Origin: Elusimicrobiales bacterium
GTDB lineage: Bacteria > Elusimicrobiota > Elusimicrobia > Elusimicrobiales > UBA9959
DNA length: 55,947 nt
Reading direction: 5' to 3'
NCBI GenBank assembly: GCA_031082205.1
Contig: JAVHLJ010000015.1
Span: 1-55,947, forward strand
Shown: one piece after another, positions 1 to 55,947 of the stretch
Layout of the letters: every line of letters starts with the position of its first letter
Numbering within the stretch: position 1 is the stretch's first letter
Position numbers and translations under genes: made by a program
The notes under the pieces: generated by a model
What the model was told of the DNA's origin: nothing
Databases searched by the model: none
What the model saw: only the letters and a program-made list of their open reading frames with translations

Positions 1-254
1 CAGTCGTTTTCCACTTTCAGCTCGCCGATAATCTTCATGAGATCATCGGTTTTGTGTTTCTGCCCGTCCGACTGGTGATTCTTGCCCTTTTCAAACAGCT
101 CCGGCAGTCGGGCCAGCGCGTCCTGCTTCCAACGGCTTATCATGTTGGAATGCGCCCCGTACTGGGCGCTTAATTCCGCCATTGTCTTTTCGCCCTTCAA
201 CGCTTCCAGGGCTACCCGGGCCTTAAACGCCGGGTCAAACTTCTTACGCATCAT
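1..254 (-). CDS. IS3-type transposase OrfA, N-terminal part (runs off the window)
   Basis: Reading the minus strand from ATG at 254 gives 84 complete codons with no stop before the left edge. The product starts MMRKKFDPAFKARVALEAL and contains a helix-turn-helix of the HTH_Tnp_1 type, including an AELSAQYG...WKQ segment. Such OrfA proteins bind the terminal inverted repeats and are usually joined to the DDE-domain OrfB by a -1 frameshift; that part lies outside the window. An AGGAGG-like ribosome site lies just before the start (about 258-266). A second ATG follows immediately, so the start could be one codon later. Confidence 0.85.
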   Translation of the reverse strand, partial: MMRKKFDPAFKARVALEALKGEKTMAELSAQYGAHSNMISRWKQDALARLPELFEKGKNHQSDGQKHKTDDLMKIIGELKVEND

Positions 255-319
255 AACGGCCTCCTACTGGTGTATTTTACTGCTTTTTTACACCTTAGGT
301 CGGCCTAAAAAGTGGTCCA
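1..319 (-). mobile_element. IS3-family insertion sequence, one end only
   Basis: The minus strand carries an orfA-type transposase gene that runs off the left edge. Beyond its start codon is an AT-rich leader and then a terminus reading TGGACCACTTTTTAGGCC inward from about position 319. TG-starting termini are usual for IS3 elements. The exact boundary is uncertain (about 319-327) because the other end and the target duplication are outside the window. The element sits in the 3' end of the neighbouring secreted-protein gene and supplies its stop codon. Confidence 0.7.
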
Positions 320-839
320 GTTTTTCCCGCCTATTATACTTGTCCTCCGCCGGCGCGGCGTCGTAAAGCCAGCGCACGTTCTCCACCTCCATGCCGCTCT
401 TGCCGTCGGCCACAAGGCGGGCGACCCGCCGCTTGTCCTGGCGGGGGGGAAGCTGAATATCGTGCTCGGCGGGGTCATAAAGCTCTATCTCGTCGACCTT
501 GAGCGTGCCCAGGTCGTCGGCCGCTATGGCCTTGGCGCGGATATTGACGGTGCGGCCGTCGAAACCGCGCGCCTTGCGCAGGGACATATCGAGGCTGAAA
601 ACCCGGCCGTCGGCGGTATTGAACCTTACATCCTCGCCGTCGACGGTCAGGACGCCGTTGAGCCTGTAGGTGACGCCGTATTTGCGGGAATCGGGGATCT
701 GGTCGGCCGGGACGGATACGGCCAGGTCGGCGGCCGTCATGCCCTCCAGCGCGCTGAAATCGGGCTGCTGCGCGCAGACCGGGGCGGTGAAAAGTATCAT
801 GGAGATCATGCCGGCGAAATAAGAGGTGTTTATTCTCAT
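288..839 (-). CDS. Secreted protein of unknown function, 3' end replaced by IS sequence
   Basis: The 183-residue product begins MRINTSYFAGMISMILF, a typical signal peptide ending near ALA-like residues (PVCAQQ), so export is likely. The mature part is a small beta-rich domain (about residues 40-150) that I do not recognise; it has phrases such as YRLNGVLTVDGEDVRF that could be an OB-like fold. The last dozen residues are translated from the IS terminus, so the native C-terminus is missing. A longer upstream frame exists to 920, but the signal peptide fixes the start at 839. A TATCAT hexamer 6 nt before the ATG suggests a leaderless mRNA. Confidence 0.6.
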   Translation of the reverse strand: MRINTSYFAGMISMILFTAPVCAQQPDFSALEGMTAADLAVSVPADQIPDSRKYGVTYRLNGVLTVDGEDVRFNTADGRVFSLDMSLRKARGFDGRTVNIRAKAIAADDLGTLKVDEIELYDPAEHDIQLPPRQDKRRVARLVADGKSGMEVENVRWLYDAAPAEDKYNRREKLDHFLGRPKV

Positions 840-990
840 ATATATATGATAGCCCTCGGCGGGCTCCCGCGGCAGGGGCCAAGGTCCCCCGGGGGGCCGG
901 TTTATGGGCCCACGCCCCACTGGGCCCCCGGGTCCCAGGCAGTTATTTTTTAAGTATACTTTCCATTGGGAAAACAGATCGGAGGCAATT
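840..990. promoter_or_regulatory. Divergent intergenic region with GC palindromes and two promoters
   Basis: The divergent region between the secreted-protein gene and the kinase gene. It holds a GC-rich stretch at about 856-940 with inverted GGGCCC repeats around a 10-nt loop (about 905-926), and then an AT-rich segment with a TATACT -10-like hexamer at 953-958 and a GGAGG ribosome site at 981-985 for the rightward gene. On the other strand TATCAT (846-851) lies 6 nt from the leftward ATG. The palindromes do not resemble the three repeat families found elsewhere here. Confidence 0.45.
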
Positions 991-2484
991 ATGGCGGAAC
1001 AGGCTGGGACCGAAAAGAAAGAAACGCTGGCGGCGATATCGGAGCAGAACCTCCGCGCGCTTTACAAGAAGACATTCGGCCTCGAGCCGGAAGCGGCCGA
1101 GCCGCTCAAAGGCGACGGCTCCGCCCGCACCCTGATCCGCCTGCGCGCCGCCGGCCGCAGCGTCATAGGCGCCATCGGCCCCGACAAGCTGGAGAACGCC
1201 GCCTTCCTGGAATTCTCGCGCCACTTCCGCAAGGAAGGACTCCCGGTGCCAGAGATCTACGCCGCCGACCCCGCCAACGGCGTATACCTGGAAGAGGACC
1301 TCGGCGACACCACGCTGTTCGGCTTCCTGCAGAAAGAGCGTACCGGCGCCGCCTTTCCCGAGAGCGTCAAGGCCGAGTACAAGAAAGCGCTGGACTGGCT
1401 GCCCAAGTTCCAGTTCAAGGCCGGCAAGGGCCTCGACTACAAGGTCTGCCATCCCCGCGGCGTCTTCGACCGCCAGTCCATAATGTGGGACCTCAACTAT
1501 TTCAAGTATTACTTCCTGCGGCTCTCCAAGGTGCCGTTCAGCGAGCAGAAGCTCGAGGACGACTTCAAGACCTTCACCGACTTCCTGCTCGAGGCCGGCC
1601 ACGACGGCTTCCTCTACCGCGATTTCCAGTCCCGCAACATAATGCTGCGCGACGGCGGCGCCTGGTTCATCGACTACCAGGGCGGCCGCAAGGGCCCGCC
1701 GCATTACGACATAGCCTCGCTGCTCTACGACGCCAAGGCCGACATCCCGCCCAAGGTGCGCCAGGAACTGCTCGATTATTACATCGACAGGGCCATGGAA
1801 GTCTCAAAGATGGACAAAGAGAAGTTCATGCGTCATTTCTACGGCTTCGTCTACGTGCGCATCATGCAGGCGCTGGGCGCCTACGGCCTGCGCGGCTTCT
1901 ACGAGCGCAAGGAGCATTTCCTCCAGAGCGTGCCCTACGCCGTGAAGAACCTGGAATGGCTGCAGCGCAAGGCGGACCTGCCGGTGAAAGTGCCCGAACT
2001 CACCCGCATCTTCAAGGCCATGACCAACTCCTCGTACCTGCGCCAGTTCGGAAAACCGAAGCTGGGCCTCACCGCCCGCATCATGAGCTTCTCCTTCCGC
2101 AACGGGGTGCCCGGCGACGAGAAAGGCCACGGCGGCGGCTTCGTCTTCGACTGCCGCTGCCTGCCCAATCCCGGCCGCGAGGAGCGCTACATGCCGCTCA
2201 CCGGCATGGACAAGCCCGTGCGCGAATACATCGAAGGCCTGCCCGAGGCGAGGGAGTTCCTCTCCCATGTCTTCGCGCTGGTGGACGCCGCCATAGATAA
2301 TTACCGCTCGCGCAACTTCACCGACCTGATGATCTCTTTCGGCTGCACCGGCGGCCGTCACCGCTCGGTCTACTGCGCCGAGCGGCTGGCCGAGCACCTC
2401 AAAGAGAACGGCAAGGCCGAGACCGAGCTGACCCACCGGGAGCTCGAGCGTAAATTCACCGGCGCCATAGCGGTGGACAAGTGA
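991..2484 (+). CDS. AmgK-like APH-fold sugar kinase fused to a RapZ C-terminal domain
   Basis: A 497-residue protein in two parts. Residues about 10-340 form an aminoglycoside-phosphotransferase-fold kinase: the catalytic loop YRDFQSRNIM (Asp about 211) is followed by FIDYQGG, as in the MurNAc/GlcNAc anomeric kinase AmgK. Residues about 365-490 match the C-terminal domain of RapZ/YvcJ, including GCTGGRHRS at 451-459; in E. coli RapZ that domain senses glucosamine-6-phosphate. The next gene, a MurU-like nucleotidyltransferase, overlaps by GTGA, the classic AmgK-MurU recycling pair. I infer a kinase for an amino sugar with a built-in sensor domain. The start at 991 is set by GGAGG at 981-985. 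Other APH-fold substrates cannot be excluded. Confidence 0.75.
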   Translation: MAEQAGTEKKETLAAISEQNLRALYKKTFGLEPEAAEPLKGDGSARTLIRLRAAGRSVIGAIGPDKLENAAFLEFSRHFRKEGLPVPEIYAADPANGVYLEEDLGDTTLFGFLQKERTGAAFPESVKAEYKKALDWLPKFQFKAGKGLDYKVCHPRGVFDRQSIMWDLNYFKYYFLRLSKVPFSEQKLEDDFKTFTDFLLEAGHDGFLYRDFQSRNIMLRDGGAWFIDYQGGRKGPPHYDIASLLYDAKADIPPKVRQELLDYYIDRAMEVSKMDKEKFMRHFYGFVYVRIMQALGAYGLRGFYERKEHFLQSVPYAVKNLEWLQRKADLPVKVPELTRIFKAMTNSSYLRQFGKPKLGLTARIMSFSFRNGVPGDEKGHGGGFVFDCRCLPNPGREERYMPLTGMDKPVREYIEGLPEAREFLSHVFALVDAAIDNYRSRNFTDLMISFGCTGGRHRSVYCAERLAEHLKENGKAETELTHRELERKFTGAIAVDK

Positions 2485-3215
2485 AGGCCTTCATACTGGC
2501 GGCCGGCCTGGGCACCCGCCTGCGCCCGCTCACCGACGAGAAACCGAAAGCCCTTATAACGGCCGGCGGGAAAACCATGCTGGAGATAACCATGCGCCGG
2601 CTGATGGCCGCCGGCGCCGACGACTTCGTCGTCAACCTCCATCATTTCCCGGAGCAGATAGAGGAGTTCCTGCGCGCCAATAACAACTTCGGCGCGAAGG
2701 CATCCTTCTCATACGAGCGCGAGAAGCCGCTCGAGACCGGCGGCGGACTCAAACACGCCGCCCCGCTGCTCGACGGCCCGGAGCCTTTCTTCGTACACAA
2801 CGCCGACGTCTATACCGAGATGGACCTGCGCGCGATGTACAAGGCGCACCTGGAGAACGGCGCGGTGGCCACGCTGGCCGTCATGGACCGCCCCACCACG
2901 CGCAAGTTCCTCTTCGACAACGAGGGCCGGCTGCGCGGCTGGCGCGGCAAAGAAGAGACCCGCTGGGCGCATAAGCCCTGCAAGGCCGACGCGCTCGCCT
3001 TCAGCGGCGTGCACGTTATCTCGCCCGCCATCTTTCCCAAGCTCACCGAGGAAGGCGTTTTCTCCATGACCGACGTCTACCTGCGCCTGGCCAAGATAGG
3101 CGAGCGCATACGCCCCTTCCGCGCCGACGGCACCTACTGGGCCGATATCGGCACCCCGGAGAAGCTGGCCGCCCTCGAGGCCCGCCTCTCCCGCACCGGC
3201 CTGAAGCTGGATTAA
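2481..3215 (+). CDS. MurU-like sugar-1-phosphate nucleotidyltransferase
   Basis: A 244-residue single-domain nucleotidyltransferase. The N-terminal LAAGLGTRLRPLT...KPKAL signature (residues 7-26) is the nucleotide-binding loop; HNADVY (about 106-111) carries the metal-binding Asp, and the C-terminal YWADIGTPE is typical of the family. There is no C-terminal beta-helix, and the length fits MurU (about 230 aa) or HddC-type enzymes. The GTG start overlaps the kinase stop, implying translational coupling. Together they would turn a free amino sugar into NDP-sugar: MurNAc to UDP-MurNAc in the Pseudomonas pathway. The actual sugar and nucleotide are not shown by the sequence. Confidence 0.8.
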   Translation: MKAFILAAGLGTRLRPLTDEKPKALITAGGKTMLEITMRRLMAAGADDFVVNLHHFPEQIEEFLRANNNFGAKASFSYEREKPLETGGGLKHAAPLLDGPEPFFVHNADVYTEMDLRAMYKAHLENGAVATLAVMDRPTTRKFLFDNEGRLRGWRGKEETRWAHKPCKADALAFSGVHVISPAIFPKLTEEGVFSMTDVYLRLAKIGERIRPFRADGTYWADIGTPEKLAALEARLSRTGLKLD

Positions 3216-3234
3216 AAGTTTTCAAATAAGGGAA

Positions 3235-3434
3235 CGATGCCGAGGGCCGGGTCCGCGGCGAGGAACATGAGGAGCTTTTTCCCCGAGCGGAGTGAGGGCA
3301 CCGGCACTGCCGGACGACCAAGAATGTTTGAGGCCTAGCGCGCTATGCGCGCAGGCCGAGTTCTTGGTCGGCTGAACGAAGCGAAGGTGTATCCCGGAAA
3401 AAGCGAACCGTGACGAGCGCGGGCTCGGCCATCG
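3235..3434 (+). repeat. Structured intergenic element, family A copy 1
   Basis: A roughly 200-nt element that folds on itself. An outer stem joins 3235-3257 with 3418-3434 (CGATG/CATCG, CCGAG/CTCGG, CCGCG/CGCGG). Inside are a GCTTTTTCC/GGAAAAAGC pairing, a CCGGC-ACT-GCCGG hairpin, a 10-bp stem (3315-3324 with 3361-3370) and an inner hairpin with loop TAT (3332-3356). The second copy at 5242-5438 keeps the unpaired segments (such as GAGGAACATGAGGAGC) but changes both strands of the stems. No open frame explains it. The strand is nominal. Confidence 0.75.
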
Positions 3435-3451
3435 GCAGAATAGATCACCTT

Positions 3452-4246
3452 ATGAAAAAAACAAAGCACACCATACCCGACGGCACCCAGGTCTACTGGA
3501 GCGGCCTCCACTACGACCGCGACAACCACCTCACGCAGCCCGGCGACGAAAAACATTACCTCGCCCTGGCTAAAGCCGCCCGCGGCCCCGTATTGGAACT
3601 CGCCTGCGGCACCGGCCGCCTCGCCATACCGCTCAAAAAAGCCGGCGTGGACATCACCGGCCTCGACGTGGCCCTGCCGATGATAGAACAGGCGCGCGCC
3701 AAAGCCAAAGAAGCCGGCCTGCGTATGGACTTCATACACGGCGACGCACGCAAGTTCCGGCTGAAGAAGAAGTTCAGACTCATCTTCATCGCCTACAACT
3801 CAATGCAGCATATCCATTCCATCGAGGACCTGGAATCGTTCTTCGCCTCGGTAAAGGCTCACCTGGCCCCGGGCGGCAGATTCGCTTTCGACGTCTTCAA
3901 CCCCGACCCGCGCCACCTCTCGCGCGACAGCGAGGAACTCATACCTATAGGCTGCTACGAAGATCCCGAAGGCGGGGGCGAGATACTGGTCAACGAACAG
4001 TATTTCTATGACCGCCACCTCCAGAGCACCGCCGTGGTCTGGCATTATTCCAAGAAAGGGAAAAAGATCTACTCCCGGCGTCTGCGCATGAGGTGCTTCT
4101 TCCCGCTCGAACTCGACGCCCTCTTGCGCTACAACGGCTTCAAGGTGCTGGCCAAATACGGCGATTTCAAACACCGCCCTTTCGGCCCCGCCAGTCCCAA
4201 GCAGATACTGGTAACAAAACCGGCCGGGAGTTCCAAGGGCCGTTGA
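3452..4246 (+). CDS. Class I SAM-dependent methyltransferase
   Basis: A 264-residue Rossmann-fold methyltransferase. VLELACGTGRLAIPL (motif I) is the SAM-binding loop, followed by an acidic residue in ITGLDVA, and FIAYNSMQHI is the post-II motif; the C-terminal half has beta-strands typical of small-molecule methyltransferases. The substrate is unknown. The start is placed at the MKKTKH methionine, since the upstream in-frame GTG lies inside the structured repeat; no clear Shine-Dalgarno is present. It is the first of three closely spaced genes bracketed by the two family A elements. A paralogous but distinct methyltransferase is at 24287-25045. Confidence 0.8.
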   Translation: MKKTKHTIPDGTQVYWSGLHYDRDNHLTQPGDEKHYLALAKAARGPVLELACGTGRLAIPLKKAGVDITGLDVALPMIEQARAKAKEAGLRMDFIHGDARKFRLKKKFRLIFIAYNSMQHIHSIEDLESFFASVKAHLAPGGRFAFDVFNPDPRHLSRDSEELIPIGCYEDPEGGGEILVNEQYFYDRHLQSTAVVWHYSKKGKKIYSRRLRMRCFFPLELDALLRYNGFKVLAKYGDFKHRPFGPASPKQILVTKPAGSSKGR

Positions 4247-4247
4247 G

Positions 4248-4343
4248 ATGCACTCGTTCCTCTTCTACGCCGCGCTATTAGCGGCCCTCTTCATAGCCGG
4301 ACTCTATATCCTGGAACTGCTCAAAACACAGGGCCTTAAATGA
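4248..4343 (+). CDS. 31-residue single-pass membrane peptide
   Basis: A short frame, MHSFLFYAALLAALFIAG then LYILELLKTQGLK, fills the gap between two genes. It starts 1 nt after the methyltransferase stop and its TGA overlaps the next ATG (ATGA). Residues 3-25 form one hydrophobic helix, followed by a short, mildly basic tail. Precise start-stop coupling on both sides is the best evidence that it is translated; there is no recognisable family. It could be a membrane anchor for a neighbour, or merely a coupling leader. Confidence 0.5.
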   Translation: MHSFLFYAALLAALFIAGLYILELLKTQGLK

Positions 4344-5200
4344 CGACCGATGTCCTCGCGCGCAATGTGATGCTGATGGGCGCCGCCGAAGAGGTCTTCG
4401 CGGAGGCCCGCAAGCGCGGACTGCGGCCGGCGCTGCTCAAAGGGGCGGCGCTTCTGACGCTGGGCGTTTTCCGGCCGGACGAGCGGGCGATGTCGGACGT
4501 CGACCTGCTGATAGCCCCGTCCGAAAAAAATAAATTGGAAAGCGTCCTGGCTGACCTGGGTTTCGTGCCGATGCCCGACAGCGACCAGGCCTGGTTCCGC
4601 GACACCGGCCCGGCCTCGCCGCCGGTCATCGCCGATATTCACACCGGCCTCTGGCACGCGAGAGCCAGGGCCTCTCATTTCCTGAAAAGTTCGGTGCTGG
4701 CCGGCGAGGGGATGAGGTGTCTCTGCCCCGAACAGCTGTTCCCCCACCTGGCCTGCCACCCGCTGCTTCATCACGGGGAGTTCGGCGGGAAAGCGGCCGC
4801 GGACCTGGCCCGGCTGACGGAATGGGCTTCGAAAAAGAGAGGCAGGGCGATCTTCCTCAAGGCCGTGCAGCTGGAGGCCGACAGGTTCCGACTGCGCCCG
4901 GCCATGACGGCGGCGCTGGAGGCGACGGTCAGGCATCAGCCCGGTTCTTTCACGGCGGCCGAGCTGGCCGCCTTCGCGCCGCGGGGGCTGGGCAGGCTAC
5001 AGGCGCGGTTCTTCCGACGGGCGGCGCAGCGCCATTCCCCGGCGCTCGAATATTTCCTGCCGGTACTGCACCGACCGGAACTGCTGGGGCTGGCCTTCTT
5101 CCCCGACAGCGAATTCCTCAAACGCCGCTACGGCCGCAGCGGCCTCCTGACCCGCCTCCTCCGCCCGTTCAAGATACTCAAAAAAGTGATCGGCAAATAA
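4340..5200 (+). CDS. Nucleotidyltransferase-fold protein (NTP_transf_5 type)
   Basis: A 286-residue protein with the pattern LLKGAALL ... MSDVDLLI (residues about 33-59), which is the GS-less nucleotidyltransferase signature of the 'uncharacterised nucleotidyltransferase' family (PF14907), with the paired Asp of DVD as metal ligands. A histidine-rich segment HLACHPLLHH lies at about 136-145. The C-terminus is basic. Family members often accompany capsule or glycan genes, but their reaction is not established. The gene is coupled to the 31-residue membrane peptide (ATGA overlap) and closes the cassette between the family A repeats. Confidence 0.7.
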   Translation: MTTDVLARNVMLMGAAEEVFAEARKRGLRPALLKGAALLTLGVFRPDERAMSDVDLLIAPSEKNKLESVLADLGFVPMPDSDQAWFRDTGPASPPVIADIHTGLWHARARASHFLKSSVLAGEGMRCLCPEQLFPHLACHPLLHHGEFGGKAAADLARLTEWASKKRGRAIFLKAVQLEADRFRLRPAMTAALEATVRHQPGSFTAAELAAFAPRGLGRLQARFFRRAAQRHSPALEYFLPVLHRPELLGLAFFPDSEFLKRRYGRSGLLTRLLRPFKILKKVIGK

Positions 5201-5241
5201 TCCACCCCCGCTTTCAAGGAACATCCATGAGGTCCTGTCGG

Positions 5242-5438
5242 CTCACGGCAGGAATACGCGGCGAGGAACATGAGGAGCTTTTTCCCCCGAGCGAGAGAGG
5301 GAACCGGCACTGCCGGACGGGCATGATTGTCTGAGGCCCGAGGCGCTATGCGCCCGGGCCGAGTTCGTGCCCGGCCGAACGAGCGAAGGGTGTGTTAGGA
5401 AAAAGCGAACCGTGACGGGCGCGTATCCCTGCCGTGAG
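5242..5438 (+). repeat. Structured intergenic element, family A copy 2
   Basis: The second copy of the element at 3235-3434, in the same orientation. The outer stem pairs 5242-5260 with 5420-5438 (18 of 19 positions pair) and its sequence is unrelated to the outer stem of copy 1. The inner stem 5318-5326/5365-5373 also differs from copy 1 on both strands yet still pairs (one G-U). The internal loops, the CCGGCACTGCCGG hairpin and GAACGAGCGAAGG are kept. This pattern is what selection on a fold produces. The remaining bases between 5201 and 5494 show nothing else. Confidence 0.75.
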
Positions 5439-5494
5439 ACAATACCGCATGTCCTGCGTGCTGACACGCCGACATCCCCCGGAATAATTATTCC

Positions 5495-5866
5495 TTATTG
5501 ATTGAACTTCAGGTAGAGCTTGAGCAGGCTGGCGATCTTGTCGAGCGAGGGCGGCTTGATGACGTAGTCGTAGGCGCCCTCGGCGACGGCCTTTTTTGCC
5601 AGTTCCTCGTTATCCACGCCGCTTATCACTATCACGCAGCACTTCGGGTTGGTCTTGAGCGCGCGGTGGGACAGCTCCAGCCCCGAGGCCCCGCGCACAT
5701 AGATGTCGGTTATCACTATATCGTAGGGATTATCGGCGAGCAGCAGGCGCGCCTCTTCGGCGTCGCCGGTGCGGCTCACCGCAAGCCCGGGAAAACCGGC
5801 GAACATCTCCTCCAGCCGGGAGACGACGTATCCTTCCTCTTCGATGAGCAGCAGTTTCCTTTCCAT
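5495..5866 (-). CDS. Single-domain response regulator (receiver)
   Basis: A 123-residue stand-alone CheY-like receiver. The phosphoacceptor is the Asp in DIVITDIYV (about residue 54), with the conserved Ser in VISG and the Lys in IKPPS; the acidic pocket reads EEE rather than the usual DD, which is tolerated. There is no output domain, so it should act through a partner. It lies 13 nt downstream of an HD-GYP gene on the same strand, so a receiver/HD-GYP two-component pair acting on c-di-GMP is plausible. The histidine kinase is not in the window. Confidence 0.85.
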   Translation of the reverse strand: MERKLLLIEEEGYVVSRLEEMFAGFPGLAVSRTGDAEEARLLLADNPYDIVITDIYVRGASGLELSHRALKTNPKCCVIVISGVDNEELAKKAVAEGAYDYVIKPPSLDKIASLLKLYLKFNQ

Positions 5867-5879
5867 ACCGGGGGAGGTC

Positions 5880-7199
5880 TTACCAGTCGCGCCACCAGCG
5901 CGCCAGCTCGTAGCGCGCCGCGAAGGCCGGCGCTTTGGCGGCGAGCTCGCTCCACGGCACCTCGCGCTCGACGGCCGTCAGGGGATGCTCGGCCAGGTCT
6001 ATCTCCTGGGGCGTCATCTCGGCCAGGTCGGCGTCGAGCAGCACTTCCACCGCGGGGCGCGTAAGCGACCTGCGGTTGACCATGATGACGCGGGCGGTCT
6101 CGCCGGTGGAGAGGCGTACGAAGGAATTGGGGGGATACACCGTCAGCGCCGAGACCAGGCCGCGCACGGCGCGCTGGCCGAAAGCGCTGGCGTAGCGGTC
6201 TATCATCTCCTTCATCGCCGCGTGCGGGTCCATCGGGCCGCGCCAGCCGCGCGGATGGGTCAGCGCCTCGTAGACGTCGGCGGCGGCTATTATCTGCGCC
6301 AGCGGGTCTATCGCCTCGGCGCCCAGCCCGGCCGGGTAGCCGGCCCCGTCGGCGCGCTCATGGGTCTGGGAGACGATGCGCTTGAGGCGCTCCTTGTCCC
6401 TGTGATCTATGTCCAGCAGGCGGTCGAGCTTGTCGGCGCCCAGCTCGGGATGCAGACGCAGGCGGTCGCGCTCGGAAGAGACCAGTTTCACGTCGCGCGA
6501 GACCATCTCCTCGAACTCGGTCATACCGGCGTCATGCGCCAGCGCTCCGAACGCCAGCAGCCGCAGGTCCTCGGCGCCCAGGCCCAGCGCCAGGCCCGCC
6601 GCCTGGGCTATTATCGCCGTATTGGCGGTGTGGCCGTAAAGATAACTGTCCGCGGTGGCGTGGAAAGTGTATTTGAGAAGCAGCGGGCCTTCGGCCAGCA
6701 GCGCGTAGTTGGCGTCCAGCGCGGCCATGGCCCGGGCGTAGCCGTCGAGGAAAGGGCCGTCCAGGCCGTTTATCAGGTCGCGGGCGGCCTTGAGCGTGCG
6801 CGCGTAGGCCAGCGAGGCGTCCGCCTCCAGGGCTTCCAGCGGCCGGCGCGGGGCTTCGTTGGACTGGCCGCGGTTCTTTCTCTCCCTGGGGGCCGGGCCG
6901 GCGGCCCTGGCGCTCCCGGGTCCCGCGGCGCCCTCGGGCGCGCCCATGTTCTCTTCGGCGCGGGGGGCGGGGCGTATCATGCGGCCGGTCTCGGAAGGCG
7001 GGGCAGCGGGCCTGGCCGCGGGGACGGAGGACCCCGGAGCCTCGGCCGTTTCCGAAGAAAGACCGGCCTCCTCCGGTCGCGCGGGCGGGGCCGGCGCGGG
7101 ATCCTGGGGGCGGGGGGCCGCGGCGCGCGGGGGCGCGGACAGCCGGGCCGGCCGCTCCGGTTCCCGGCCCTTGAGCTTCTCCAGGTCCGTGAATTTCAT
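5880..7199 (-). CDS. HD-GYP domain protein, probable c-di-GMP phosphodiesterase
   Basis: A 439-residue cytoplasmic protein. Residues 1-120 are a low-complexity Pro/Ala/Glu-rich linker. The HD-GYP domain covers about 180-350, with the HD pair at 222-223 (AHDAGM) and HERADGAGYP at 280-289; these are the metal ligands and the GYP signature of c-di-GMP phosphodiesterases. About 80 residues follow, ending RWWRDW. There is no membrane segment and no attached receiver, but a receiver protein is encoded just downstream. A TATAAT hexamer 6 nt before the ATG suggests a leaderless message. Confidence 0.85.
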   Translation of the reverse strand: MKFTDLEKLKGREPERPARLSAPPRAAAPRPQDPAPAPPARPEEAGLSSETAEAPGSSVPAARPAAPPSETGRMIRPAPRAEENMGAPEGAAGPGSARAAGPAPRERKNRGQSNEAPRRPLEALEADASLAYARTLKAARDLINGLDGPFLDGYARAMAALDANYALLAEGPLLLKYTFHATADSYLYGHTANTAIIAQAAGLALGLGAEDLRLLAFGALAHDAGMTEFEEMVSRDVKLVSSERDRLRLHPELGADKLDRLLDIDHRDKERLKRIVSQTHERADGAGYPAGLGAEAIDPLAQIIAAADVYEALTHPRGWRGPMDPHAAMKEMIDRYASAFGQRAVRGLVSALTVYPPNSFVRLSTGETARVIMVNRRSLTRPAVEVLLDADLAEMTPQEIDLAEHPLTAVEREVPWSELAAKAPAFAARYELARWWRDW

Positions 7200-7205
7200 G
7201 AATAT

Positions 7206-7211
7206 ATTATA
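7206..7211 (-). promoter_or_regulatory. TATAAT -10 element 6 nt before the HD-GYP start (leaderless)
   Basis: On the minus strand TATAAT at 7211-7206 is followed by six bases and then the ATG at 7199. Transcription would begin at or next to the start codon, and no Shine-Dalgarno is present. The same arrangement recurs at several other genes here. Confidence 0.5.
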
Positions 7212-7244
7212 ACCCGCGGGGGTTAAGGATTCTTTGCGGAATGA

Positions 7245-8357
7245 TTACAGGGCTTTTCGGTAGATCCGGTGCCGCCGGTACACCCGGCCGCCGACCATCT
7301 CGATTACGGAGTTGATCTTCTCGTTGTCCTCGAGCGTCCAGGACAGTTCGCCGTACTCCCAGCCGACCTTGCGCGACGAGAGTATGGCCTGCTTTATCAG
7401 CAGCATCTCGAGGCCCTTGTTGCGGAACTCGTTCTTGACCCCCAGCGCCACCAGCCGGCCGGACTTTATCTTCAGCATACCCAGCAGGAAGCCGGGCAGC
7501 GTCAGCGGGTTGGACAGCGTGCCGCGGGCGGCTTTGAGCGGCACGTTGAAATCGGGCAGCAGCAGGCAGAAGGCGGCCGGCCGGCCTTCGACCTTGGCGA
7601 AGAAAAGATAATCGGGCTTGAGGAGCGGTCTCAATCCCCGCGCCAGTTCGTCTATCTCGGCGTCCGTCATGGGCACGAAGCCCCAGTTCTTCTCCCAGGC
7701 GGAGTTGTATATCTCCTTGAGGTCGGCCAGGGCCGCGTCTATATTCTTGACGTTCACGAACTCCAGCTCGACGCGGCCGTCGCGCATGACCCGGGAGACT
7801 ATCCTCTCGAAGCGCCTGGGCAGGTCGGGAGCAGAGGGGCGCTTCCAGGCCAGCAGGTCCTTCTCCTTTACGAACCCCGCGTCCTCCACCAGCCGCAGAT
7901 AATAGGGCGGGTTGTAAGGCGTCATTATGGCCGGGGGGAAATCGAACCCTTCGCAGAGCATGCCGCAGGTCTCGTTTGTCGAGGGGTTCATCGGCCCCCT
8001 GACGAACTCCATCCCCTTGGTCGCCAGCCAGGAACCGGCGCCGGAGAAGAGCAGGCGCGAGGCCGCCAGGTCGTCCTGGCAGTCGAAGAAGCCGAAAAAG
8101 CCGCAGCGCTCGCCGTGGAAGTCGTTGTGGGCGCGGTTGATCACCGCCGCGATCCTGCCCACCGGGATGCCGTCGCGGAAGGCCATGAACAGCCGGCGCT
8201 CGGCGTGGGCCCAGAAAGGGTGGGCGGGCCCGAGCAGCCGGGTGGTGTCTTTCTTGAGGTCGCCGACCCAGCAGGGATGGCCGCGGAAAAGGCGGAAAGG
8301 GAAATCCACGAACTCGGCCAGGCGGCCCTCGTCTATTACCTGCAGGGTCAGCGGCAT
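7245..8357 (-). CDS. GNAT-fold acyltransferase-like protein next to SPT
   Basis: A 370-residue protein resembling the large GNAT-superfamily proteins of the YghO type. The C-terminal part (about 255-350) has the acyl-CoA-binding order ending LVALGVKNEFRNKGLEMLL, where the R/Q-x-x-G-x-G/A loop is seen as RNKGLE. The N-terminal half contains a conserved block around RGPMNPSTNETCG. It overlaps the upstream serine palmitoyltransferase-like gene by one base (TAATG). Bacterial ceramide synthase is also a GNAT-superfamily protein, so N-acylation of the oxoamine product is an attractive guess. Amino-acid or other acyl transfer remains possible. Confidence 0.65.
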   Translation of the reverse strand: MPLTLQVIDEGRLAEFVDFPFRLFRGHPCWVGDLKKDTTRLLGPAHPFWAHAERRLFMAFRDGIPVGRIAAVINRAHNDFHGERCGFFGFFDCQDDLAASRLLFSGAGSWLATKGMEFVRGPMNPSTNETCGMLCEGFDFPPAIMTPYNPPYYLRLVEDAGFVKEKDLLAWKRPSAPDLPRRFERIVSRVMRDGRVELEFVNVKNIDAALADLKEIYNSAWEKNWGFVPMTDAEIDELARGLRPLLKPDYLFFAKVEGRPAAFCLLLPDFNVPLKAARGTLSNPLTLPGFLLGMLKIKSGRLVALGVKNEFRNKGLEMLLIKQAILSSRKVGWEYGELSWTLEDNEKINSVIEMVGGRVYRRHRIYRKAL

Positions 8358-9562
8358 TACTTGGCGGCGGCCGGCCGGCCGTTGAGGACTTTCCTGGCGC
8401 AGTCTTCCAGTATGTTAAGCGCGCGGTCGAGCTGTTCGCGGGTATGGGTGGCCGAGACCACGACGCGCAGCAGCGAGCGCTTGGGCGGCACGGCCGGGCT
8501 GACGACCGGGGTGGTGAACAGGCCGGCCTCGTAGAGCGCTTTCCACATGGAGAAGGTCAGGGTATCGTCGCCGATTATTATCGGGATTATGGGGGTCTGC
8601 GTCTCGCCCGTATTGAAGCCGAGCTCCTTGAACCGTTTGAGCAGGTAATTGGAATTGTCCCAGAGCTTCTTTATCCGCTCGGGCTCCGACTCTATGATGT
8701 CGATGGCCTTCGAGATGGAGGCGACCGAGGCCGGCGGCAGCGCCGCCGAGAAGATCATGGAGCGCGAGACGTGCTGTATGTAATTGATGACGCGCTCGTC
8801 GCCGACGACGAAGCCGCCTACCGAGGCGAAGGACTTGGAGCAGGTGCCGACCACGAGGTCCACCTCGCCGTGGCCCAGGCCGAAATGTTCGCAGGTGCCG
8901 CGGCCGCCCTTGCCCAGCACGCCGGTGGCGTGGGCGTCGTCCACTATCACGCGGGCGCCGTGCTTCTTGGCGACCTTGACCATCTCGGGCACGGGGCAGA
9001 TGTCGCCCTCCATCGAGAAGACGCCGTCCACTATGACCAGCTTGCCCGGCTTGGGGCCGATATCGGCCAGGACGCGGTCGAGGTCGGCGGGGGAATTGTG
9101 CTTGAAGCGGCGCACTTCGCCGTTGCTGAGCTTGCAGCCGTCGAGTATGCTGGCGTGGTCGAGCTTGTCCACCACCGCCACGTCGCCCTTGCCCACCAGC
9201 GCGCTGACGACTCCCAGGTTCATCTGGTAGCCGGTGGCGTAGATGAGCGCGGCCTCGCGGCCCTTGAAGGCGGCGAGCTTCTTTTCCAGCGCCGCGTGCA
9301 TGACGGTATTGCCGTTGAGGAAGCGCGAGCCCGCCACGCCGGTGCCGAACTTCTCCACGGCCTCGGCGGCGGCCTTCTTCATCCGCGGATCGTTGGCCAG
9401 GCCCAGGTAGTTGTTGGAGCCGAACATTATGAACCGGCGGCCCTCTATGGTCACCTCCGGCGCCTGCTCGCTTTCCAGCTGCTTGAAATAGGGGTAGATG
9501 CCGGCGGCCTTGAGCTGGTCGACTATATCGAATTTCCGGCACTTTTCGAAGATGTCCGTCAT
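8357..9562 (-). CDS. Serine palmitoyltransferase-like alpha-oxoamine synthase (PLP)
   Basis: A 401-residue fold-type I PLP enzyme that condenses an amino acid with an acyl-CoA. Diagnostic segments are MFGSNNYLGLA, GSRFLNGN, DHASILDG, DGVFSMEGDI, DDAHATGVLG and the Schiff-base lysine in GTCSKSFAS. The N-terminus (IVDQLKAAGIYPYFKQLES) and the SRSMIFSA segment resemble Bacteroidetes serine palmitoyltransferase more than Kbl or BioF. With the GNAT protein it may start a sphingolipid-like pathway. AccB/AccC genes lie upstream on the same strand. Ribosome site GAGG is just upstream. Kbl or AONS activity cannot be formally excluded. Confidence 0.75.
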   Translation of the reverse strand: MTDIFEKCRKFDIVDQLKAAGIYPYFKQLESEQAPEVTIEGRRFIMFGSNNYLGLANDPRMKKAAAEAVEKFGTGVAGSRFLNGNTVMHAALEKKLAAFKGREAALIYATGYQMNLGVVSALVGKGDVAVVDKLDHASILDGCKLSNGEVRRFKHNSPADLDRVLADIGPKPGKLVIVDGVFSMEGDICPVPEMVKVAKKHGARVIVDDAHATGVLGKGGRGTCEHFGLGHGEVDLVVGTCSKSFASVGGFVVGDERVINYIQHVSRSMIFSAALPPASVASISKAIDIIESEPERIKKLWDNSNYLLKRFKELGFNTGETQTPIIPIIIGDDTLTFSMWKALYEAGLFTTPVVSPAVPPKRSLLRVVVSATHTREQLDRALNILEDCARKVLNGRPAAAK

Positions 9563-9587
9563 TGTTACCTCGGGGAATTGAGTAGAG

Positions 9588-9593
9588 ATTGTA
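9588..9593 (-). promoter_or_regulatory. -10 hexamer for the SPT-like/GNAT operon
   Basis: TACAAT on the minus strand, about 25 nt before the ATG, within an AT-rich gap (9563-9628) that separates this pair from rfaE2. A GAGG ribosome site follows. A weak TTGGTA lies about 19 bp further upstream. Confidence 0.35.
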
Positions 9594-9628
9594 TTAAATT
9601 GACCGGCCGGCTTACCAATGAAAAACCG

Positions 9629-10090
9629 TTATTTCAGCCTCTTGATGAGCCCCGTGGTCGAACGGCCCTTGAGCAGCGGCACCCGGACGGTACGGCCCGC
9701 GTATTCCCTGCCTATTATCTCGGAACGGCCGTAATCGGCGCCTTTTACCAGTATGTCCGGCCGCAGGGCCTTAAGGGTCTCCGCGGGCGTGTCCTGGCCG
9801 AAGGGCACTACGGCGTCCACGCAGGCCAGCGCGCAGAGGACCCGCGCCCGGTCGGCCAGCTTATTGACGGGCCGGGTCGGGCCTTTGAGCCGCCGCACCG
9901 AAGCGTCGGAATTCAGGCCCAGGACCAGCGCGCCGCCCAGCGAGCGGGACTTCTCCAGGAGGGTCACGTGGCCGGCGTGGAGGATATCGAAACAGCCGTT
10001 GGTGAAGACGACCTTCCGCCCGGCGCGGGCCTGCGCGCGGCGCCAGGCCAGGGCGCTTTTAAGGCTTTTCAGTTTGCCCGAGGTGTTCAT
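9629..10090 (-). CDS. rfaE2: D-glycero-beta-D-manno-heptose 1-phosphate adenylyltransferase
   Basis: A 153-residue cytidylyltransferase-like domain equal to the C-terminal half of E. coli HldE. The nucleotide-binding motif VFTNGCFDILHAGHV (about 28-42) and the GLNSDASVRRLKGPTRPV block are diagnostic. It makes ADP-glycero-manno-heptose for LPS core, which supports a diderm cell envelope. It stands alone without the kinase half, as in many bacteria. It starts immediately after the accC stop codon with no gap, so it is probably co-transcribed with accC. Confidence 0.88.
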   Translation of the reverse strand: MNTSGKLKSLKSALAWRRAQARAGRKVVFTNGCFDILHAGHVTLLEKSRSLGGALVLGLNSDASVRRLKGPTRPVNKLADRARVLCALACVDAVVPFGQDTPAETLKALRPDILVKGADYGRSEIIGREYAGRTVRVPLLKGRSTTGLIKRLK

Positions 10091-11470
10091 CTATTTTGCG
10101 GAGGCCGGTTCGGCGGGGACCCTGGGTTCCAGCATCCTGGCCATGAAACCGGTGTCCACCGCGCCGGAGGCGAAGTCCGGGTGGTCCAGCACCAGCTTGT
10201 GCACGTCCACGGTGGTGCTTACGCCGCTGACGCGGAACTCTCCCAGCGCGCGCTTGGAGCGGGCTATGGCCTGCTTGCGGTCGGGCGCCCAGATGATCAG
10301 CTTGGCCAGCATGCTGTCGTAGTAGATGGGCAGCTGGTAGCCCTGGTAGATATGGGTGTCGAGCCGCACGCCGGGGCCGCCGGGGACGGACCATTCTTCG
10401 ACCCGGCCGACGGTAGGCGCGAAATTGCGGCTGAAATCCTCGGCGTTTATGCGGTGTTCGATGGAGTGGCCCTCGAACTGCAGGGCGCGCGCCGGGGAGA
10501 TCGAGATCTTCTCGCCGGCGGCGATGAGCACCTGTTCCTTGACCAGGTCGGTGCGGGTTATGTACTCGGTTACCGGGTGCTCCACCTGCAGGCGCGTGTT
10601 CACTTCCATGAAATAGAAGTTGCAGTCCTTGTCCATCAGGAACTCGACGGTGCCGACGCCGACGTATTCCGCCGTGTGGGCCAGTTTTACGGCCGCTTCC
10701 GCCAGGCGGGCGCGCAGGGCCTTGTCCACCGCGGGCGAGGGCGATTCCTCTATGAGCTTCTGGTGGCGGCGCTGGACGCTGCAGTCGCGCTCGGGGAAGG
10801 CGACGGCGTTGCCGTGCGAGTCCCGGGCGAACTGCACCTCGACGTGGCGGGGGCAGTCGATGAACTTCTCGAAATAGATCTCGCCGTTGCCGAAAGCGGC
10901 CTGCGCCTCGGAGCTGGCCATCTCGGCCTCGTGCTTAAGCTGCGACTCCTCGCGCACGATGCGTATGCCCTTGCCGCCGCCGCCGGCGGCCGCCTTTATC
11001 ATCACGGGGTAGCCGATGGCCGCGGCCTCTTTGACCCAGGCGCCTTTCTCTACGCAGCCCTTGGTGCCCGGGGTGACCGGGACGCCGCCCTTCACGGCTA
11101 TCTTGCGGGCCATGGCCTTGTGGCCGAGCTGCTCGATGGAGTCGGCCGAGGGGCCGATGAAGACTATCCCGGCCTTGGCGCAGGCCCGGGAGAATCCGGC
11201 GTTCTCGCTGAGGAAGCCGTAGCCGGGGTGCACCGCCTCGGCGCCGGTAAGCTTCGCGGCGGCCAGCACGGCCTGCATGTTGAGATAGCTCTCCCGGCTG
11301 GGGCCGGGTCCTATGCAGACGGCCTCGTCGGCCTCGCGCACGTGCATCGAGGAACGGTCGGCCTCGGAATAGACGGCCACCGATTTTATGCCCATCTCGC
11401 GCAGGGTGCGCATGACGCGCACGGCTATCTCGCCGCGGTTGGCTATCAGTACTTTCTTGAAAAGGCTCAT
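10091..11470 (-). CDS. accC: Biotin carboxylase subunit of acetyl-CoA carboxylase
   Basis: A 459-residue ATP-grasp protein of normal AccC length. It opens MSLFKKVLIANRGEIAVRV, carries HPGYGFLSEN, the glycine-rich AAGGGGKGIR ATP loop (about 163-172), EKFIDCPRHVEVQ and MEVNTRLQVEHPVTE with the catalytic region. It carboxylates biotin on BCCP to feed malonyl-CoA synthesis. A BCCP-like gene is two genes upstream rather than adjacent. The start ATG at 11470 follows GGAGG, which forms the end of a family B structured element. Confidence 0.93.
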   Translation of the reverse strand: MSLFKKVLIANRGEIAVRVMRTLREMGIKSVAVYSEADRSSMHVREADEAVCIGPGPSRESYLNMQAVLAAAKLTGAEAVHPGYGFLSENAGFSRACAKAGIVFIGPSADSIEQLGHKAMARKIAVKGGVPVTPGTKGCVEKGAWVKEAAAIGYPVMIKAAAGGGGKGIRIVREESQLKHEAEMASSEAQAAFGNGEIYFEKFIDCPRHVEVQFARDSHGNAVAFPERDCSVQRRHQKLIEESPSPAVDKALRARLAEAAVKLAHTAEYVGVGTVEFLMDKDCNFYFMEVNTRLQVEHPVTEYITRTDLVKEQVLIAAGEKISISPARALQFEGHSIEHRINAEDFSRNFAPTVGRVEEWSVPGGPGVRLDTHIYQGYQLPIYYDSMLAKLIIWAPDRKQAIARSKRALGEFRVSGVSTTVDVHKLVLDHPDFASGAVDTGFMARMLEPRVPAEPASAK

Positions 11471-11607
11471 TTATCCTCCGATAAGCCGCATAGCGGCTTT
11501 TTCCGGTCCCGCCTCAGCGATCGCGCTTGCGCAGGCGATCGCCTCCGGCCTTGCGGCCCGCACGCGGCTTCCACCGGAAGCCGCTCTAAGGGGCGGGCCT
11601 CACCTCC
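11471..11607 (-). repeat. Structured element, family B copy 1, directly before accC
   Basis: A 137-nt element in transcription sense on the minus strand, ending in the GGAGG ribosome site of accC. Hairpins: 11564-11572/11576-11584 (GCGGCTTCC arms, loop ACC), 11517-11524/11535-11542 (GCGATCGC arms), and AAGCCGC-TAT-GCGGCTT beside the ribosome site. Copy 2 before accB keeps the spacing but carries paired substitutions in two hairpins. The element overlaps the last eight codons of the zinc-ribbon gene. A cis-acting RNA or a dispersed palindromic repeat would both fit. Confidence 0.75.
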
Positions 11608-13223
11608 GCCGACCCCGGGGCCCGCTCGGCCGAAGCCGTGCCGGTCCAGAGGTTCACTTTGAAAACGTGCAGGTTCTTTATCTGGGGCCTGCGCCCCCTG
11701 GGAGCCGGCAGCTCCTCGCGCAGCATGACCCGGTACTCGGGCCCGCCCGCGTGCTCGGCCAGCCAGCTGTCCTGCGGCAGCGGGCGGATGCCCCTGGCGC
11801 GCATCAGCGACACCTCGGCCGCCCTGGCCTGCAGCAGCGTCGGACCGCCGGACTTGAAACGGGAGTTCTTCACGTATTCGACCGCGTCGTTGAGGGCCTG
11901 TCCGCTTATGTAGCGCAGGCGCCTGTCGGCCTCGGCCGCGTCTATGCGGCCCAGGCAGTGTATCTGGGCGTTCCTCGCGTCGGCCAGGGCTCCGTCGTAA
12001 TCCCCCAGGCGCACCAGCGCGTCGGCCCGGCCCATGTACAGCGGGCACTGCTCCTTGGACGAAAGTTCCTTCTTGACCATCAGGTTCCCGTATATGTCCA
12101 CGGCCTCGCGGTAGCGGTTGAGGAAGCGCAGGCTGTCCGCCTGGTAGAACGTGTACCAGAAAATGTCCTCGGGGGAGAAGCCGACCGGATAGAAGCGCGA
12201 GGACTCCACGGTGCGAGAGCAGGAGTCGGCGGCGTTGTCGTACATCTTCATGAAGAACTGGGCCGCGCAGAGGTAGCCGGAAGTGCGGGGATCCATCGGG
12301 TCGGTCTCGGCCAGCTTACGCGCCAGGGCCAGGGCCTGGGGGAATTCGCCCCTCTCCAGCGCGGCCTCTATCGGGGCGAAGAAATTCCAGATATACGGCC
12401 TGGCCCAGCCCCCGCCCTCTGCCACGAAAGAGATATAGTCGTCCTTCCAGTCCGAGGCCCCCTCTTTAAGGCGGTATTTAAGTACGGCCGCGTTCTCCTC
12501 CATCAGGAAGACTTCGAGCCCGTCGAATTCCCACTTGCCGGCCTTTTTCGCGTAATCCTCGCTGTTCTTCCGGTATTCCTCGTATGTGCAGGATTCCCTG
12601 GAGTTGGCGGAGAGCAGTTTGTAAGAGGTCTCGTAATCCCCGCTCGACAGGGCGGACAGGTAGCGCCTGGCGGTGAGCATCAGCTTGAACTTGGGGATAT
12701 AGGGGTTCAGCAGCAGTGCCGCCATGCCGGCCAGCCCGGCCGCCAGCAGGACGTACAGTACCGCCATCCTGGAGCTGAAGAACCTGAAGGGCTTCGCGGC
12801 GGATTTTCGCGCGGAAGCCTGGCGCTGGCTGGAGGAGCGCCCGGAGACCGAGGGCTTGGGCGGGGCCTTCTCCTGCTGGGGCTGGGGCGCCTTTTCGGCC
12901 CCGGGGGCTGGCGCGGGGCCGGCGCCCGGAGGGCCGTAAGGCTGCGGCTGCGACGGGGCCGAGCTCCTGAAAGAATTGGAGTCGACGGTGTCGCCTATGG
13001 ACTGGAACACCACGGTCCTGCCCGAGATGCTGGGCCCGGTCATGGGCCGCAGTTCCAGCATGGTGCCGCAGCTGTCGCAGTATTTCTTGTCCGTGGAATT
13101 GAGGAAACCGCAGGAGCCGCAGGCCTTCTGCGTCGGGCCGCCGCATTTCGGGCAGACCTTCTCCTGCCCGTCCGGCTCATGGCCGCACTTGGAGCATTTT
13201 ATGTGGGAGTACTTGAGAGACAT
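11586..13223 (-). CDS. Double zinc-ribbon, single-TM protein with TPR-like C-terminus
   Basis: A 545-residue protein. Residues 1-55 hold two Cys4 zinc ribbons (CSKCG...CPKCG and CGSCG...CDSCG). A Pro/Ser/Ala-rich linker runs to about 145, one membrane helix follows (about 150-172, MAVLYVLLAAGLAGMAALLL), and then a long extracytoplasmic or periplasmic part with a SnoaL-like small domain (about 180-265) and TPR-like helical pairs (about 275-440). Function is unknown. Similar zinc-ribbon membrane proteins serve as assembly or stress factors. It sits between accB and accC, an unusual interruption of that pair, and both flanks carry family B elements. Confidence 0.7.
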   Translation of the reverse strand: MSLKYSHIKCSKCGHEPDGQEKVCPKCGGPTQKACGSCGFLNSTDKKYCDSCGTMLELRPMTGPSISGRTVVFQSIGDTVDSNSFRSSAPSQPQPYGPPGAGPAPAPGAEKAPQPQQEKAPPKPSVSGRSSSQRQASARKSAAKPFRFFSSRMAVLYVLLAAGLAGMAALLLNPYIPKFKLMLTARRYLSALSSGDYETSYKLLSANSRESCTYEEYRKNSEDYAKKAGKWEFDGLEVFLMEENAAVLKYRLKEGASDWKDDYISFVAEGGGWARPYIWNFFAPIEAALERGEFPQALALARKLAETDPMDPRTSGYLCAAQFFMKMYDNAADSCSRTVESSRFYPVGFSPEDIFWYTFYQADSLRFLNRYREAVDIYGNLMVKKELSSKEQCPLYMGRADALVRLGDYDGALADARNAQIHCLGRIDAAEADRRLRYISGQALNDAVEYVKNSRFKSGGPTLLQARAAEVSLMRARGIRPLPQDSWLAEHAGGPEYRVMLREELPAPRGRRPQIKNLHVFKVNLWTGTASAERAPGSAEVRPAP

Positions 13224-13233
13224 CCGGAGGATC

Positions 13234-13614
13234 TTAGCGCGGCTCTATGAAGAACAGGGGCTGGCCGTACTCGACGGTCTTGCCTTCCTCCACCGACATT
13301 ATCTTGACCGAGCCGTTCTCCGGGGCGAGCACCGGCTTGTGGTCCTTGCCCACCTCCACCACGCCGAGCTCCTGGCCCTTCTTCACGGGCGAGCCTTCCT
13401 TGACGAGGTTGCTCTTGCCGGCCGGGGCGAAGCGGAATATCCCGATGGAGGGGGAATTGACGGCGATCAGCGAGGAGCCCGGCAGCATCTGCCCCTGCTG
13501 CGGGAAATTGTTGATCTTCAGGCTTATTTTTTCGCCGTTGCCCTTCCACGTGATCTCTTCGAGATCGGTGGTTTCCATCCACTTGGTCAGCTTTCCGAGA
13601 GTCTTGATATCCAT
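13234..13614 (-). CDS. BCCP-like biotinyl-domain protein lacking the AMKM motif
   Basis: A 126-residue protein laid out like AccB: a short helical N-terminus (MDIKTLGKLTKWMETTDLEE), a Pro-poor linker, and a hammerhead biotinyl domain (about 60-126) ending VEYGQPLFFIEPR, close to the E. coli AccB ending. Where the canonical motif EAMKM should be, this protein has EVGKD: the lysine is in place but both flanking methionines are gone (Gly and Asp). Biotin ligase recognition may be lost or altered. The start is fixed by GGAGGTGAC just upstream, which is part of a family B element. I infer an AccB homologue, perhaps with a changed modification or a structural role. Confidence 0.75.
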   Translation of the reverse strand: MDIKTLGKLTKWMETTDLEEITWKGNGEKISLKINNFPQQGQMLPGSSLIAVNSPSIGIFRFAPAGKSNLVKEGSPVKKGQELGVVEVGKDHKPVLAPENGSVKIMSVEEGKTVEYGQPLFFIEPR

Positions 13615-13751
13615 GTCACCTCCGATAATCCGCATAGCGTCTTTCTCCGGCCACACCCCGGCGATTCCGCTTACGCAGGGAATCGCCCGCGGTCTCGCGG
13701 CCCGCACACGCCTTCCACCGGAAGGCGTCCCGGAGGGCGGGCCTCACCTCC
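13615..13751 (-). repeat. Structured element, family B copy 2, directly before the accB-like gene
   Basis: The same length and orientation as copy 1 at 11471-11607, and it ends in the GGAGG ribosome site of the accB-like gene. Hairpin arms here are ACGCCTTCC/GGAAGGCGT (13708-13716/13720-13728) and GCGATTCC/GGAATCGC (13661-13668/13679-13686), differing from copy 1 at both strands while keeping pairing. The GCGGGCCGC core and CGC-TAT-GCG hairpin are retained. It lies wholly between cdd and accB. Confidence 0.75.
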
Positions 13752-13757
13752 AGAAAA

Positions 13758-14216
13758 TTAAAGGCCCGCTTCGGACGGGTCGAAAGGCCTGTACATCATT
13801 CGCGACACCTTCATGCAGGTCACTTTTTCCTTCTTCTCCTGCGGCTGCCAGTCCACGCAGATCATCTCGGCGTCCCTGGCGGCGAACTCGACTATGACCT
13901 GGCGGCAGGCGCCGCAGGGCGTGGCCGACTTGGCCGCCACGCAGACGGCCTTGATCTTCTTCTCGCCGTGCATGACGGCGTTGAAGATGGCGGTGCGCTC
14001 GGCGCATATGGAGAGGCCGAAAGAGGCGTTCTCCACGTTGCAGCCGGAATAGATCCGGCCCGATTCGGCCAGGACGGCGGCGCCGACCGGGTAACGGGAG
14101 TAGGGGCAGTAGGCCTTCTTCTGGGCGGCCTTGGCCGCCTCCACCAGCCTGCGGCGCATCGCTCCCGCGCCGCCGGATCCGGTGTTTTTCGTTCTTTTCG
14201 CCTTGCTCCTGGCCAT
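13758..14216 (-). CDS. cdd: Cytidine deaminase
   Basis: A 152-residue homotetrameric-type deaminase. The zinc site is visible as CAERTAIFNA (with the catalytic Glu) and PCGACRQV; GAAVLAESGRIYSGCNVENAS is the substrate-binding block. It converts cytidine and deoxycytidine to uridine forms for salvage. The first ~20 residues are a basic, low-complexity tail, so Met20 could be the true start. The ATG at 14216 overlaps the mtnP stop by one base (TAATG), which favours the longer form. A following C-terminal extension (after WQPQ) is slightly longer than usual. Confidence 0.9.
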   Translation of the reverse strand: MARSKAKRTKNTGSGGAGAMRRRLVEAAKAAQKKAYCPYSRYPVGAAVLAESGRIYSGCNVENASFGLSICAERTAIFNAVMHGEKKIKAVCVAAKSATPCGACRQVIVEFAARDAEMICVDWQPQEKKEKVTCMKVSRMMYRPFDPSEAGL

Positions 14217-15079
14217 TAGCCCTCCAGTATCAGTTTGAGCTTCTTATAGGTCTTCGGCGGGAAATTCTCGCGGTGGGTGAGGAGGGAGCCCTTTATGAAC
14301 CCCGGGCAGTGGTTCCGGCAGCCGGCCTTGGCCGCCATCGGCAGAACTTTCACCAGCAGGCGGCGTATATTCCCTATATTCTTGGTCATGGTCTGCGAGA
14401 CCTGGTGCTGGTCCACTTCCTCGCCTTCCTTCCAGCAGTCGTAATCGGTCACCAGCGAGACGGGAGCGTAGTGGAAGCCGGCCTCGCGGGCCAGCTTGGC
14501 CTCGGTGGCCATCGTCATGCCTATGACGGAGTACCCCATCTTGCGGTGGAAATTGGACTCGGCCTTGGTGGAGAAACCCGGGCCCTCCATGCAGCAGTAG
14601 GTTCCGCCCTTATGGGCCTTTATCCCCAGCTTCACGGCCTCCTTGTACATCATGTCGGAAACGGCCATGCAGAAGGGCTCGGCCAGCGGCACATGGCCGA
14701 CTATGCCGCCGCCGAAGAAGGTGGAGGGGCGGCCCTTGGTCTGGTCGACGAACTGATCGGGGAAAACGAAATGAGTGGGGGGCAGCTCCTCCCTCAATGA
14801 ACCCACGGCGCTGACCGAGATTATGGTCTTCACGCCTATGGATTTGAGCGCCCACATATTGGCACGCTGGTTTATCTCGCCGGGGAGCAGGCGATGCTTG
14901 CGGCCGTGGCGGGGAAGGAAGGCCACCTTAACGCCGGATATCACGCCAAGGATTATCTTATCGGAGGGGTCGCCGAAGGGGGTTTTAACCTTTATCTCCC
15001 TTAAGATCTTCAGTTCCTGCATGGCGTAAAGGCCGGTGCCGCCTATAACGCCTAGTTCAGCCAGTGTTTTAATAGCCAT
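14216..15079 (-). CDS. mtnP: S-methyl-5'-thioadenosine phosphorylase
   Basis: A 287-residue trimeric-type purine nucleoside phosphorylase of the MTAP branch. GVIGGTGLY is the phosphate-binding loop, FLPRHGRKHRLLPGEINQRAN the Arg/His phosphate block (given here as key residues RHGRKH), and CMEGPGFSTKAES and TMATEAKLARE the base and ribose contacts. It cleaves methylthioadenosine from polyamine and SAM metabolism to adenine and methylthioribose-1-phosphate. Promoter-like AT-rich sequence lies upstream and GGAGA precedes the start. It is translationally coupled to cdd, giving a small nucleoside-salvage operon. Confidence 0.88.
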   Translation of the reverse strand: MAIKTLAELGVIGGTGLYAMQELKILREIKVKTPFGDPSDKIILGVISGVKVAFLPRHGRKHRLLPGEINQRANMWALKSIGVKTIISVSAVGSLREELPPTHFVFPDQFVDQTKGRPSTFFGGGIVGHVPLAEPFCMAVSDMMYKEAVKLGIKAHKGGTYCCMEGPGFSTKAESNFHRKMGYSVIGMTMATEAKLAREAGFHYAPVSLVTDYDCWKEGEEVDQHQVSQTMTKNIGNIRRLLVKVLPMAAKAGCRNHCPGFIKGSLLTHRENFPPKTYKKLKLILEG

Positions 15080-15262
15080 TATGTCTCCCGGGGGTGCAAA
15101 AATCCAGCGGCCGCGGCGTACGGGGCCCGCCAGGCCGTTAATATGTATATTTTATAATAAATAAAGGGCTTGAAACAGGCTTTTTTGGCTTTTTTTTGGC
15201 CTTTTCCGGTCCGCCTGTTGATTCTCTCACCGCCAAAGCGTAGAATCACTTGTGCCCGAAAT
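15080..15262. promoter_or_regulatory. Divergent promoter region between mtnP and a glycosyltransferase
   Basis: The gap contains an AT-rich block (about 15140-15167, with TATAATAAA) suited to leftward transcription of mtnP, then T-rich tracts and a TAGAAT hexamer at 15241-15246, 16 nt before the rightward ATG. I see no gene or repeat in it. Confidence 0.4.
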
Positions 15263-15988
15263 ATGAAGATCTCCGTGGTGATACCGGCTTACAACGAGGA
15301 AAAGCTGCTTGGCGCCTGCCTGGAGAGCGTGAAAGACGCCTTCGGAGGGCCCGCGGGAAGCGGACTGCCGCATGAGGTGATAGTCTGCGACAACAACTCC
15401 TCCGACTCCACGGCCCGGATAGCGGCCGCGGCCGGAGCCAGGGTCGTGTTCGAACCGGTAAACCAGATAGGGCGGGCCCGCAATGCCGGCGCCGCCGCGG
15501 CCGCCGGGGAATGGCTGTTGTTCATCGACGCGGACTCCAGGCTTTCCGTCTCCACCCTCGAACAGCTGAGGGCGGCGATAGCGGGCGGGGCCTGCTGCGG
15601 CGGAGGGGCGCGGGTGGGCCTGGAGAGCGCCCCGCCGCTGCCGGGCCGGGCGGCGGCCTGGCTGTGGAACCTTATTTCCAGGACCTTCCGGCTGGCAGCC
15701 GGTTCCTTCATTTTCTGCCGGGCGGACGCCTTCCGGGATACCGGCGGCTTCAGCCGGGAACTCTACGCCGCGGAGGAACTGGATCTGAGCAGGCGGCTGA
15801 CCAGGTGGGGGAAAGAAAAAAAGCTCTCTTTCGTCATACTGCCAGGCCCCCATATGAGCTCCGGCCGCAAGCTCCGCCTCTACTCCGTCACCGACTTCCT
15901 GGTCCTCCTCTTTTTCCTGGCGTTCCGGCCAGGGAGAACCCTGCGGGATCCCGGCAGGCTGAAATACCTGTACGACGGTCGGCGATGA
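15263..15988 (+). CDS. Family 2 glycosyltransferase with C-terminal membrane-associating helix
   Basis: A 241-residue GT-A enzyme. It opens MKISVVIPAYNEEKLLGACL, has CDNNSSDST as the nucleotide contact and LFIDADSR as the metal-binding DxD-type motif (about 98-105); AAEELDLSRRL is the ED acceptor-side motif. The C-terminal stretch VTDFLVLLFFLAFRPG is hydrophobic and may anchor the enzyme to the membrane. Acceptor and donor are unknown. The start is chosen at MKISVV because the upstream in-frame TTG extension is not protein-like. Confidence 0.85.
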   Translation: MKISVVIPAYNEEKLLGACLESVKDAFGGPAGSGLPHEVIVCDNNSSDSTARIAAAAGARVVFEPVNQIGRARNAGAAAAAGEWLLFIDADSRLSVSTLEQLRAAIAGGACCGGGARVGLESAPPLPGRAAAWLWNLISRTFRLAAGSFIFCRADAFRDTGGFSRELYAAEELDLSRRLTRWGKEKKLSFVILPGPHMSSGRKLRLYSVTDFLVLLFFLAFRPGRTLRDPGRLKYLYDGRR

Positions 15989-16065
15989 CCTCCGGCGACG
16001 AATACGCTCCGCGTCCGGGCGGGGGTTCCGCCAGGGCCGGCTGAAGTACTGATATTCCGATTGAA

Positions 16066-16932
16066 ATGGAAAGACTGGCGGCTGTTTCCTGCATCTGGGC
16101 CTTCTCTTTCGGCATCAACAAGCAATGGGTCGCCGGCGCCGATCCGGTGTTGGTCAGTTTCATCCGCCTGGCGCTCGCGCTGCTGGTCGCGCTGCCCTGG
16201 CTGCGCCGGCCCCGCGCCGGACTGGCGGCCGTGCCGGAACTCATGGGGATAGGCGCCGTTCAGTTCGGGCTGATGTACGTGGCCCTGAACTACTGCTTCG
16301 TAGTCCTGCAGGCCTACCAGGTCGCCCTCTTCACCGTCTTCACGCCCCTCTACGTAGCGGGCTTCTGTTCCGTCCGCAGGGGCCGCGCGCCGCTGAGGCT
16401 CTTTGCCGCGGCCCTGGCCGCGCTGGCCGGGGCCGCGCTCGTAGAGGGCTGGGCGGCGGAGCGCCGCGCCTTCTGGGCCGCTTTCGCCGTGATGCAGATC
16501 TCGAACCTGGCCTTCGCCTGGGGGCAGGTGGCCTACCGGGACTGGCGCCGCAGGCACCCGGGAGAGAGCGATCTCTCCCTCTTCGGCTGGCTCTACCTCG
16601 GCGGGACGCTTGTGACGCTGGCTTGGGCGGCTTTCGGCTCGGACTGGGGGGAGACGGCCGGGTACCCGCCTTCGCGCTGGGCCGCCCTGCTCTACCTCGG
16701 CCTCGCGGCTTCCGGGGCCGGCTTCTACCTGTGGAACACGGGGGCCCTGCGCGCCGGGCCCGGCGCGCTGTCCGCAATGAACAATCTCAAGAGCCCGCTC
16801 GCGGTGCTGGTCTCCGCTGTTTTCTGGGGCGCCTGGGCAGGCATGTCGCCTCTGGACTGGGCCAGGCTGGCAGCCGGCTCGGCGCTGATCCTGGCCGCGG
16901 CGGTCTTCTCCCGGCGCGAGGCGGAAGACTGA
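16066..16932 (+). CDS. EamA/DMT-superfamily transporter
   Basis: A 288-residue polytopic membrane protein with about ten predicted helices in two repeats, each starting with the pattern of an EamA domain (first repeat about 5-130, second about 145-285). FSFGINKQWV and the LKSPLAVLVSAVFWG segment near the end are typical of drug/metabolite exporters such as RhaT/YdcZ relatives. The substrate is not predictable. No clear ribosome site precedes the ATG, and it is followed by a strong bidirectional terminator shared with glyA. Confidence 0.88.
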   Translation: MERLAAVSCIWAFSFGINKQWVAGADPVLVSFIRLALALLVALPWLRRPRAGLAAVPELMGIGAVQFGLMYVALNYCFVVLQAYQVALFTVFTPLYVAGFCSVRRGRAPLRLFAAALAALAGAALVEGWAAERRAFWAAFAVMQISNLAFAWGQVAYRDWRRRHPGESDLSLFGWLYLGGTLVTLAWAAFGSDWGETAGYPPSRWAALLYLGLAASGAGFYLWNTGALRAGPGALSAMNNLKSPLAVLVSAVFWGAWAGMSPLDWARLAAGSALILAAAVFSRREAED

Positions 16933-16948
16933 GGCCGCCAGGGACAAA

Positions 16949-16987
16949 AGAAAAAGGCCGCGCCCGCCGCGCGGCCTTTTTCTTTTT
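16949..16987. terminator. Bidirectional rho-independent terminator
   Basis: An 8-bp GC stem (16956-16963 with 16969-16976, loop CCGCC) is flanked by five A on one side and a long T run on the other, so it can stop both the rightward transporter transcript and the leftward glyA transcript. Confidence 0.9.
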
Positions 16988-17001
16988 CAAGGCGGTCTCC
17001 C

Positions 17002-18252
17002 TTAGTTCTCGAAGCCCGGGTACATCGGGAAGCCGGAGCAGAGCAGTTTCACCTGCTCCTTGATGCCCTTGAGCGCCTTGTCGTCGGAGGCGTGCGTTAT
17101 CGCCTCGTCGACCAGGCCCGCTATGACGGCCATCTGCTTCTCCTTCATGCCGCGGGTGGTCACGGCCGGCGTGCCTATGCGGATGCCGCTGGTGATCATC
17201 GGCTTCTGCGGGTCGTAGGGTATCGTGTTCTTGTTCACCGTGATGCCGGCCTTGTCCAGCGCTATCTCGGCGTCCCGGCCGGTGATGTTCTTGGCGCGCA
17301 GGTCCACGCTCATCAGGTGGCAGTCGGTGCCGCCGCTGACGATGCGGTAGCCGCGGCCCTGCAGTTCGCGGGCCAGTTTGCGGGCGTTCTTGAGCACCTG
17401 CTGCTGGTACTCCTTGAACTTGGGCGAGAGCGCCTCCTTGAAGCAGACGGCCTTGCCGGCTATCGCGTGCATCAGCGGGCCGCCCTGGTTGCCGGGGAAG
17501 TTGGTGCGGTCCACGTTCTTCGCGTAGACGCCCTTGGAGAGTATCAGGCCGCCGCGCGGGCCGCGCAGCGTCTTGTGCGTCGTCGTGGTGACGATGTCGG
17601 CGTATTCCACCGGCGACGGGTAGATGCCCGCGGCGATGAGGCCGGCGTAGTGGGCGATGTCGGTGACCAGGAAGCATTTCCAGGCGTCGGCGGCGCGCTT
17701 GATGCGGGCCCAGTCCCACTTGCGGGAATAGTTGGAGGCGCCCGCCATGATGAGCTTCGGGCGGTGCTTCTCTATGTCCTTCTCCATCTTCTCGTAGTCG
17801 ATGAGCTCGGTCTCGGGGCTGACGTCTATGGTGACTATCTTGAAGTACTGGCCGGAGAAGTTGAGCGGGTGGCCGTGGCTTAGGTGGCCGCCGTGGCTCA
17901 GGTTGAGGCCCATCACGGTGTCGCCGGGCTTTATCAGCGAGAGGTAGGCGGCGATATTGGCCTGGGTGCCGGAATGCGGCTGCACGTTGGCGTGCTCGGC
18001 CCTGAAGAGCTTCTTGGCGCGGTCGATGGCGAGCTTCTCCACCACGTCGACGTGCTCGCAGCCGCCGTAATAGCGCTTGCCGGGGTAGCCCTCGGCGTAC
18101 TTGTTGGTCAGCACCGAGCCGAGCGCCTCGAGCACGGTGGTGGAGGTGTAGTTCTCGGAGGCGATGAGCTCGAGGTTGTTCTGCTGGCGCAGCACTTCGC
18201 CGCGCACCGCGTGGTAAAGCTGGGGATCGTTCTTCTTTATCTGTTCGTACAT
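17002..18252 (-). CDS. glyA: Serine hydroxymethyltransferase
   Basis: A 416-residue PLP enzyme of standard length that interconverts serine and glycine while charging tetrahydrofolate. Seen are [24 protein letters not shown], the PLP-lysine motif [15 protein letters not shown] (about 222-236), and the C-terminal [10 protein letters not shown]. It provides one-carbon units also used by the FolD-like protein at 22889. GGAGAGGAAA precedes the start, a leadered gene in contrast to several neighbours. The 30-nt gap to the upstream fusion gene suggests co-transcription or a short independent unit. Confidence 0.96.
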
Positions 18253-18282
18253 TTTCCTCTCCTTGGGGCGGTCCCGCCGCCG

Positions 18283-19422
18283 TCAGTCAATCTTACTATT
18301 TTTTATTCTTTCCAGGACGGCCGGCAGAGCCCTCTTCAGGACGCCCATGACCGAATCGTAGGCGGCCTGGCCGGCGCCGTAAGGGTCGGGGAGGTCGCCA
18401 TCGAATGTCCCGGCGTATTCCGCCAGCGTGAAGGTCTTTTTACGCGCGTCCGGGAAGGCGGCCAGCAGCGCGGTCTTATGCGCCGCGGTCATGGCCAGGA
18501 CCAGGTCCGCGTCCTCCACGGCTTCGGACTCCGCGGGAGAGGACTCATGCCCCGGGTCCTCCACGCCCTCGGCGGCCAGGGCCGCGAGGGCTTCGGGCGG
18601 CATGCCGGCGCCGGGCGCGGCGGAAATGCCGGCCGAGGAAAATTCGACATCCAGATCGTGCTCCGCGGCCAGCCGGCGGGCGTAATGCTCGGACATGGCG
18701 CTGCGGCAGGTGTTGCCGGTGCAGACGAAAAGGACCCTGAAAGGAGCCTCTTTTCCCCGGCCCTCCGGCCGCAGGACCAGGACGATCTCTCCCTTGACCT
18801 GGCCCTTCTTTTCGAGAGCGGCCAGCACTTCCGCAGGGGTGCCGCGCAGCCATTCTTCGTACACCTTGCTGAGCTCGCGCGCGAGAGCGGCTTCCGTGCG
18901 CGGGAATTCCTGCGCGACCAGCGCCATCAGTTTCTTTATCCGGAAAGGGGATTCGTAGACTATGACGGGCCGGCCGAGCGCCAGCGCCTGGCGCAGGGCT
19001 TTTACGGTCTTGCCGCGCTGGCGGGGCAGGAAACCGAGGAAAACGAAGGAGTCGACGGGAAAGCCGGAACCGGCGGCGGCGCAGGCGACGGCCGAAGGCC
19101 CGGGCAGCGACTCCACACGCCCGCCGCGCGCGGCCACGGCCGCGGCCAGCTTCCAGCCCGGGTCGGAGACGCAGGGGGTGCCCCCGTCGGTGACCAGCGC
19201 CGCCTTCGCGTCCGAGGCGGCCAGCGAGACGGCCTGCTCCAACGAGCGCGGATCACGCTCGTTGTAGCGGATAAGTTTTTTCTTGATGCCGAAATGGTTG
19301 AGGAGGTTGAGCGTGCGGCGGGTATCCTCGCAGAGGACGGCGTCGGCCTCTTTGAGGACCTCCAGCGCGCGCAGCGTTATATCCTTGAGGTTGCCTATCG
19401 GGGTGGGAACGAGGTAGAGCAC
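18283..19422 (-). CDS. RsmI 16S rRNA methyltransferase fused to a low-MW tyrosine phosphatase
   Basis: A 379-residue two-domain protein. Residues 1-225 are a complete RsmI (2'-O-methylation of C1402 in 16S rRNA): LVPTPIGNLKDIT, EDTRRTLNLLNHF, VTDGGTPCVSDPG and ESPFRIKK. Residues about 229-379 are a low-molecular-weight protein tyrosine phosphatase: the P-loop FVCTGNTCRSAM (C-x5-R) and the general-acid motif DLPDPYG. I see no stop or frameshift between them. The two activities have no known link, so this is either a true fusion or an uncorrected assembly join. The order and single reading frame favour a real fusion. Confidence 0.85.
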   Translation of the reverse strand: MLYLVPTPIGNLKDITLRALEVLKEADAVLCEDTRRTLNLLNHFGIKKKLIRYNERDPRSLEQAVSLAASDAKAALVTDGGTPCVSDPGWKLAAAVAARGGRVESLPGPSAVACAAAGSGFPVDSFVFLGFLPRQRGKTVKALRQALALGRPVIVYESPFRIKKLMALVAQEFPRTEAALARELSKVYEEWLRGTPAEVLAALEKKGQVKGEIVLVLRPEGRGKEAPFRVLFVCTGNTCRSAMSEHYARRLAAEHDLDVEFSSAGISAAPGAGMPPEALAALAAEGVEDPGHESSPAESEAVEDADLVLAMTAAHKTALLAAFPDARKKTFTLAEYAGTFDGDLPDPYGAGQAAYDSVMGVLKRALPAVLERIKNSKID

Positions 19423-19431
19423 GGGCCGGCC

Positions 19432-20664
19432 TCAGGCCTTCGCGACTTCCTGCCAGTCGCGCTCTTCGAGCCGCAGGAAGGCCTCGACCACCCTGGGGTC
19501 GAACTGGCGGCCGGCGCCCTTGCGCAGCTCGTCCTCGGCCTTCTCGCGGCTGAGCGCCTTGCGGTAGGGGCGGTCGCTCATCATGGCGTCCCAGGCGTCT
19601 ATCGTGGCGACGATGCGGGCGCCCAGCGGTATCTCCTCGCCCTTGAGCCCCTCGGGGTAGCCCATGCCGTTGAACCACTCCTGGTGGTAGAGCACCATCT
19701 GCGCGACGGGACCGAGGAACTGTATGGGGGAAAGTATCTGGTAGCCGATGGCCGGGTGCTTCTTTATCTCGGCGTATTCCTCGGGCGTCAGCCGGCCGGG
19801 CTTGGAGAGGATGCCGCCGTCTATGCCGATCTTGCCGATGTCGTGCAGCAGCGCGGCGTACTCGACGTAGCGTATCATCTGGTCCGGCATGCGCAGCTCC
19901 TCGGCCAGGCGGCGGGCCTTGCTGCGCGCGCGGCCGGCGTGGTCGCCCGTATAGGCGTCCTTGGCGTCGATGACGCGGGCCAGCGTCTGCACCATCTCGA
20001 GGTAAAAGTTCTCTATGCTCTCGTAGAGCTTTATGTTCTCCAGCGTCACGGCCGCCTCGCCGGAGAGCAGCGTCAGGAACTTCAGGTCGTACTCGGTGAA
20101 AGCGCCCTTCTCGCGCGAGATGTGCAGGTTGAGCACGCCGAAAGGCTTGTCCTTGACCTTGAGCGGCATCGCGATGAACGGGTCCTTCTGCTCCTCGTGC
20201 CCGATGAAATCCTTGTACTGGTCGCTCTGGGCGGGATCGGTTATGAATATGGTCTCTCCGGTCTGGAAGGCCCGCCCGGCCACGCCCTGTCCCGGCGGGA
20301 TGTGGGTGTGTTCGATGATCTCGCGGGAAATGCCGCGCGAGGCCACTATCCTGAGCTCCCGGCCGGACTCGTCGTACACCATCAGGGAGCCGCGGTGCGA
20401 GCGCAGCAGGTCGCAGGCGCTGTCGAGGACGGCCTGGAAGAAATCCTCCTTCTTCACGGAGCCGACGTTGACGACGCCTATCTCGTGTATCGTCAGCAGG
20501 CTGGTCAGGAGCTCGTCGAACTTGTTCCAGGTCTCCTTGAGCGAGGCGCCCTTCTCGCGCGGAGCGTCGGCGGCCGGCTCCACGCTCATGGCGTAGACTT
20601 TCCTGAGCAGGAAGCCCACTGCGAAGAGCAGTACGGCGATGACCGCGGATAGTATGTATGTCAC
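19432..20664 (-). CDS. Membrane-anchored GAF-HD-GYP protein
   Basis: A 410-residue sensor. An N-terminal helix (residues 2-22) anchors it, a GAF domain covers about 70-210 (SLMVYDESGRELRIVASRG, GVAGRAFQTGE), and an HD-GYP domain covers about 215-395 with LLHDIGKIGI and HQEWFNGMGYP. It should hydrolyse c-di-GMP in response to a small ligand bound by GAF. The second HD-GYP histidine is Gln, a common natural variant. The start is GTG, with TATTCT 7 nt upstream (leaderless arrangement). It ends 9 nt before the RsmI-phosphatase fusion, so the two are likely co-transcribed. Confidence 0.88.
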   Translation of the reverse strand: MTYILSAVIAVLLFAVGFLLRKVYAMSVEPAADAPREKGASLKETWNKFDELLTSLLTIHEIGVVNVGSVKKEDFFQAVLDSACDLLRSHRGSLMVYDESGRELRIVASRGISREIIEHTHIPPGQGVAGRAFQTGETIFITDPAQSDQYKDFIGHEEQKDPFIAMPLKVKDKPFGVLNLHISREKGAFTEYDLKFLTLLSGEAAVTLENIKLYESIENFYLEMVQTLARVIDAKDAYTGDHAGRARSKARRLAEELRMPDQMIRYVEYAALLHDIGKIGIDGGILSKPGRLTPEEYAEIKKHPAIGYQILSPIQFLGPVAQMVLYHQEWFNGMGYPEGLKGEEIPLGARIVATIDAWDAMMSDRPYRKALSREKAEDELRKGAGRQFDPRVVEAFLRLEERDWQEVAKA

Positions 20665-20671
20665 CGGCCTA

Positions 20672-20677
20672 AGAATA
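20672..20677 (-). promoter_or_regulatory. -10 hexamer 7 nt before the GAF-HD-GYP GTG (leaderless)
   Basis: TATTCT on the minus strand is separated from the GTG start at 20664 by seven bases, with no ribosome-binding site between. This matches the leaderless pattern seen at 7206. Confidence 0.45.
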
Positions 20678-20728
20678 GCAAAAAACCGGAAAAACAGGCA
20701 AAGACGGGGCCGGGGGCGCGGCGCGGCC

Positions 20729-20759
20729 TTGGACAGGACGGGACTTTAAAGAATATAAT
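20729..20759 (+). promoter_or_regulatory. Sigma-70-like promoter for dapB
   Basis: TTGGAC at 20729-20734 and TATAAT at 20754-20759 with a 19-bp spacer. TATAAT ends 13 nt before the dapB ATG, so the untranslated leader would be only about 6-7 nt. Confidence 0.5.
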
Positions 20760-20772
20760 TGATTCCCGCGAG

Positions 20773-21489
20773 ATGACAGACCCGGTGATAAAAATAGCCG
20801 TCAACGGCGGACTCGGCAGGATGGGGCTCAAGGTCAGCGAGAGGCTGGCGCTGCGCCGCGGCGCCTGCCCCGGACCGATATTCGACGCCCTGCCGGGGCG
20901 GACTTCCCTGCGTCCCGAGGCCGCGCCGGCAGCCCTCGAGGGCTGCGGAGCGGCCATAGATTTCAGCTCGCCGGCTGGCGCCGTCTCCTTCGCGGAAGCC
21001 TGCGCGGCGGCCGGCGTCCCGCTGGTCACGGGGACCACCGGGTTCTCGGCCGCGCAGCTTGAGAGCCTGCGGGCCCTCTCCTCCCGCATCCCGGTGTTCG
21101 TCTCTCCCAACATGAGCCCCGCGGTGAACCTGACCTTCGCGCTTACGCGGCTGATGGCCGAAAAGCTGGAGGGCTTCGACATACACGTCAGCGAGGTCCA
21201 CCACAGGCTCAAGAAGGACGCCCCTTCCGGCACGGCGCTGCGCTACCTGGACGCCGTCCGGGCCGCCGGCCGGGAGGCGGCGGTTTCCAGCGCCCGCGCC
21301 GGCGACATCGTCGGCGAGCACACCGTCCTGTTCGCCGGGCCTCACGAAAGGGTGGAGCTCACGCACCGGGCCCATTCCCGCGACGTTTTCGCCGACGGGG
21401 CGATAACGGCCGCCCTCTGGCTGGCCGGTAAAGAAAAAGGGTTCTACGACTACGCCGACCTGCTCGGACTCAAAGGGGTTCTCAAATGA
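20773..21489 (+). CDS. dapB: 4-hydroxy-tetrahydrodipicolinate reductase
   Basis: A 238-residue reductase of the diaminopimelate/lysine pathway. IAVNGGLGRMG is the dinucleotide-binding loop, FSSPAGAV and TGTTGFS the cofactor side, and HHRLKKDAPSGTA (about 157-169) the substrate-binding and catalytic block. GDIVGEHTVLFAGPHERVELTHRAHSR is the C-terminal family segment (cited by its key HRAHSR end). It supplies meso-DAP for peptidoglycan. The ATGA overlap with the next gene couples it to a membrane hydrolase. Confidence 0.93.
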   Translation: MTDPVIKIAVNGGLGRMGLKVSERLALRRGACPGPIFDALPGRTSLRPEAAPAALEGCGAAIDFSSPAGAVSFAEACAAAGVPLVTGTTGFSAAQLESLRALSSRIPVFVSPNMSPAVNLTFALTRLMAEKLEGFDIHVSEVHHRLKKDAPSGTALRYLDAVRAAGREAAVSSARAGDIVGEHTVLFAGPHERVELTHRAHSRDVFADGAITAALWLAGKEKGFYDYADLLGLKGVLK

Positions 21490-22436
21490 CCGCACAGGAG
21501 ATCTTCTACTGGCTTCTCTTCTCTCTTCTGGCCATCTCGGCCGGCGCCGTCTGGCTGGCGTACCTCAAGAGCTTCTCGATAATACAGCCTGCGCGGATGA
21601 AGCTGGCCCACCTGCCGGACCAGTTCCGGCTCGCCTACGAGCCGGTGGTCTTCCCGTCCACGGACGGAGTGGCGCTGCGCGGCTGGTTCATACCGGCCGA
21701 GGGAGAGGCGAGCTCCCGGACGATAGTGTTCTGCCACGGCTGGGGCTCCAACAAGGCGGAGCTGATGCGCGACACCAGCTTCCTCGCGGGGCTGGGCTAC
21801 AACCTCTTCTACTTCGACTTCCGGGCCTCGGGCGAAAGCGCGGGCGACACGGCCAGCGTGGGATACCTGGAGACCCGCGACCTGGAGGCGGCCTTCGCCT
21901 GGCTTCACGCGAACCGGCCCGAAGCCTGCGGCCGGCTGGCGCTGTTCGGCCTCTCCATGGGCGCGTCCGTGGCCATGTGGGGAGCCTCCCGCAGGCCGGA
22001 GGTCAGGTGCCTTATCGCCGAGAACGTGTTCCTCTCCTATACCCGCGTCGTGGCCAACTGGGGCTGGCGGCGCCTCAAGGTCCCGTTCTACCCCCTGATA
22101 CCCATGATCCTCTTCTTCGTGCGCATGAAGCTCGGCGCCGACCCGGAGTCCTACAGCCCGGTCCACACGGCCCCGGCGGTGAAGCAGCCCGTCCTCTTCA
22201 TACAGGGCGACCACGACGAACTGGTGCCCCAGCCCGAGGCGCGGGCGCTCTACGAAGCCTGCGGCTCGACGGCGAAGGACCTCTGGACCGTGACGGGAGC
22301 GGGCCACGCCAAGTGCGCCGAGGTCGGAGGAGAGGCCTACCGCCGCAAGGTCGCGGAGTTCTTCCAGGCCCATCTGCCGCCCGAGCCCGAGCCGGCCGCG
22401 CCGCCGCCCGGGGCCGTAAAAACGGTCGGCGCCTAG
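21486..22436 (+). CDS. Membrane-anchored alpha/beta hydrolase
   Basis: A 316-residue protein of the BEM46/YfhR type. A single N-terminal helix (about 8-28) anchors it. The fold shows FCHGWGSNKAE (oxyanion), the nucleophile elbow GLSMGAS (Ser about 158), an acid in QGDHDELV and the catalytic His in GAGHAKC. Substrate unknown; esterase or lipase activity is probable. The C-terminal tail is Pro/Ala-rich. It is translationally coupled to dapB. Confidence 0.85.
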   Translation: MTAQEIFYWLLFSLLAISAGAVWLAYLKSFSIIQPARMKLAHLPDQFRLAYEPVVFPSTDGVALRGWFIPAEGEASSRTIVFCHGWGSNKAELMRDTSFLAGLGYNLFYFDFRASGESAGDTASVGYLETRDLEAAFAWLHANRPEACGRLALFGLSMGASVAMWGASRRPEVRCLIAENVFLSYTRVVANWGWRRLKVPFYPLIPMILFFVRMKLGADPESYSPVHTAPAVKQPVLFIQGDHDELVPQPEARALYEACGSTAKDLWTVTGAGHAKCAEVGGEAYRRKVAEFFQAHLPPEPEPAAPPPGAVKTVGA

Positions 22437-22531
22437 AAGCCGTCCGGGAATTCACCCTTGAATTCTCCGTCGGCATAATGTAAACTTTCACGGTAATCCC
22501 AAGAGAAGTTCCCGTTAGGAGGGAAGACGAA

Positions 22532-22786
22532 ATGGCTGAGAAAGTAATGAAACTGCATGTTAAGCGCGAGGATGGTTTCCTTTATTACATCGACAAGCAG
22601 GGCGATGTTTCCCGCGCCAAGATGGCCCGCGGCGGCAAGAAGGGCGGCAAGCCCTCCAAGGTCGCCAAGGCCGGCGTCAAGAAAGAGGAAGGCTTCCTGT
22701 ATTTCCTCGACAAGGCCGGCGACATATCCCGCGCCAAGATGGTCAACGCCGGGAAAGGCAAGAAGAAGGCCAAGAAGCGCAAGTAA
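22532..22786 (+). CDS. Small basic protein made of two copies of a ~30-residue motif
   Basis: An 84-residue Lys-rich protein with two near-identical halves: VKREDGFLYYIDKQGDVSRA (about 10-29) and VKKEEGFLYFLDKAGDISRA (about 49-68), each followed by a K/G-rich tail. There is a good GGAGGG ribosome site upstream and a strong terminator right after it, so it is an independent, probably highly expressed monocistron. I do not know a characterised family. The high positive charge suggests nucleic-acid binding, and the aromatic motif could be a small beta-hairpin unit. Confidence 0.75.
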   Translation: MAEKVMKLHVKREDGFLYYIDKQGDVSRAKMARGGKKGGKPSKVAKAGVKKEEGFLYFLDKAGDISRAKMVNAGKGKKKAKKRK

Positions 22787-22815
22787 TCCGCGGTTTTCCA
22801 AGACCAAGGAACAAA

Positions 22816-22849
22816 AACCGTCCGGGCCCCCGCCCGGGCGGTTTTTTTT
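22816..22849 (+). terminator. Rho-independent terminator
   Basis: A 12-bp stem (22816-22827 with 22832-22843, one G-U, loop CCCC) followed by eight T. It closes the small basic protein transcript. Confidence 0.93.
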
Positions 22850-22876
22850 GCGGGAGCGCCGGCGCCGGCCTTTTGC

Positions 22877-22882
22877 TAAAAT
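22877..22882 (+). promoter_or_regulatory. TAAAAT -10 hexamer 6 nt before the folD-like start (leaderless)
   Basis: TAAAAT is followed by AAGCCC and then ATG at 22889. No Shine-Dalgarno fits between, and a terminator lies just upstream, so transcription probably restarts here and begins at the ATG. Confidence 0.5.
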
Positions 22883-22888
22883 AAGCCC

Positions 22889-23773
22889 ATGACCGGCATA
22901 ATAGAAGGAAAGACCCTCTCGCAGTCCATGCTCGCGGACGTCGCCTCCCGCGCGGCGGCCGCCGCCGCGGCGCTCGGCCGCAGGCCCTCGCTGGCGATAA
23001 TAAATTATTACGAAGATTCCCCTTCGGCGGTCTACGTGAAGCGCAAGATCGCCGCCTGCGCGAAGGCGGGGATAGAGACCCGCCTGATAATGCCGGAGGA
23101 GTCGAAGGGCAGGGAGCATTTCTTCGGCCTGCTGAGGGAACTGGGGGCCGACCCCGCCGTGGACGCCATAATGGTCGAGCGCCCGCTGCCCGCGGGCTTC
23201 GACGTCCCGGAGGCCTGGGAACTGCTGGACCCCGGCAAGGACCCGGACGCGCTCTCGACGCTCAACATGGGCCGCCTTTTCCTGGCCAAGACCTGGAAGG
23301 AGATAGAGGAAGGAGGTTTCTTCGTGCCGTGCACGGCGCTGGCCGTGGTGAGGATAATGAAGCACGCGGGCATAGACCCGGCAGGGAAAGAGATAGCCGT
23401 CGTCGGCCGCTCCGCCATAGTCGGCAGGCCCGCCGCGCACATGCTCACCTGCCTGGACGCCACCGTCACGCTGTGCCACTCGCGGACCAGGGACATAGCC
23501 GCGGTCCTCAAAAGGGCGGAGATCGTGCTGACCGCCATAGGCCGGGCGCTGTGGCTCAAGCCGGACATGATAAGCCCCGGCGCTACGGTGATAGACGTCG
23601 GGACCAACATGGGGCCCGACGGGAAAATGTGCGGCGACGCGGACTTCGCCGCGCTGTCCGGCGCCGCCGGCCGGATCACGCCGGTCCCGGGCGGCGTGGG
23701 CCCGGTCACGCTGGCCTGCCTGCTGGAAGCGGCCGTCAGGGCCGCCGAACGGCGGGCCGGGGAGGGGAAATGA
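22889..23773 (+). CDS. FolD-like methylene-tetrahydrofolate dehydrogenase/cyclohydrolase, divergent
   Basis: A 294-residue FolD homologue. YVKRKIAACAKAG keeps the catalytic Lys, GRSAIVGRP the NADP loop, and PVPGGVGPVT the C-terminal signature. But the usual VQLPLP motif reads VERPLP, KDVDG reads KDPDA, and PCTPxG reads PCTALA. The Gln-to-Glu change is at the position that tunes the cyclohydrolase Lys. Dehydrogenase may be kept with cyclohydrolase altered or lost. It overlaps the next gene by ATGA. It would process one-carbon units coming from GlyA. Confidence 0.8.
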   Translation: MTGIIEGKTLSQSMLADVASRAAAAAAALGRRPSLAIINYYEDSPSAVYVKRKIAACAKAGIETRLIMPEESKGREHFFGLLRELGADPAVDAIMVERPLPAGFDVPEAWELLDPGKDPDALSTLNMGRLFLAKTWKEIEEGGFFVPCTALAVVRIMKHAGIDPAGKEIAVVGRSAIVGRPAAHMLTCLDATVTLCHSRTRDIAAVLKRAEIVLTAIGRALWLKPDMISPGATVIDVGTNMGPDGKMCGDADFAALSGAAGRITPVPGGVGPVTLACLLEAAVRAAERRAGEGK

Positions 23774-24267
23774 GAATACTGATATCCGCGGCGGCCGCGA
23801 TGCTGCTCGCGCTGCCGGCGACGGCTGAAGACGCCGACCTTTCCATACCCGCGGAGAAGAAGGTGGTAGAGACGGGCGGGAAGGAAGACGCGAAGAAGGC
23901 CCCGGCCGCAGCCAAGAAAAAAAAGACGTACAAGAAAAAAGAAAGGGGCGCCGGGTATAAATTCAAGGTCCAGGACCCGAACCAGTACAAGTTCGACGGC
24001 AGCGGCAAACCGCTGACGGGCGGCAAAAAAGCGGCCCCGAAGAAAAAGTCCAAAGCCCCGGCGGACTCGGGCTACAAGTTCCGCCAGGAGGGGAGCGGGT
24101 CCGCCTACAAGCTCGACGACGAGGCCAACCCGATAGGCAAGGGCGGGGCCAAGAAGGCGCCGGCGCCGAAGAAGCCCGCCGCCGCGCCCGCCAAGAAGGA
24201 GGCCGCTCCGCCTTACGACGACTCCCTGGCCGTGGACAAGAAAGTTATCAGCCTGGAGGGCGAATAA
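23770..24267 (+). CDS. Secreted Lys/Ala-rich protein with GYKF repeats
   Basis: A 165-residue protein with a signal peptide (MRILISAAAAMLLALPATA, cleavage after TA about residue 19). The mature part is very rich in Lys, Ala and Pro and holds two related blocks: GYKFKVQDPNQYKFDGSGKP (about 60-79) and GYKFRQEGSGSAYKLDDEAN (about 99-118). No enzyme motif is visible. It could bind an anionic envelope polymer. Translational coupling to folD is odd and may only reflect compact packing. Confidence 0.6.
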   Translation: MRILISAAAAMLLALPATAEDADLSIPAEKKVVETGGKEDAKKAPAAAKKKKTYKKKERGAGYKFKVQDPNQYKFDGSGKPLTGGKKAAPKKKSKAPADSGYKFRQEGSGSAYKLDDEANPIGKGGAKKAPAPKKPAAAPAKKEAAPPYDDSLAVDKKVISLEGE

Positions 24268-24286
24268 CGGCCGCCCTCATGAGAAA

Positions 24287-25045
24287 ATGAAAGTCCCCCG
24301 CGAGTGGCATAAGAGTTTCTTCGTAAATTCGTTCTACAACCCCGCCGGCGAACTGGCCGTCGCCAGGGCGCGGCCCGAGGCGGCCTTCGTCCTCAAAAAA
24401 CTGAAGCTGAAAAAGGGCGCGGCCCTGCTCGATCTCTGCTGCGGCCCTGGCAGGCACGCCGTAGAGTTCGCGCGCAGGGGGATTAAAGTCACCGGGCTGG
24501 ATTTTTCCGCCGAATATCTCCGCGAGGCGGAGGCCAGGGCGAGGGCCAAAAAGGTCCCGCTGCGGCTGGTCCGCGGAGACATGCGCCGGATCCCTTTCAA
24601 AAGCGAGTTCGACGCGGCCGTGAACCTCTTCACCAGCTTCGGCTATTTCCCTGAATTCTCCGACGACATAAAGACCCTGCGCGGCGTCGCCCGCGCCCTG
24701 AAGCCGGGCGGTCTTTTCCTTATCGACGTGGTCAACGGGGCTTTCGTCAGGAAGAATTTCCGCGCCCGCGGCTGGTTCCGCCTGAAAAGCGGGGGCTGGC
24801 ATCTCGAGGAGAACGTCCTGACCCGCGACGGCTGCTTCAATGAATGGACAAGGATAAAGCCGGGCGGCGGGGCCGTTGCGAAAAGGTTCTTCAACCGGCT
24901 CTACGACGCGGCCCGCCTCGCGGCGGCGCTGGAAAAGGCCGGGTTCGAACCTCTTTCTTTCTGGGGAGGGTTCGGCGGGGAAAGGCTTTCGGCGGACCGG
25001 AACCGCCTTATCTGCCTGGCCCGCAAGCCCGCCTCAGCCCGCTGA
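24287..25045 (+). CDS. Class I SAM-dependent methyltransferase
   Basis: A 252-residue methyltransferase. LLDLCCGPGRHAVEFARRG is motif I, VTGLDFS the acidic loop, NLFTSFGYF the post-II region and LKPGGLFLIDV motif III. The family (often annotated as a Methyltransf_25 type) contains many small-molecule enzymes; the target is unknown. It is distinct from the methyltransferase at 3452. It ends in a 12-base tail-to-tail overlap with rlmN on the other strand. Confidence 0.8.
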   Translation: MKVPREWHKSFFVNSFYNPAGELAVARARPEAAFVLKKLKLKKGAALLDLCCGPGRHAVEFARRGIKVTGLDFSAEYLREAEARARAKKVPLRLVRGDMRRIPFKSEFDAAVNLFTSFGYFPEFSDDIKTLRGVARALKPGGLFLIDVVNGAFVRKNFRARGWFRLKSGGWHLEENVLTRDGCFNEWTRIKPGGGAVAKRFFNRLYDAARLAAALEKAGFEPLSFWGGFGGERLSADRNRLICLARKPASAR

Positions 25046-26065
25046 ACCCCCGCGACGCGCCGCCAGCTGCCCGCAGGCCGCGGCGATGTCCGGCCCCTTT
25101 TCGAGCCTGAGATAAGTCCTCACCCCGGACGCTATCATCGCCTTCTGGAACGCCTTTACCCGCGGCGTCACTCCCGCGCCGGGACCTCCGGGAGGGTTGT
25201 GCGGTATGAGGTTCAGCCTGCAGGGAACCCCTTTTATCAGGCGGGCCAGCCGCTCCGCGTCCTCCGCGGAATCGTTAACCCCGTCGAAAATTATGCACTC
25301 GAAGAAGACCTGGGCCTTCTTGGCCGCGCAATAGTCCCGGGCGGCCGCTATCACCTCGCGCAGCGGCCAGCGGGCCTCCGCCGGCACCAGCCGCGCGCGC
25401 AGCCCGGCGTCCGCCGCCACCAGCGAAACCGCCAGCTTGAGCTTGAGCGGAGAGCCGGCCAGTTCCCTTATCACCGGCACCACTCCGACGGTGGAGACCG
25501 TCATCCCGCTCTGCGGGAAGCCGTGTCCGGCGTCGTCGGAAAGTATCAGCACGGCTTTTTTCAGGTTCTCCCAGTTGAGGAAGGGCTCGCCCATGCCCAT
25601 GAAGACCAGGCTCGACAGCGGGCCGGCCGCCGCGCGCAGGCAGGCCTCGTACTGGGCGACCATCTCCGAAGGACGGAGGTCGCGGATGAGCCCCATGGAC
25701 CCCGTGGCGCAGAAAACGCAGCCGCAGGCGCAGCCCGACTGGGAGGAGAGACAGGCCGAAAGCCTGCCCTTGCCGGGCAGCACCACGCTCTCGGCCGGGG
25801 CGCCGCCCGGGAAGGAGAAGAGCAGCTTGCGCGTGCCGTCGGCCGCGGAGACGAAAGTCTCCGGTTCCCCGAAACCGCGCAGAGAGAACTCCTTCTCCAG
25901 CAGGCGCCGGACCCGCGCGGGAACGCGCGTCATCGCGCCGAACGAGGCGGCCCCGTCCCTGTACAGCGCGGCGAAGACCGCCGCGGCGTGGACCGGCTTC
26001 TCCCCCAGGCGGGAAAGCCTCGCTTCCAGTTCCCCGCGCGCAAGGTCCCTCAGATCCGGCTTCAT
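25034..26065 (-). CDS. rlmN: Dual-specificity 23S rRNA/tRNA adenine-C2 methyltransferase
   Basis: A 343-residue radical SAM enzyme. The cluster motif is CACGCVFCATG (about residues 111-121, C-x3-C-x2-C), VFMGMGEPFLNWENL is the RlmN/Cfr hallmark, and the C-terminal AAACGQLAARRGG carries the catalytic Cys that forms the RNA adduct. NLIPHNPPGG matches RlmN. It methylates A2503 in 23S rRNA and A37 in some tRNAs. A TAACAT hexamer 9 nt before the start may mark a very short leader. It converges with the methyltransferase gene. Confidence 0.93.
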   Translation of the reverse strand: MKPDLRDLARGELEARLSRLGEKPVHAAAVFAALYRDGAASFGAMTRVPARVRRLLEKEFSLRGFGEPETFVSAADGTRKLLFSFPGGAPAESVVLPGKGRLSACLSSQSGCACGCVFCATGSMGLIRDLRPSEMVAQYEACLRAAAGPLSSLVFMGMGEPFLNWENLKKAVLILSDDAGHGFPQSGMTVSTVGVVPVIRELAGSPLKLKLAVSLVAADAGLRARLVPAEARWPLREVIAAARDYCAAKKAQVFFECIIFDGVNDSAEDAERLARLIKGVPCRLNLIPHNPPGGPGAGVTPRVKAFQKAMIASGVRTYLRLEKGPDIAAACGQLAARRGGSAG

Positions 26066-26184
26066 AGGCCTTTAATGTTACAAAATCGGCGGCGGGCGCC
26101 TCCGCGGGATTTAACAAAGATTTAACACGCAGGACATTGCCCCGTACGCCTCCGGCCGCTAAACTATCAGCAAGGAGAAGCCTT

Positions 26185-26625
26185 ATGCGTATACTAGCTA
26201 TCATAACGGCCCTGATGACGGCTTTCGCCGCGCCCGCCGCGGCGGAGATGCTTTCCGTCACCTCGAAGATGGCCAACGTGCGCGGCGGGCCCGGGGGAGG
26301 AGGAGAGCCTCTCTGGCAGGTGCTGCGCTTCTCCCCTTTCGAGGTGCTGGGCCGCAGCGGGGCCTGGGTCCATGTCAGGGATTACGACGGCGACGAAGGA
26401 TGGGTGCACGGCTCCATACTGTCCAAGGTCCGGACCGTGGCGGTCAAGACGGAGAAAGCGAACCTGCGCGAATCCCCCGGCGGGGAGATAACCTGGGTCC
26501 TGGACAGGGGCTACCCGATGAAGCTTATCAAGGCCGAAGGCGGCTGGCTGCAGGTGACCGACGGCGAGACGACCGGCTGGCTGCACAGCAGCGTCGTCTG
26601 GGGTCTAGAAGAAGAAGAGGAGTGA
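26185..26625 (+). CDS. Exported tandem bacterial SH3-domain protein
   Basis: A 146-residue protein with a signal peptide (MRILAIITALMTAFAAPAAA). Two SH3b-like repeats follow: the first about 23-82 (VTSKMANVRGGPGG ... GDEGWVHGSIL), the second about 85-140 (KTEKANLRESPGG ... TTGWLHSSVVW). Such domains bind peptidoglycan or proteins in the envelope. AAGGAG lies 8 nt before the ATG, fixing the start. The C-terminus is acidic (EEEEE). Upstream is an AT-rich stretch (26108-26125, TTTAAC repeated) that probably holds its promoter. Confidence 0.8.
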   Translation: MRILAIITALMTAFAAPAAAEMLSVTSKMANVRGGPGGGGEPLWQVLRFSPFEVLGRSGAWVHVRDYDGDEGWVHGSILSKVRTVAVKTEKANLRESPGGEITWVLDRGYPMKLIKAEGGWLQVTDGETTGWLHSSVVWGLEEEEE

Positions 26626-26628
26626 CGG

Positions 26629-27636
26629 CTAGGCCGCCAGCTCGAACATGCGGTCTATCGCGACGCGTGCCCGCCCGGCTATGCCGGCGGGCACGGTCAC
26701 TTCCGGAGGGGAGGGGTCCCGCAGCAGCGCCAGCACGCTCTCCAGCGTGATGGATTTCATGTAGGGGCAGAGGCGGCACATGCCGATGAAGTTCTTTTCC
26801 GGGAAGCGCAGCCGCGCCAGTTCTCCGAATCCGCATTCCGTGACCAGCAGGTAGGCCGGCGCGTTCGTGCTCTCCACGTAGCGCATCATGTCGCCGGTAC
26901 CGCCCATGAAGTCCACGGCCTTTATAAGCTCGGACGGGCATTCGGCGTGGGCCAGCGCCACAAGCCCCGGCCAGCGCTCCCTGTATATCTTTATGAGACC
27001 GGGGTCGAATTTTTCATGCACCAGGCAGGAGCCGTTCCAGAGGACGATGTCCTTCCCGGGGGTCCTGCCCAGTTCGCGCGCCAGGTTGGCGCCCATGAAC
27101 CTGTCGGGCAGGAATATGACCTTCTCGTGGTCCTCGTACATCCGCCGCAGGATCTTCGCCGCGTTGGCGCTGGTGACTATGCAGTCGGACTCCGCCTTTA
27201 CCTCCGCGGTGGTGTTGATGTAGGTGACCACCGGCGCGCCGGGATGCTCCGCCTTGAGGCGCCTGACGTCGGCGGCCGTCACCCCCTCGCTCAGAGAGCA
27301 GCCGGCGTTGGAGGAGGGCACGTAGACCTTCTTGGAGGGGTTGAGTATCTTGGCGGTCTCGGCCATGAAATGGACGCCGCAGAAAACTATGGCTTCGGCG
27401 TCCGTGCGGCGGCAGTCGTCGGCAAGCTTGTAGGAATCCCCGGTGAGGTCCCCGACGCCCAGTATTATCTCGGGCGACTGGTAGACGTGCGCGGCTATGA
27501 CCGCCCGGCGCTCGGCTTTGAGCCTGTTTATCTCCAGAGTCAGCGCGGCGGCCCGCTCCAGGCCGCCCGGCACGCAGCGGCGGTCGAGCCCCAGCGAGGC
27601 CAGGCGCCGCACCTCGTCCCTTAGTTCCGGGGTCAC
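26629..27636 (-). CDS. nadA: Quinolinate synthase A
   Basis: A 335-residue [4Fe-4S] enzyme of the NAD de novo pathway, condensing iminoaspartate with dihydroxyacetone phosphate. The three cluster cysteines are visible in NAGCSLSEG, WNGSCLVHE and CRLCPYM; AAHVYQSPEI and HPECP-like HAECPSEL are family segments. The GTG start has GGAGGAAGC before it and overlaps the glycerophosphodiesterase stop (GTGA). No nadB or nadC is in the window. NadD is at 37373. Confidence 0.93.
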   Translation of the reverse strand: MTPELRDEVRRLASLGLDRRCVPGGLERAAALTLEINRLKAERRAVIAAHVYQSPEIILGVGDLTGDSYKLADDCRRTDAEAIVFCGVHFMAETAKILNPSKKVYVPSSNAGCSLSEGVTAADVRRLKAEHPGAPVVTYINTTAEVKAESDCIVTSANAAKILRRMYEDHEKVIFLPDRFMGANLARELGRTPGKDIVLWNGSCLVHEKFDPGLIKIYRERWPGLVALAHAECPSELIKAVDFMGGTGDMMRYVESTNAPAYLLVTECGFGELARLRFPEKNFIGMCRLCPYMKSITLESVLALLRDPSPPEVTVPAGIAGRARVAIDRMFELAA

Positions 27637-28361
27637 GCTTCCTCCTCCATTATATCGGGGTAATTGCTGAACACGCCGTCCGCGCCGGCCTCCTTCATGC
27701 GCAGCGCGTCCTTTTTCGAGTTCACGGTGTAGACGCGGACGGCGAAGCCGGCTTTCTTTATCAGGGCCACATTGGGCCGGAAAGCTATGCGAAGGGCGAG
27801 GTGAAAGCTCTCGGCCCTCACCGCGCGGGCCTTCAGGACGGCCGGGGCCAGCAGTATCTCGTTCAGCCCGTGGCCCAGCCAGCCCAGTTTCAGTTCCGGC
27901 GACAGCTCCCGGAAGCGGCGCAGCGTATCGTGGTCGAAGCTGGAGACCAGGGACTTTTCGAAAAGTCCGGGGCGGGATCCGAGCGCCGCGAGGACCTCCG
28001 CCTCTATCCCGGGATAGACGCCGCCGTCGTTCTTCACCTCAAGGTTAATCCAGTCCGCGGCGGGCCCGACCATGTCCAGGACCTCTTCAAGGAGCGGGAC
28101 GCGCTGAAAGGCGGGATCGGCCGCGAAATGGGCGGCGGCGTTCAGCCTGGACAGCTCCGCGTAGTCCAGCTCCGCTATCCTCGCGGGCGAGCCGGCGGTA
28201 TGGGACAGGTCGTAGTCGTGATGGACCACCAGCCGGCCGTCCCGGGTCCGGTGCACGTCGAACTCGAAATCGCGCGACCCCATTTTCACGGCCAGGTCGA
28301 AAGCCTTGAGCGTGTTCTCCGGGGCGTAGCCGGAGGCGCCGCGATGGGATATGATCTTCAT
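27633..28361 (-). CDS. Glycerophosphodiester phosphodiesterase
   Basis: A 242-residue TIM-barrel enzyme of the cytoplasmic UgpQ type. ISHRGASGYAPENTL (His catalytic), DFEFDVHRTRDGRLVVHHD (key residues E, D, H) and WINLEVKND hold the metal and catalytic residues. It hydrolyses glycerophosphodiesters from phospholipid turnover to glycerol-3-phosphate. No signal peptide. It overlaps the PHP gene upstream by ATGA and nadA downstream by GTGA, forming a three-gene coupled run. Confidence 0.92.
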   Translation of the reverse strand: MKIISHRGASGYAPENTLKAFDLAVKMGSRDFEFDVHRTRDGRLVVHHDYDLSHTAGSPARIAELDYAELSRLNAAAHFAADPAFQRVPLLEEVLDMVGPAADWINLEVKNDGGVYPGIEAEVLAALGSRPGLFEKSLVSSFDHDTLRRFRELSPELKLGWLGHGLNEILLAPAVLKARAVRAESFHLALRIAFRPNVALIKKAGFAVRVYTVNSKKDALRMKEAGADGVFSNYPDIMEEEA

Positions 28362-29197
28362 GACCAGTACCGCCCCAGCCAGCCGAAATTGGCCTCGTCG
28401 TAGTCGAAGCCGCTCATCTCCTCGCGGCCGGTGCCCGGGCCGTGGAAGTCGGTGCCGGCCGTGACGCCGAGGCCGAAGCGGCGCGCGAGCTCCAGGAACT
28501 CGCCCATCTTGCGCACGGTGTGGCAGGGATAGAAAGCCTCTATGCCGTCGAGCCCCATGTCCTTCCAGGCGCCCAGGTCCAGCACTTTCTCTACCACGCC
28601 GGGATGGGCGATCACGGCGGCGCCGCCGGCGGCCTTTATCGCCTTTATTGATTCCTCCATGTCCGGCCCGCGGGGCGGGACATAGGCGGGGCAGCCGTAA
28701 CCTATGTATTTTTCGAAAGCGTGCCTGCGATTCTTCACGAAACCCCGCTCTTCCATAAGGTCCGCGAGGTGAGGCCGGCCGTAGGTCCTGGCGGCGGGCG
28801 CTCCGCCGGCGGCCGGCGCCGGGCCGGCGGCTTCCAGGTCGGCCAGCGTCGCGGAAAAACCCAGCGGTCCAAGCAGGGCGAGTATCTCTTCCACGCGGGA
28901 AAGGCGCCTGCGCCTGAACTCCTCAAGGGCGGAGGCCAGCGACGGGCTGTCCGGGTCCACGCCGTAGCCCAGCACATGCAGGCTGTCGTGAAGGCGGGTG
29001 CTCAGTTCCACCCCGCGGCACCAGCGCAGGCCGCGCGCGGAAAGCAGCGGACCCAGGCCGCGCCAGCCGGCCGTATTGTCGTGATCGGTAAGGGAAAAAT
29101 ATTTCACCCCCGCGGCGGCGGCCGCCGCCGCCAGTTTCTCCGGCGGCAGCGTGCCGTCGGAGAAGCTGGAGTGGGTGTGCAGGTTTATCAGGGGCAT
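28358..29197 (-). CDS. PHP-domain phosphoesterase
   Basis: A 279-residue PHP protein. LHTHSSFSDG (HxH), SLTDHDNTAGW, a Glu in GVELSTR, AVIAHPGVVE and TDFHGPG give the full set of metal ligands. The closest well-studied group is the RNase AM/YciV or 3',5'-nucleotide phosphatase type, but the substrate here is not certain. Insert APAPAAGGAPAA is low-complexity. It is coupled to the glycerophosphodiesterase. Confidence 0.82.
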   Translation of the reverse strand: MPLINLHTHSSFSDGTLPPEKLAAAAAAAGVKYFSLTDHDNTAGWRGLGPLLSARGLRWCRGVELSTRLHDSLHVLGYGVDPDSPSLASALEEFRRRRLSRVEEILALLGPLGFSATLADLEAAGPAPAAGGAPAARTYGRPHLADLMEERGFVKNRRHAFEKYIGYGCPAYVPPRGPDMEESIKAIKAAGGAAVIAHPGVVEKVLDLGAWKDMGLDGIEAFYPCHTVRKMGEFLELARRFGLGVTAGTDFHGPGTGREEMSGFDYDEANFGWLGRYWS

Positions 29198-29261
29198 GTA
29201 CGGCCGGTAAAAGGCGCCGGGGCGCCATGCTGACGGCGTCCCGCTCTGACGCCGCTGGCGG

Positions 29262-29486
29262 TCAGCCGACCGTGACTTCCTTGACCTCGGGGACCTCTTC
29301 TCTAACCATGCGCTCCACTACGCCCTTGAGCGTCATGGCGGCGTGGGGGCAGCAGCCGCAGGCTCCGGTCAGGCGCACGGTCACGACGCCCTTCTTCTCG
29401 TCCACGGATATGAGCTCGACGGAGCCGCCGTCGGCCGCCAGTATCGGCTTTATCTTCTCTATGACCTTCGCAACCTTGTCTTTCAT
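29262..29486 (-). CDS. NifU C-terminal-domain Fe-S scaffold protein
   Basis: A 74-residue domain with the cluster-binding motif GACGCCPHAAMTL and the NifU fold around ILAADGGSVELIS. Such proteins hold and deliver [4Fe-4S] clusters, relevant here to NadA, RlmN and the radical SAM enzymes. The start is the MKDKV methionine, because AAGGAG stands 7 nt before it; an in-frame TTG five codons earlier is less likely. TATAAT on the minus strand (29513-29518) is its probable -10 element. Confidence 0.88.
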   Translation of the reverse strand: MKDKVAKVIEKIKPILAADGGSVELISVDEKKGVVTVRLTGACGCCPHAAMTLKGVVERMVREEVPEVKEVTVG

Positions 29487-29512
29487 GGTCTTCTCCTTCA
29501 ACCCTCGCCTAA

Positions 29513-29518
29513 ATTATA
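29513..29518 (-). promoter_or_regulatory. -10 hexamer for the NifU-like gene
   Basis: TATAAT on the minus strand, 26 nt before the ATG, followed by an AAGGAG ribosome site. It adjoins the family C copy 1 element. Confidence 0.5.
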
Positions 29519-29534
29519 GCAATTGGGCCGGATC

Positions 29535-29676
29535 AGGGCGGCACTTGTCCCCGCCTTGCGGGGATCGCCGCTGTCGGTGCACGGGCCGGGCCGTCGGCAT
29601 AGCCTCCGGCACCCGGGGCGGCAGTGCCGCTGTTCCGAGGCTCGTTGTTCCGAGTTCCGAGCTCCGCGACGGGCCT
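29535..29676 (+). repeat. Structured intergenic element, family C copy 1
   Basis: A 140-nt palindromic element. It shares with copy 2 (30266-30384) the starts GGGCGGCACTTGTCC and CGCCTTGCGGGGAT, and the tail GGCTCGTTGTTCCG (29639-29652). Between them is a hairpin CCGGG-CCG-...-GGC-ATA-GCC-...-CGG-CCCGG (29586-29616) whose sequence differs from that of copy 2. It sits between the NifU-like gene and the promoter of the adenosyltransferase. It bears no open frame of its own. Confidence 0.65.
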
Positions 29677-29754
29677 TTGGTCCCGGCCGGGGAAGGGGCC
29701 TTTTCCGGCGCGGCCCTGGGTCCCCGGACACTGCCATCCCGGCCCGGCCCGGGG

Positions 29755-29760
29755 TATACT
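29755..29760 (+). promoter_or_regulatory. TATACT -10 hexamer 8 nt before the adenosyltransferase start
   Basis: TATACT followed by TTGACACT and then ATG at 29769. There is no Shine-Dalgarno, so this is another leaderless-type start. Family C copy 1 lies upstream. Confidence 0.5.
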
Positions 29761-29768
29761 TTGACACT

Positions 29769-30413
29769 ATGGCTAAAAAAAGCGGGGGGACCAAAAGGAT
29801 TTTCAAGCCGGCGCAGGGCTCCGGGGACGGAGGGATGACGGCCCTGCTGTCCGGGCGCCGCGTAGCGAAGACCGATCCGCGCGTGAAGGCCAACGCCCTT
29901 ATTGACGAGCTGTCCTGCCTGCTGGGGCTGGTGAAGTCGGGCGGCTTCGAAAAGGCCGCCCTGTCCCGGGCGCAGGCGGCCCTGTCCGCGGCCGCGGCGA
30001 ACATCGCCGGCATGAAGAACGGCGGCGCGCTGAGCGAACTCGCCTCGGACGTCGAAAAGATATCCTCGGACCTTTCGCGGCGGGCGCGTCCTCCGGCCAG
30101 GTTCGTCCTGCCCGGGGAGAACCCGGTCGAAGCGACCCTTCACCTGGCGCGCGCCAGGGCGCGCCTCTGCGAGATATTATGCTGGGAACTGAAAGCCAAA
30201 GAGCCGGCCGTCCTGCTCAACAGGCTGTCCGACTGGCTTTTCCTGCTGGCCCTGTCCGCCGGAACGGGGCGGCACTTGTCCTCGCCTTGCGGGGATTGCC
30301 CGCAGTCGGTGGCCGGGCGACATAGCGCCCGGCACCTGCGGAGCCGGAGGCTCGTTGTTCCGCCGCGAGCTCTGCGAGCGGCCGGCGAAAAAAAGAACCG
30401 GAGAAATAAATGA
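29769..30413 (+). CDS. PduO-type ATP:cob(I)alamin adenosyltransferase with element-derived tail
   Basis: A 214-residue protein. Residues 16-50 (GSGDGGMTALLSGRRVAKTDPRV, key GDGGMT and RR) form the ATP-binding N-terminus of PduO-family adenosyltransferases; LNRLSDWLFLLALSA (about 150-165) is the conserved last helix. From about residue 166 the protein is encoded by family C repeat copy 2 and is basic and unlike the family (RHSARHLRSRRLVVPP). The frame stays open and its TGA overlaps the next ATG (ATGA). The enzyme would make adenosylcobalamin; the C-terminal tail may be neutral or harmful. Confidence 0.72.
   Translation: MAKKSGGTKRIFKPAQGSGDGGMTALLSGRRVAKTDPRVKANALIDELSCLLGLVKSGGFEKAALSRAQAALSAAAANIAGMKNGGALSELASDVEKISSDLSRRARPPARFVLPGENPVEATLHLARARARLCEILCWELKAKEPAVLLNRLSDWLFLLALSAGTGRHLSSPCGDCPQSVAGRHSARHLRSRRLVVPPRALRAAGEKKNRRNK
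30266..30384 (+). repeat. Structured element, family C copy 2, inside the 3' end of the preceding gene
   Basis: The second copy, same orientation. A perfect hairpin GCCGGGCG/CGCCCGGC (30312-30319 with 30326-30333, loop ACATAG) replaces the different hairpin of copy 1. Shared segments are GGGCGGCACTTGTC, CGCCTTGCGGGGATTGCC and GGCTCGTTGTTCCG. It overlaps the last ~40 codons of the adenosyltransferase reading frame, so it either invaded that gene's end or was adopted by it. Confidence 0.7.
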
Positions 30414-32389
30414 CCAAAAAGAAACTTCTCGTCCCTCTGCTTCCCGCCCTGCTGCTGGCGGCGCTGTTCCCGGCCGCGCTGACGGCGGAGCAGCCGGAAG
30501 CGCTGCGCGCGCGGGCGGCGGCGCTGTTCGACGGCAGCGGCGCGGCGCCGGCCATAGAGATACCTCGGCCTCCGGAAAAAAATTCGGCGGCGGCCGAATT
30601 CCTCCTGGAGACGAAGCAGGTGCTCTCCGCCGGCGCCTGGGACGGCTCCACCCCCGAGATGCGCCACTTCCTCTTCCGCCATCCCGCGGGCTGGACGGCC
30701 CAGGCCCAGGGAGTGGGGCTGGAGGGCTTCCTGTGGACGAAGAAGGAACTCGAGGGCCGCTTCGGCGCGGGGACCTTCCTTCATCACGTCCCCGACTATT
30801 TCAGCTACCTCGACGCCCTGCTGGCCCCGGTGGCCTGGACGGGCGAGCTGCGCTCGGCGCTCAAAGAACTCGGCGGCTCGACTCTGTCCGCCGCCGAGAA
30901 GAACGCCCGCCTAAACGAGATGCTGGATTATTACGTCGCCGGCCTGCAGGACAACGTTCGCCGCTACGACGCCGCCCTCTGGTCGAAGAAGGCCCGGGTC
31001 TACCAGATGTTCCCCCGCGCCTACAACCTGGCCGGGCGGCGCGAGGCGGGAGCGAAGTCCGGGGCCGCGGCCGGCGGGACCCGTTTCTTCAGGGATTTCC
31101 GGCCCTCGGACTTCGAGGCGATAAAAAGGATGGGCTTCGACGCGGTCTGGCCGATGGGCATACTGCCGATAGGCGTGCGCGGACAGACCGGCACCGGCGG
31201 CGGCTCGCCTTATTCGATAAGCGACCACTCGACGATAAACCCCGACCTCGGCACCGAGGAGGATTTCCGCCGCTTCGTGCGGGACGCCCACGCCGCGGGG
31301 CTGCGGGTCATCGTGGACTTCGTGGTCAACCATACCTCGATGGACGCGAAGCTCCTGTTCGAGGACCCGGCCTATTTCATAGGGCACAGGCGGCCGTCCG
31401 GCGCCTGCCCCAACCAGCACTTCGAGCAGCAGCACCGCGGCGAGCGCTGGTGCGTACACCACGGCGGCTTCGAGTACGGCGGCGGCGTATCGGACTGGAT
31501 AGACACCGCCCAGGTCGATTATTCCAATATCCGCCTGCGCGCCAGGATGACGGAGATAGTAAAGGGCTGGGTGACGAAGTTCGACGTGGACGGCTTCCGC
31601 GTGGACATGGCGCACCTGGACCTCAACAACGTCTTCGGCCGCACCTGGGGCCGGACCATGCCGCGCGACGAGTTCTACCGCGGCCTTATAGCGGCGGTAA
31701 AGGCGGCCAAACCTTCGGCCGCCTTCATGGCGGAGGCCTACTCCTTCCAGGAGGACCTCTCGGCCTGCGGCTTCGACGTGATATACAGCAAGTTCGAGAC
31801 GGGCCGCGAAGAAGGGCAGACCGGCTGGTACCAGGCCATGGAGCACGGCAGCCCCCACGAGCTGGCCAGCTCGATGAACCGCCTGGCCTTCCTGGCCTGG
31901 CAGTCCGGCGGCGCCGGGGCCGTGGCCTTCACCGGCAACCACGACGAACCCGCCCCCGAGCGCGTCTACGGCGAGCGGCTGCCCGCCGCCCTGGCGCTGA
32001 CCTTCCTCTATCCCGGTTCGACGCTGATGTACAACGGCGCCGAGATAGGCTACGACGCCTCCGTGCCCGCCGAGCACAAGCCTCTGCCTTTCAGCGTGCC
32101 CTGCTCCATAGACTGGCAGGGCGGCAAGCCGGAAGTGCGGCGGACTTACTCGGAGGTGCTGGCGCTGGCCGCCTCGGTTCGGGCGGAACTCGGAGACTAC
32201 GCGATAGAGCCGCTCTGGGCGCCTCAGGGCCAGGCCTGGACGGGCTATGTCATGCGCTCGAAGACCTATCCCGGGCGGTCCAAAGCCGTGGCGGGGAACA
32301 TCTCCCGTTCATACACTTCGTTCTCCGCGCCCGGAGTCTCCGCCGGCGGCCTGCGGCCCGGCGAATACAGGATCTTCGACCTGCCCTGA
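30410..32389 (+). CDS. Exported GH13 alpha-amylase-family enzyme
   Basis: A 659-residue glycoside hydrolase with a signal peptide (MTKKKLLVPLLPALLLAALF ...TAEQ). About 180 residues of a helical N-terminal domain precede the (beta/alpha)8 catalytic domain. The four GH13 regions are visible: DFVVNHTS (I), GFRVDMAHLD with the nucleophile Asp (II), FMAEAYS with the acid Glu (III) and FTGNHDE (IV). A short C-terminal beta domain follows. It likely degrades alpha-glucans or rearranges maltodextrins outside the cytoplasm. The ATG overlaps the upstream stop. A bidirectional terminator follows. Confidence 0.88.
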   Translation: MTKKKLLVPLLPALLLAALFPAALTAEQPEALRARAAALFDGSGAAPAIEIPRPPEKNSAAAEFLLETKQVLSAGAWDGSTPEMRHFLFRHPAGWTAQAQGVGLEGFLWTKKELEGRFGAGTFLHHVPDYFSYLDALLAPVAWTGELRSALKELGGSTLSAAEKNARLNEMLDYYVAGLQDNVRRYDAALWSKKARVYQMFPRAYNLAGRREAGAKSGAAAGGTRFFRDFRPSDFEAIKRMGFDAVWPMGILPIGVRGQTGTGGGSPYSISDHSTINPDLGTEEDFRRFVRDAHAAGLRVIVDFVVNHTSMDAKLLFEDPAYFIGHRRPSGACPNQHFEQQHRGERWCVHHGGFEYGGGVSDWIDTAQVDYSNIRLRARMTEIVKGWVTKFDVDGFRVDMAHLDLNNVFGRTWGRTMPRDEFYRGLIAAVKAAKPSAAFMAEAYSFQEDLSACGFDVIYSKFETGREEGQTGWYQAMEHGSPHELASSMNRLAFLAWQSGGAGAVAFTGNHDEPAPERVYGERLPAALALTFLYPGSTLMYNGAEIGYDASVPAEHKPLPFSVPCSIDWQGGKPEVRRTYSEVLALAASVRAELGDYAIEPLWAPQGQAWTGYVMRSKTYPGRSKAVAGNISRSYTSFSAPGVSAGGLRPGEYRIFDLP

Positions 32390-32403
32390 ACTTTCTCCGA
32401 GGC

Positions 32404-32445
32404 AAAAAAAGAGAAGCCGCCCCGCAAGGGCGGCTTCTTTTTTTC
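32404..32445. terminator. Bidirectional rho-independent terminator
   Basis: A 10-bp stem (32413-32422 with 32428-32437, loop CGCAA) with an A run before and a T run after, placed between the convergent amylase and argS genes, so it ends both transcripts. Confidence 0.92.
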
Positions 32446-32465
32446 GGCGGCGCCGGGCGGGGGGG

Positions 32466-34076
32466 CTACATCCGCTCCGGGGCGGAGACGCCGAGCAGGC
32501 CCAGCGCGTCGGCTATGACCTTGCGCACGGCCCTGAGCAGGAAGATCCGGAAAGCCGCGACCTGCGGGGCCGCCGGGTCCAGGACCTTGTGCTTGTCGTA
32601 GAAGGAGTGGAACAGGGCGGCCAGTTCCACCAGGTAGGTGGTCAGGTGATGCGGCGAATAATCCCTCGCGCAGTCGGAGAGGACCTTTTCCAGCCACAGC
32701 AGCTTCATGGCCAGCGCCCGCTCCTCGGGGTTGAACTTCACGGCCGCGGGATCGAAGGCGGCGGCCGGATCGACGCCTTTCTCCGCCGCGTTGGCGAAGA
32801 TGGAGCTGATCCGGGCGTGCACGTACTGCACGTAGAAGACCGGGTTCTCGTTGGACTGCTTCTTGGCCAGGTCCACGTCGAAGGTCAGGTGGGTGTTGGG
32901 ACCGCGCGAGGCGAAGAAGAAGCGGCAGGCGTCGGCGCCGACCTCGTCCACCAGCTCCTTGAGCGAGATGAACTCGCCGGAGCGCTTGGACATCTTGACC
33001 GTCTCCTCGCCGCGCTTGAGAGCGACCTGCTGGTGTATGACGACCTTGAACCTGTCGCCGGCCCCGGCCAGCGCGCCGACGGCGGCCTCCATGCGCGGCA
33101 CGTAGCCGTGATGGTCGGCGCCCCAGACGTCGATAATGCGGGTGAAGCCGCGCGAGAGCTTGTCGAGGTGGTAGGCGATGTCGTTGAGGAAATAGGTGTT
33201 GGCGCCGCCGGATTTGACCAGCACGCGGTCCTTGTCGTCTGATTCCAGCTCCGAGGCGGCGCCGAACCAGACGGCGCCCTCCTTGTCGTAGGCCATGCCG
33301 CGCCGGCGCAGTTCGGCCAGCGCCTTCGCCGGCGCCGCGGCCGCGTGCAGCTCCGACTCGAGGAACCAGCGGTCGAACTCCACGCGGAAAGCGGCCATGT
33401 CGGCCCTGTGGAGCTTGAGCATCTCCGTTACGGCGTATTCCGAGAATCTACAGGCGGCCCAGGACGAGGCCTCCTTCGGCAGGCCGGCGGCCAGGGATTT
33501 TAGATAATCGCCGTGGTAGCCGTCCTCCGGGGGCTCCTTGCCCTCGAAGCGGGCCTTGAGCGAAAGGCCGAGCATCTCGACCTGGCGGCCCCTGTCGTTG
33601 ACGTAGAACTCCTCGGAAACTTCCGCTCCCAGGGCGCGGAAGACGCGGGCCAGGCTGTCGCCCAGCGTGGCGCCGCGGCCCGAGGCCAGGTGCAGCGGCC
33701 CCGTGGGATTGGCCGAGACGAATTCGAGGTTGATATGTTCGGCGGCGTATTCGGGCCGGTGGAAGCGGGCGGGATCGTCCAGGATCCCCTTCAGCTCCCC
33801 GAGGAGGCGCGCGTCGGAAAGACGCAGGTTCACGAACCCGGGAGCGGCGACCTCGGCCTGGAATTCGGCTGGGACGGCGGCTTTAAGCTCCTCGGCTATC
33901 TTCAGCGGGGCCTTGCGCAGGGACCTGGCGGCCGATACCGGCCAGGCGAGCGAAATATCGGCGTCCACGTGAGGGGGCGGCACGGAAGCGGAGAGCGCGT
34001 CCGCCTGTTCGCGGGGGATATGGAACGCGGAGGCCGCCGCCTCCCGGAGGGAGCTCTCGATGTCCCGGAGGCTCAT
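32466..34076 (-). CDS. argS: Arginyl-tRNA synthetase
   Basis: A 536-residue class I synthetase of normal length. The tRNA-binding N-terminal Add-1 domain is followed by the HIGH-type motif in SANPTGPLHLASGRGA (about 121-135; here HLAS), the KMSKS-type VKMSKRSGEF, and the DALR-type anticodon-binding C-terminus. It charges tRNA-Arg. It is the last gene of the run nadD-yqeK, LytR_C, pilT, CNB, rsfS, argS, and starts 1 nt after the rsfS stop. Confidence 0.96.
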   Translation of the reverse strand: MSLRDIESSLREAAASAFHIPREQADALSASVPPPHVDADISLAWPVSAARSLRKAPLKIAEELKAAVPAEFQAEVAAPGFVNLRLSDARLLGELKGILDDPARFHRPEYAAEHINLEFVSANPTGPLHLASGRGATLGDSLARVFRALGAEVSEEFYVNDRGRQVEMLGLSLKARFEGKEPPEDGYHGDYLKSLAAGLPKEASSWAACRFSEYAVTEMLKLHRADMAAFRVEFDRWFLESELHAAAAPAKALAELRRRGMAYDKEGAVWFGAASELESDDKDRVLVKSGGANTYFLNDIAYHLDKLSRGFTRIIDVWGADHHGYVPRMEAAVGALAGAGDRFKVVIHQQVALKRGEETVKMSKRSGEFISLKELVDEVGADACRFFFASRGPNTHLTFDVDLAKKQSNENPVFYVQYVHARISSIFANAAEKGVDPAAAFDPAAVKFNPEERALAMKLLWLEKVLSDCARDYSPHHLTTYLVELAALFHSFYDKHKVLDPAAPQVAAFRIFLLRAVRKVIADALGLLGVSAPERM

Positions 34077-34077
34077 G

Positions 34078-34518
34078 CTACTTTTTCCGGGGGGCGGCCT
34101 TTTTGGCCTGGGCTTTTTTCGCGGGCGCTTTTTTCGCCGCCGGTCTTCGGGCGGGCTTCGCCTCCCAGTCCACCTGGCCGCAGCCGTCGTAAAGTTTGTC
34201 CAGCGCGTAGAAAGCCCGGGCGGACGGCTCGAAGACGTGTACCACCAGGCCGCCGTAATCCATCACCTTCCAGGTGCGGCTCAGCAGGCCGTCGCGGTGC
34301 AGGGCGTGGACTCCCTCGGCGCGCTTGAGCCCGACCGAGACCTCGTCCTCCACCGCCCTCATCTGCGGCTGCGATTCGACCGTCGCTATCAGCGCGAAAT
34401 AGGCCGCGTCGGACTTGTCGGCTATGTCGTATATCCTTATGTCGGAGGCCTTCTTGGAGTCGGCCAGCCTGGCGGCGGCCGCCGCCAGTTTCCTGAATTT
34501 AAGCCTGTTGTCGTTCAT
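34078..34518 (-). CDS. rsfS: Ribosome silencing factor RsfS
   Basis: A 146-residue protein of the Iojap family. Core residues about 15-110 show ADSKKASDIRIYDIADKSDA, VESQPQMRAVEDEV, WKVMDYGGLVVHVFE and FYALDKLYDG. It binds uL14 and blocks subunit joining during starvation. The C-terminus is a Lys/Ala repeat (about 120-146, AKKAPAKKAQAKKAAP) that is not part of the family core and may touch rRNA. It overlaps the cNMP-binding gene by ATGA. Confidence 0.92.
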   Translation of the reverse strand: MNDNRLKFRKLAAAAARLADSKKASDIRIYDIADKSDAAYFALIATVESQPQMRAVEDEVSVGLKRAEGVHALHRDGLLSRTWKVMDYGGLVVHVFEPSARAFYALDKLYDGCGQVDWEAKPARRPAAKKAPAKKAQAKKAAPRKK

Positions 34519-35402
34519 ATGGTGTTCTTCTGCTCCTTGAGCTTGCGCATGAGCGCCGCCTCGGCCTGGTGCTCTATGTTCTCCACCGCGGAGGAGATTA
34601 TGGACGAGAGCGTCCCGAATATGGTGGACAGGGCGTTCTTCTCCGTATCCGTAAAATCCGCTGACCGCGCGAAGCGCATGTAACCCAGCGGCCCCTTGCG
34701 GCCCCGGAAGACAACGACGTAGGCGTTGGGCGCGGTCCAGCCGCTCTCCGCCGGCGGCGGCGCCGCCGCCTTCTCCGGGGATTCTTCGAAGGTCGAACGG
34801 GTGCCGGCCTCGTCGAATTCCTCGTTGAACTGGTTGTAAGCGAAGACGCTGATGTTCCAGCTGCCCTCGAAATGGGTGTACACCTCGTCGAGGACCTCCG
34901 CCAGGAACTCCTTCGGGGAGCGGTATTCGCGCAGGACCAGCTTGCTCATGTCGAAGAGCATGGTCAGTTCGCTGGAGGTGTGCTGCAGGCGGCGCAGCAC
35001 GGACTTCATTATCTCCGTGAAGATCGAAATGCCGTTCCCGGGATGCGTCCTTATGAAACTGAAGAATTCGGCGCGGCGCACCTCGTAGAGCACGGAATCG
35101 CTCTCGGCGCGGGCCTGGGCGAAGCGCGTCTGCCCCTCGAGCACGGCCATCTCCCCGAAGAACTCCCCTGCGCTCAGGATCGCCAGCGTTTTGAAGGCCT
35201 TGCCTTCGTCGTCGAGCTTTTTCTCGATGGCGACCGAGCCCGAGACGATGATGAACAGGGTGTCGCCCTCGCTGCGCTCCCTGAAGATGACCTCGTCCTT
35301 CTTGTAGAAGGACTGCTTGAAGGCCTCCGAGAACTGTGCCAGCATCTCGTCCGAGAAGTTGCGGAAGATGGGAACGGACCTCAGGTCTCCCGCGCCGCTC
35401 AT
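34515..35402 (-). CDS. Cyclic-nucleotide-binding domain protein with C-terminal GAF-like part
   Basis: A 295-residue protein. Residues about 10-125 form a CNB/CRP-type beta-roll (FRERSEGDTLFIIVSGSVAI and FFGEMAVLEGQTRFAQARAE, the last resembling the phosphate-binding cassette GEMA...R). The rest (about 150-280) has no HTH and resembles a GAF-like sensor domain. So it is not a CRP-type regulator; it probably senses a nucleotide. Its start is at MSGAGDL, overlapping the pilT stop (ATGA). Position in a pilT-containing run suggests a role in pilus retraction control. Confidence 0.75.
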   Translation of the reverse strand: MSGAGDLRSVPIFRNFSDEMLAQFSEAFKQSFYKKDEVIFRERSEGDTLFIIVSGSVAIEKKLDDEGKAFKTLAILSAGEFFGEMAVLEGQTRFAQARAESDSVLYEVRRAEFFSFIRTHPGNGISIFTEIMKSVLRRLQHTSSELTMLFDMSKLVLREYRSPKEFLAEVLDEVYTHFEGSWNISVFAYNQFNEEFDEAGTRSTFEESPEKAAAPPPAESGWTAPNAYVVVFRGRKGPLGYMRFARSADFTDTEKNALSTIFGTLSSIISSAVENIEHQAEAALMRKLKEQKNTI

Positions 35403-36493
35403 ATGGCGCCTCCCGCGGCCGCGCCGGCGCCCTGGGCGCACATCTTCTTGAACATCTCCCTGTCCCGGGACTTGGCCTCGGCCACGTCGTAGGCCACTAT
35501 GCCCTGCTGCACCAGCATCGCCAGCGAGCGGTCCATGGGGATCATGCCGAACTTGGCGCCGGTCTCTATGGCGCTGTAGATCATGTGCGTCTTTCCCTCG
35601 CGGATGAGGTTGGAGATGGCCGGCGTCATTATCATGACCTCGCGCGCGGCGGCGCGCCCGCGGCCGTCCTTGCGCGGCAGGAGTATCTGGGCGACCACTC
35701 CCTGAAGGCCCGCGGCCAGCTGAACGCGGACCTGCGTCTGCTGGTGCGGGGGGAAAACGTCGATGATGCGGTCCACCGTGGAGGGAGCGTCCTGGGTGTG
35801 CAGCGTGGCGAAGGTGAGGTGGCCGGTCTCGGCGGCCGTGATGGTCAGCTGTATAGTCTCCAGGTCGCGCATTTCGCCGACCAGGATGACGTTGGGGTCC
35901 TGGCGCAGGGCGCCGCGCAGCGCGTTGTTGAACGAGCGCGTATGCTGGCCGATCTCGCGCTGGCGTATGATGCAGCTCTTGGCCTCGTAGGTGAACTCTA
36001 TCGGGTCCTCGATGGTGAGCATGTGGCCCTTGCGCTTCTGGTTGATGAGCTCCAGCATCGCGGCCAGCGTGGTGGACTTGCCCGAACCCGTCGGGCCGGT
36101 GACGAGGACCAGGCCGCGCGGGATGTTGGCCAGCCCGATTATGGCCGGGCTCAGGCCGAGCTGTTCGGGTGTGGGGATCTTCGACGGGATGACGCGCATG
36201 ACGGCTTCCACGCCGTTGCGGGCCATCAGCACGTTGAGGCGGAAACGGGAAACTCCGGTGACGGCGAAAGAGCAGTCGAGCTCCCAGTGCTCCTCGAACT
36301 TGCCCCGCTGCTCGTCGTAGAGCGCGGAATAGACCAGCGTCTTGGTCTGCTCGGCCGTCAGGGGGGGCATCGCCTCCGAGACCGGCACCACCTGGCCGTT
36401 GAGGCGCATCATCGGCGGTTTGCCCACGCAGATGTGGATGTCGCTCGCCCCGGCCGAAACGGCCGTCTTGAGTATCGTCACCATGTCGGACAT
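35399..36493 (-). CDS. pilT: Twitching motility ATPase PilT
   Basis: A 364-residue retraction ATPase. GPTGSGKSTT is Walker A (about 133-142), GEMRDLETI the Walker B region, TLHTQDAPSTVDRIIDVFP the His box, and AISNLIREGKTHMI the PilT signature (AIRNLIRE type). It powers type IV pilus retraction at the inner membrane. GGGAGG precedes the start. The C-terminal tail is Gly/Ala-rich. No other pil genes are nearby. Confidence 0.95.
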   Translation of the reverse strand: MSDMVTILKTAVSAGASDIHICVGKPPMMRLNGQVVPVSEAMPPLTAEQTKTLVYSALYDEQRGKFEEHWELDCSFAVTGVSRFRLNVLMARNGVEAVMRVIPSKIPTPEQLGLSPAIIGLANIPRGLVLVTGPTGSGKSTTLAAMLELINQKRKGHMLTIEDPIEFTYEAKSCIIRQREIGQHTRSFNNALRGALRQDPNVILVGEMRDLETIQLTITAAETGHLTFATLHTQDAPSTVDRIIDVFPPHQQTQVRVQLAAGLQGVVAQILLPRKDGRGRAAAREVMIMTPAISNLIREGKTHMIYSAIETGAKFGMIPMDRSLAMLVQQGIVAYDVAEAKSRDREMFKKMCAQGAGAAAGGAI

Positions 36494-36524
36494 ATTGAAC
36501 CTCCCGCTCGTCCCGGGGCCTTCC

Positions 36525-37394
36525 TTATTTAAGCGTCGCGGGATCGAAGTCCAGCCCTATTATCACCCTGACGCCGGCTACCGGGTTCTTCTCGGGTTTC
36601 GAGTATATCTCAAGGCCGCCCAGGCCGAGCATCTCGCGCACCCGCCGCGCCCCCTCTATACCGCCCGAACAGTTTACAATTTTTGTCCGCGGCTGGACAG
36701 AAACATAATTGCCGAAATCTATGACGTCGAAGCCCCGGGAACGGAGGTGCCGGGTGACCTCGTCGGCGGCGCCGCGGCGGCCGGAGGCGTTGAGGACCTG
36801 GACGGTGACCGCGTTCCCGTGGCCTGGCTGCCGGAGATCGTCGTTCGCCCGGGCTCCGGCCTGGGATATCACCAGCCTCGAGGGGCCGAGCGAGAGAGCC
36901 TCGAAGGCCAGCGCGGCCGCGCAGTAAGGCCCGAAATTCGCGCGCACTCCCGTTTCGCGGAGCGCCCCGGCGAGGACCCGGGGAGAGGTCCTCCAGGCGG
37001 AGAGGTCCCGCAGCAGGGCTTCCAGCCGCGCCGGGGAAATGTCCGCGTAGAAACCGCTGAGCGGGGGTTCGCCTCCGGCCTCCGCGTAAAAAGCCTCTAT
37101 CGAGGCCGCCGCGGCGGAGGCGTCGGCCCGGCGGCTTCCGGCCGAACGGCGGGGCAGGTGGGAGATCTCCAGCGTGCGGGAGGAGGGGTCGTAGACGGCG
37201 ACGCCCGGGAATTCCCGGTCGGCCAGCGCGAAGGCGAAGGGGCGGCCGGAGGATACGGCCGAAGCGAAAGGAGAGCGGCTGTGAAGAACGGCGGCCCATC
37301 CGGCCGCGGCGAGGAATACCGCCAGCGCCGCGCGGGCGGGCCATTGCCGGGATGTCCGGTCCGGGGATCCTTTCAGGAATTGAGTTTCAGGCAT
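36525..37394 (-). CDS. LytR C-terminal-domain (LytR_C) protein
   Basis: A 289-residue protein. One N-terminal membrane helix (about 20-40, WPARAALAVFLAAAGWAAVL), an extracytoplasmic middle part, and a C-terminal LytR_C (VanJ/CpsA tail) domain: VTVQVLNASGRRGAADEVTR and VNCSGGIEGARRVREMLGL. The catalytic LCP domain is absent from the parts I can recognise, so it may only bind or regulate. It overlaps the nadD stop by 22 nt. LytR-type genes often neighbour nadD/rsfS. Confidence 0.75.
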   Translation of the reverse strand: MPETQFLKGSPDRTSRQWPARAALAVFLAAAGWAAVLHSRSPFASAVSSGRPFAFALADREFPGVAVYDPSSRTLEISHLPRRSAGSRRADASAAAASIEAFYAEAGGEPPLSGFYADISPARLEALLRDLSAWRTSPRVLAGALRETGVRANFGPYCAAALAFEALSLGPSRLVISQAGARANDDLRQPGHGNAVTVQVLNASGRRGAADEVTRHLRSRGFDVIDFGNYVSVQPRTKIVNCSGGIEGARRVREMLGLGGLEIYSKPEKNPVAGVRVIIGLDFDPATLK

Positions 37395-38512
37395 GTCTCG
37401 AGTCCGAGGGGGTGTATCCACCTGCCGGAACGGCGCAGCCATTCCGTCTTCATCCTGGCTCCGAGGGCCGCCGCGGCGTCCAGGTCGCGCAGGGCGAGCC
37501 TCCGCAGGCGCGCCGCGCCGGGAAAGGTCCTGTCCGGGGCCGCCAGGTCGGCCACGAAGATAGTCTTGTCCAGTTCGCTCATTGACGGATGGCCCAGCGT
37601 ATGCCTGGCGGCCGCCCGCAGCACGCGGGGGTCTTCCACGCCGAGCTCCGCGCGCGCCAGGTGGGCGGAGACCCAGGAATGCAGCAGTTGCGGGGCCCGG
37701 CGGACGGTCTCTTCCAGGGACGGTACGCCCAGGCCGGCCGAACGGCAGATTTTTTCCAGCCGCCGGGGGTCCAGTTCCTTGGCATAATCGTGTACAAGCG
37801 CCGCGACCGCGGCGGCGCGCGCGTCGGAGCCGCGTGACGCGGCGATGTCGCAGGCCAGCCTGGCGCAGGCCAGCGTGTGAGCCGCGCGCCCGGGACCCAG
37901 CCGCGAGAGGACCCTCTCCCTGAGACGGCCCAGGTAAAGACCCCGTTCCTTTATTATCCTGGCAGCCGCCGGCGGCACCTCGCGGGGAACGTCGCCGCGG
38001 TAAAGAGCGGCGCGCAGCCCGGTGGACGAAACTTCCGGGAAGACGCCTTTCAGGAAAACGGCGGGATATCCGCCGGCCGGGCCCGCGGGGAACCCTTTCC
38101 TCCTGCCTACGAGCAGGCGGGCCGAGGAAAGGATGCTGTCGGGGCGGCGCCAGCGTCCGAAACCGGGAAGGCAGTCGGAGCCCATCAGGAAATATATCTC
38201 CGCGGCCGGATACAGGCCCCGGAAGTGGAGAAGGGCCTGCCAGGTGTAGGTCGTCACGCCGCGGCGTTTTTCGAAAAGGCTTATCCCGGCCGGGACGCGG
38301 GCGTCGGCGGCGCAGGCCCGAAGCATGTCCGCCCGGTCGGAGAAACTTTCGGCCGGCTCCTCCTTGAGCGGGGAACGGAGGGCGGGCAGCAGCAGCGTCC
38401 TGTGCGGCCGCAGCTGGCGAGCGGCGGCGGCCAGGAGCATCATGTGTCCCGAGTGGGGAGGATCGAAAGTCCCGCCGTACACGACGACGGTCTTTTTCCG
38501 TGGGCGCTTCAC
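37373..38512 (-). CDS. nadD: NadD nicotinate-nucleotide adenylyltransferase fused to a YqeK HD hydrolase
   Basis: A 379-residue two-domain protein. Residues 1-190 are NadD: YGGTFDPPHSGH nucleotide-binding motif, FLMGSDCLPGFGRWRRPD and SSTGLRAALYRGD (ISSTxxR). Residues about 195-379 are an HD-fold hydrolase of the YqeK type with ALVHDYAKEL and HTLGHPSMSELDKTIFVADL (key H, D). NadD makes deamido-NAD; YqeK hydrolyses Ap4A-like dinucleotides. GTG at 38512 is chosen because an upstream open extension has no protein-like character, and it sits 7 nt from a TATTAT hexamer. Confidence 0.85.
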   Translation of the reverse strand: MKRPRKKTVVVYGGTFDPPHSGHMMLLAAAARQLRPHRTLLLPALRSPLKEEPAESFSDRADMLRACAADARVPAGISLFEKRRGVTTYTWQALLHFRGLYPAAEIYFLMGSDCLPGFGRWRRPDSILSSARLLVGRRKGFPAGPAGGYPAVFLKGVFPEVSSTGLRAALYRGDVPREVPPAAARIIKERGLYLGRLRERVLSRLGPGRAAHTLACARLACDIAASRGSDARAAAVAALVHDYAKELDPRRLEKICRSAGLGVPSLEETVRRAPQLLHSWVSAHLARAELGVEDPRVLRAAARHTLGHPSMSELDKTIFVADLAAPDRTFPGAARLRRLALRDLDAAAALGARMKTEWLRRSGRWIHPLGLETCLKLNS

Positions 38513-38551
38513 AAGTGCTATAATATAATTTACCGGGCCTCCGGTGAAAAT
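38513..38551. promoter_or_regulatory. Divergent -10 elements between nadD and the DUF2064-like gene
   Basis: The 39-nt gap contains overlapping TATAAT hexamers on the plus strand (38519-38524 and 38524-38529) for the rightward gene, and TATATT/TATTAT on the minus strand immediately before the GTG of nadD. With so little room, both genes use the same short AT tract. Confidence 0.5.
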
Positions 38552-39304
38552 ATGGCCGACAAAAGAGACAACGCGCTGATACTGCTGGTGGACGCTCCCG
38601 TGCCGGAGAAGACCGGGCAGGAGCTTAAGAAGGTTTTCGGCCCCGAACGGGCCGTGCACATAAACCTCGACCTGATGCACGAGTCCTACCGGTCGGCCAA
38701 ATCCTACGGCGAGGCGATACTCATCCTTTCCTACGAGAAAAGCCCCAAGCACCCGGACCTCACGTGGCTGGACCCCGAGGACCCCGGCTTTCTGGAGGCC
38801 AAGGGAAAAAGCTACGACGACCGGGTCCGGGCCGCCTTCGCGCTGGCCTTCTTCACCGGCGCCAAAAAGGCCGTGATGATCAACCATCTCTGCCCCGCCG
38901 TAAAGCAGGAGTGGATAGACCAGGCCCTGGCGAAGACGGACGACAGGACGGTCTCCCTCGGCGCGGTGCAGGACGGTTCCTTCCACCTCCTCGGCCTCAC
39001 GCAGGAGAATCTGCGCGTCCTTGAGGAGATCTCTTTCTCTTCCGGCAGGACGGCCGAGGACATCGCCGAAAGGGCTCGCCGCCTCAAGCTGACGGTCCAC
39101 TCCCTGCCCGACACCTACTCGGTAAGGGACGAAGAGACCCTTCGCAAGTGGATAGATTCCAAGGACAACTCCCCCTCCCTTTTCAAGGAGCCCCCGGCGA
39201 AGGCGCCGGAACCTCACTCCAGCGGGGAGAAGAAGCACGGGCGCGGGCGGCGCCATAACAACGGCGCGCCGGCCGAAGGCCAGGCGGAAAACAGCTCCCT
39301 CTGA
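38552..39304 (+). CDS. DUF2064/TIGR04282-like glycosyltransferase-fold protein
   Basis: A 250-residue protein. DGSFHLLGLTQENLRVLEEI and the later SLPDTYSVRDEETLRKW resemble the ending of DUF2064 transferases (usual DGGYYLIGL and DVDTxxDL). The N-terminal half has an ILLVDAPVPEKTGQEL segment in place of the canonical start. Function of this family is unknown; members often sit with radical SAM or sugar genes. The last 40 residues are a low-complexity Pro/Ser/Arg-rich tail. The start follows a good promoter. Confidence 0.65.
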   Translation: MADKRDNALILLVDAPVPEKTGQELKKVFGPERAVHINLDLMHESYRSAKSYGEAILILSYEKSPKHPDLTWLDPEDPGFLEAKGKSYDDRVRAAFALAFFTGAKKAVMINHLCPAVKQEWIDQALAKTDDRTVSLGAVQDGSFHLLGLTQENLRVLEEISFSSGRTAEDIAERARRLKLTVHSLPDTYSVRDEETLRKWIDSKDNSPSLFKEPPAKAPEPHSSGEKKHGRGRRHNNGAPAEGQAENSSL

Positions 39305-39361
39305 CGCCCGCCGCGCAGCCCGGGCGGCGACGTCTCCCGAACCGGTTCCCCCGGAGGAAAA

Positions 39362-40693
39362 ATGAAAGAACACAGGAAGACTTGCGCGGAAATATTCCGT
39401 CTGGCGGGCCGCGTGCGCGCCGAGGTCACGATAAGTTCCTCGGATTCGGCGCTGACCCGTTTCGCCGACAATGTAATCTCGCAGAACGTGGCCGAGACCT
39501 CCGTTTCAGTCTCGATAAAGCTGACCGACAAGGGCAGGGTCTTCCGCGTCTCCCTCAATCAGACCGGCGGGGCCGCGCTGGCGGACGCCGTGGCCCGGGC
39601 CCTGGCCGCACTGAAGCTGCAGAAAAAGGAAAAAGGGCTCCTTCCCCCGCCGGCGCCCAAACCCCTGCCCTCCCCCGCGCCCGGGCTCTATGTCCCGTCC
39701 ACCGCCGCGCTGGAGCCTTCTTTCCGCGCGGCGAAGGCCGCGGACCTCGCCCGCCTCTGCCGCCCGAAAGGGATGAAGTGCTACGGCACGGTGGAGAACG
39801 GCGCCAGCCGCCTCACCGTGGCCAATAATTCCGGGGTATTCGCCTCGCACCGCGAAACCTGCGCGCTCTACAGCGTGACCGTGCGCAAGGGCGAAGGCTA
39901 CGGCTGGGCCGAACAGTACTCGCCCGACGCCGCGAAGATAGATTACGCCGGGGTCAACGCGCGCGCCATGGAGAAGGCCGCGGCTTCGGCGCGGCCCGCG
40001 GCCGTCCCTCCCGGCAAATACACCGTGATCCTGGAGCCGGCCGCCGCCGCCGACCTCCTCCTCTTCCTTGGCTACAGCGGCCTGGGCGGCAGGGCCTGGC
40101 TCGACGGGCGCAGCTTCGCCTCCGGCGCCCTGGGCAGGAGACTCATGCATCCCTCCATAACGATAACGGACGACGCCCTGACGGGGCCAGCCGCCGGCGC
40201 GCCCTTCGATTTCGAGGGCATGCCCCGGGAAAAAGTCGTCCTCATAGAAAAGGGCGTCGCGCGCGCGGTGGTGCACGACCGCCGCACCGCGGCCGAGGCC
40301 GGGGCGCGGCCGACGGGACACGCGCTGCCGCAGCCCAACCCCTACGGCCCCCTGCCGCAGAACCTGGAGATGGCGGCGGGCGATTCCTCCCTCGGGGAGA
40401 TGATACGCTCCACGAAGAGAGGCATACTCGTGACGGCCTTCCACTACACGAACCTGCTCAGGCCGAAGCCGGTGGAGATGACCGGCATGACGCGCAACGG
40501 GACCTTCCTGGTCGAGAACGGGCGCGTGACGAAGGCCCTGAAGAACCTGCGCTTTACCCAGAGCGTCGTGGAGGCCCTCGGCCGCGTGGAGGCCCTCTCG
40601 CGCGAGCGCGAGGTCGTCTACGGCTGGGGCAGGATGTGCGTGCCGGCCATGAAGATAAGGGATTTTAATTTCTCGTCGTCAACCGGGTTCTGA
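39362..40693 (+). CDS. TldE/PmbA-family metalloprotease subunit
   Basis: A 443-residue protein of the PmbA/TldE branch: SALTRFADNVISQNVAETSV near the N-terminus, LFLGYSGLGG, the FDFEGMPREKVVLIEKGVARA segment (family FDxEGxxxxRxxLI) and FHYTNLLRPKPVEMTGMTRN near the end. It lacks the HExxxH of TldD, as expected for the non-catalytic partner. TldD/TldE form a heterodimer that trims unfolded peptides (for example in microcin maturation). Located 10 nt before tldD and preceded by GGAGGAAAA. Confidence 0.9.
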   Translation: MKEHRKTCAEIFRLAGRVRAEVTISSSDSALTRFADNVISQNVAETSVSVSIKLTDKGRVFRVSLNQTGGAALADAVARALAALKLQKKEKGLLPPPAPKPLPSPAPGLYVPSTAALEPSFRAAKAADLARLCRPKGMKCYGTVENGASRLTVANNSGVFASHRETCALYSVTVRKGEGYGWAEQYSPDAAKIDYAGVNARAMEKAAASARPAAVPPGKYTVILEPAAAADLLLFLGYSGLGGRAWLDGRSFASGALGRRLMHPSITITDDALTGPAAGAPFDFEGMPREKVVLIEKGVARAVVHDRRTAAEAGARPTGHALPQPNPYGPLPQNLEMAAGDSSLGEMIRSTKRGILVTAFHYTNLLRPKPVEMTGMTRNGTFLVENGRVTKALKNLRFTQSVVEALGRVEALSREREVVYGWGRMCVPAMKIRDFNFSSSTGF

Positions 40694-40703
40694 GGAGAAA
40701 AAA

Positions 40704-42155
40704 ATGTTCGAACTCTGCGAAGAAGCCATCGACGTACTCTCCTCCCGCCGGGCGGATTTCGGCGACATCCGGGTGGTCCGGACCAGGACCCAGGCGCTGG
40801 GGGTCCGCAACGGCGAGACCGGGAGCGTGGACGATTCGGAGACCCTCGGCTTCGGCGTACGGGTGCTGCTCGGCGGGGCCTGGGGCTTCGCCTCAAGCGG
40901 CCTGCTGACGCGCTCCGAGATCCGGCGCGTGTCGCTGCTGGCCGTGGAAATAGCGCGGGCCAGCGCCGCCCTGATGGAACGCAGGGTCCGGCTGGCCCCC
41001 GAGCCCGCCTACCGGGATTTCTGGCAGACGCCTTTCATGAAGGACCCCTTCTCCATACCCATAGACGCGAAGTTCCGCACCCTTTTCGAAGCCGACCGTC
41101 TCATGCGCCGCGACCGCAGGATCAAGTCCGCCACGGCCTCCATGCGCTTCGTCCGCGAACATCAGTGGCACGCCACCACCGAAGGCTCCCGCATAGAGCA
41201 GGTCCTGCTCTCCAGCGGCGCGGACTGCCGCGCCACGGCCGTCGAGGGAGCGCAGGTGCAGGAGCGCGGCTGGCCCTGCTCGCACGGCGGGCAGACGCTG
41301 GCCATGGGTTACGAGCTCATCGACCAGCTCGACCTGCCCGGCCACGCGGAGAAGACCGCCGCCGAGGCCGTCGCTCTGCTCAAGGCCCCCGACTGCCCCT
41401 CCGGAGAGATGGACCTCATCACCTACGGCAACCAGATGGCCCTGCAGATACACGAGTCGGTCGGCCACGCCAGCGAGCTCGACCGCGTGCTGGGTTACGA
41501 GGAATCCTACGCGGGCTCCAGCTTCGCCACGACCGAAAAGCTCGGGAAGTTCCGCTACGGCTCCCCCATCGTGAACCTGGTCGCCGACGCCACGCTGCCC
41601 GGCGGTCTCGCGACGGCCGGATACGACGACGACGCCGTGAAGGCCCAGCGCTGGCACATAGTGAAGGACGGGGTGCTCTCGGGCTACATGACCAACCGGG
41701 AGTTCGCGCCGCGCATAGGACTGAACCGCTCCCAGGGCTCCTGCCGGGCCGACGGCTTCGCCAATATCCCCATAACCCGCATCTGCAATCTCAGTCTCAT
41801 GCCCGGCTCCGCGGGCTCGCTGGACGACCTGGTCCGCGACACCAGGCGCGGCGTCATAATGGAGAACAACAAGTCCTGGAGCATAGACCAGCGGCGTCTG
41901 AACTTCCAGTTCGGCTGCGAGATCGGCTGGCTGGTGGAGAACGGGAAGATAAAAAAGATGGTGCGCAATCCCACTTACCAGGGTATCACCCCGGCTTTCT
42001 GGGGTTCCTGCGACGCCATCTGCGGCCCGGAGGAATGGCGACTATGGGGGGTGGCCAACTGCGGCAAGGGCCAGCCGCCGCAGACCGCCGCGATGTGCCA
42101 CGGCTCCAGCCCCGCCCGCTTCAAAAAGGTTAAAGTGGGGGTAAAAGCGGGTTAA
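40704..42155 (+). CDS. tldD: TldD zinc metalloprotease subunit
   Basis: A 483-residue catalytic partner of the TldE protein. The zinc site HESVGH is at 250-255 (family HExxxH), preceded by QMALQI and followed by ASELDRVLGYEESYAG. Substrates in the E. coli system are unfolded peptides passed through the TldE/D tunnel. No peptide-modifying cluster is next to it, though radical SAM genes lie 10 kb away. A weak CCCCT/AGGGG hairpin follows at about 42158-42178. Confidence 0.9.
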   Translation: MFELCEEAIDVLSSRRADFGDIRVVRTRTQALGVRNGETGSVDDSETLGFGVRVLLGGAWGFASSGLLTRSEIRRVSLLAVEIARASAALMERRVRLAPEPAYRDFWQTPFMKDPFSIPIDAKFRTLFEADRLMRRDRRIKSATASMRFVREHQWHATTEGSRIEQVLLSSGADCRATAVEGAQVQERGWPCSHGGQTLAMGYELIDQLDLPGHAEKTAAEAVALLKAPDCPSGEMDLITYGNQMALQIHESVGHASELDRVLGYEESYAGSSFATTEKLGKFRYGSPIVNLVADATLPGGLATAGYDDDAVKAQRWHIVKDGVLSGYMTNREFAPRIGLNRSQGSCRADGFANIPITRICNLSLMPGSAGSLDDLVRDTRRGVIMENNKSWSIDQRRLNFQFGCEIGWLVENGKIKKMVRNPTYQGITPAFWGSCDAICGPEEWRLWGVANCGKGQPPQTAAMCHGSSPARFKKVKVGVKAG

Positions 42156-42432
42156 AACCCCCTGAGCCGCTTTTGAGGGGCTTTAAGACGGCCTTTTAAA
42201 AGCGTCTGCCTGATTTTCGGCCTCTTATTGACACACTATATATATTTAAAGTAATATTTTCCTTAGGTCTGGCGTCTTTTAAAAGGCAAGAAAGTCTGAT
42301 TTTTCCGGTTTTGAAAATCACCCTTGCTAAGTCAAGGCCTGAAAGCTTAATTAACAAATAAAACCCTTGTTTTATATGTGTTTTTTCATCAAAGGGCCGC
42401 TATATTAACACTTGTGGATAAGTTGTGGATAA
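42156..42432. other. Probable oriC region with AT-rich DUE
   Basis: A gene-free AT-rich stretch in a GC-rich genome, directly before dnaA. It holds a run around CACACTATATATATTTAAAG (42233-42252), and more AT-rich blocks near 42345-42376 that could be the unwinding element. Two palindromes CTTTTAAAAG (42193-42202 and 42276-42285) lie in inverted-repeat context. A TATATT hexamer at 42401-42406 is a plausible dnaA -10 element. Two perfect DnaA boxes end the region. Confidence 0.8.
42413..42432 (+). promoter_or_regulatory. Two tandem DnaA boxes over the dnaA start
   Basis: TGTGGATAA occurs at 42413-42421 and at 42424-42432, 11 bp apart (about one helical turn), in the same orientation. The GTG start of dnaA lies inside the second box, and the first overlaps the expected transcription start, so DnaA binding should repress dnaA while marking the origin. 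Confidence 0.88.
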
Positions 42433-43792
42433 CTCAATAAACAGCAAAGAGATCTGGCAGAACGCCTGCGTCAAGATAGAGCAGGAAATAGGCAAAGACC
42501 CTTTCGACCTATGGATGAGGCCGGTCACTCTTCTCGTGATCGAGGGAGACACGGTCAAGCTGGAAGTGCCGGACCCGCTCATCTTTGAAACGATAAAGAA
42601 GCGATACGAGGAAGTGATCATCCGCGCGCTCTCGGAACTCCTGGGAAAGGAATACAAGATAGATTATTCGCTCTCTCTGGCCCCGAGGGAGCCCCGGCCC
42701 TCCCCGCAGCCCGAACCGGCGGCGCCGGCCCCGAAACCGCAGATATTCGCGCACTCCAATTTCAACCCCCACTACACGTTCGACACCTTCATAGTGGGGC
42801 CTTCTAACCGCTGGGCCTATAATTCGGCCAAGGCGGTAGCGGAGAAGCCGGGGCACCTTTCCAACCCCTTCTTCATCTACAGCCCGCCCGGCCTGGGAAA
42901 GACGCACCTGATGCACGCCATAGCCAACGAGATGCTGAGGCTGAACCCTTCGGCCAAGGTCATCTATACCCCCAGCGAAAATTTCGTCAACGAGTATATC
43001 GACACCATACAGAACAAGAGCAACTCCGCGGAACTATTCCGCAACAAGTACCGCAAGCTCGACTGCCTGCTGCTCGACGATATACAGTTCCTGATGGGCA
43101 AGGAGCGCAGCGAGGAGGAGTTCTTCTACACCTTCAACGCCCTCTTCGAGTCCAAGAAGCAGATAGTCGTCACCTCCGACCGGCCGCCCCGCGAGCTCTC
43201 GCTGGCCCAGCGCCTGGTCTCCCGCTTCCTCTCCGGCACCATAGCCGACATGAAGCAGCCGGACCTGGAGACCCGCATCGCCATCCTGCGCGAGAAGCGC
43301 GACCAGTACAAGTTCGAGATCCCGGACGACGTCATAAATTTCATCGGCGAGAACGTCAAGACCAGCATCAGGGAGCTCGACGGCTGCCTGCTGACGGTCG
43401 GCAACTACTGCGTCAACATGCGGCTGCAGCCCACCATAGACGTCGTCCGCGGCATAATCACGGACCACATGGGCATAAACCAGGACGACGGGGACAAGAT
43501 CAGCATAGAGACCATAATCAGCGTGGTGGCGGAGAAGTACCAGCTGGACACCAAGGACCTGCGCTCCAAGGGCCGCCGCGACGCCGTGGTGCTGCCCAGG
43601 CAGCTGGCGATGTACCTGGCCTGCGAACTGACGGAGATGTCCACCACCAACGTGGGGGACGCCTTCGGCAAGGACCACACCACGGTCATCTACGCGCGCA
43701 ACAAGATACAGAACATGGTGCACACCGACCCTTTCATCAACGAGCTGGTGAACACCTTGATAACCAAGATAAAATCTGTCAGCAACAAGTGA
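42425..43792 (+). CDS. dnaA: Chromosomal replication initiator protein DnaA
   Basis: A 455-residue initiator. Domain I (about 1-75, KEIWQNACVKIEQEIG) is followed by a short Pro-rich linker (about 85-105), the AAA+ domain with SPPGLGKTHLMHA (Walker A), LLLDDIQFLMGK (Walker B) and the C-terminal DNA-binding domain with the DnaA signature VGDAFGKDHTTVIYA (about 420-434). The start is taken as GTG at 42425, the only start codon in frame before domain I. That codon lies inside a DnaA box, an unusually tight self-regulatory layout. Confidence 0.97.
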   Translation: MDNSINSKEIWQNACVKIEQEIGKDPFDLWMRPVTLLVIEGDTVKLEVPDPLIFETIKKRYEEVIIRALSELLGKEYKIDYSLSLAPREPRPSPQPEPAAPAPKPQIFAHSNFNPHYTFDTFIVGPSNRWAYNSAKAVAEKPGHLSNPFFIYSPPGLGKTHLMHAIANEMLRLNPSAKVIYTPSENFVNEYIDTIQNKSNSAELFRNKYRKLDCLLLDDIQFLMGKERSEEEFFYTFNALFESKKQIVVTSDRPPRELSLAQRLVSRFLSGTIADMKQPDLETRIAILREKRDQYKFEIPDDVINFIGENVKTSIRELDGCLLTVGNYCVNMRLQPTIDVVRGIITDHMGINQDDGDKISIETIISVVAEKYQLDTKDLRSKGRRDAVVLPRQLAMYLACELTEMSTTNVGDAFGKDHTTVIYARNKIQNMVHTDPFINELVNTLITKIKSVSNK

Positions 43793-43796
43793 AACC

Positions 43797-43805
43797 TGTG
43801 GATAA
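43797..43805 (+). promoter_or_regulatory. DnaA box between dnaA and dnaN
   Basis: A perfect TGTGGATAA 4 nt after the dnaA stop. The gap 43793-43917 also holds a near-match GTGTGGAGAA (about 43844) and an AT-rich ACAGGCTATATATAGAGG that could be the dnaN promoter and ribosome site. Confidence 0.75.
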
Positions 43806-43917
43806 GGGCGGCTTTTGTTAGTATTGTCAGCCGGTTTTGGCGGGGTGTGGAGAACCTCCCCCGGGGGTTTCAACAGTTTTAACAGGATTAACAGGCTATA
43901 TATAGAGGGTGATGATG

Positions 43918-45033
43918 ATGAAAATAAACAGTAATCGCGAGAACCTCATCAGGGGAATACAGACCATACAGGCGGGTGTATCGGCCAAGACCGGGACCCT
44001 GCCCATACTCCAGAACTTCCTTATGGAGACCGAGGACCAGGGGCTCAAGGTCGTTTTCACCGACCTCGAGATGGCCATAAAGCACCACATAAACGTGGAG
44101 GTCAAGGGGGACGGCAGCATAACCGTCCCGATAAAGAAGTTCCTCGAGATAATACAGAACCTCGGCCCCGACGCGGACGTGAACGTCAACGTGGACGACG
44201 GGAACAAGGTGTCCATCCTGTCCGGGAAGACGAGGTTCAAGATAAGCGGCGCCCCCAAGGCCGACTACCCCGTAATCCCCGACCTGGACGAGAGCAATTC
44301 GTTCAAGGCGCCGGCCTCGCTCATCGCGGACATGGTCTCCCGGACCGTCTTCTCGGCCTCCACCGAGGACGAGCGGCACTTCCTCAACGGCCTGCTCTGG
44401 AAATACGAGAAGGGCGTGTTCTCCGTGGTCGCCACGGACGGCCGCCGGCTCGCGGTCGCGACCAGCCAGGCCGTCAAGGCGAAGAAGGACTTCAAGGTCA
44501 TAGTGCCGTCCAAGATACTCGGGGAACTGGTCAAGTTCATCAGGTCCGCGGACCTCGGCGACAAGGAGGAACTGACCGTGGGGCTGTCCTCCAACCAGAT
44601 AGGCTTCCGCCTCGCGAAGACGGTGTTCGTCTCCAGGCTGATAGAGGGGAATTTCCCGGCCTACGAGCAGATCATTCCCAAGACGCGCGAGACCTCCGTC
44701 GAGATAGACACCGCCAGGCTGCTGGCCATAACCAAGCGAGCCTCCCTCTGCTCCAACGAGCGCAGCGGCGCGGTCAAGTACACTTTCAAGAAGGGTGTCC
44801 TCGTGGTGAACTCCTCGTCCCAGACCATGGATTTCGAGGACGAGACCGACGTCGATTACAAGGGCAAGGACCTGCAGGTCAGCTTCAATCCAAAGTTCGT
44901 CATGGACGTGCTCCGGAACATAGGGGAAGCCAAAGCCCTCATGGAATTCAACGCCCCCTCCACTCCGGCGCTCATAAAGCCGGTGAAGGGCGAGGATTTC
45001 CTTTACATAGTGATGCCGCTCAGGGCGCAGTAA
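43918..45033 (+). CDS. dnaN: DNA polymerase III beta sliding clamp
   Basis: A 371-residue clamp of normal length with three similar domains. It opens MKINSNRENLIRGIQTIQAG and closes YIVMPLRAQ, matching the conserved clamp ending YxxMPxR/M. Four potential start codons run in tandem (GTG ATG ATG ATG from 43909); the last at 43918 is taken because GAGGG ends 8 nt before it. It encircles DNA and tethers polymerase III and other proteins. Confidence 0.96.
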   Translation: MKINSNRENLIRGIQTIQAGVSAKTGTLPILQNFLMETEDQGLKVVFTDLEMAIKHHINVEVKGDGSITVPIKKFLEIIQNLGPDADVNVNVDDGNKVSILSGKTRFKISGAPKADYPVIPDLDESNSFKAPASLIADMVSRTVFSASTEDERHFLNGLLWKYEKGVFSVVATDGRRLAVATSQAVKAKKDFKVIVPSKILGELVKFIRSADLGDKEELTVGLSSNQIGFRLAKTVFVSRLIEGNFPAYEQIIPKTRETSVEIDTARLLAITKRASLCSNERSGAVKYTFKKGVLVVNSSSQTMDFEDETDVDYKGKDLQVSFNPKFVMDVLRNIGEAKALMEFNAPSTPALIKPVKGEDFLYIVMPLRAQ

Positions 45034-45043
45034 GGCGGCCCGC

Positions 45044-45352
45044 GTGTTCCTGGTCAGGAAAAGCCAGAACTGGAGCCGGATAGGGCATTCCGGCGGCCAG
45101 CGCCCGTTCCGCGGCTTCCCGCTGGACAGGCTGCCGCTGCTGTCCTCGGTCTGGGACCGCGAGATAGGGCCGCTGGGGGCCCATTGCAGGCTGGAGGGAG
45201 TGGAGGGGGACCGCCTGGTTGTATCGGCCTCCTCCGCGGCGGCGGCCAACGAGCTCAGGCTCAGGGGCCGGTCGCTGGTCCGGGCCCTGAACAAATATTT
45301 CAGCCGCGCCTGGCTGCGCGACATAAAAGTCACGGGAGAGCCGGGCCGATAG
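45044..45352 (+). CDS. DciA-like (DUF721) replication protein
   Basis: A 102-residue protein. The core LVVSASSAAAANELRLRGRS and RALNKYFSRAWLRDIKV match the DUF721 KH-like domain of DciA, the helicase operator found instead of DnaC/DnaI in most bacteria. Its place between dnaN and gyrB is a typical DciA/RecF-region location; no recF is found here. The GTG start is 10 nt after dnaN. The short N-terminus has no helicase-binding extension that I can recognise. Confidence 0.75.
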   Translation: MFLVRKSQNWSRIGHSGGQRPFRGFPLDRLPLLSSVWDREIGPLGAHCRLEGVEGDRLVVSASSAAAANELRLRGRSLVRALNKYFSRAWLRDIKVTGEPGR

Positions 45353-45372
45353 CGAAGAAAAGGAGAGATTAA

Positions 45373-47850
<2,478 letters not shown>

Positions 47851-47879
47851 GGATAATTCTTTAAGGAGACGGCTTTAAA

Positions 47880-50384
47880 ATGACAGCGAACAAGAACGAC
47901 AAGAACCAGCCGGTGGACAACATCTTCGCCAATATCGTGGACCGCGATATCAGCGAGGAGATGAAGGCGTCCTACATAGACTACTCGATGAGCGTCATCG
48001 TGGGCCGCGCGCTGCCCGACGTGCGCGACGGCCTCAAGCCCGTGCACCGCCGCGTGCTCTACACGATGGACGACATGGGCCTGCAGCACAACAAGCCCTT
48101 CAAGAAGAGCGCCCGCATAGTCGGCGACGTGATGGGCAAATATCACCCGCACGGCGACTCCGCCATCTACGACACCCTGGTGCGCATGGCGCAGAACTTC
48201 TCCCTGCGCTACCCCCTGGTGGACGGGCAGGGCAACTTCGGCTCCGTCGACGGCGACCCGGCCGCGGCCATGCGTTACACCGAGGCCCGCCTCTCGGGCA
48301 TAGCCGGCGAGCTGCTGGCGGACATAGAGAAGGAGACGGTCAAGTGGGTGCCCAACTACGACGGCTCGATGACCGAGCCCAGCGTGCTGCCCGCCAAGCT
48401 CCCGAACCTGCTGGTCAACGGCTCCTCGGGCATAGCGGTCGGCATGGCCACCAATATCCCCACCCATAACCTCGGCGAGGTCTGCGACGCCACCATCGCC
48501 GTCATAGAGAACCCGGACATCGACTCGAAGGAGCTGATGAAGGTCCTCAAGGGCCCCGATTTCCCGACCGGCGGCATCATCCGCGGCCGCAAGGGCATCA
48601 AGGATTACTTCGAGACCGGCCGCGGCTCGGTCAAGATACAGGCCCGCACCGAGATAGAGGAGATCAAGGGCAACCGCGAGGCGATAATAATAACCGAGAT
48701 CCCCTACCAGGTGAACAAGTCCGCCCTGATAGAGAACATAGCCGAGCTGGTCAAGGACAAGAAGATCACCGACATCTCCGACATCCGCGACGAGTCGGAC
48801 CGGCGCGGCATGCGGGTGGTCATAGAGATCAAGCGCGACGGCAACGCCCAGGTCGTGCTCAACCAGCTCTACAAGCACACGCAGATGGAGACCAGCTTCG
48901 GCGTCATCATGCTGGCCATCGTGGACGGCCGTCCGCGCGTGCTGCCCGTCAAGGAGGTCATGAGCCAGTACGTGCGCCACCGCCGGCTCATGGTCGTCAA
49001 CCGCACCAAGTACGACCTCAAGAAGGCGCTGGCCCGCGCCCACATACTGGAAGGCTACCTGATAGCCCTCAAGAACATCGACGCCGTGGTGGAGATAATC
49101 AAGAAGTCCAAGGACGCGCTCGAGGCCAAGGGCAAGCTGATGGCCAAGTTCGCGCTGAGCGACATACAGGCCCAGGCGATACTGGACATGCGCCTGCACC
49201 AGCTCACCCGCCTCGAGGCCGGCGCCATCGAGGAGGAGCACAGGGCGCTCATGAAGCTCATCGGCGAGCTGCGCGCCATCCTGGCCGACCCGAAGAAGGT
49301 GCTGAAGATAATCGTCGACGAGCTCAGGTACATGAAGGAGAAGTACGGCGACAAGCGCAGGACCGACATAACCGGCGAGGCGCAGGAGCTCGACATCGAG
49401 GACCTGATCCCCGAGGAGAAGGTCGTCATCACCATGAGCCACGGCGGCTACATCAAGCGCATCCCGGCCGACACCTACAAGGTGCAGGGCCGCGGCGGCA
49501 AGGGGATCATCGGCTCGGACGTGAAGGAGGAGGACTTCATCGAGAAGCTCTTCGTCACCTCCAGCCACGCCACCATCCTGATGTTCACCACCCGCGGCAC
49601 GGTTTACGCGCTCAAGGGCTACGAGATCCCCGAGGGCAACCGCACCTCCCGCGGCAAGGCGATAGTGAACCTGCTGCAGATAAAGGACGAGAAGGTCACC
49701 TCGGTGCTCGCCGTGGAGTCCTTCGAGGAGGCCAAGGGGAAGGAAAGCTTCATCGTGATGTGCACCCGCAAGGGCAACATCAAGAAGACCCCGATCGCGG
49801 ACTTCGCCAACATACGCCGCAGCGGCATACGCGCCATCGGCCTGGAGGACGGAGACGTGCTGACCAGCGTCGAGCATACCGACGGCAAGCACGAGATAAT
49901 CATCGGCACCCGGCAGGGCATGTCCATCCGCTTCAGCGAGAGCGACGTGCGCGCCATGGGACGCGGCGCGATGGGCGTGCGGGGCATAAGGCTGGACAAG
50001 GACGACCAGGTCATCGGCATGGAAGTGGCCGAGCAGAAGACCAGGAAGACCCTGCTTACCGTCTGCGTCAACGGCTACGGCAAGCGCACCGACCTGGACG
50101 AATACCGGCATCAGGGCCGCGGCGGCTCGGGCGTCATCACGATCAAGGCGACGGACCGCAACGGCGCCGTGGTCGGCATCCACCTGGTGGAGAACAAGGA
50201 CCACCTGATGGTCATGACCGAGAAGGGCAAGATAATACGCATGCCCATCAAGGACCTGCGCGTCATCAGCCGCAATACCCAGGGCGTGCGCCTGGTGAGG
50301 CTCGAGGAGGGCGACAGGATCGCCTCCGTCGAACCGGTCGTGGAGGAAGAGGAAGGCGGGGCCGCGGCCGAAGAGGCCAGGTAG
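47880..50384 (+). CDS. gyrA: DNA gyrase subunit A
   Basis: An 834-residue breakage-reunion subunit. The catalytic Tyr is in [15 protein letters not shown] (about residue 127). [20 protein letters not shown] is the family core, and the GyrA box in [12 protein letters not shown] plus six beta-propeller repeats make the C-terminal wrapping domain, so this is gyrase rather than topo IV. AAGGAG lies upstream. A strong hairpin follows. Confidence 0.97.
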
Positions 50385-50400
50385 CCCGCGCGTCCGTTCC

Positions 50401-50436
50401 GGACGGCCGGCGGAGGGAAACCTCCGCCGGCCGTCC
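50401..50436 (+). terminator. Strong hairpin after gyrA
   Basis: A perfect 16-bp stem (50401-50416 with 50421-50436) closed by a GAAA tetraloop. No long T run follows, so termination may be rho-dependent or the hairpin may protect the 3' end. Confidence 0.7.
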
Positions 50437-50477
50437 GCTTTCCGGGGAGGGCCGCCTTCCCGGCCCGGATTTTCCGC

Positions 50478-50483
50478 TATAAT
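50478..50483 (+). promoter_or_regulatory. TATAAT -10 hexamer before the amidohydrolase
   Basis: A perfect TATAAT 13 nt before the ATG at 50497; the expected leader is only about 6-7 nt long with no ribosome site. I see no convincing -35 hexamer. Confidence 0.5.
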
Positions 50484-50496
50484 TATCCCGACCCGC

Positions 50497-52059
50497 ATGA
50501 AAGTCTACGAAGGGACCATAATCTCCTGCGACCGGGCCGGCCGCGTGCACCGGTACCTGGCCGAACACAAGGGGCGCATAGCGTACGCGGGCGAAGCGCT
50601 GCCGGCGGAGTACGCCGGCGCGCCCAGGGAAAAGCTCGGCGTCCGCGCCCTTGTCCCGGCTTTCGGGGACACCCACGCGCACCTGCTTTCCCACGCCTTC
50701 TTCAGCGCGGGCCTGGACGTCCGCGGGGCGCGCACCCTGGACGAGCTGGCGGGCGCCGTGCGCGATTTCGCCCGGGACAGGGATGACGGGGTGCTTGTCG
50801 GTTTCGGGGCCTCTCCCCACAGCGTGGCCGAGCGCCGGATGATAACCCGCGCCGAACTGGACGGCGCCTGCCCGGACAGGGCGGTGCTGCTGGTCAAGTA
50901 CGACGGCCACGCCGCCGTCGCCAACAGCCGCCTGCTGGGGATGCTGCCCGGGAGGGTCCGCGGCCTGCGGGGGTTCGACCCGGAGACCGGGGCGCTGGGA
51001 CTGGAAGCGTTCTACGCAGCCACGGACTTCGCGGCGAAGAAGGTGCCGCTTCCCCGGGCCCTGGCCGGCCTGCTGCGCGCGGTGGACGGCATGGCCGCCA
51101 GGGGGATAGGGCTGGTGCACAGCGCGGCCGGCGTCGGATTCCCGCTCGATCTCGATGTATCGATGGAGACCCTGCTCTTCAGGGGCCTCGACAGCGGCTT
51201 CCAGGGCCGCGTGTATTTCCAGACCATGGATATCGGCAAGGTCCGGCGGCGCGGCCTGCCCCGCGTCGGCGGCTGCTTCGCCGCGGCGCTCGACGGCTGT
51301 TTCGGCAGCGCGGACGCGGCGCTGCTGGAGCCCTATTCGGACGACGCGCGCAGCAAGGGGACGCTCTTCTTCTCCGACCGCCAGGCGGCCGATTTCGTGA
51401 AGAGCGCCAACCGCGCCGGCCTGCAGGCGGCCATGCACGCCATCGGCGACGCCGCGTTCGAGCAGGCGGTGCGCGCCATAGAGGCCGCCCTCGCCGACTT
51501 CCCCCGCGGCGACCACCGTCACACCATAATACACGCCTGCCTCCCCACCGACGAGGGGCTGGAAAAATGCGCCAGGCTGGGGATACACCTGGCGGTGCAG
51601 CCGGCTTTCCTCGGCTGGGAACAGGAACCGTGGGAATACCTGGAGCGGATACTGGGAGGCAGGGCCGCCGGATTCTGCCCGCTGCGCCGCGTGGCGGACA
51701 TGGGGATAACGATGAGCGGCGGCTCGGACGCGCCGTGCACGCCGCCGGACCCGATGCTCGGAGTTCACGCGGCCTGCAATCACCCGGTGCCGGGGCAGTC
51801 GCTGACGGCCGCCGAGGCTCTGCGGCTCTTCACCTATAACGCCGCCTGGGCTTCCTTCGACGAGGGCGAGAGGGGAAGCCTGGAGACGGGCAAGATCGCC
51901 GACATGGCGGTGCTGAGCGGCGACCCGCTGACGGTGGAACCGGCGGCGCTCGCCGGGCTGAAAGTCGAGAAACTTCTTCTGAAAGGCGAGCCCTACCGGG
52001 GCGGACAGGGAGTCCTGGGCGCGCTGGCCCGCGGCCTCCTGGGCGGCGGCAGGGCCTGA
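50497..52059 (+). CDS. Amidohydrolase-3 family metal-dependent hydrolase (YtcJ-like)
   Basis: A 520-residue TIM-barrel hydrolase. FGDTHAHLLSH gives the HxH metal pair, VKYDGHAAVANS is a typical Amidohydro_3 segment, HAIGDAAFEQAV a metal His, and GSDAPCTPPDP the last metal Asp. The substrate of YtcJ-like proteins is mostly unknown (formamides, exoenzyme-like). No signal peptide is evident. It has its own promoter and converges with the methyltransferase of the right-edge operon, 16 nt away. Confidence 0.85.
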   Translation: MKVYEGTIISCDRAGRVHRYLAEHKGRIAYAGEALPAEYAGAPREKLGVRALVPAFGDTHAHLLSHAFFSAGLDVRGARTLDELAGAVRDFARDRDDGVLVGFGASPHSVAERRMITRAELDGACPDRAVLLVKYDGHAAVANSRLLGMLPGRVRGLRGFDPETGALGLEAFYAATDFAAKKVPLPRALAGLLRAVDGMAARGIGLVHSAAGVGFPLDLDVSMETLLFRGLDSGFQGRVYFQTMDIGKVRRRGLPRVGGCFAAALDGCFGSADAALLEPYSDDARSKGTLFFSDRQAADFVKSANRAGLQAAMHAIGDAAFEQAVRAIEAALADFPRGDHRHTIIHACLPTDEGLEKCARLGIHLAVQPAFLGWEQEPWEYLERILGGRAAGFCPLRRVADMGITMSGGSDAPCTPPDPMLGVHAACNHPVPGQSLTAAEALRLFTYNAAWASFDEGERGSLETGKIADMAVLSGDPLTVEPAALAGLKVEKLLLKGEPYRGGQGVLGALARGLLGGGRA

Positions 52060-52075
52060 ATCCCCGGACCCTTCC

Positions 52076-52930
52076 TTACTTCTTTCTTCCGATGCACTCG
52101 AGATAGCGGAAGGTGACCGTGAGGCCGCCGCGTTTTTCCATTTCCCCGGCGACGGCTGCGAAGAATTCCCCGCGGCGCTCCGGCTTCAGTGCCGCGGCCA
52201 GGCCGGCCGCGGGGCCGGAATCGTTCAGCCATTCCGCGAGCGAAGAGGCGTTCCTGAAAGAATGCGTCAGCGCGCGCTCCTCCAGCCTTTCGACGCTCAG
52301 CCCGCCGCGCCCGGCGGCGGCGAGGAAAGCGGCCCGGCCGGGCGGGAAATTTATCGGCGGGAAGCGCCGTATGGACCCGGGGCGCCGCAGCAGCAGGGGA
52401 GCGACGGCCCGCTGCAGCTCGGAGAGCGACTCCGCGGTGCTGACCAGCATGGCCGCCCTGCCGCCCGGGGCCAGGGCGCGGGCGCACAGGCGCAGCAGCG
52501 GGCCCGGCCGGCAGTACTCGGCCGACCAGAGCGCGCATACCAGGTCCGCCGAAGCCGCCGGGCGGCCTTCCAGGAATTCCGTCATGCCTGCGCGGGCGAA
52601 GGAGACGGGGCAGGGGGCGCCGGCCGCCGCCCTCTCCGCGACGGACAGCATGCCTGCCGAGATGTCGCAGGCGTCCACCCGCCCCGACGGCCCCGCCGCG
52701 CGGGCCAGCAGGAGCGCCGAGTGGCCGGTGCCGCAGCCGAGGTCCAGGCAGCGCGAGCCGGGGCGCAATTCCAGCCGCGCGATGAGATCTTCGGAGGCCC
52801 GTTTCGTCAGCGGCCGTGTCTCGGCCAGGTCGTAGGTCCCGGCCCGCAGGTCGTAATCCTGCCTGTAAAGGTCGTCTCCGCCGGAGAGCCGGCCGGCCAG
52901 GCCGAAGAGGGCGCGTACCAGCGCGTTCAC
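52076..52930 (-). CDS. UbiE-like SAM-dependent methyltransferase
   Basis: A 284-residue enzyme. CLDLGCGTGHSALLLARAAG is motif I, DACDISAGML the acidic loop; the region around RRFPPINFPPGR and the C-terminal part are family-specific. It could be a C- or O-methyltransferase acting on a quinone-like or lipid substrate. The GTG start overlaps the stop of the upstream radical SAM gene (GTGA), so it is part of the same operon. Earlier in-frame extension is an artefact of the overlapping gene. Confidence 0.78.
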   Translation of the reverse strand: MNALVRALFGLAGRLSGGDDLYRQDYDLRAGTYDLAETRPLTKRASEDLIARLELRPGSRCLDLGCGTGHSALLLARAAGPSGRVDACDISAGMLSVAERAAAGAPCPVSFARAGMTEFLEGRPAASADLVCALWSAEYCRPGPLLRLCARALAPGGRAAMLVSTAESLSELQRAVAPLLLRRPGSIRRFPPINFPPGRAAFLAAAGRGGLSVERLEERALTHSFRNASSLAEWLNDSGPAAGLAAALKPERRGEFFAAVAGEMEKRGGLTVTFRYLECIGRKK

Positions 52931-54129
52931 GGGCGGGAGGCCTCCCCGCCTTTCGCCGCGCGCGGCCGCTCGCGGTCGTTGCCGAACAGGGCCTCCCAGA
53001 AAGGAAGTTCCTCTCCCCTGTTGCTGACATGTCCTATCGGGAATTTCCGTATCTCCTCCAGGTCCGCCCCGCCGGCGGCCGGCCAGGAGAAGATCTCCAG
53101 GTTGAAAGTGGTGCGCTCCTCCGGCGGCATCTCCGGTTCCAGCGCCATGCGCAGCGCGCCGGCCAGGCCGGCGCGGGAGGCCGCCTCCAGCCAGAAGGCC
53201 GGGCCCGGCGCGGCCGCCGTCCGGGCGCGGCGGCGCAGGACGTTGAAGAAGTTCATCACGAAATAGTTCACGGTGGCGCCGCGGCGGTTGGAGACGGCGT
53301 TCTCGCCGAACATCTCTTCCAGCGTGAAGCCGGTGGCCGACGAGACCAGCCGCAGCAGGTCGCTCATGTAGATACGCTCCCGCGGGCTGTGGACGCCGAT
53401 ATCGGAGACGTTGCGCAGCCGCAGCTGCCGCACGAAGTCCATGTTCCGGAGTCCGAAGCGGACCACCGCGGCCAGTTCGTCCTCGTTGACGCCCCGCGCC
53501 AGCGTCATGGACAGGATGGTGCGGACCTTCAGCGCTTTGAGGTTGCGCAGGGCCGCCGCTTTCTCGGCGGAGAGGTCCCGCCCGTTGAAGAACTCGTGGG
53601 TGGCGGGCCGGAAGCCGTTGAGCGACAGGATGCAGTAGTCGAGGCCGCTGTCCTTTAACAGCGCGGCGAAGGAGCGGTCGGCCAGCCGCAGGCCGTTGGT
53701 GAGCAGCACCGAGCGCTTCTCCGGGTGCGCGCGCCTGACATGGGCTATCAGTTCCGGCAGCTCGCGGCGCAGGCAGGGCTCGCCGCCGGAGAAGACGATG
53801 TGCCGGGCCGGCGTAGCGGCTATCATCTCCCTGATCCTGTCCGCGCCGAACTCGCGGCCCCGCTCGGGCAGGTAGCACCAGCGGCAGGACAGGTCGCAGG
53901 CGTAGCTGACCGGTATCACCAGGCCGTAACGGACCGGCCTGTTATGGCGGGTGGAGGCGCAGCGCAGGTAGATCTCCGCGTCCCGGTCGGCCGTTTCGGA
54001 GGACCGGCCGTGGGCGGGGCAAAGGGTATCCATCACCGCGCGCCCTCCCTCCTCGTAGAGCTCGGCGTCGGTCTCCTCCAGGCAGGAGGGGCAGAGCCCG
54101 CGCGTCCTCTTTATAAGCCGCCGTTCCAC
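52927..54129 (-). CDS. Radical SAM enzyme with N-terminal Cys-rich module (Tes-like layout)
   Basis: A 400-residue protein. The N-terminus has GLCPSCLEETDAELYEE and LCPAHG, a C-x2-C...C-x2-H/C module like the one found in archaeal tetraether-lipid synthase relatives (MJ0619 type). The radical SAM cluster motif is SYACDLSCRWCYLPE (C-x3-C-x2-C, about residues 76-90), with FSGGEPCLRREL as the GGE SAM loop. No SPASM motif is evident. It lies 3 nt after the SPASM radical SAM gene and overlaps the methyltransferase. Function is inferred only: a C-C bond-forming or other radical reaction on a lipid or peptide. Confidence 0.65.
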   Translation of the reverse strand: MERRLIKRTRGLCPSCLEETDAELYEEGGRAVMDTLCPAHGRSSETADRDAEIYLRCASTRHNRPVRYGLVIPVSYACDLSCRWCYLPERGREFGADRIREMIAATPARHIVFSGGEPCLRRELPELIAHVRRAHPEKRSVLLTNGLRLADRSFAALLKDSGLDYCILSLNGFRPATHEFFNGRDLSAEKAAALRNLKALKVRTILSMTLARGVNEDELAAVVRFGLRNMDFVRQLRLRNVSDIGVHSPRERIYMSDLLRLVSSATGFTLEEMFGENAVSNRRGATVNYFVMNFFNVLRRRARTAAAPGPAFWLEAASRAGLAGALRMALEPEMPPEERTTFNLEIFSWPAAGGADLEEIRKFPIGHVSNRGEELPFWEALFGNDRERPRAAKGGEASRP

Positions 54130-54132
54130 GGT

Positions 54133-55353
54133 CTAATCCCAGCCCAGCTTGCGGTACAGCTTCGGCACCGGCCGGGGCCCCATGGAAGACAGGACCTTCT
54201 CTATGGCCGCCGGGTCCTTGAGCGGCAGGCGGCCGCCGGAGAGCGCGTCTATCTCCCGGTAGACCAGCTGGCTCACGCAGCCGTGCGAAGGGGAGGGGAA
54301 GCTTTTTGTCATCCTGGCGTAGACGTCGCCGAAGGATTCGGAGGCTATGCTGCCGAAACCCATGGGCACGAAGTCGCAGGGGCAGACGTCGCCGTCGGCG
54401 CTCACGTAGACGTGCGTCCTGCCGGCGCTGCAGCCGAAGTTGTTTATCGTGCCGATATGCGGCAGGGACATTATGACCGGCAGGGAAGCGTCCCGGTTGA
54501 TCTCGTACTGCAGCTCAACGAACTTCGCCACGTCCTTCTCCTCGAGGAGCTCGAAGTTCCCCTTGATGACCCGGCCGCAGGGCTTGGGCCGCAGTATCCT
54601 TATCTCGTGCACGCCGAGGGAGCCGGCGAACTTTATGAAGTCGTAGATCCTGCCCGAGTAGAGGATGTCCTTGGTGATCACCATGGAGACGGCAGAGTAG
54701 AGCCCGGCCCCTATGGAGTTCTTCAGCGCGCTCACGGCCTCGGCGTGGGCCGAGGCCGAGTTCCTGTTGGCGTTATGCTCGGCCGGGACGTGGCTGTCGA
54801 GGCTGACCACCACGGCCGTCAGGCCCGCCTTCTTCAGCGAGGCGGCGCGGGCGGCGTCGAGCCCGCGGCCGGAGGTGAAGAGCAGCTTGTACGACCTGTC
54901 GTCCGCGCCGGAGACCAGGCGCTCCAGGTCGCCCCTCAGCAGCGGCTCGCCGCCGGTGAAGCCTATGCACGCCGCGCCCAGGTCCTGCGCCTGGCCGATG
55001 GCCCGCGCCAGCGTATCGAAGGGGAGGTCGTCGCGGCCGCTGCCCGGATTGCTGCAGTACCAGCATTTCAGATGGCACCTGTTGGTGACCGAAAAATACA
55101 CCGAGAAAGGGCTGGTCTTCTTGCGGGCGGAGTTGGAGAAATAACCCAGGGCGGAGCGGAAGGCGCGGGTGCGCAGCGGGGTATAAGTGGTGTTGATGAA
55201 CAGCTTTCCGTCCAGTTCCGTGGCTTTCTCGAAACGCATCTGGCGGGCCATGAACCACAGGAAGCCCGGGGGCAGGGCGGCCAGCCCGCCGTCGAGGGCG
55301 GCGGCGCCCAGCTTCAGGTATTTCATGAGACCGGTGTGTCTTTTCGCGGGCAT
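54133..55353 (-). CDS. SPASM-type radical SAM enzyme
   Basis: A 406-residue enzyme. An N-terminal helical region (about 1-70, with LDGGLAALPPGFLWFMA) precedes the motif VTNRCHLKCWYCSNPG (C-x3-C-x2-C, about residues 91-106), with GFTGGEPLLRGDLERL as the GGE loop. The C-terminus has GCSAGRTHVYVSADGDVCPC, the cysteine pattern of a SPASM auxiliary cluster domain. It may act on a peptide or small molecule; a precursor peptide was not found nearby. The start is MPAKRHTG, 2 nt after the UbiA stop. Confidence 0.75.
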   Translation of the reverse strand: MPAKRHTGLMKYLKLGAAALDGGLAALPPGFLWFMARQMRFEKATELDGKLFINTTYTPLRTRAFRSALGYFSNSARKKTSPFSVYFSVTNRCHLKCWYCSNPGSGRDDLPFDTLARAIGQAQDLGAACIGFTGGEPLLRGDLERLVSGADDRSYKLLFTSGRGLDAARAASLKKAGLTAVVVSLDSHVPAEHNANRNSASAHAEAVSALKNSIGAGLYSAVSMVITKDILYSGRIYDFIKFAGSLGVHEIRILRPKPCGRVIKGNFELLEEKDVAKFVELQYEINRDASLPVIMSLPHIGTINNFGCSAGRTHVYVSADGDVCPCDFVPMGFGSIASESFGDVYARMTKSFPSPSHGCVSQLVYREIDALSGGRLPLKDPAAIEKVLSSMGPRPVPKLYRKLGWD

Positions 55354-55355
55354 AT

Positions 55356-55947
55356 TCACCCGAGGATCAGGTCGGCCAGCGAAGAGAAGGCCACCAGCAG
55401 GATGTTGGCGAAGATGAGCTTCGAGAAGACGGCGTCGGGGGCCCGCAGGCCGGCGAGCAGGCAGGCCGCGGCGGCCAGGGCCCCGGCCAGGTACACCGGC
55501 CCGCACATGCCCAGCAGGTAGGGCAGCAGCGACACGGGGACGCCGGCCAGGGCCAGGCCGGCCGCCAGCCGCCGCGCGCGCGCCGGGCCGGTCTTCATCG
55601 GCAGCGTGCTGCCGCCGCCGGCCCTGTCGCCCGGCAGGTCTATCACGTCGCGCATGATCTCGTAGGCCATTATCTCCAGGAAGAACCAGAAAGGGAAGAC
55701 GTAAAGGCTGTCGCGCCGCGGCGAAGGGGCGCCGCCCGAGGTGAGCGCCAGCGACAGCGGGTAGATGGAGGTCACTATCAGAGAGATGGCGGCCGCCTTG
55801 AAGACGCCCAGGCGCTTGGAGCGGAGGTTGTACAGGGCCAGCGCCGCGGTGAGCGGCAGCGCCACGGCCGCGAACCAGCTGTTGACGAAGAACGCCGTCC
55901 CGGCTCCCGCCGCCAGGGCGGCCCGGCTGCCGCGCGGCCCGGCCCTG
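55356..55947 (-). CDS. UbiA-family prenyltransferase, 5' end outside the window
   Basis: The open frame runs off the right edge; about 196 codons are visible. Membrane helices are clear: GTAFFVNSWFAAVALPLTAA and further blocks. The second UbiA motif is RDVIDLPGDRAGGGSTLP (D-x2-D-type region with GD and TLP), typical of UbiA enzymes including quinone and archaeal-type geranylgeranylglyceryl-phosphate prenyltransferases. The first NxxxDxxxD motif lies beyond the window. It transfers an isoprenoid to an acceptor in the membrane and heads the operon with two radical SAM enzymes and a methyltransferase. Confidence 0.82.
   Translation of the reverse strand, partial: RAGPRGSRAALAAGAGTAFFVNSWFAAVALPLTAALALYNLRSKRLGVFKAAAISLIVTSIYPLSLALTSGGAPSPRRDSLYVFPFWFFLEIMAYEIMRDVIDLPGDRAGGGSTLPMKTGPARARRLAAGLALAGVPVSLLPYLLGMCGPVYLAGALAAAACLLAGLRAPDAVFSKLIFANILLVAFSSLADLILG

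Follow-up and report, generated by a model that had tools for sequence, protein, structure and literature searches.

Radical SAM (rSAM) enzymes perform several long-missing steps of membrane-lipid chemistry, as exemplified by Tes and GMGT synthase, and SkfB and PqqE act on peptides. In Tes, the N-terminal rubredoxin site has the form C9X2C12X20C33X2H36 (PMC9433317). Here, we analysed a stretch of DNA, hereafter the window, which corresponds to the entire 55,947-nt contig C6 and ends within an operon for a UbiA-family prenyltransferase, an rSAM enzyme with a SPASM region, a second, Tes-related rSAM enzyme and a methyltransferase (MT). This gene set, its product and its pathway were not found in the open-access literature searched, consistently with the preceding sequence-only reading, which knew of no characterised pathway of such composition. 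The individual parts belong to known superfamilies; for their combination, for the orphan lipoprotein encoded by a fifth gene and for the cluster-reduced Tes relative, no description was found in that literature.

Operon structure and contig ends

The cassette occupies positions 52076-55946 on the minus strand of the window, where four genes lie head to tail (Table 1). The UbiA gene ends at 55356 and is separated by 2 nt from the rSAM/SPASM gene, which is followed after 3 nt by the second rSAM gene; the latter and the MT gene share a 4-nt GTGA overlap. These coordinates agree with the single minus-strand operon originally proposed, and the same arrangement recurs in two other genomes. The four genes of that proposal therefore stand, but a fifth was overlooked, since the contig end interrupts UbiA and the operon continues past 55947. 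Indeed, the rightward extension that had been suggested as a check uncovered the 5' part of UbiA at the terminus of another contig of this genome, C50 (G000:C50:5-262, E 2.4e-37) and, 20 nt upstream of it, a gene for a 254-aa lipoprotein with the lipobox LAGC, which precedes UbiA in both other copies too. Of the further genes sought in this way, neither one for acceptor synthesis nor one for a conserved precursor peptide is part of the cassette.

In a GC-rich stretch, the final 30 nt of the window (55918-55947) repeat the adjoining C50 end in reverse complement, and this inversion is probably an assembly artefact. The first ~10 residues of the UbiA frame in the window are therefore probably artefactual as well. 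Downstream of the cassette lie a convergent amidohydrolase gene (50497-52059), missing from that position in one of the other two carriers (G002), and gyrA (47880-50384). Elsewhere in the window, positions 22547-22786 encode a basic protein of 79 aa in which an EExGFLYxxDKxGDxSRAKM-like motif is repeated.

Table 1. Features of the cassette within the window
Feature	Positions	Strand	Basis
UbiA-family prenyltransferase, 3' two thirds	55356..55946	-	Pfam UbiA; full-length homologues L034:1586-2422, L033:7939-8772
Second Asp-rich catalytic motif of UbiA, DVIDLPGD	55626..55649	-	Asp residues invariant in 3/3 copies
Radical SAM enzyme with SPASM/twitch-type auxiliary-cluster region, 406 aa	54133..55353	-	Pfam Radical_SAM and SPASM; relatives, tree
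Radical SAM motif CX3CX2C of the SPASM enzyme (C93, C97, C100)	55054..55077	-	Invariant in 15/15 relatives
Auxiliary-cluster cysteines C308, C326, C359 of the SPASM enzyme (plus C324 here)	54277..54432	-	C308 and C326 invariant; C359 in 12/15 relatives
Second rSAM enzyme, Tes/TrsS-related, without auxiliary-cluster cysteines, 400 aa	52927..54129	-	NCBIfam; alignments to 7tol and Tes/TrsS relatives
N-terminal metal site C13-X2-C16-X20-C37-X2-H40 of the second rSAM enzyme	54010..54093	-	Invariant in alignment of the copies; Tes rubredoxin-site spacing
Radical SAM motif CX3CX2C of the second rSAM enzyme (C78, C82, C85)	53875..53898	-	Alignment
Class I SAM-dependent methyltransferase, 284 aa	52076..52930	-	Pfam Methyltransf_25/11; kin to MT domain fused to SPASM relatives

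Distribution and conservation of the cassette

Searches across ~340 Elusimicrobiota genomes found the five genes together and in identical order in exactly three of them, all from uncultured bacteria, namely the window's own genome (G000), the same-genus MAG Elusimicrobia bacterium X2_MetaBAT.4 (G002; WOVA01000001) and a MAG of another genus (G034; JAUSCK010000102). The rSAM enzymes are ~88% and 70-74% identical to their counterparts in the two other copies and the MT 79 and 58%, and the lipoproteins of G000 and G034 share 68% of their residues. Each of the five genes evolves with a dN/dS of 0.13-0.27, that is, all are under purifying selection. Given these ratios and the recurrence of frames, order and spacing in two other genomes, the gene set is not a chance assembly.

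In the other ~337 genomes of the phylum, neither UbiA nor the second rSAM enzyme nor the lipoprotein showed a close relative. Beyond Elusimicrobiota, the searches covered close relatives of the second rSAM enzyme as well as plasmid and phage records; for the former, they returned two loci, both from Elusimicrobiota. The lipoprotein matched no family and, at E 0.001, nothing among the ~340 phylum genomes apart from its three carriers, and can be regarded as an orphan; its AlphaFold model, built from a single sequence, is poor (pLDDT 36).

In G000 and G002, the cassette sits between gyrA and marC. In two species of the window's genus where the searches did not detect it (G001 and G003), marC comes directly after gyrA at a distance of 70 nt, which represents the empty site, and the different flanks in G034 identify a second chromosomal site. 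The cassette is thus a co-inherited unit that can be moved or lost. We also considered whether homologues of its genes occur only in unrelated contexts, a finding that would have spoken against the sequence-only reading; instead, other Elusimicrobiota also show links between MT and SPASM and between UbiA and SPASM.

The UbiA-family prenyltransferase

The assignment of the first enzyme as a UbiA-type prenyltransferase was confirmed by Pfam PF01040 (92 bits for the full-length homologue L034 against a cut-off of 34.2) and by its Asp-rich motifs, NDxxDxxxDxxNRP and DxxDxxxD, which are both intact in complete homologues, the second one being present in the window. Among solved structures, its sole sequence match was the Methanocaldococcus DGGGP synthase MjDGGGPS (6m31; E 3e-13), and the nearest plasmid records were haloarchaeal GGGP geranylgeranyltransferases. 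Family scores nevertheless fell far under every cut-off, at about a third of them (97 bits versus 269-296), including that of the DGGGP synthase family NF009521 (97 bits, cut-off 296). As judged from these matches, the enzyme appears to resemble glycerol-ether prenyltransferases more than aromatic ones, with digeranylgeranylglyceryl-phosphate synthase as the closest.

This relationship bears on two pathways. Were the UbiA protein a DGGGP synthase and the second rSAM enzyme a Tes-like chain coupler, the cassette would contribute to archaeal-type isoprenoid ether or tetraether membrane lipids, and the proximity to DGGGPS speaks for such a role. However, GGGP synthase (PF01884) was not found in the carrier genome, which is estimated to be 100% complete, with a control search positive in seven genomes; we accordingly rejected the archaeal ether-lipid pathway, which seems very improbable also in view of the features of the second rSAM enzyme described below.

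Alternatively, the cassette could make or modify a respiratory or redox quinone, either menaquinone-like or new, with UbiA prenylating the ring and the MT acting as a UbiE-like ring methylase. The co-occurrence of UbiA with a UbiE/BioC-like methyltransferase fits this proposal, as does the participation of rSAM enzymes in the futalosine pathway. Yet the genome encodes another UbiA on contig C10, which is MenA-like (161 bits, under its cut-off) and adjoins a polyprenyl synthase gene; the MqnA/MqnD family of the futalosine route (PF02621) was not found in the genome; the cassette UbiA lies nearer to glycerol-ether than to aromatic prenyltransferases; and the sister species do without the cassette. 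The separate C10 enzyme led us to discard the cassette UbiA as the genome's MenA or MqnP, that is, as a member of the standard quinone branch, and we consider a quinone product, which the sequence-only reading had also envisaged, unlikely in general. The polyprenyl synthase beside the C10 gene could still serve the cassette as a source of prenyl diphosphate.

The SPASM enzyme and its methyltransferase

The second gene of the operon encodes a protein that matches Pfam SPASM with 30 bits (cut-off 21.5) and combines the rSAM core with the C-terminal auxiliary-cluster cysteines C308, C326 and C359, the fourth ligand not being constant among 15 relatives. In a tree whose deep support is modest and some of whose branches are long, this protein and its relatives separate from those of rSAM-rich clusters. 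Most weaker SPASM matches were left aside on this basis as a different lineage, whose clusters are crowded with other rSAM genes and lack UbiA.

Relatives from two other families (~36% identity; L065-L067, L069 and L070), in five genomes, are single proteins of ~668 aa whose C-terminal part is a methyltransferase domain. A sixth genome (L068) has the two as separate genes, the methyltransferase one sharing four bases with that for SPASM. The operon MT, a UbiE/BioC-like protein with Pfam Methyltransf_25/11 matches, the L068 MT and the fused domains match one another with E values of 1e-5 to 1e-24 among the loci compared; the window's two other methyltransferase-like genes gave weak profile matches only. 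These fusions suggest that the SPASM enzyme and the MT would form a functional pair. At L068:5765-10421, genes for an rSAM enzyme, an M16 peptidase, the methyltransferase and the SPASM rSAM enzyme stand in a row, possibly as a separate maturation system.

Other SPASM relatives have neighbours with a lipid flavour. In a more distant lineage (L071-L073), one operon holds UbiA, SPASM, DAG-kinase family, AIRS-type, FMN oxidoreductase, BioF/SPT-type synthase and NAD epimerase genes, possibly for an unusual sphingolipid or prenyl-lipid pathway. These seven genes overlap tightly (L072:7824-15476; also L071 and L073), with L072 and L073 read most fully. At 30% identity, the L072 UbiA shows no specific affinity to that of the cassette, and its link to SPASM may be convergent. 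On the Haliovirga abyssi plasmid pHIC (L125:11929-20497), a SPASM rSAM gene adjoins one for a KAS III-type synthase (ketoacyl-ACP synthase III) within a cluster that looks like one for lipid or hydrocarbon synthesis and export; DMT transporter, DUF1302, MMPL transporter and LolA-like genes lie there as well. At L074:8225-11880, the SPASM relative stands beside genes for a PPDK_N-type protein and an epimerase, as well as for a small membrane protein that has no Pfam match and by eye is reminiscent of dolichol/phytol kinases. The neighbourhoods in the L071-L073 lineage and on the Haliovirga plasmid are suggestive of lipid-like substrates.

They also weigh on a further alternative, a RiPP or protein-modification system in which the SPASM enzyme would mature a peptide and UbiA would be unrelated or prenylate it. 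The solved structures nearest to the SPASM enzyme include the peptide-acting SkfB and PqqE, as such a system would predict; against it stand the lipid-enzyme contexts of SPASM relatives, the lipids and small molecules that UbiA enzymes use as substrates and the lack, in all three copies, of a small conserved ORF or precursor-peptide gene between or beside the cassette genes, where internal gaps and flanks are short. We regard it as the least probable of the readings weighed here. Separately, an anti-phage defence function was dismissed, as PADLOC matches reflect just the generic rSAM (viperin) and methyltransferase folds.

The second radical SAM enzyme

Pfam recognised Radical_SAM and the HMPTM zinc ribbon in the second rSAM enzyme. 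Its best NCBIfam match, TrsS (NF045646), scored 124.4 bits and Tes (NF045702) 109.8 bits, with cut-offs of 490 and 450, respectively, that were not reached. The protein aligns with Tes (7tol) over residues 5-266 (E 4.5e-33), a homology that counts in favour of ether-lipid synthesis. A fold search with a poor three-sequence AlphaFold model (pLDDT 51) also placed 7tol as the best match. The rSAM motif is kept, and C13, C16, C37 and H40 show a spacing identical to that of the Tes rubredoxin site (PMC9433317). Together with the Pfam matches, this spacing bears out the earlier view of two rSAM enzymes, one with a Tes-related N-terminal module.

In alignments to 7tol and to Tes/TrsS relatives, however, the stretch corresponding to the N-terminal auxiliary [4Fe-4S] cluster of Tes (C73, C77 and C80 plus a His) is deleted, and no conserved Cys follows C166, which removes the C-terminal auxiliary [4Fe-4S] cluster; at the tail positions that are Cys in Tes/TrsS relatives, the enzyme has FP and PFW. 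Because both auxiliary-cluster sites of Tes are absent, the second rSAM enzyme is not a tetraether synthase, and a Tes-like tetraether function, hinted at in the sequence-only reading, was abandoned.

Proposed function

The explanation that best accommodates the whole locus, in which we place about even confidence, is that an anaerobic bacterium uses the cassette to produce, in its inner membrane, a small prenylated molecule of lipid-like character. In this model, UbiA, from a DGGGP-synthase-like branch, would take a polyprenyl group from a polyprenyl diphosphate, which genes outside the cassette would provide, and transfer it to an acceptor that is hydroxylated or aromatic. As a pair, the SPASM enzyme and the MT would introduce a radical modification into the head group and then methylate it; the second rSAM enzyme, devoid of auxiliary clusters, may perform a single hydrogen-abstraction step; and the lipoprotein might bind, transport or anchor the product at the envelope. 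The model is anchored in the operon structure, the co-inheritance of the five genes, the intact prenyltransferase and rSAM motifs, purifying selection and the MT-SPASM fusion, and the substrate, order of steps, product and lipoprotein role outlined here are inferred from families and context. The restriction of the set to three genomes, the UbiA scores under the cut-offs and the lipoprotein without a family count against it, and the product cannot be named because the cassette has no acceptor-synthesis gene.

More tentatively, and at clearly less than even confidence, the locus may stand for an undescribed class of anaerobic isoprenoid lipids or cofactors, whose head group would be shaped by an obligate SPASM-rSAM/MT pair and a cluster-reduced Tes paralogue encoded in an Elusimicrobiota-spread cassette, the SPASM-MT pair being a wider module used for different lipids. 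With UbiA and two rSAM enzymes in five genes, the cassette is a lead, amenable to experiment, towards a new prenylated metabolite; gene fusions back the rSAM/MT partnership, and the sister species have an empty site.

Comparison with known systems

The cassette UbiA aligns over its full length with digeranylgeranylglyceryl phosphate synthase (6m31) and shares both Asp-rich motifs, but differs in its scores, far under the family cut-offs, and in a genome where the GGGP synthase that would supply the DGGGPS acceptor was not found. With SkfB and PqqE, the SPASM enzyme has in common the architecture of rSAM and auxiliary-cluster regions, whereas an N-terminal extension of ~80 residues, UbiA and MT as partners and the lack of a peptide substrate gene set it apart. 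The rSAM/SPASM-methyltransferase fusions belong to the same SPASM lineage (36% identity) and carry a related MT domain, yet they are one ~668-aa protein, with neither UbiA nor a second rSAM gene seen nearby. The C-terminal tail of the second rSAM enzyme can be aligned with that of TrsS, its best NCBIfam match, although it scores under the 490-bit cut-off, has its cluster cysteines replaced and contains no selenocysteine. Finally, this enzyme shares with Tes/GDGT-MAS (7tol) the rSAM core and the N-terminal CX2C-X20-CX2H site, but, with 400 versus ~500 aa, it dispenses with the CX3CX2C-plus-His auxiliary cluster and with the C-terminal cluster cysteines; as a Tes relative stripped of its auxiliary clusters, it represents a natural test of what these clusters do.
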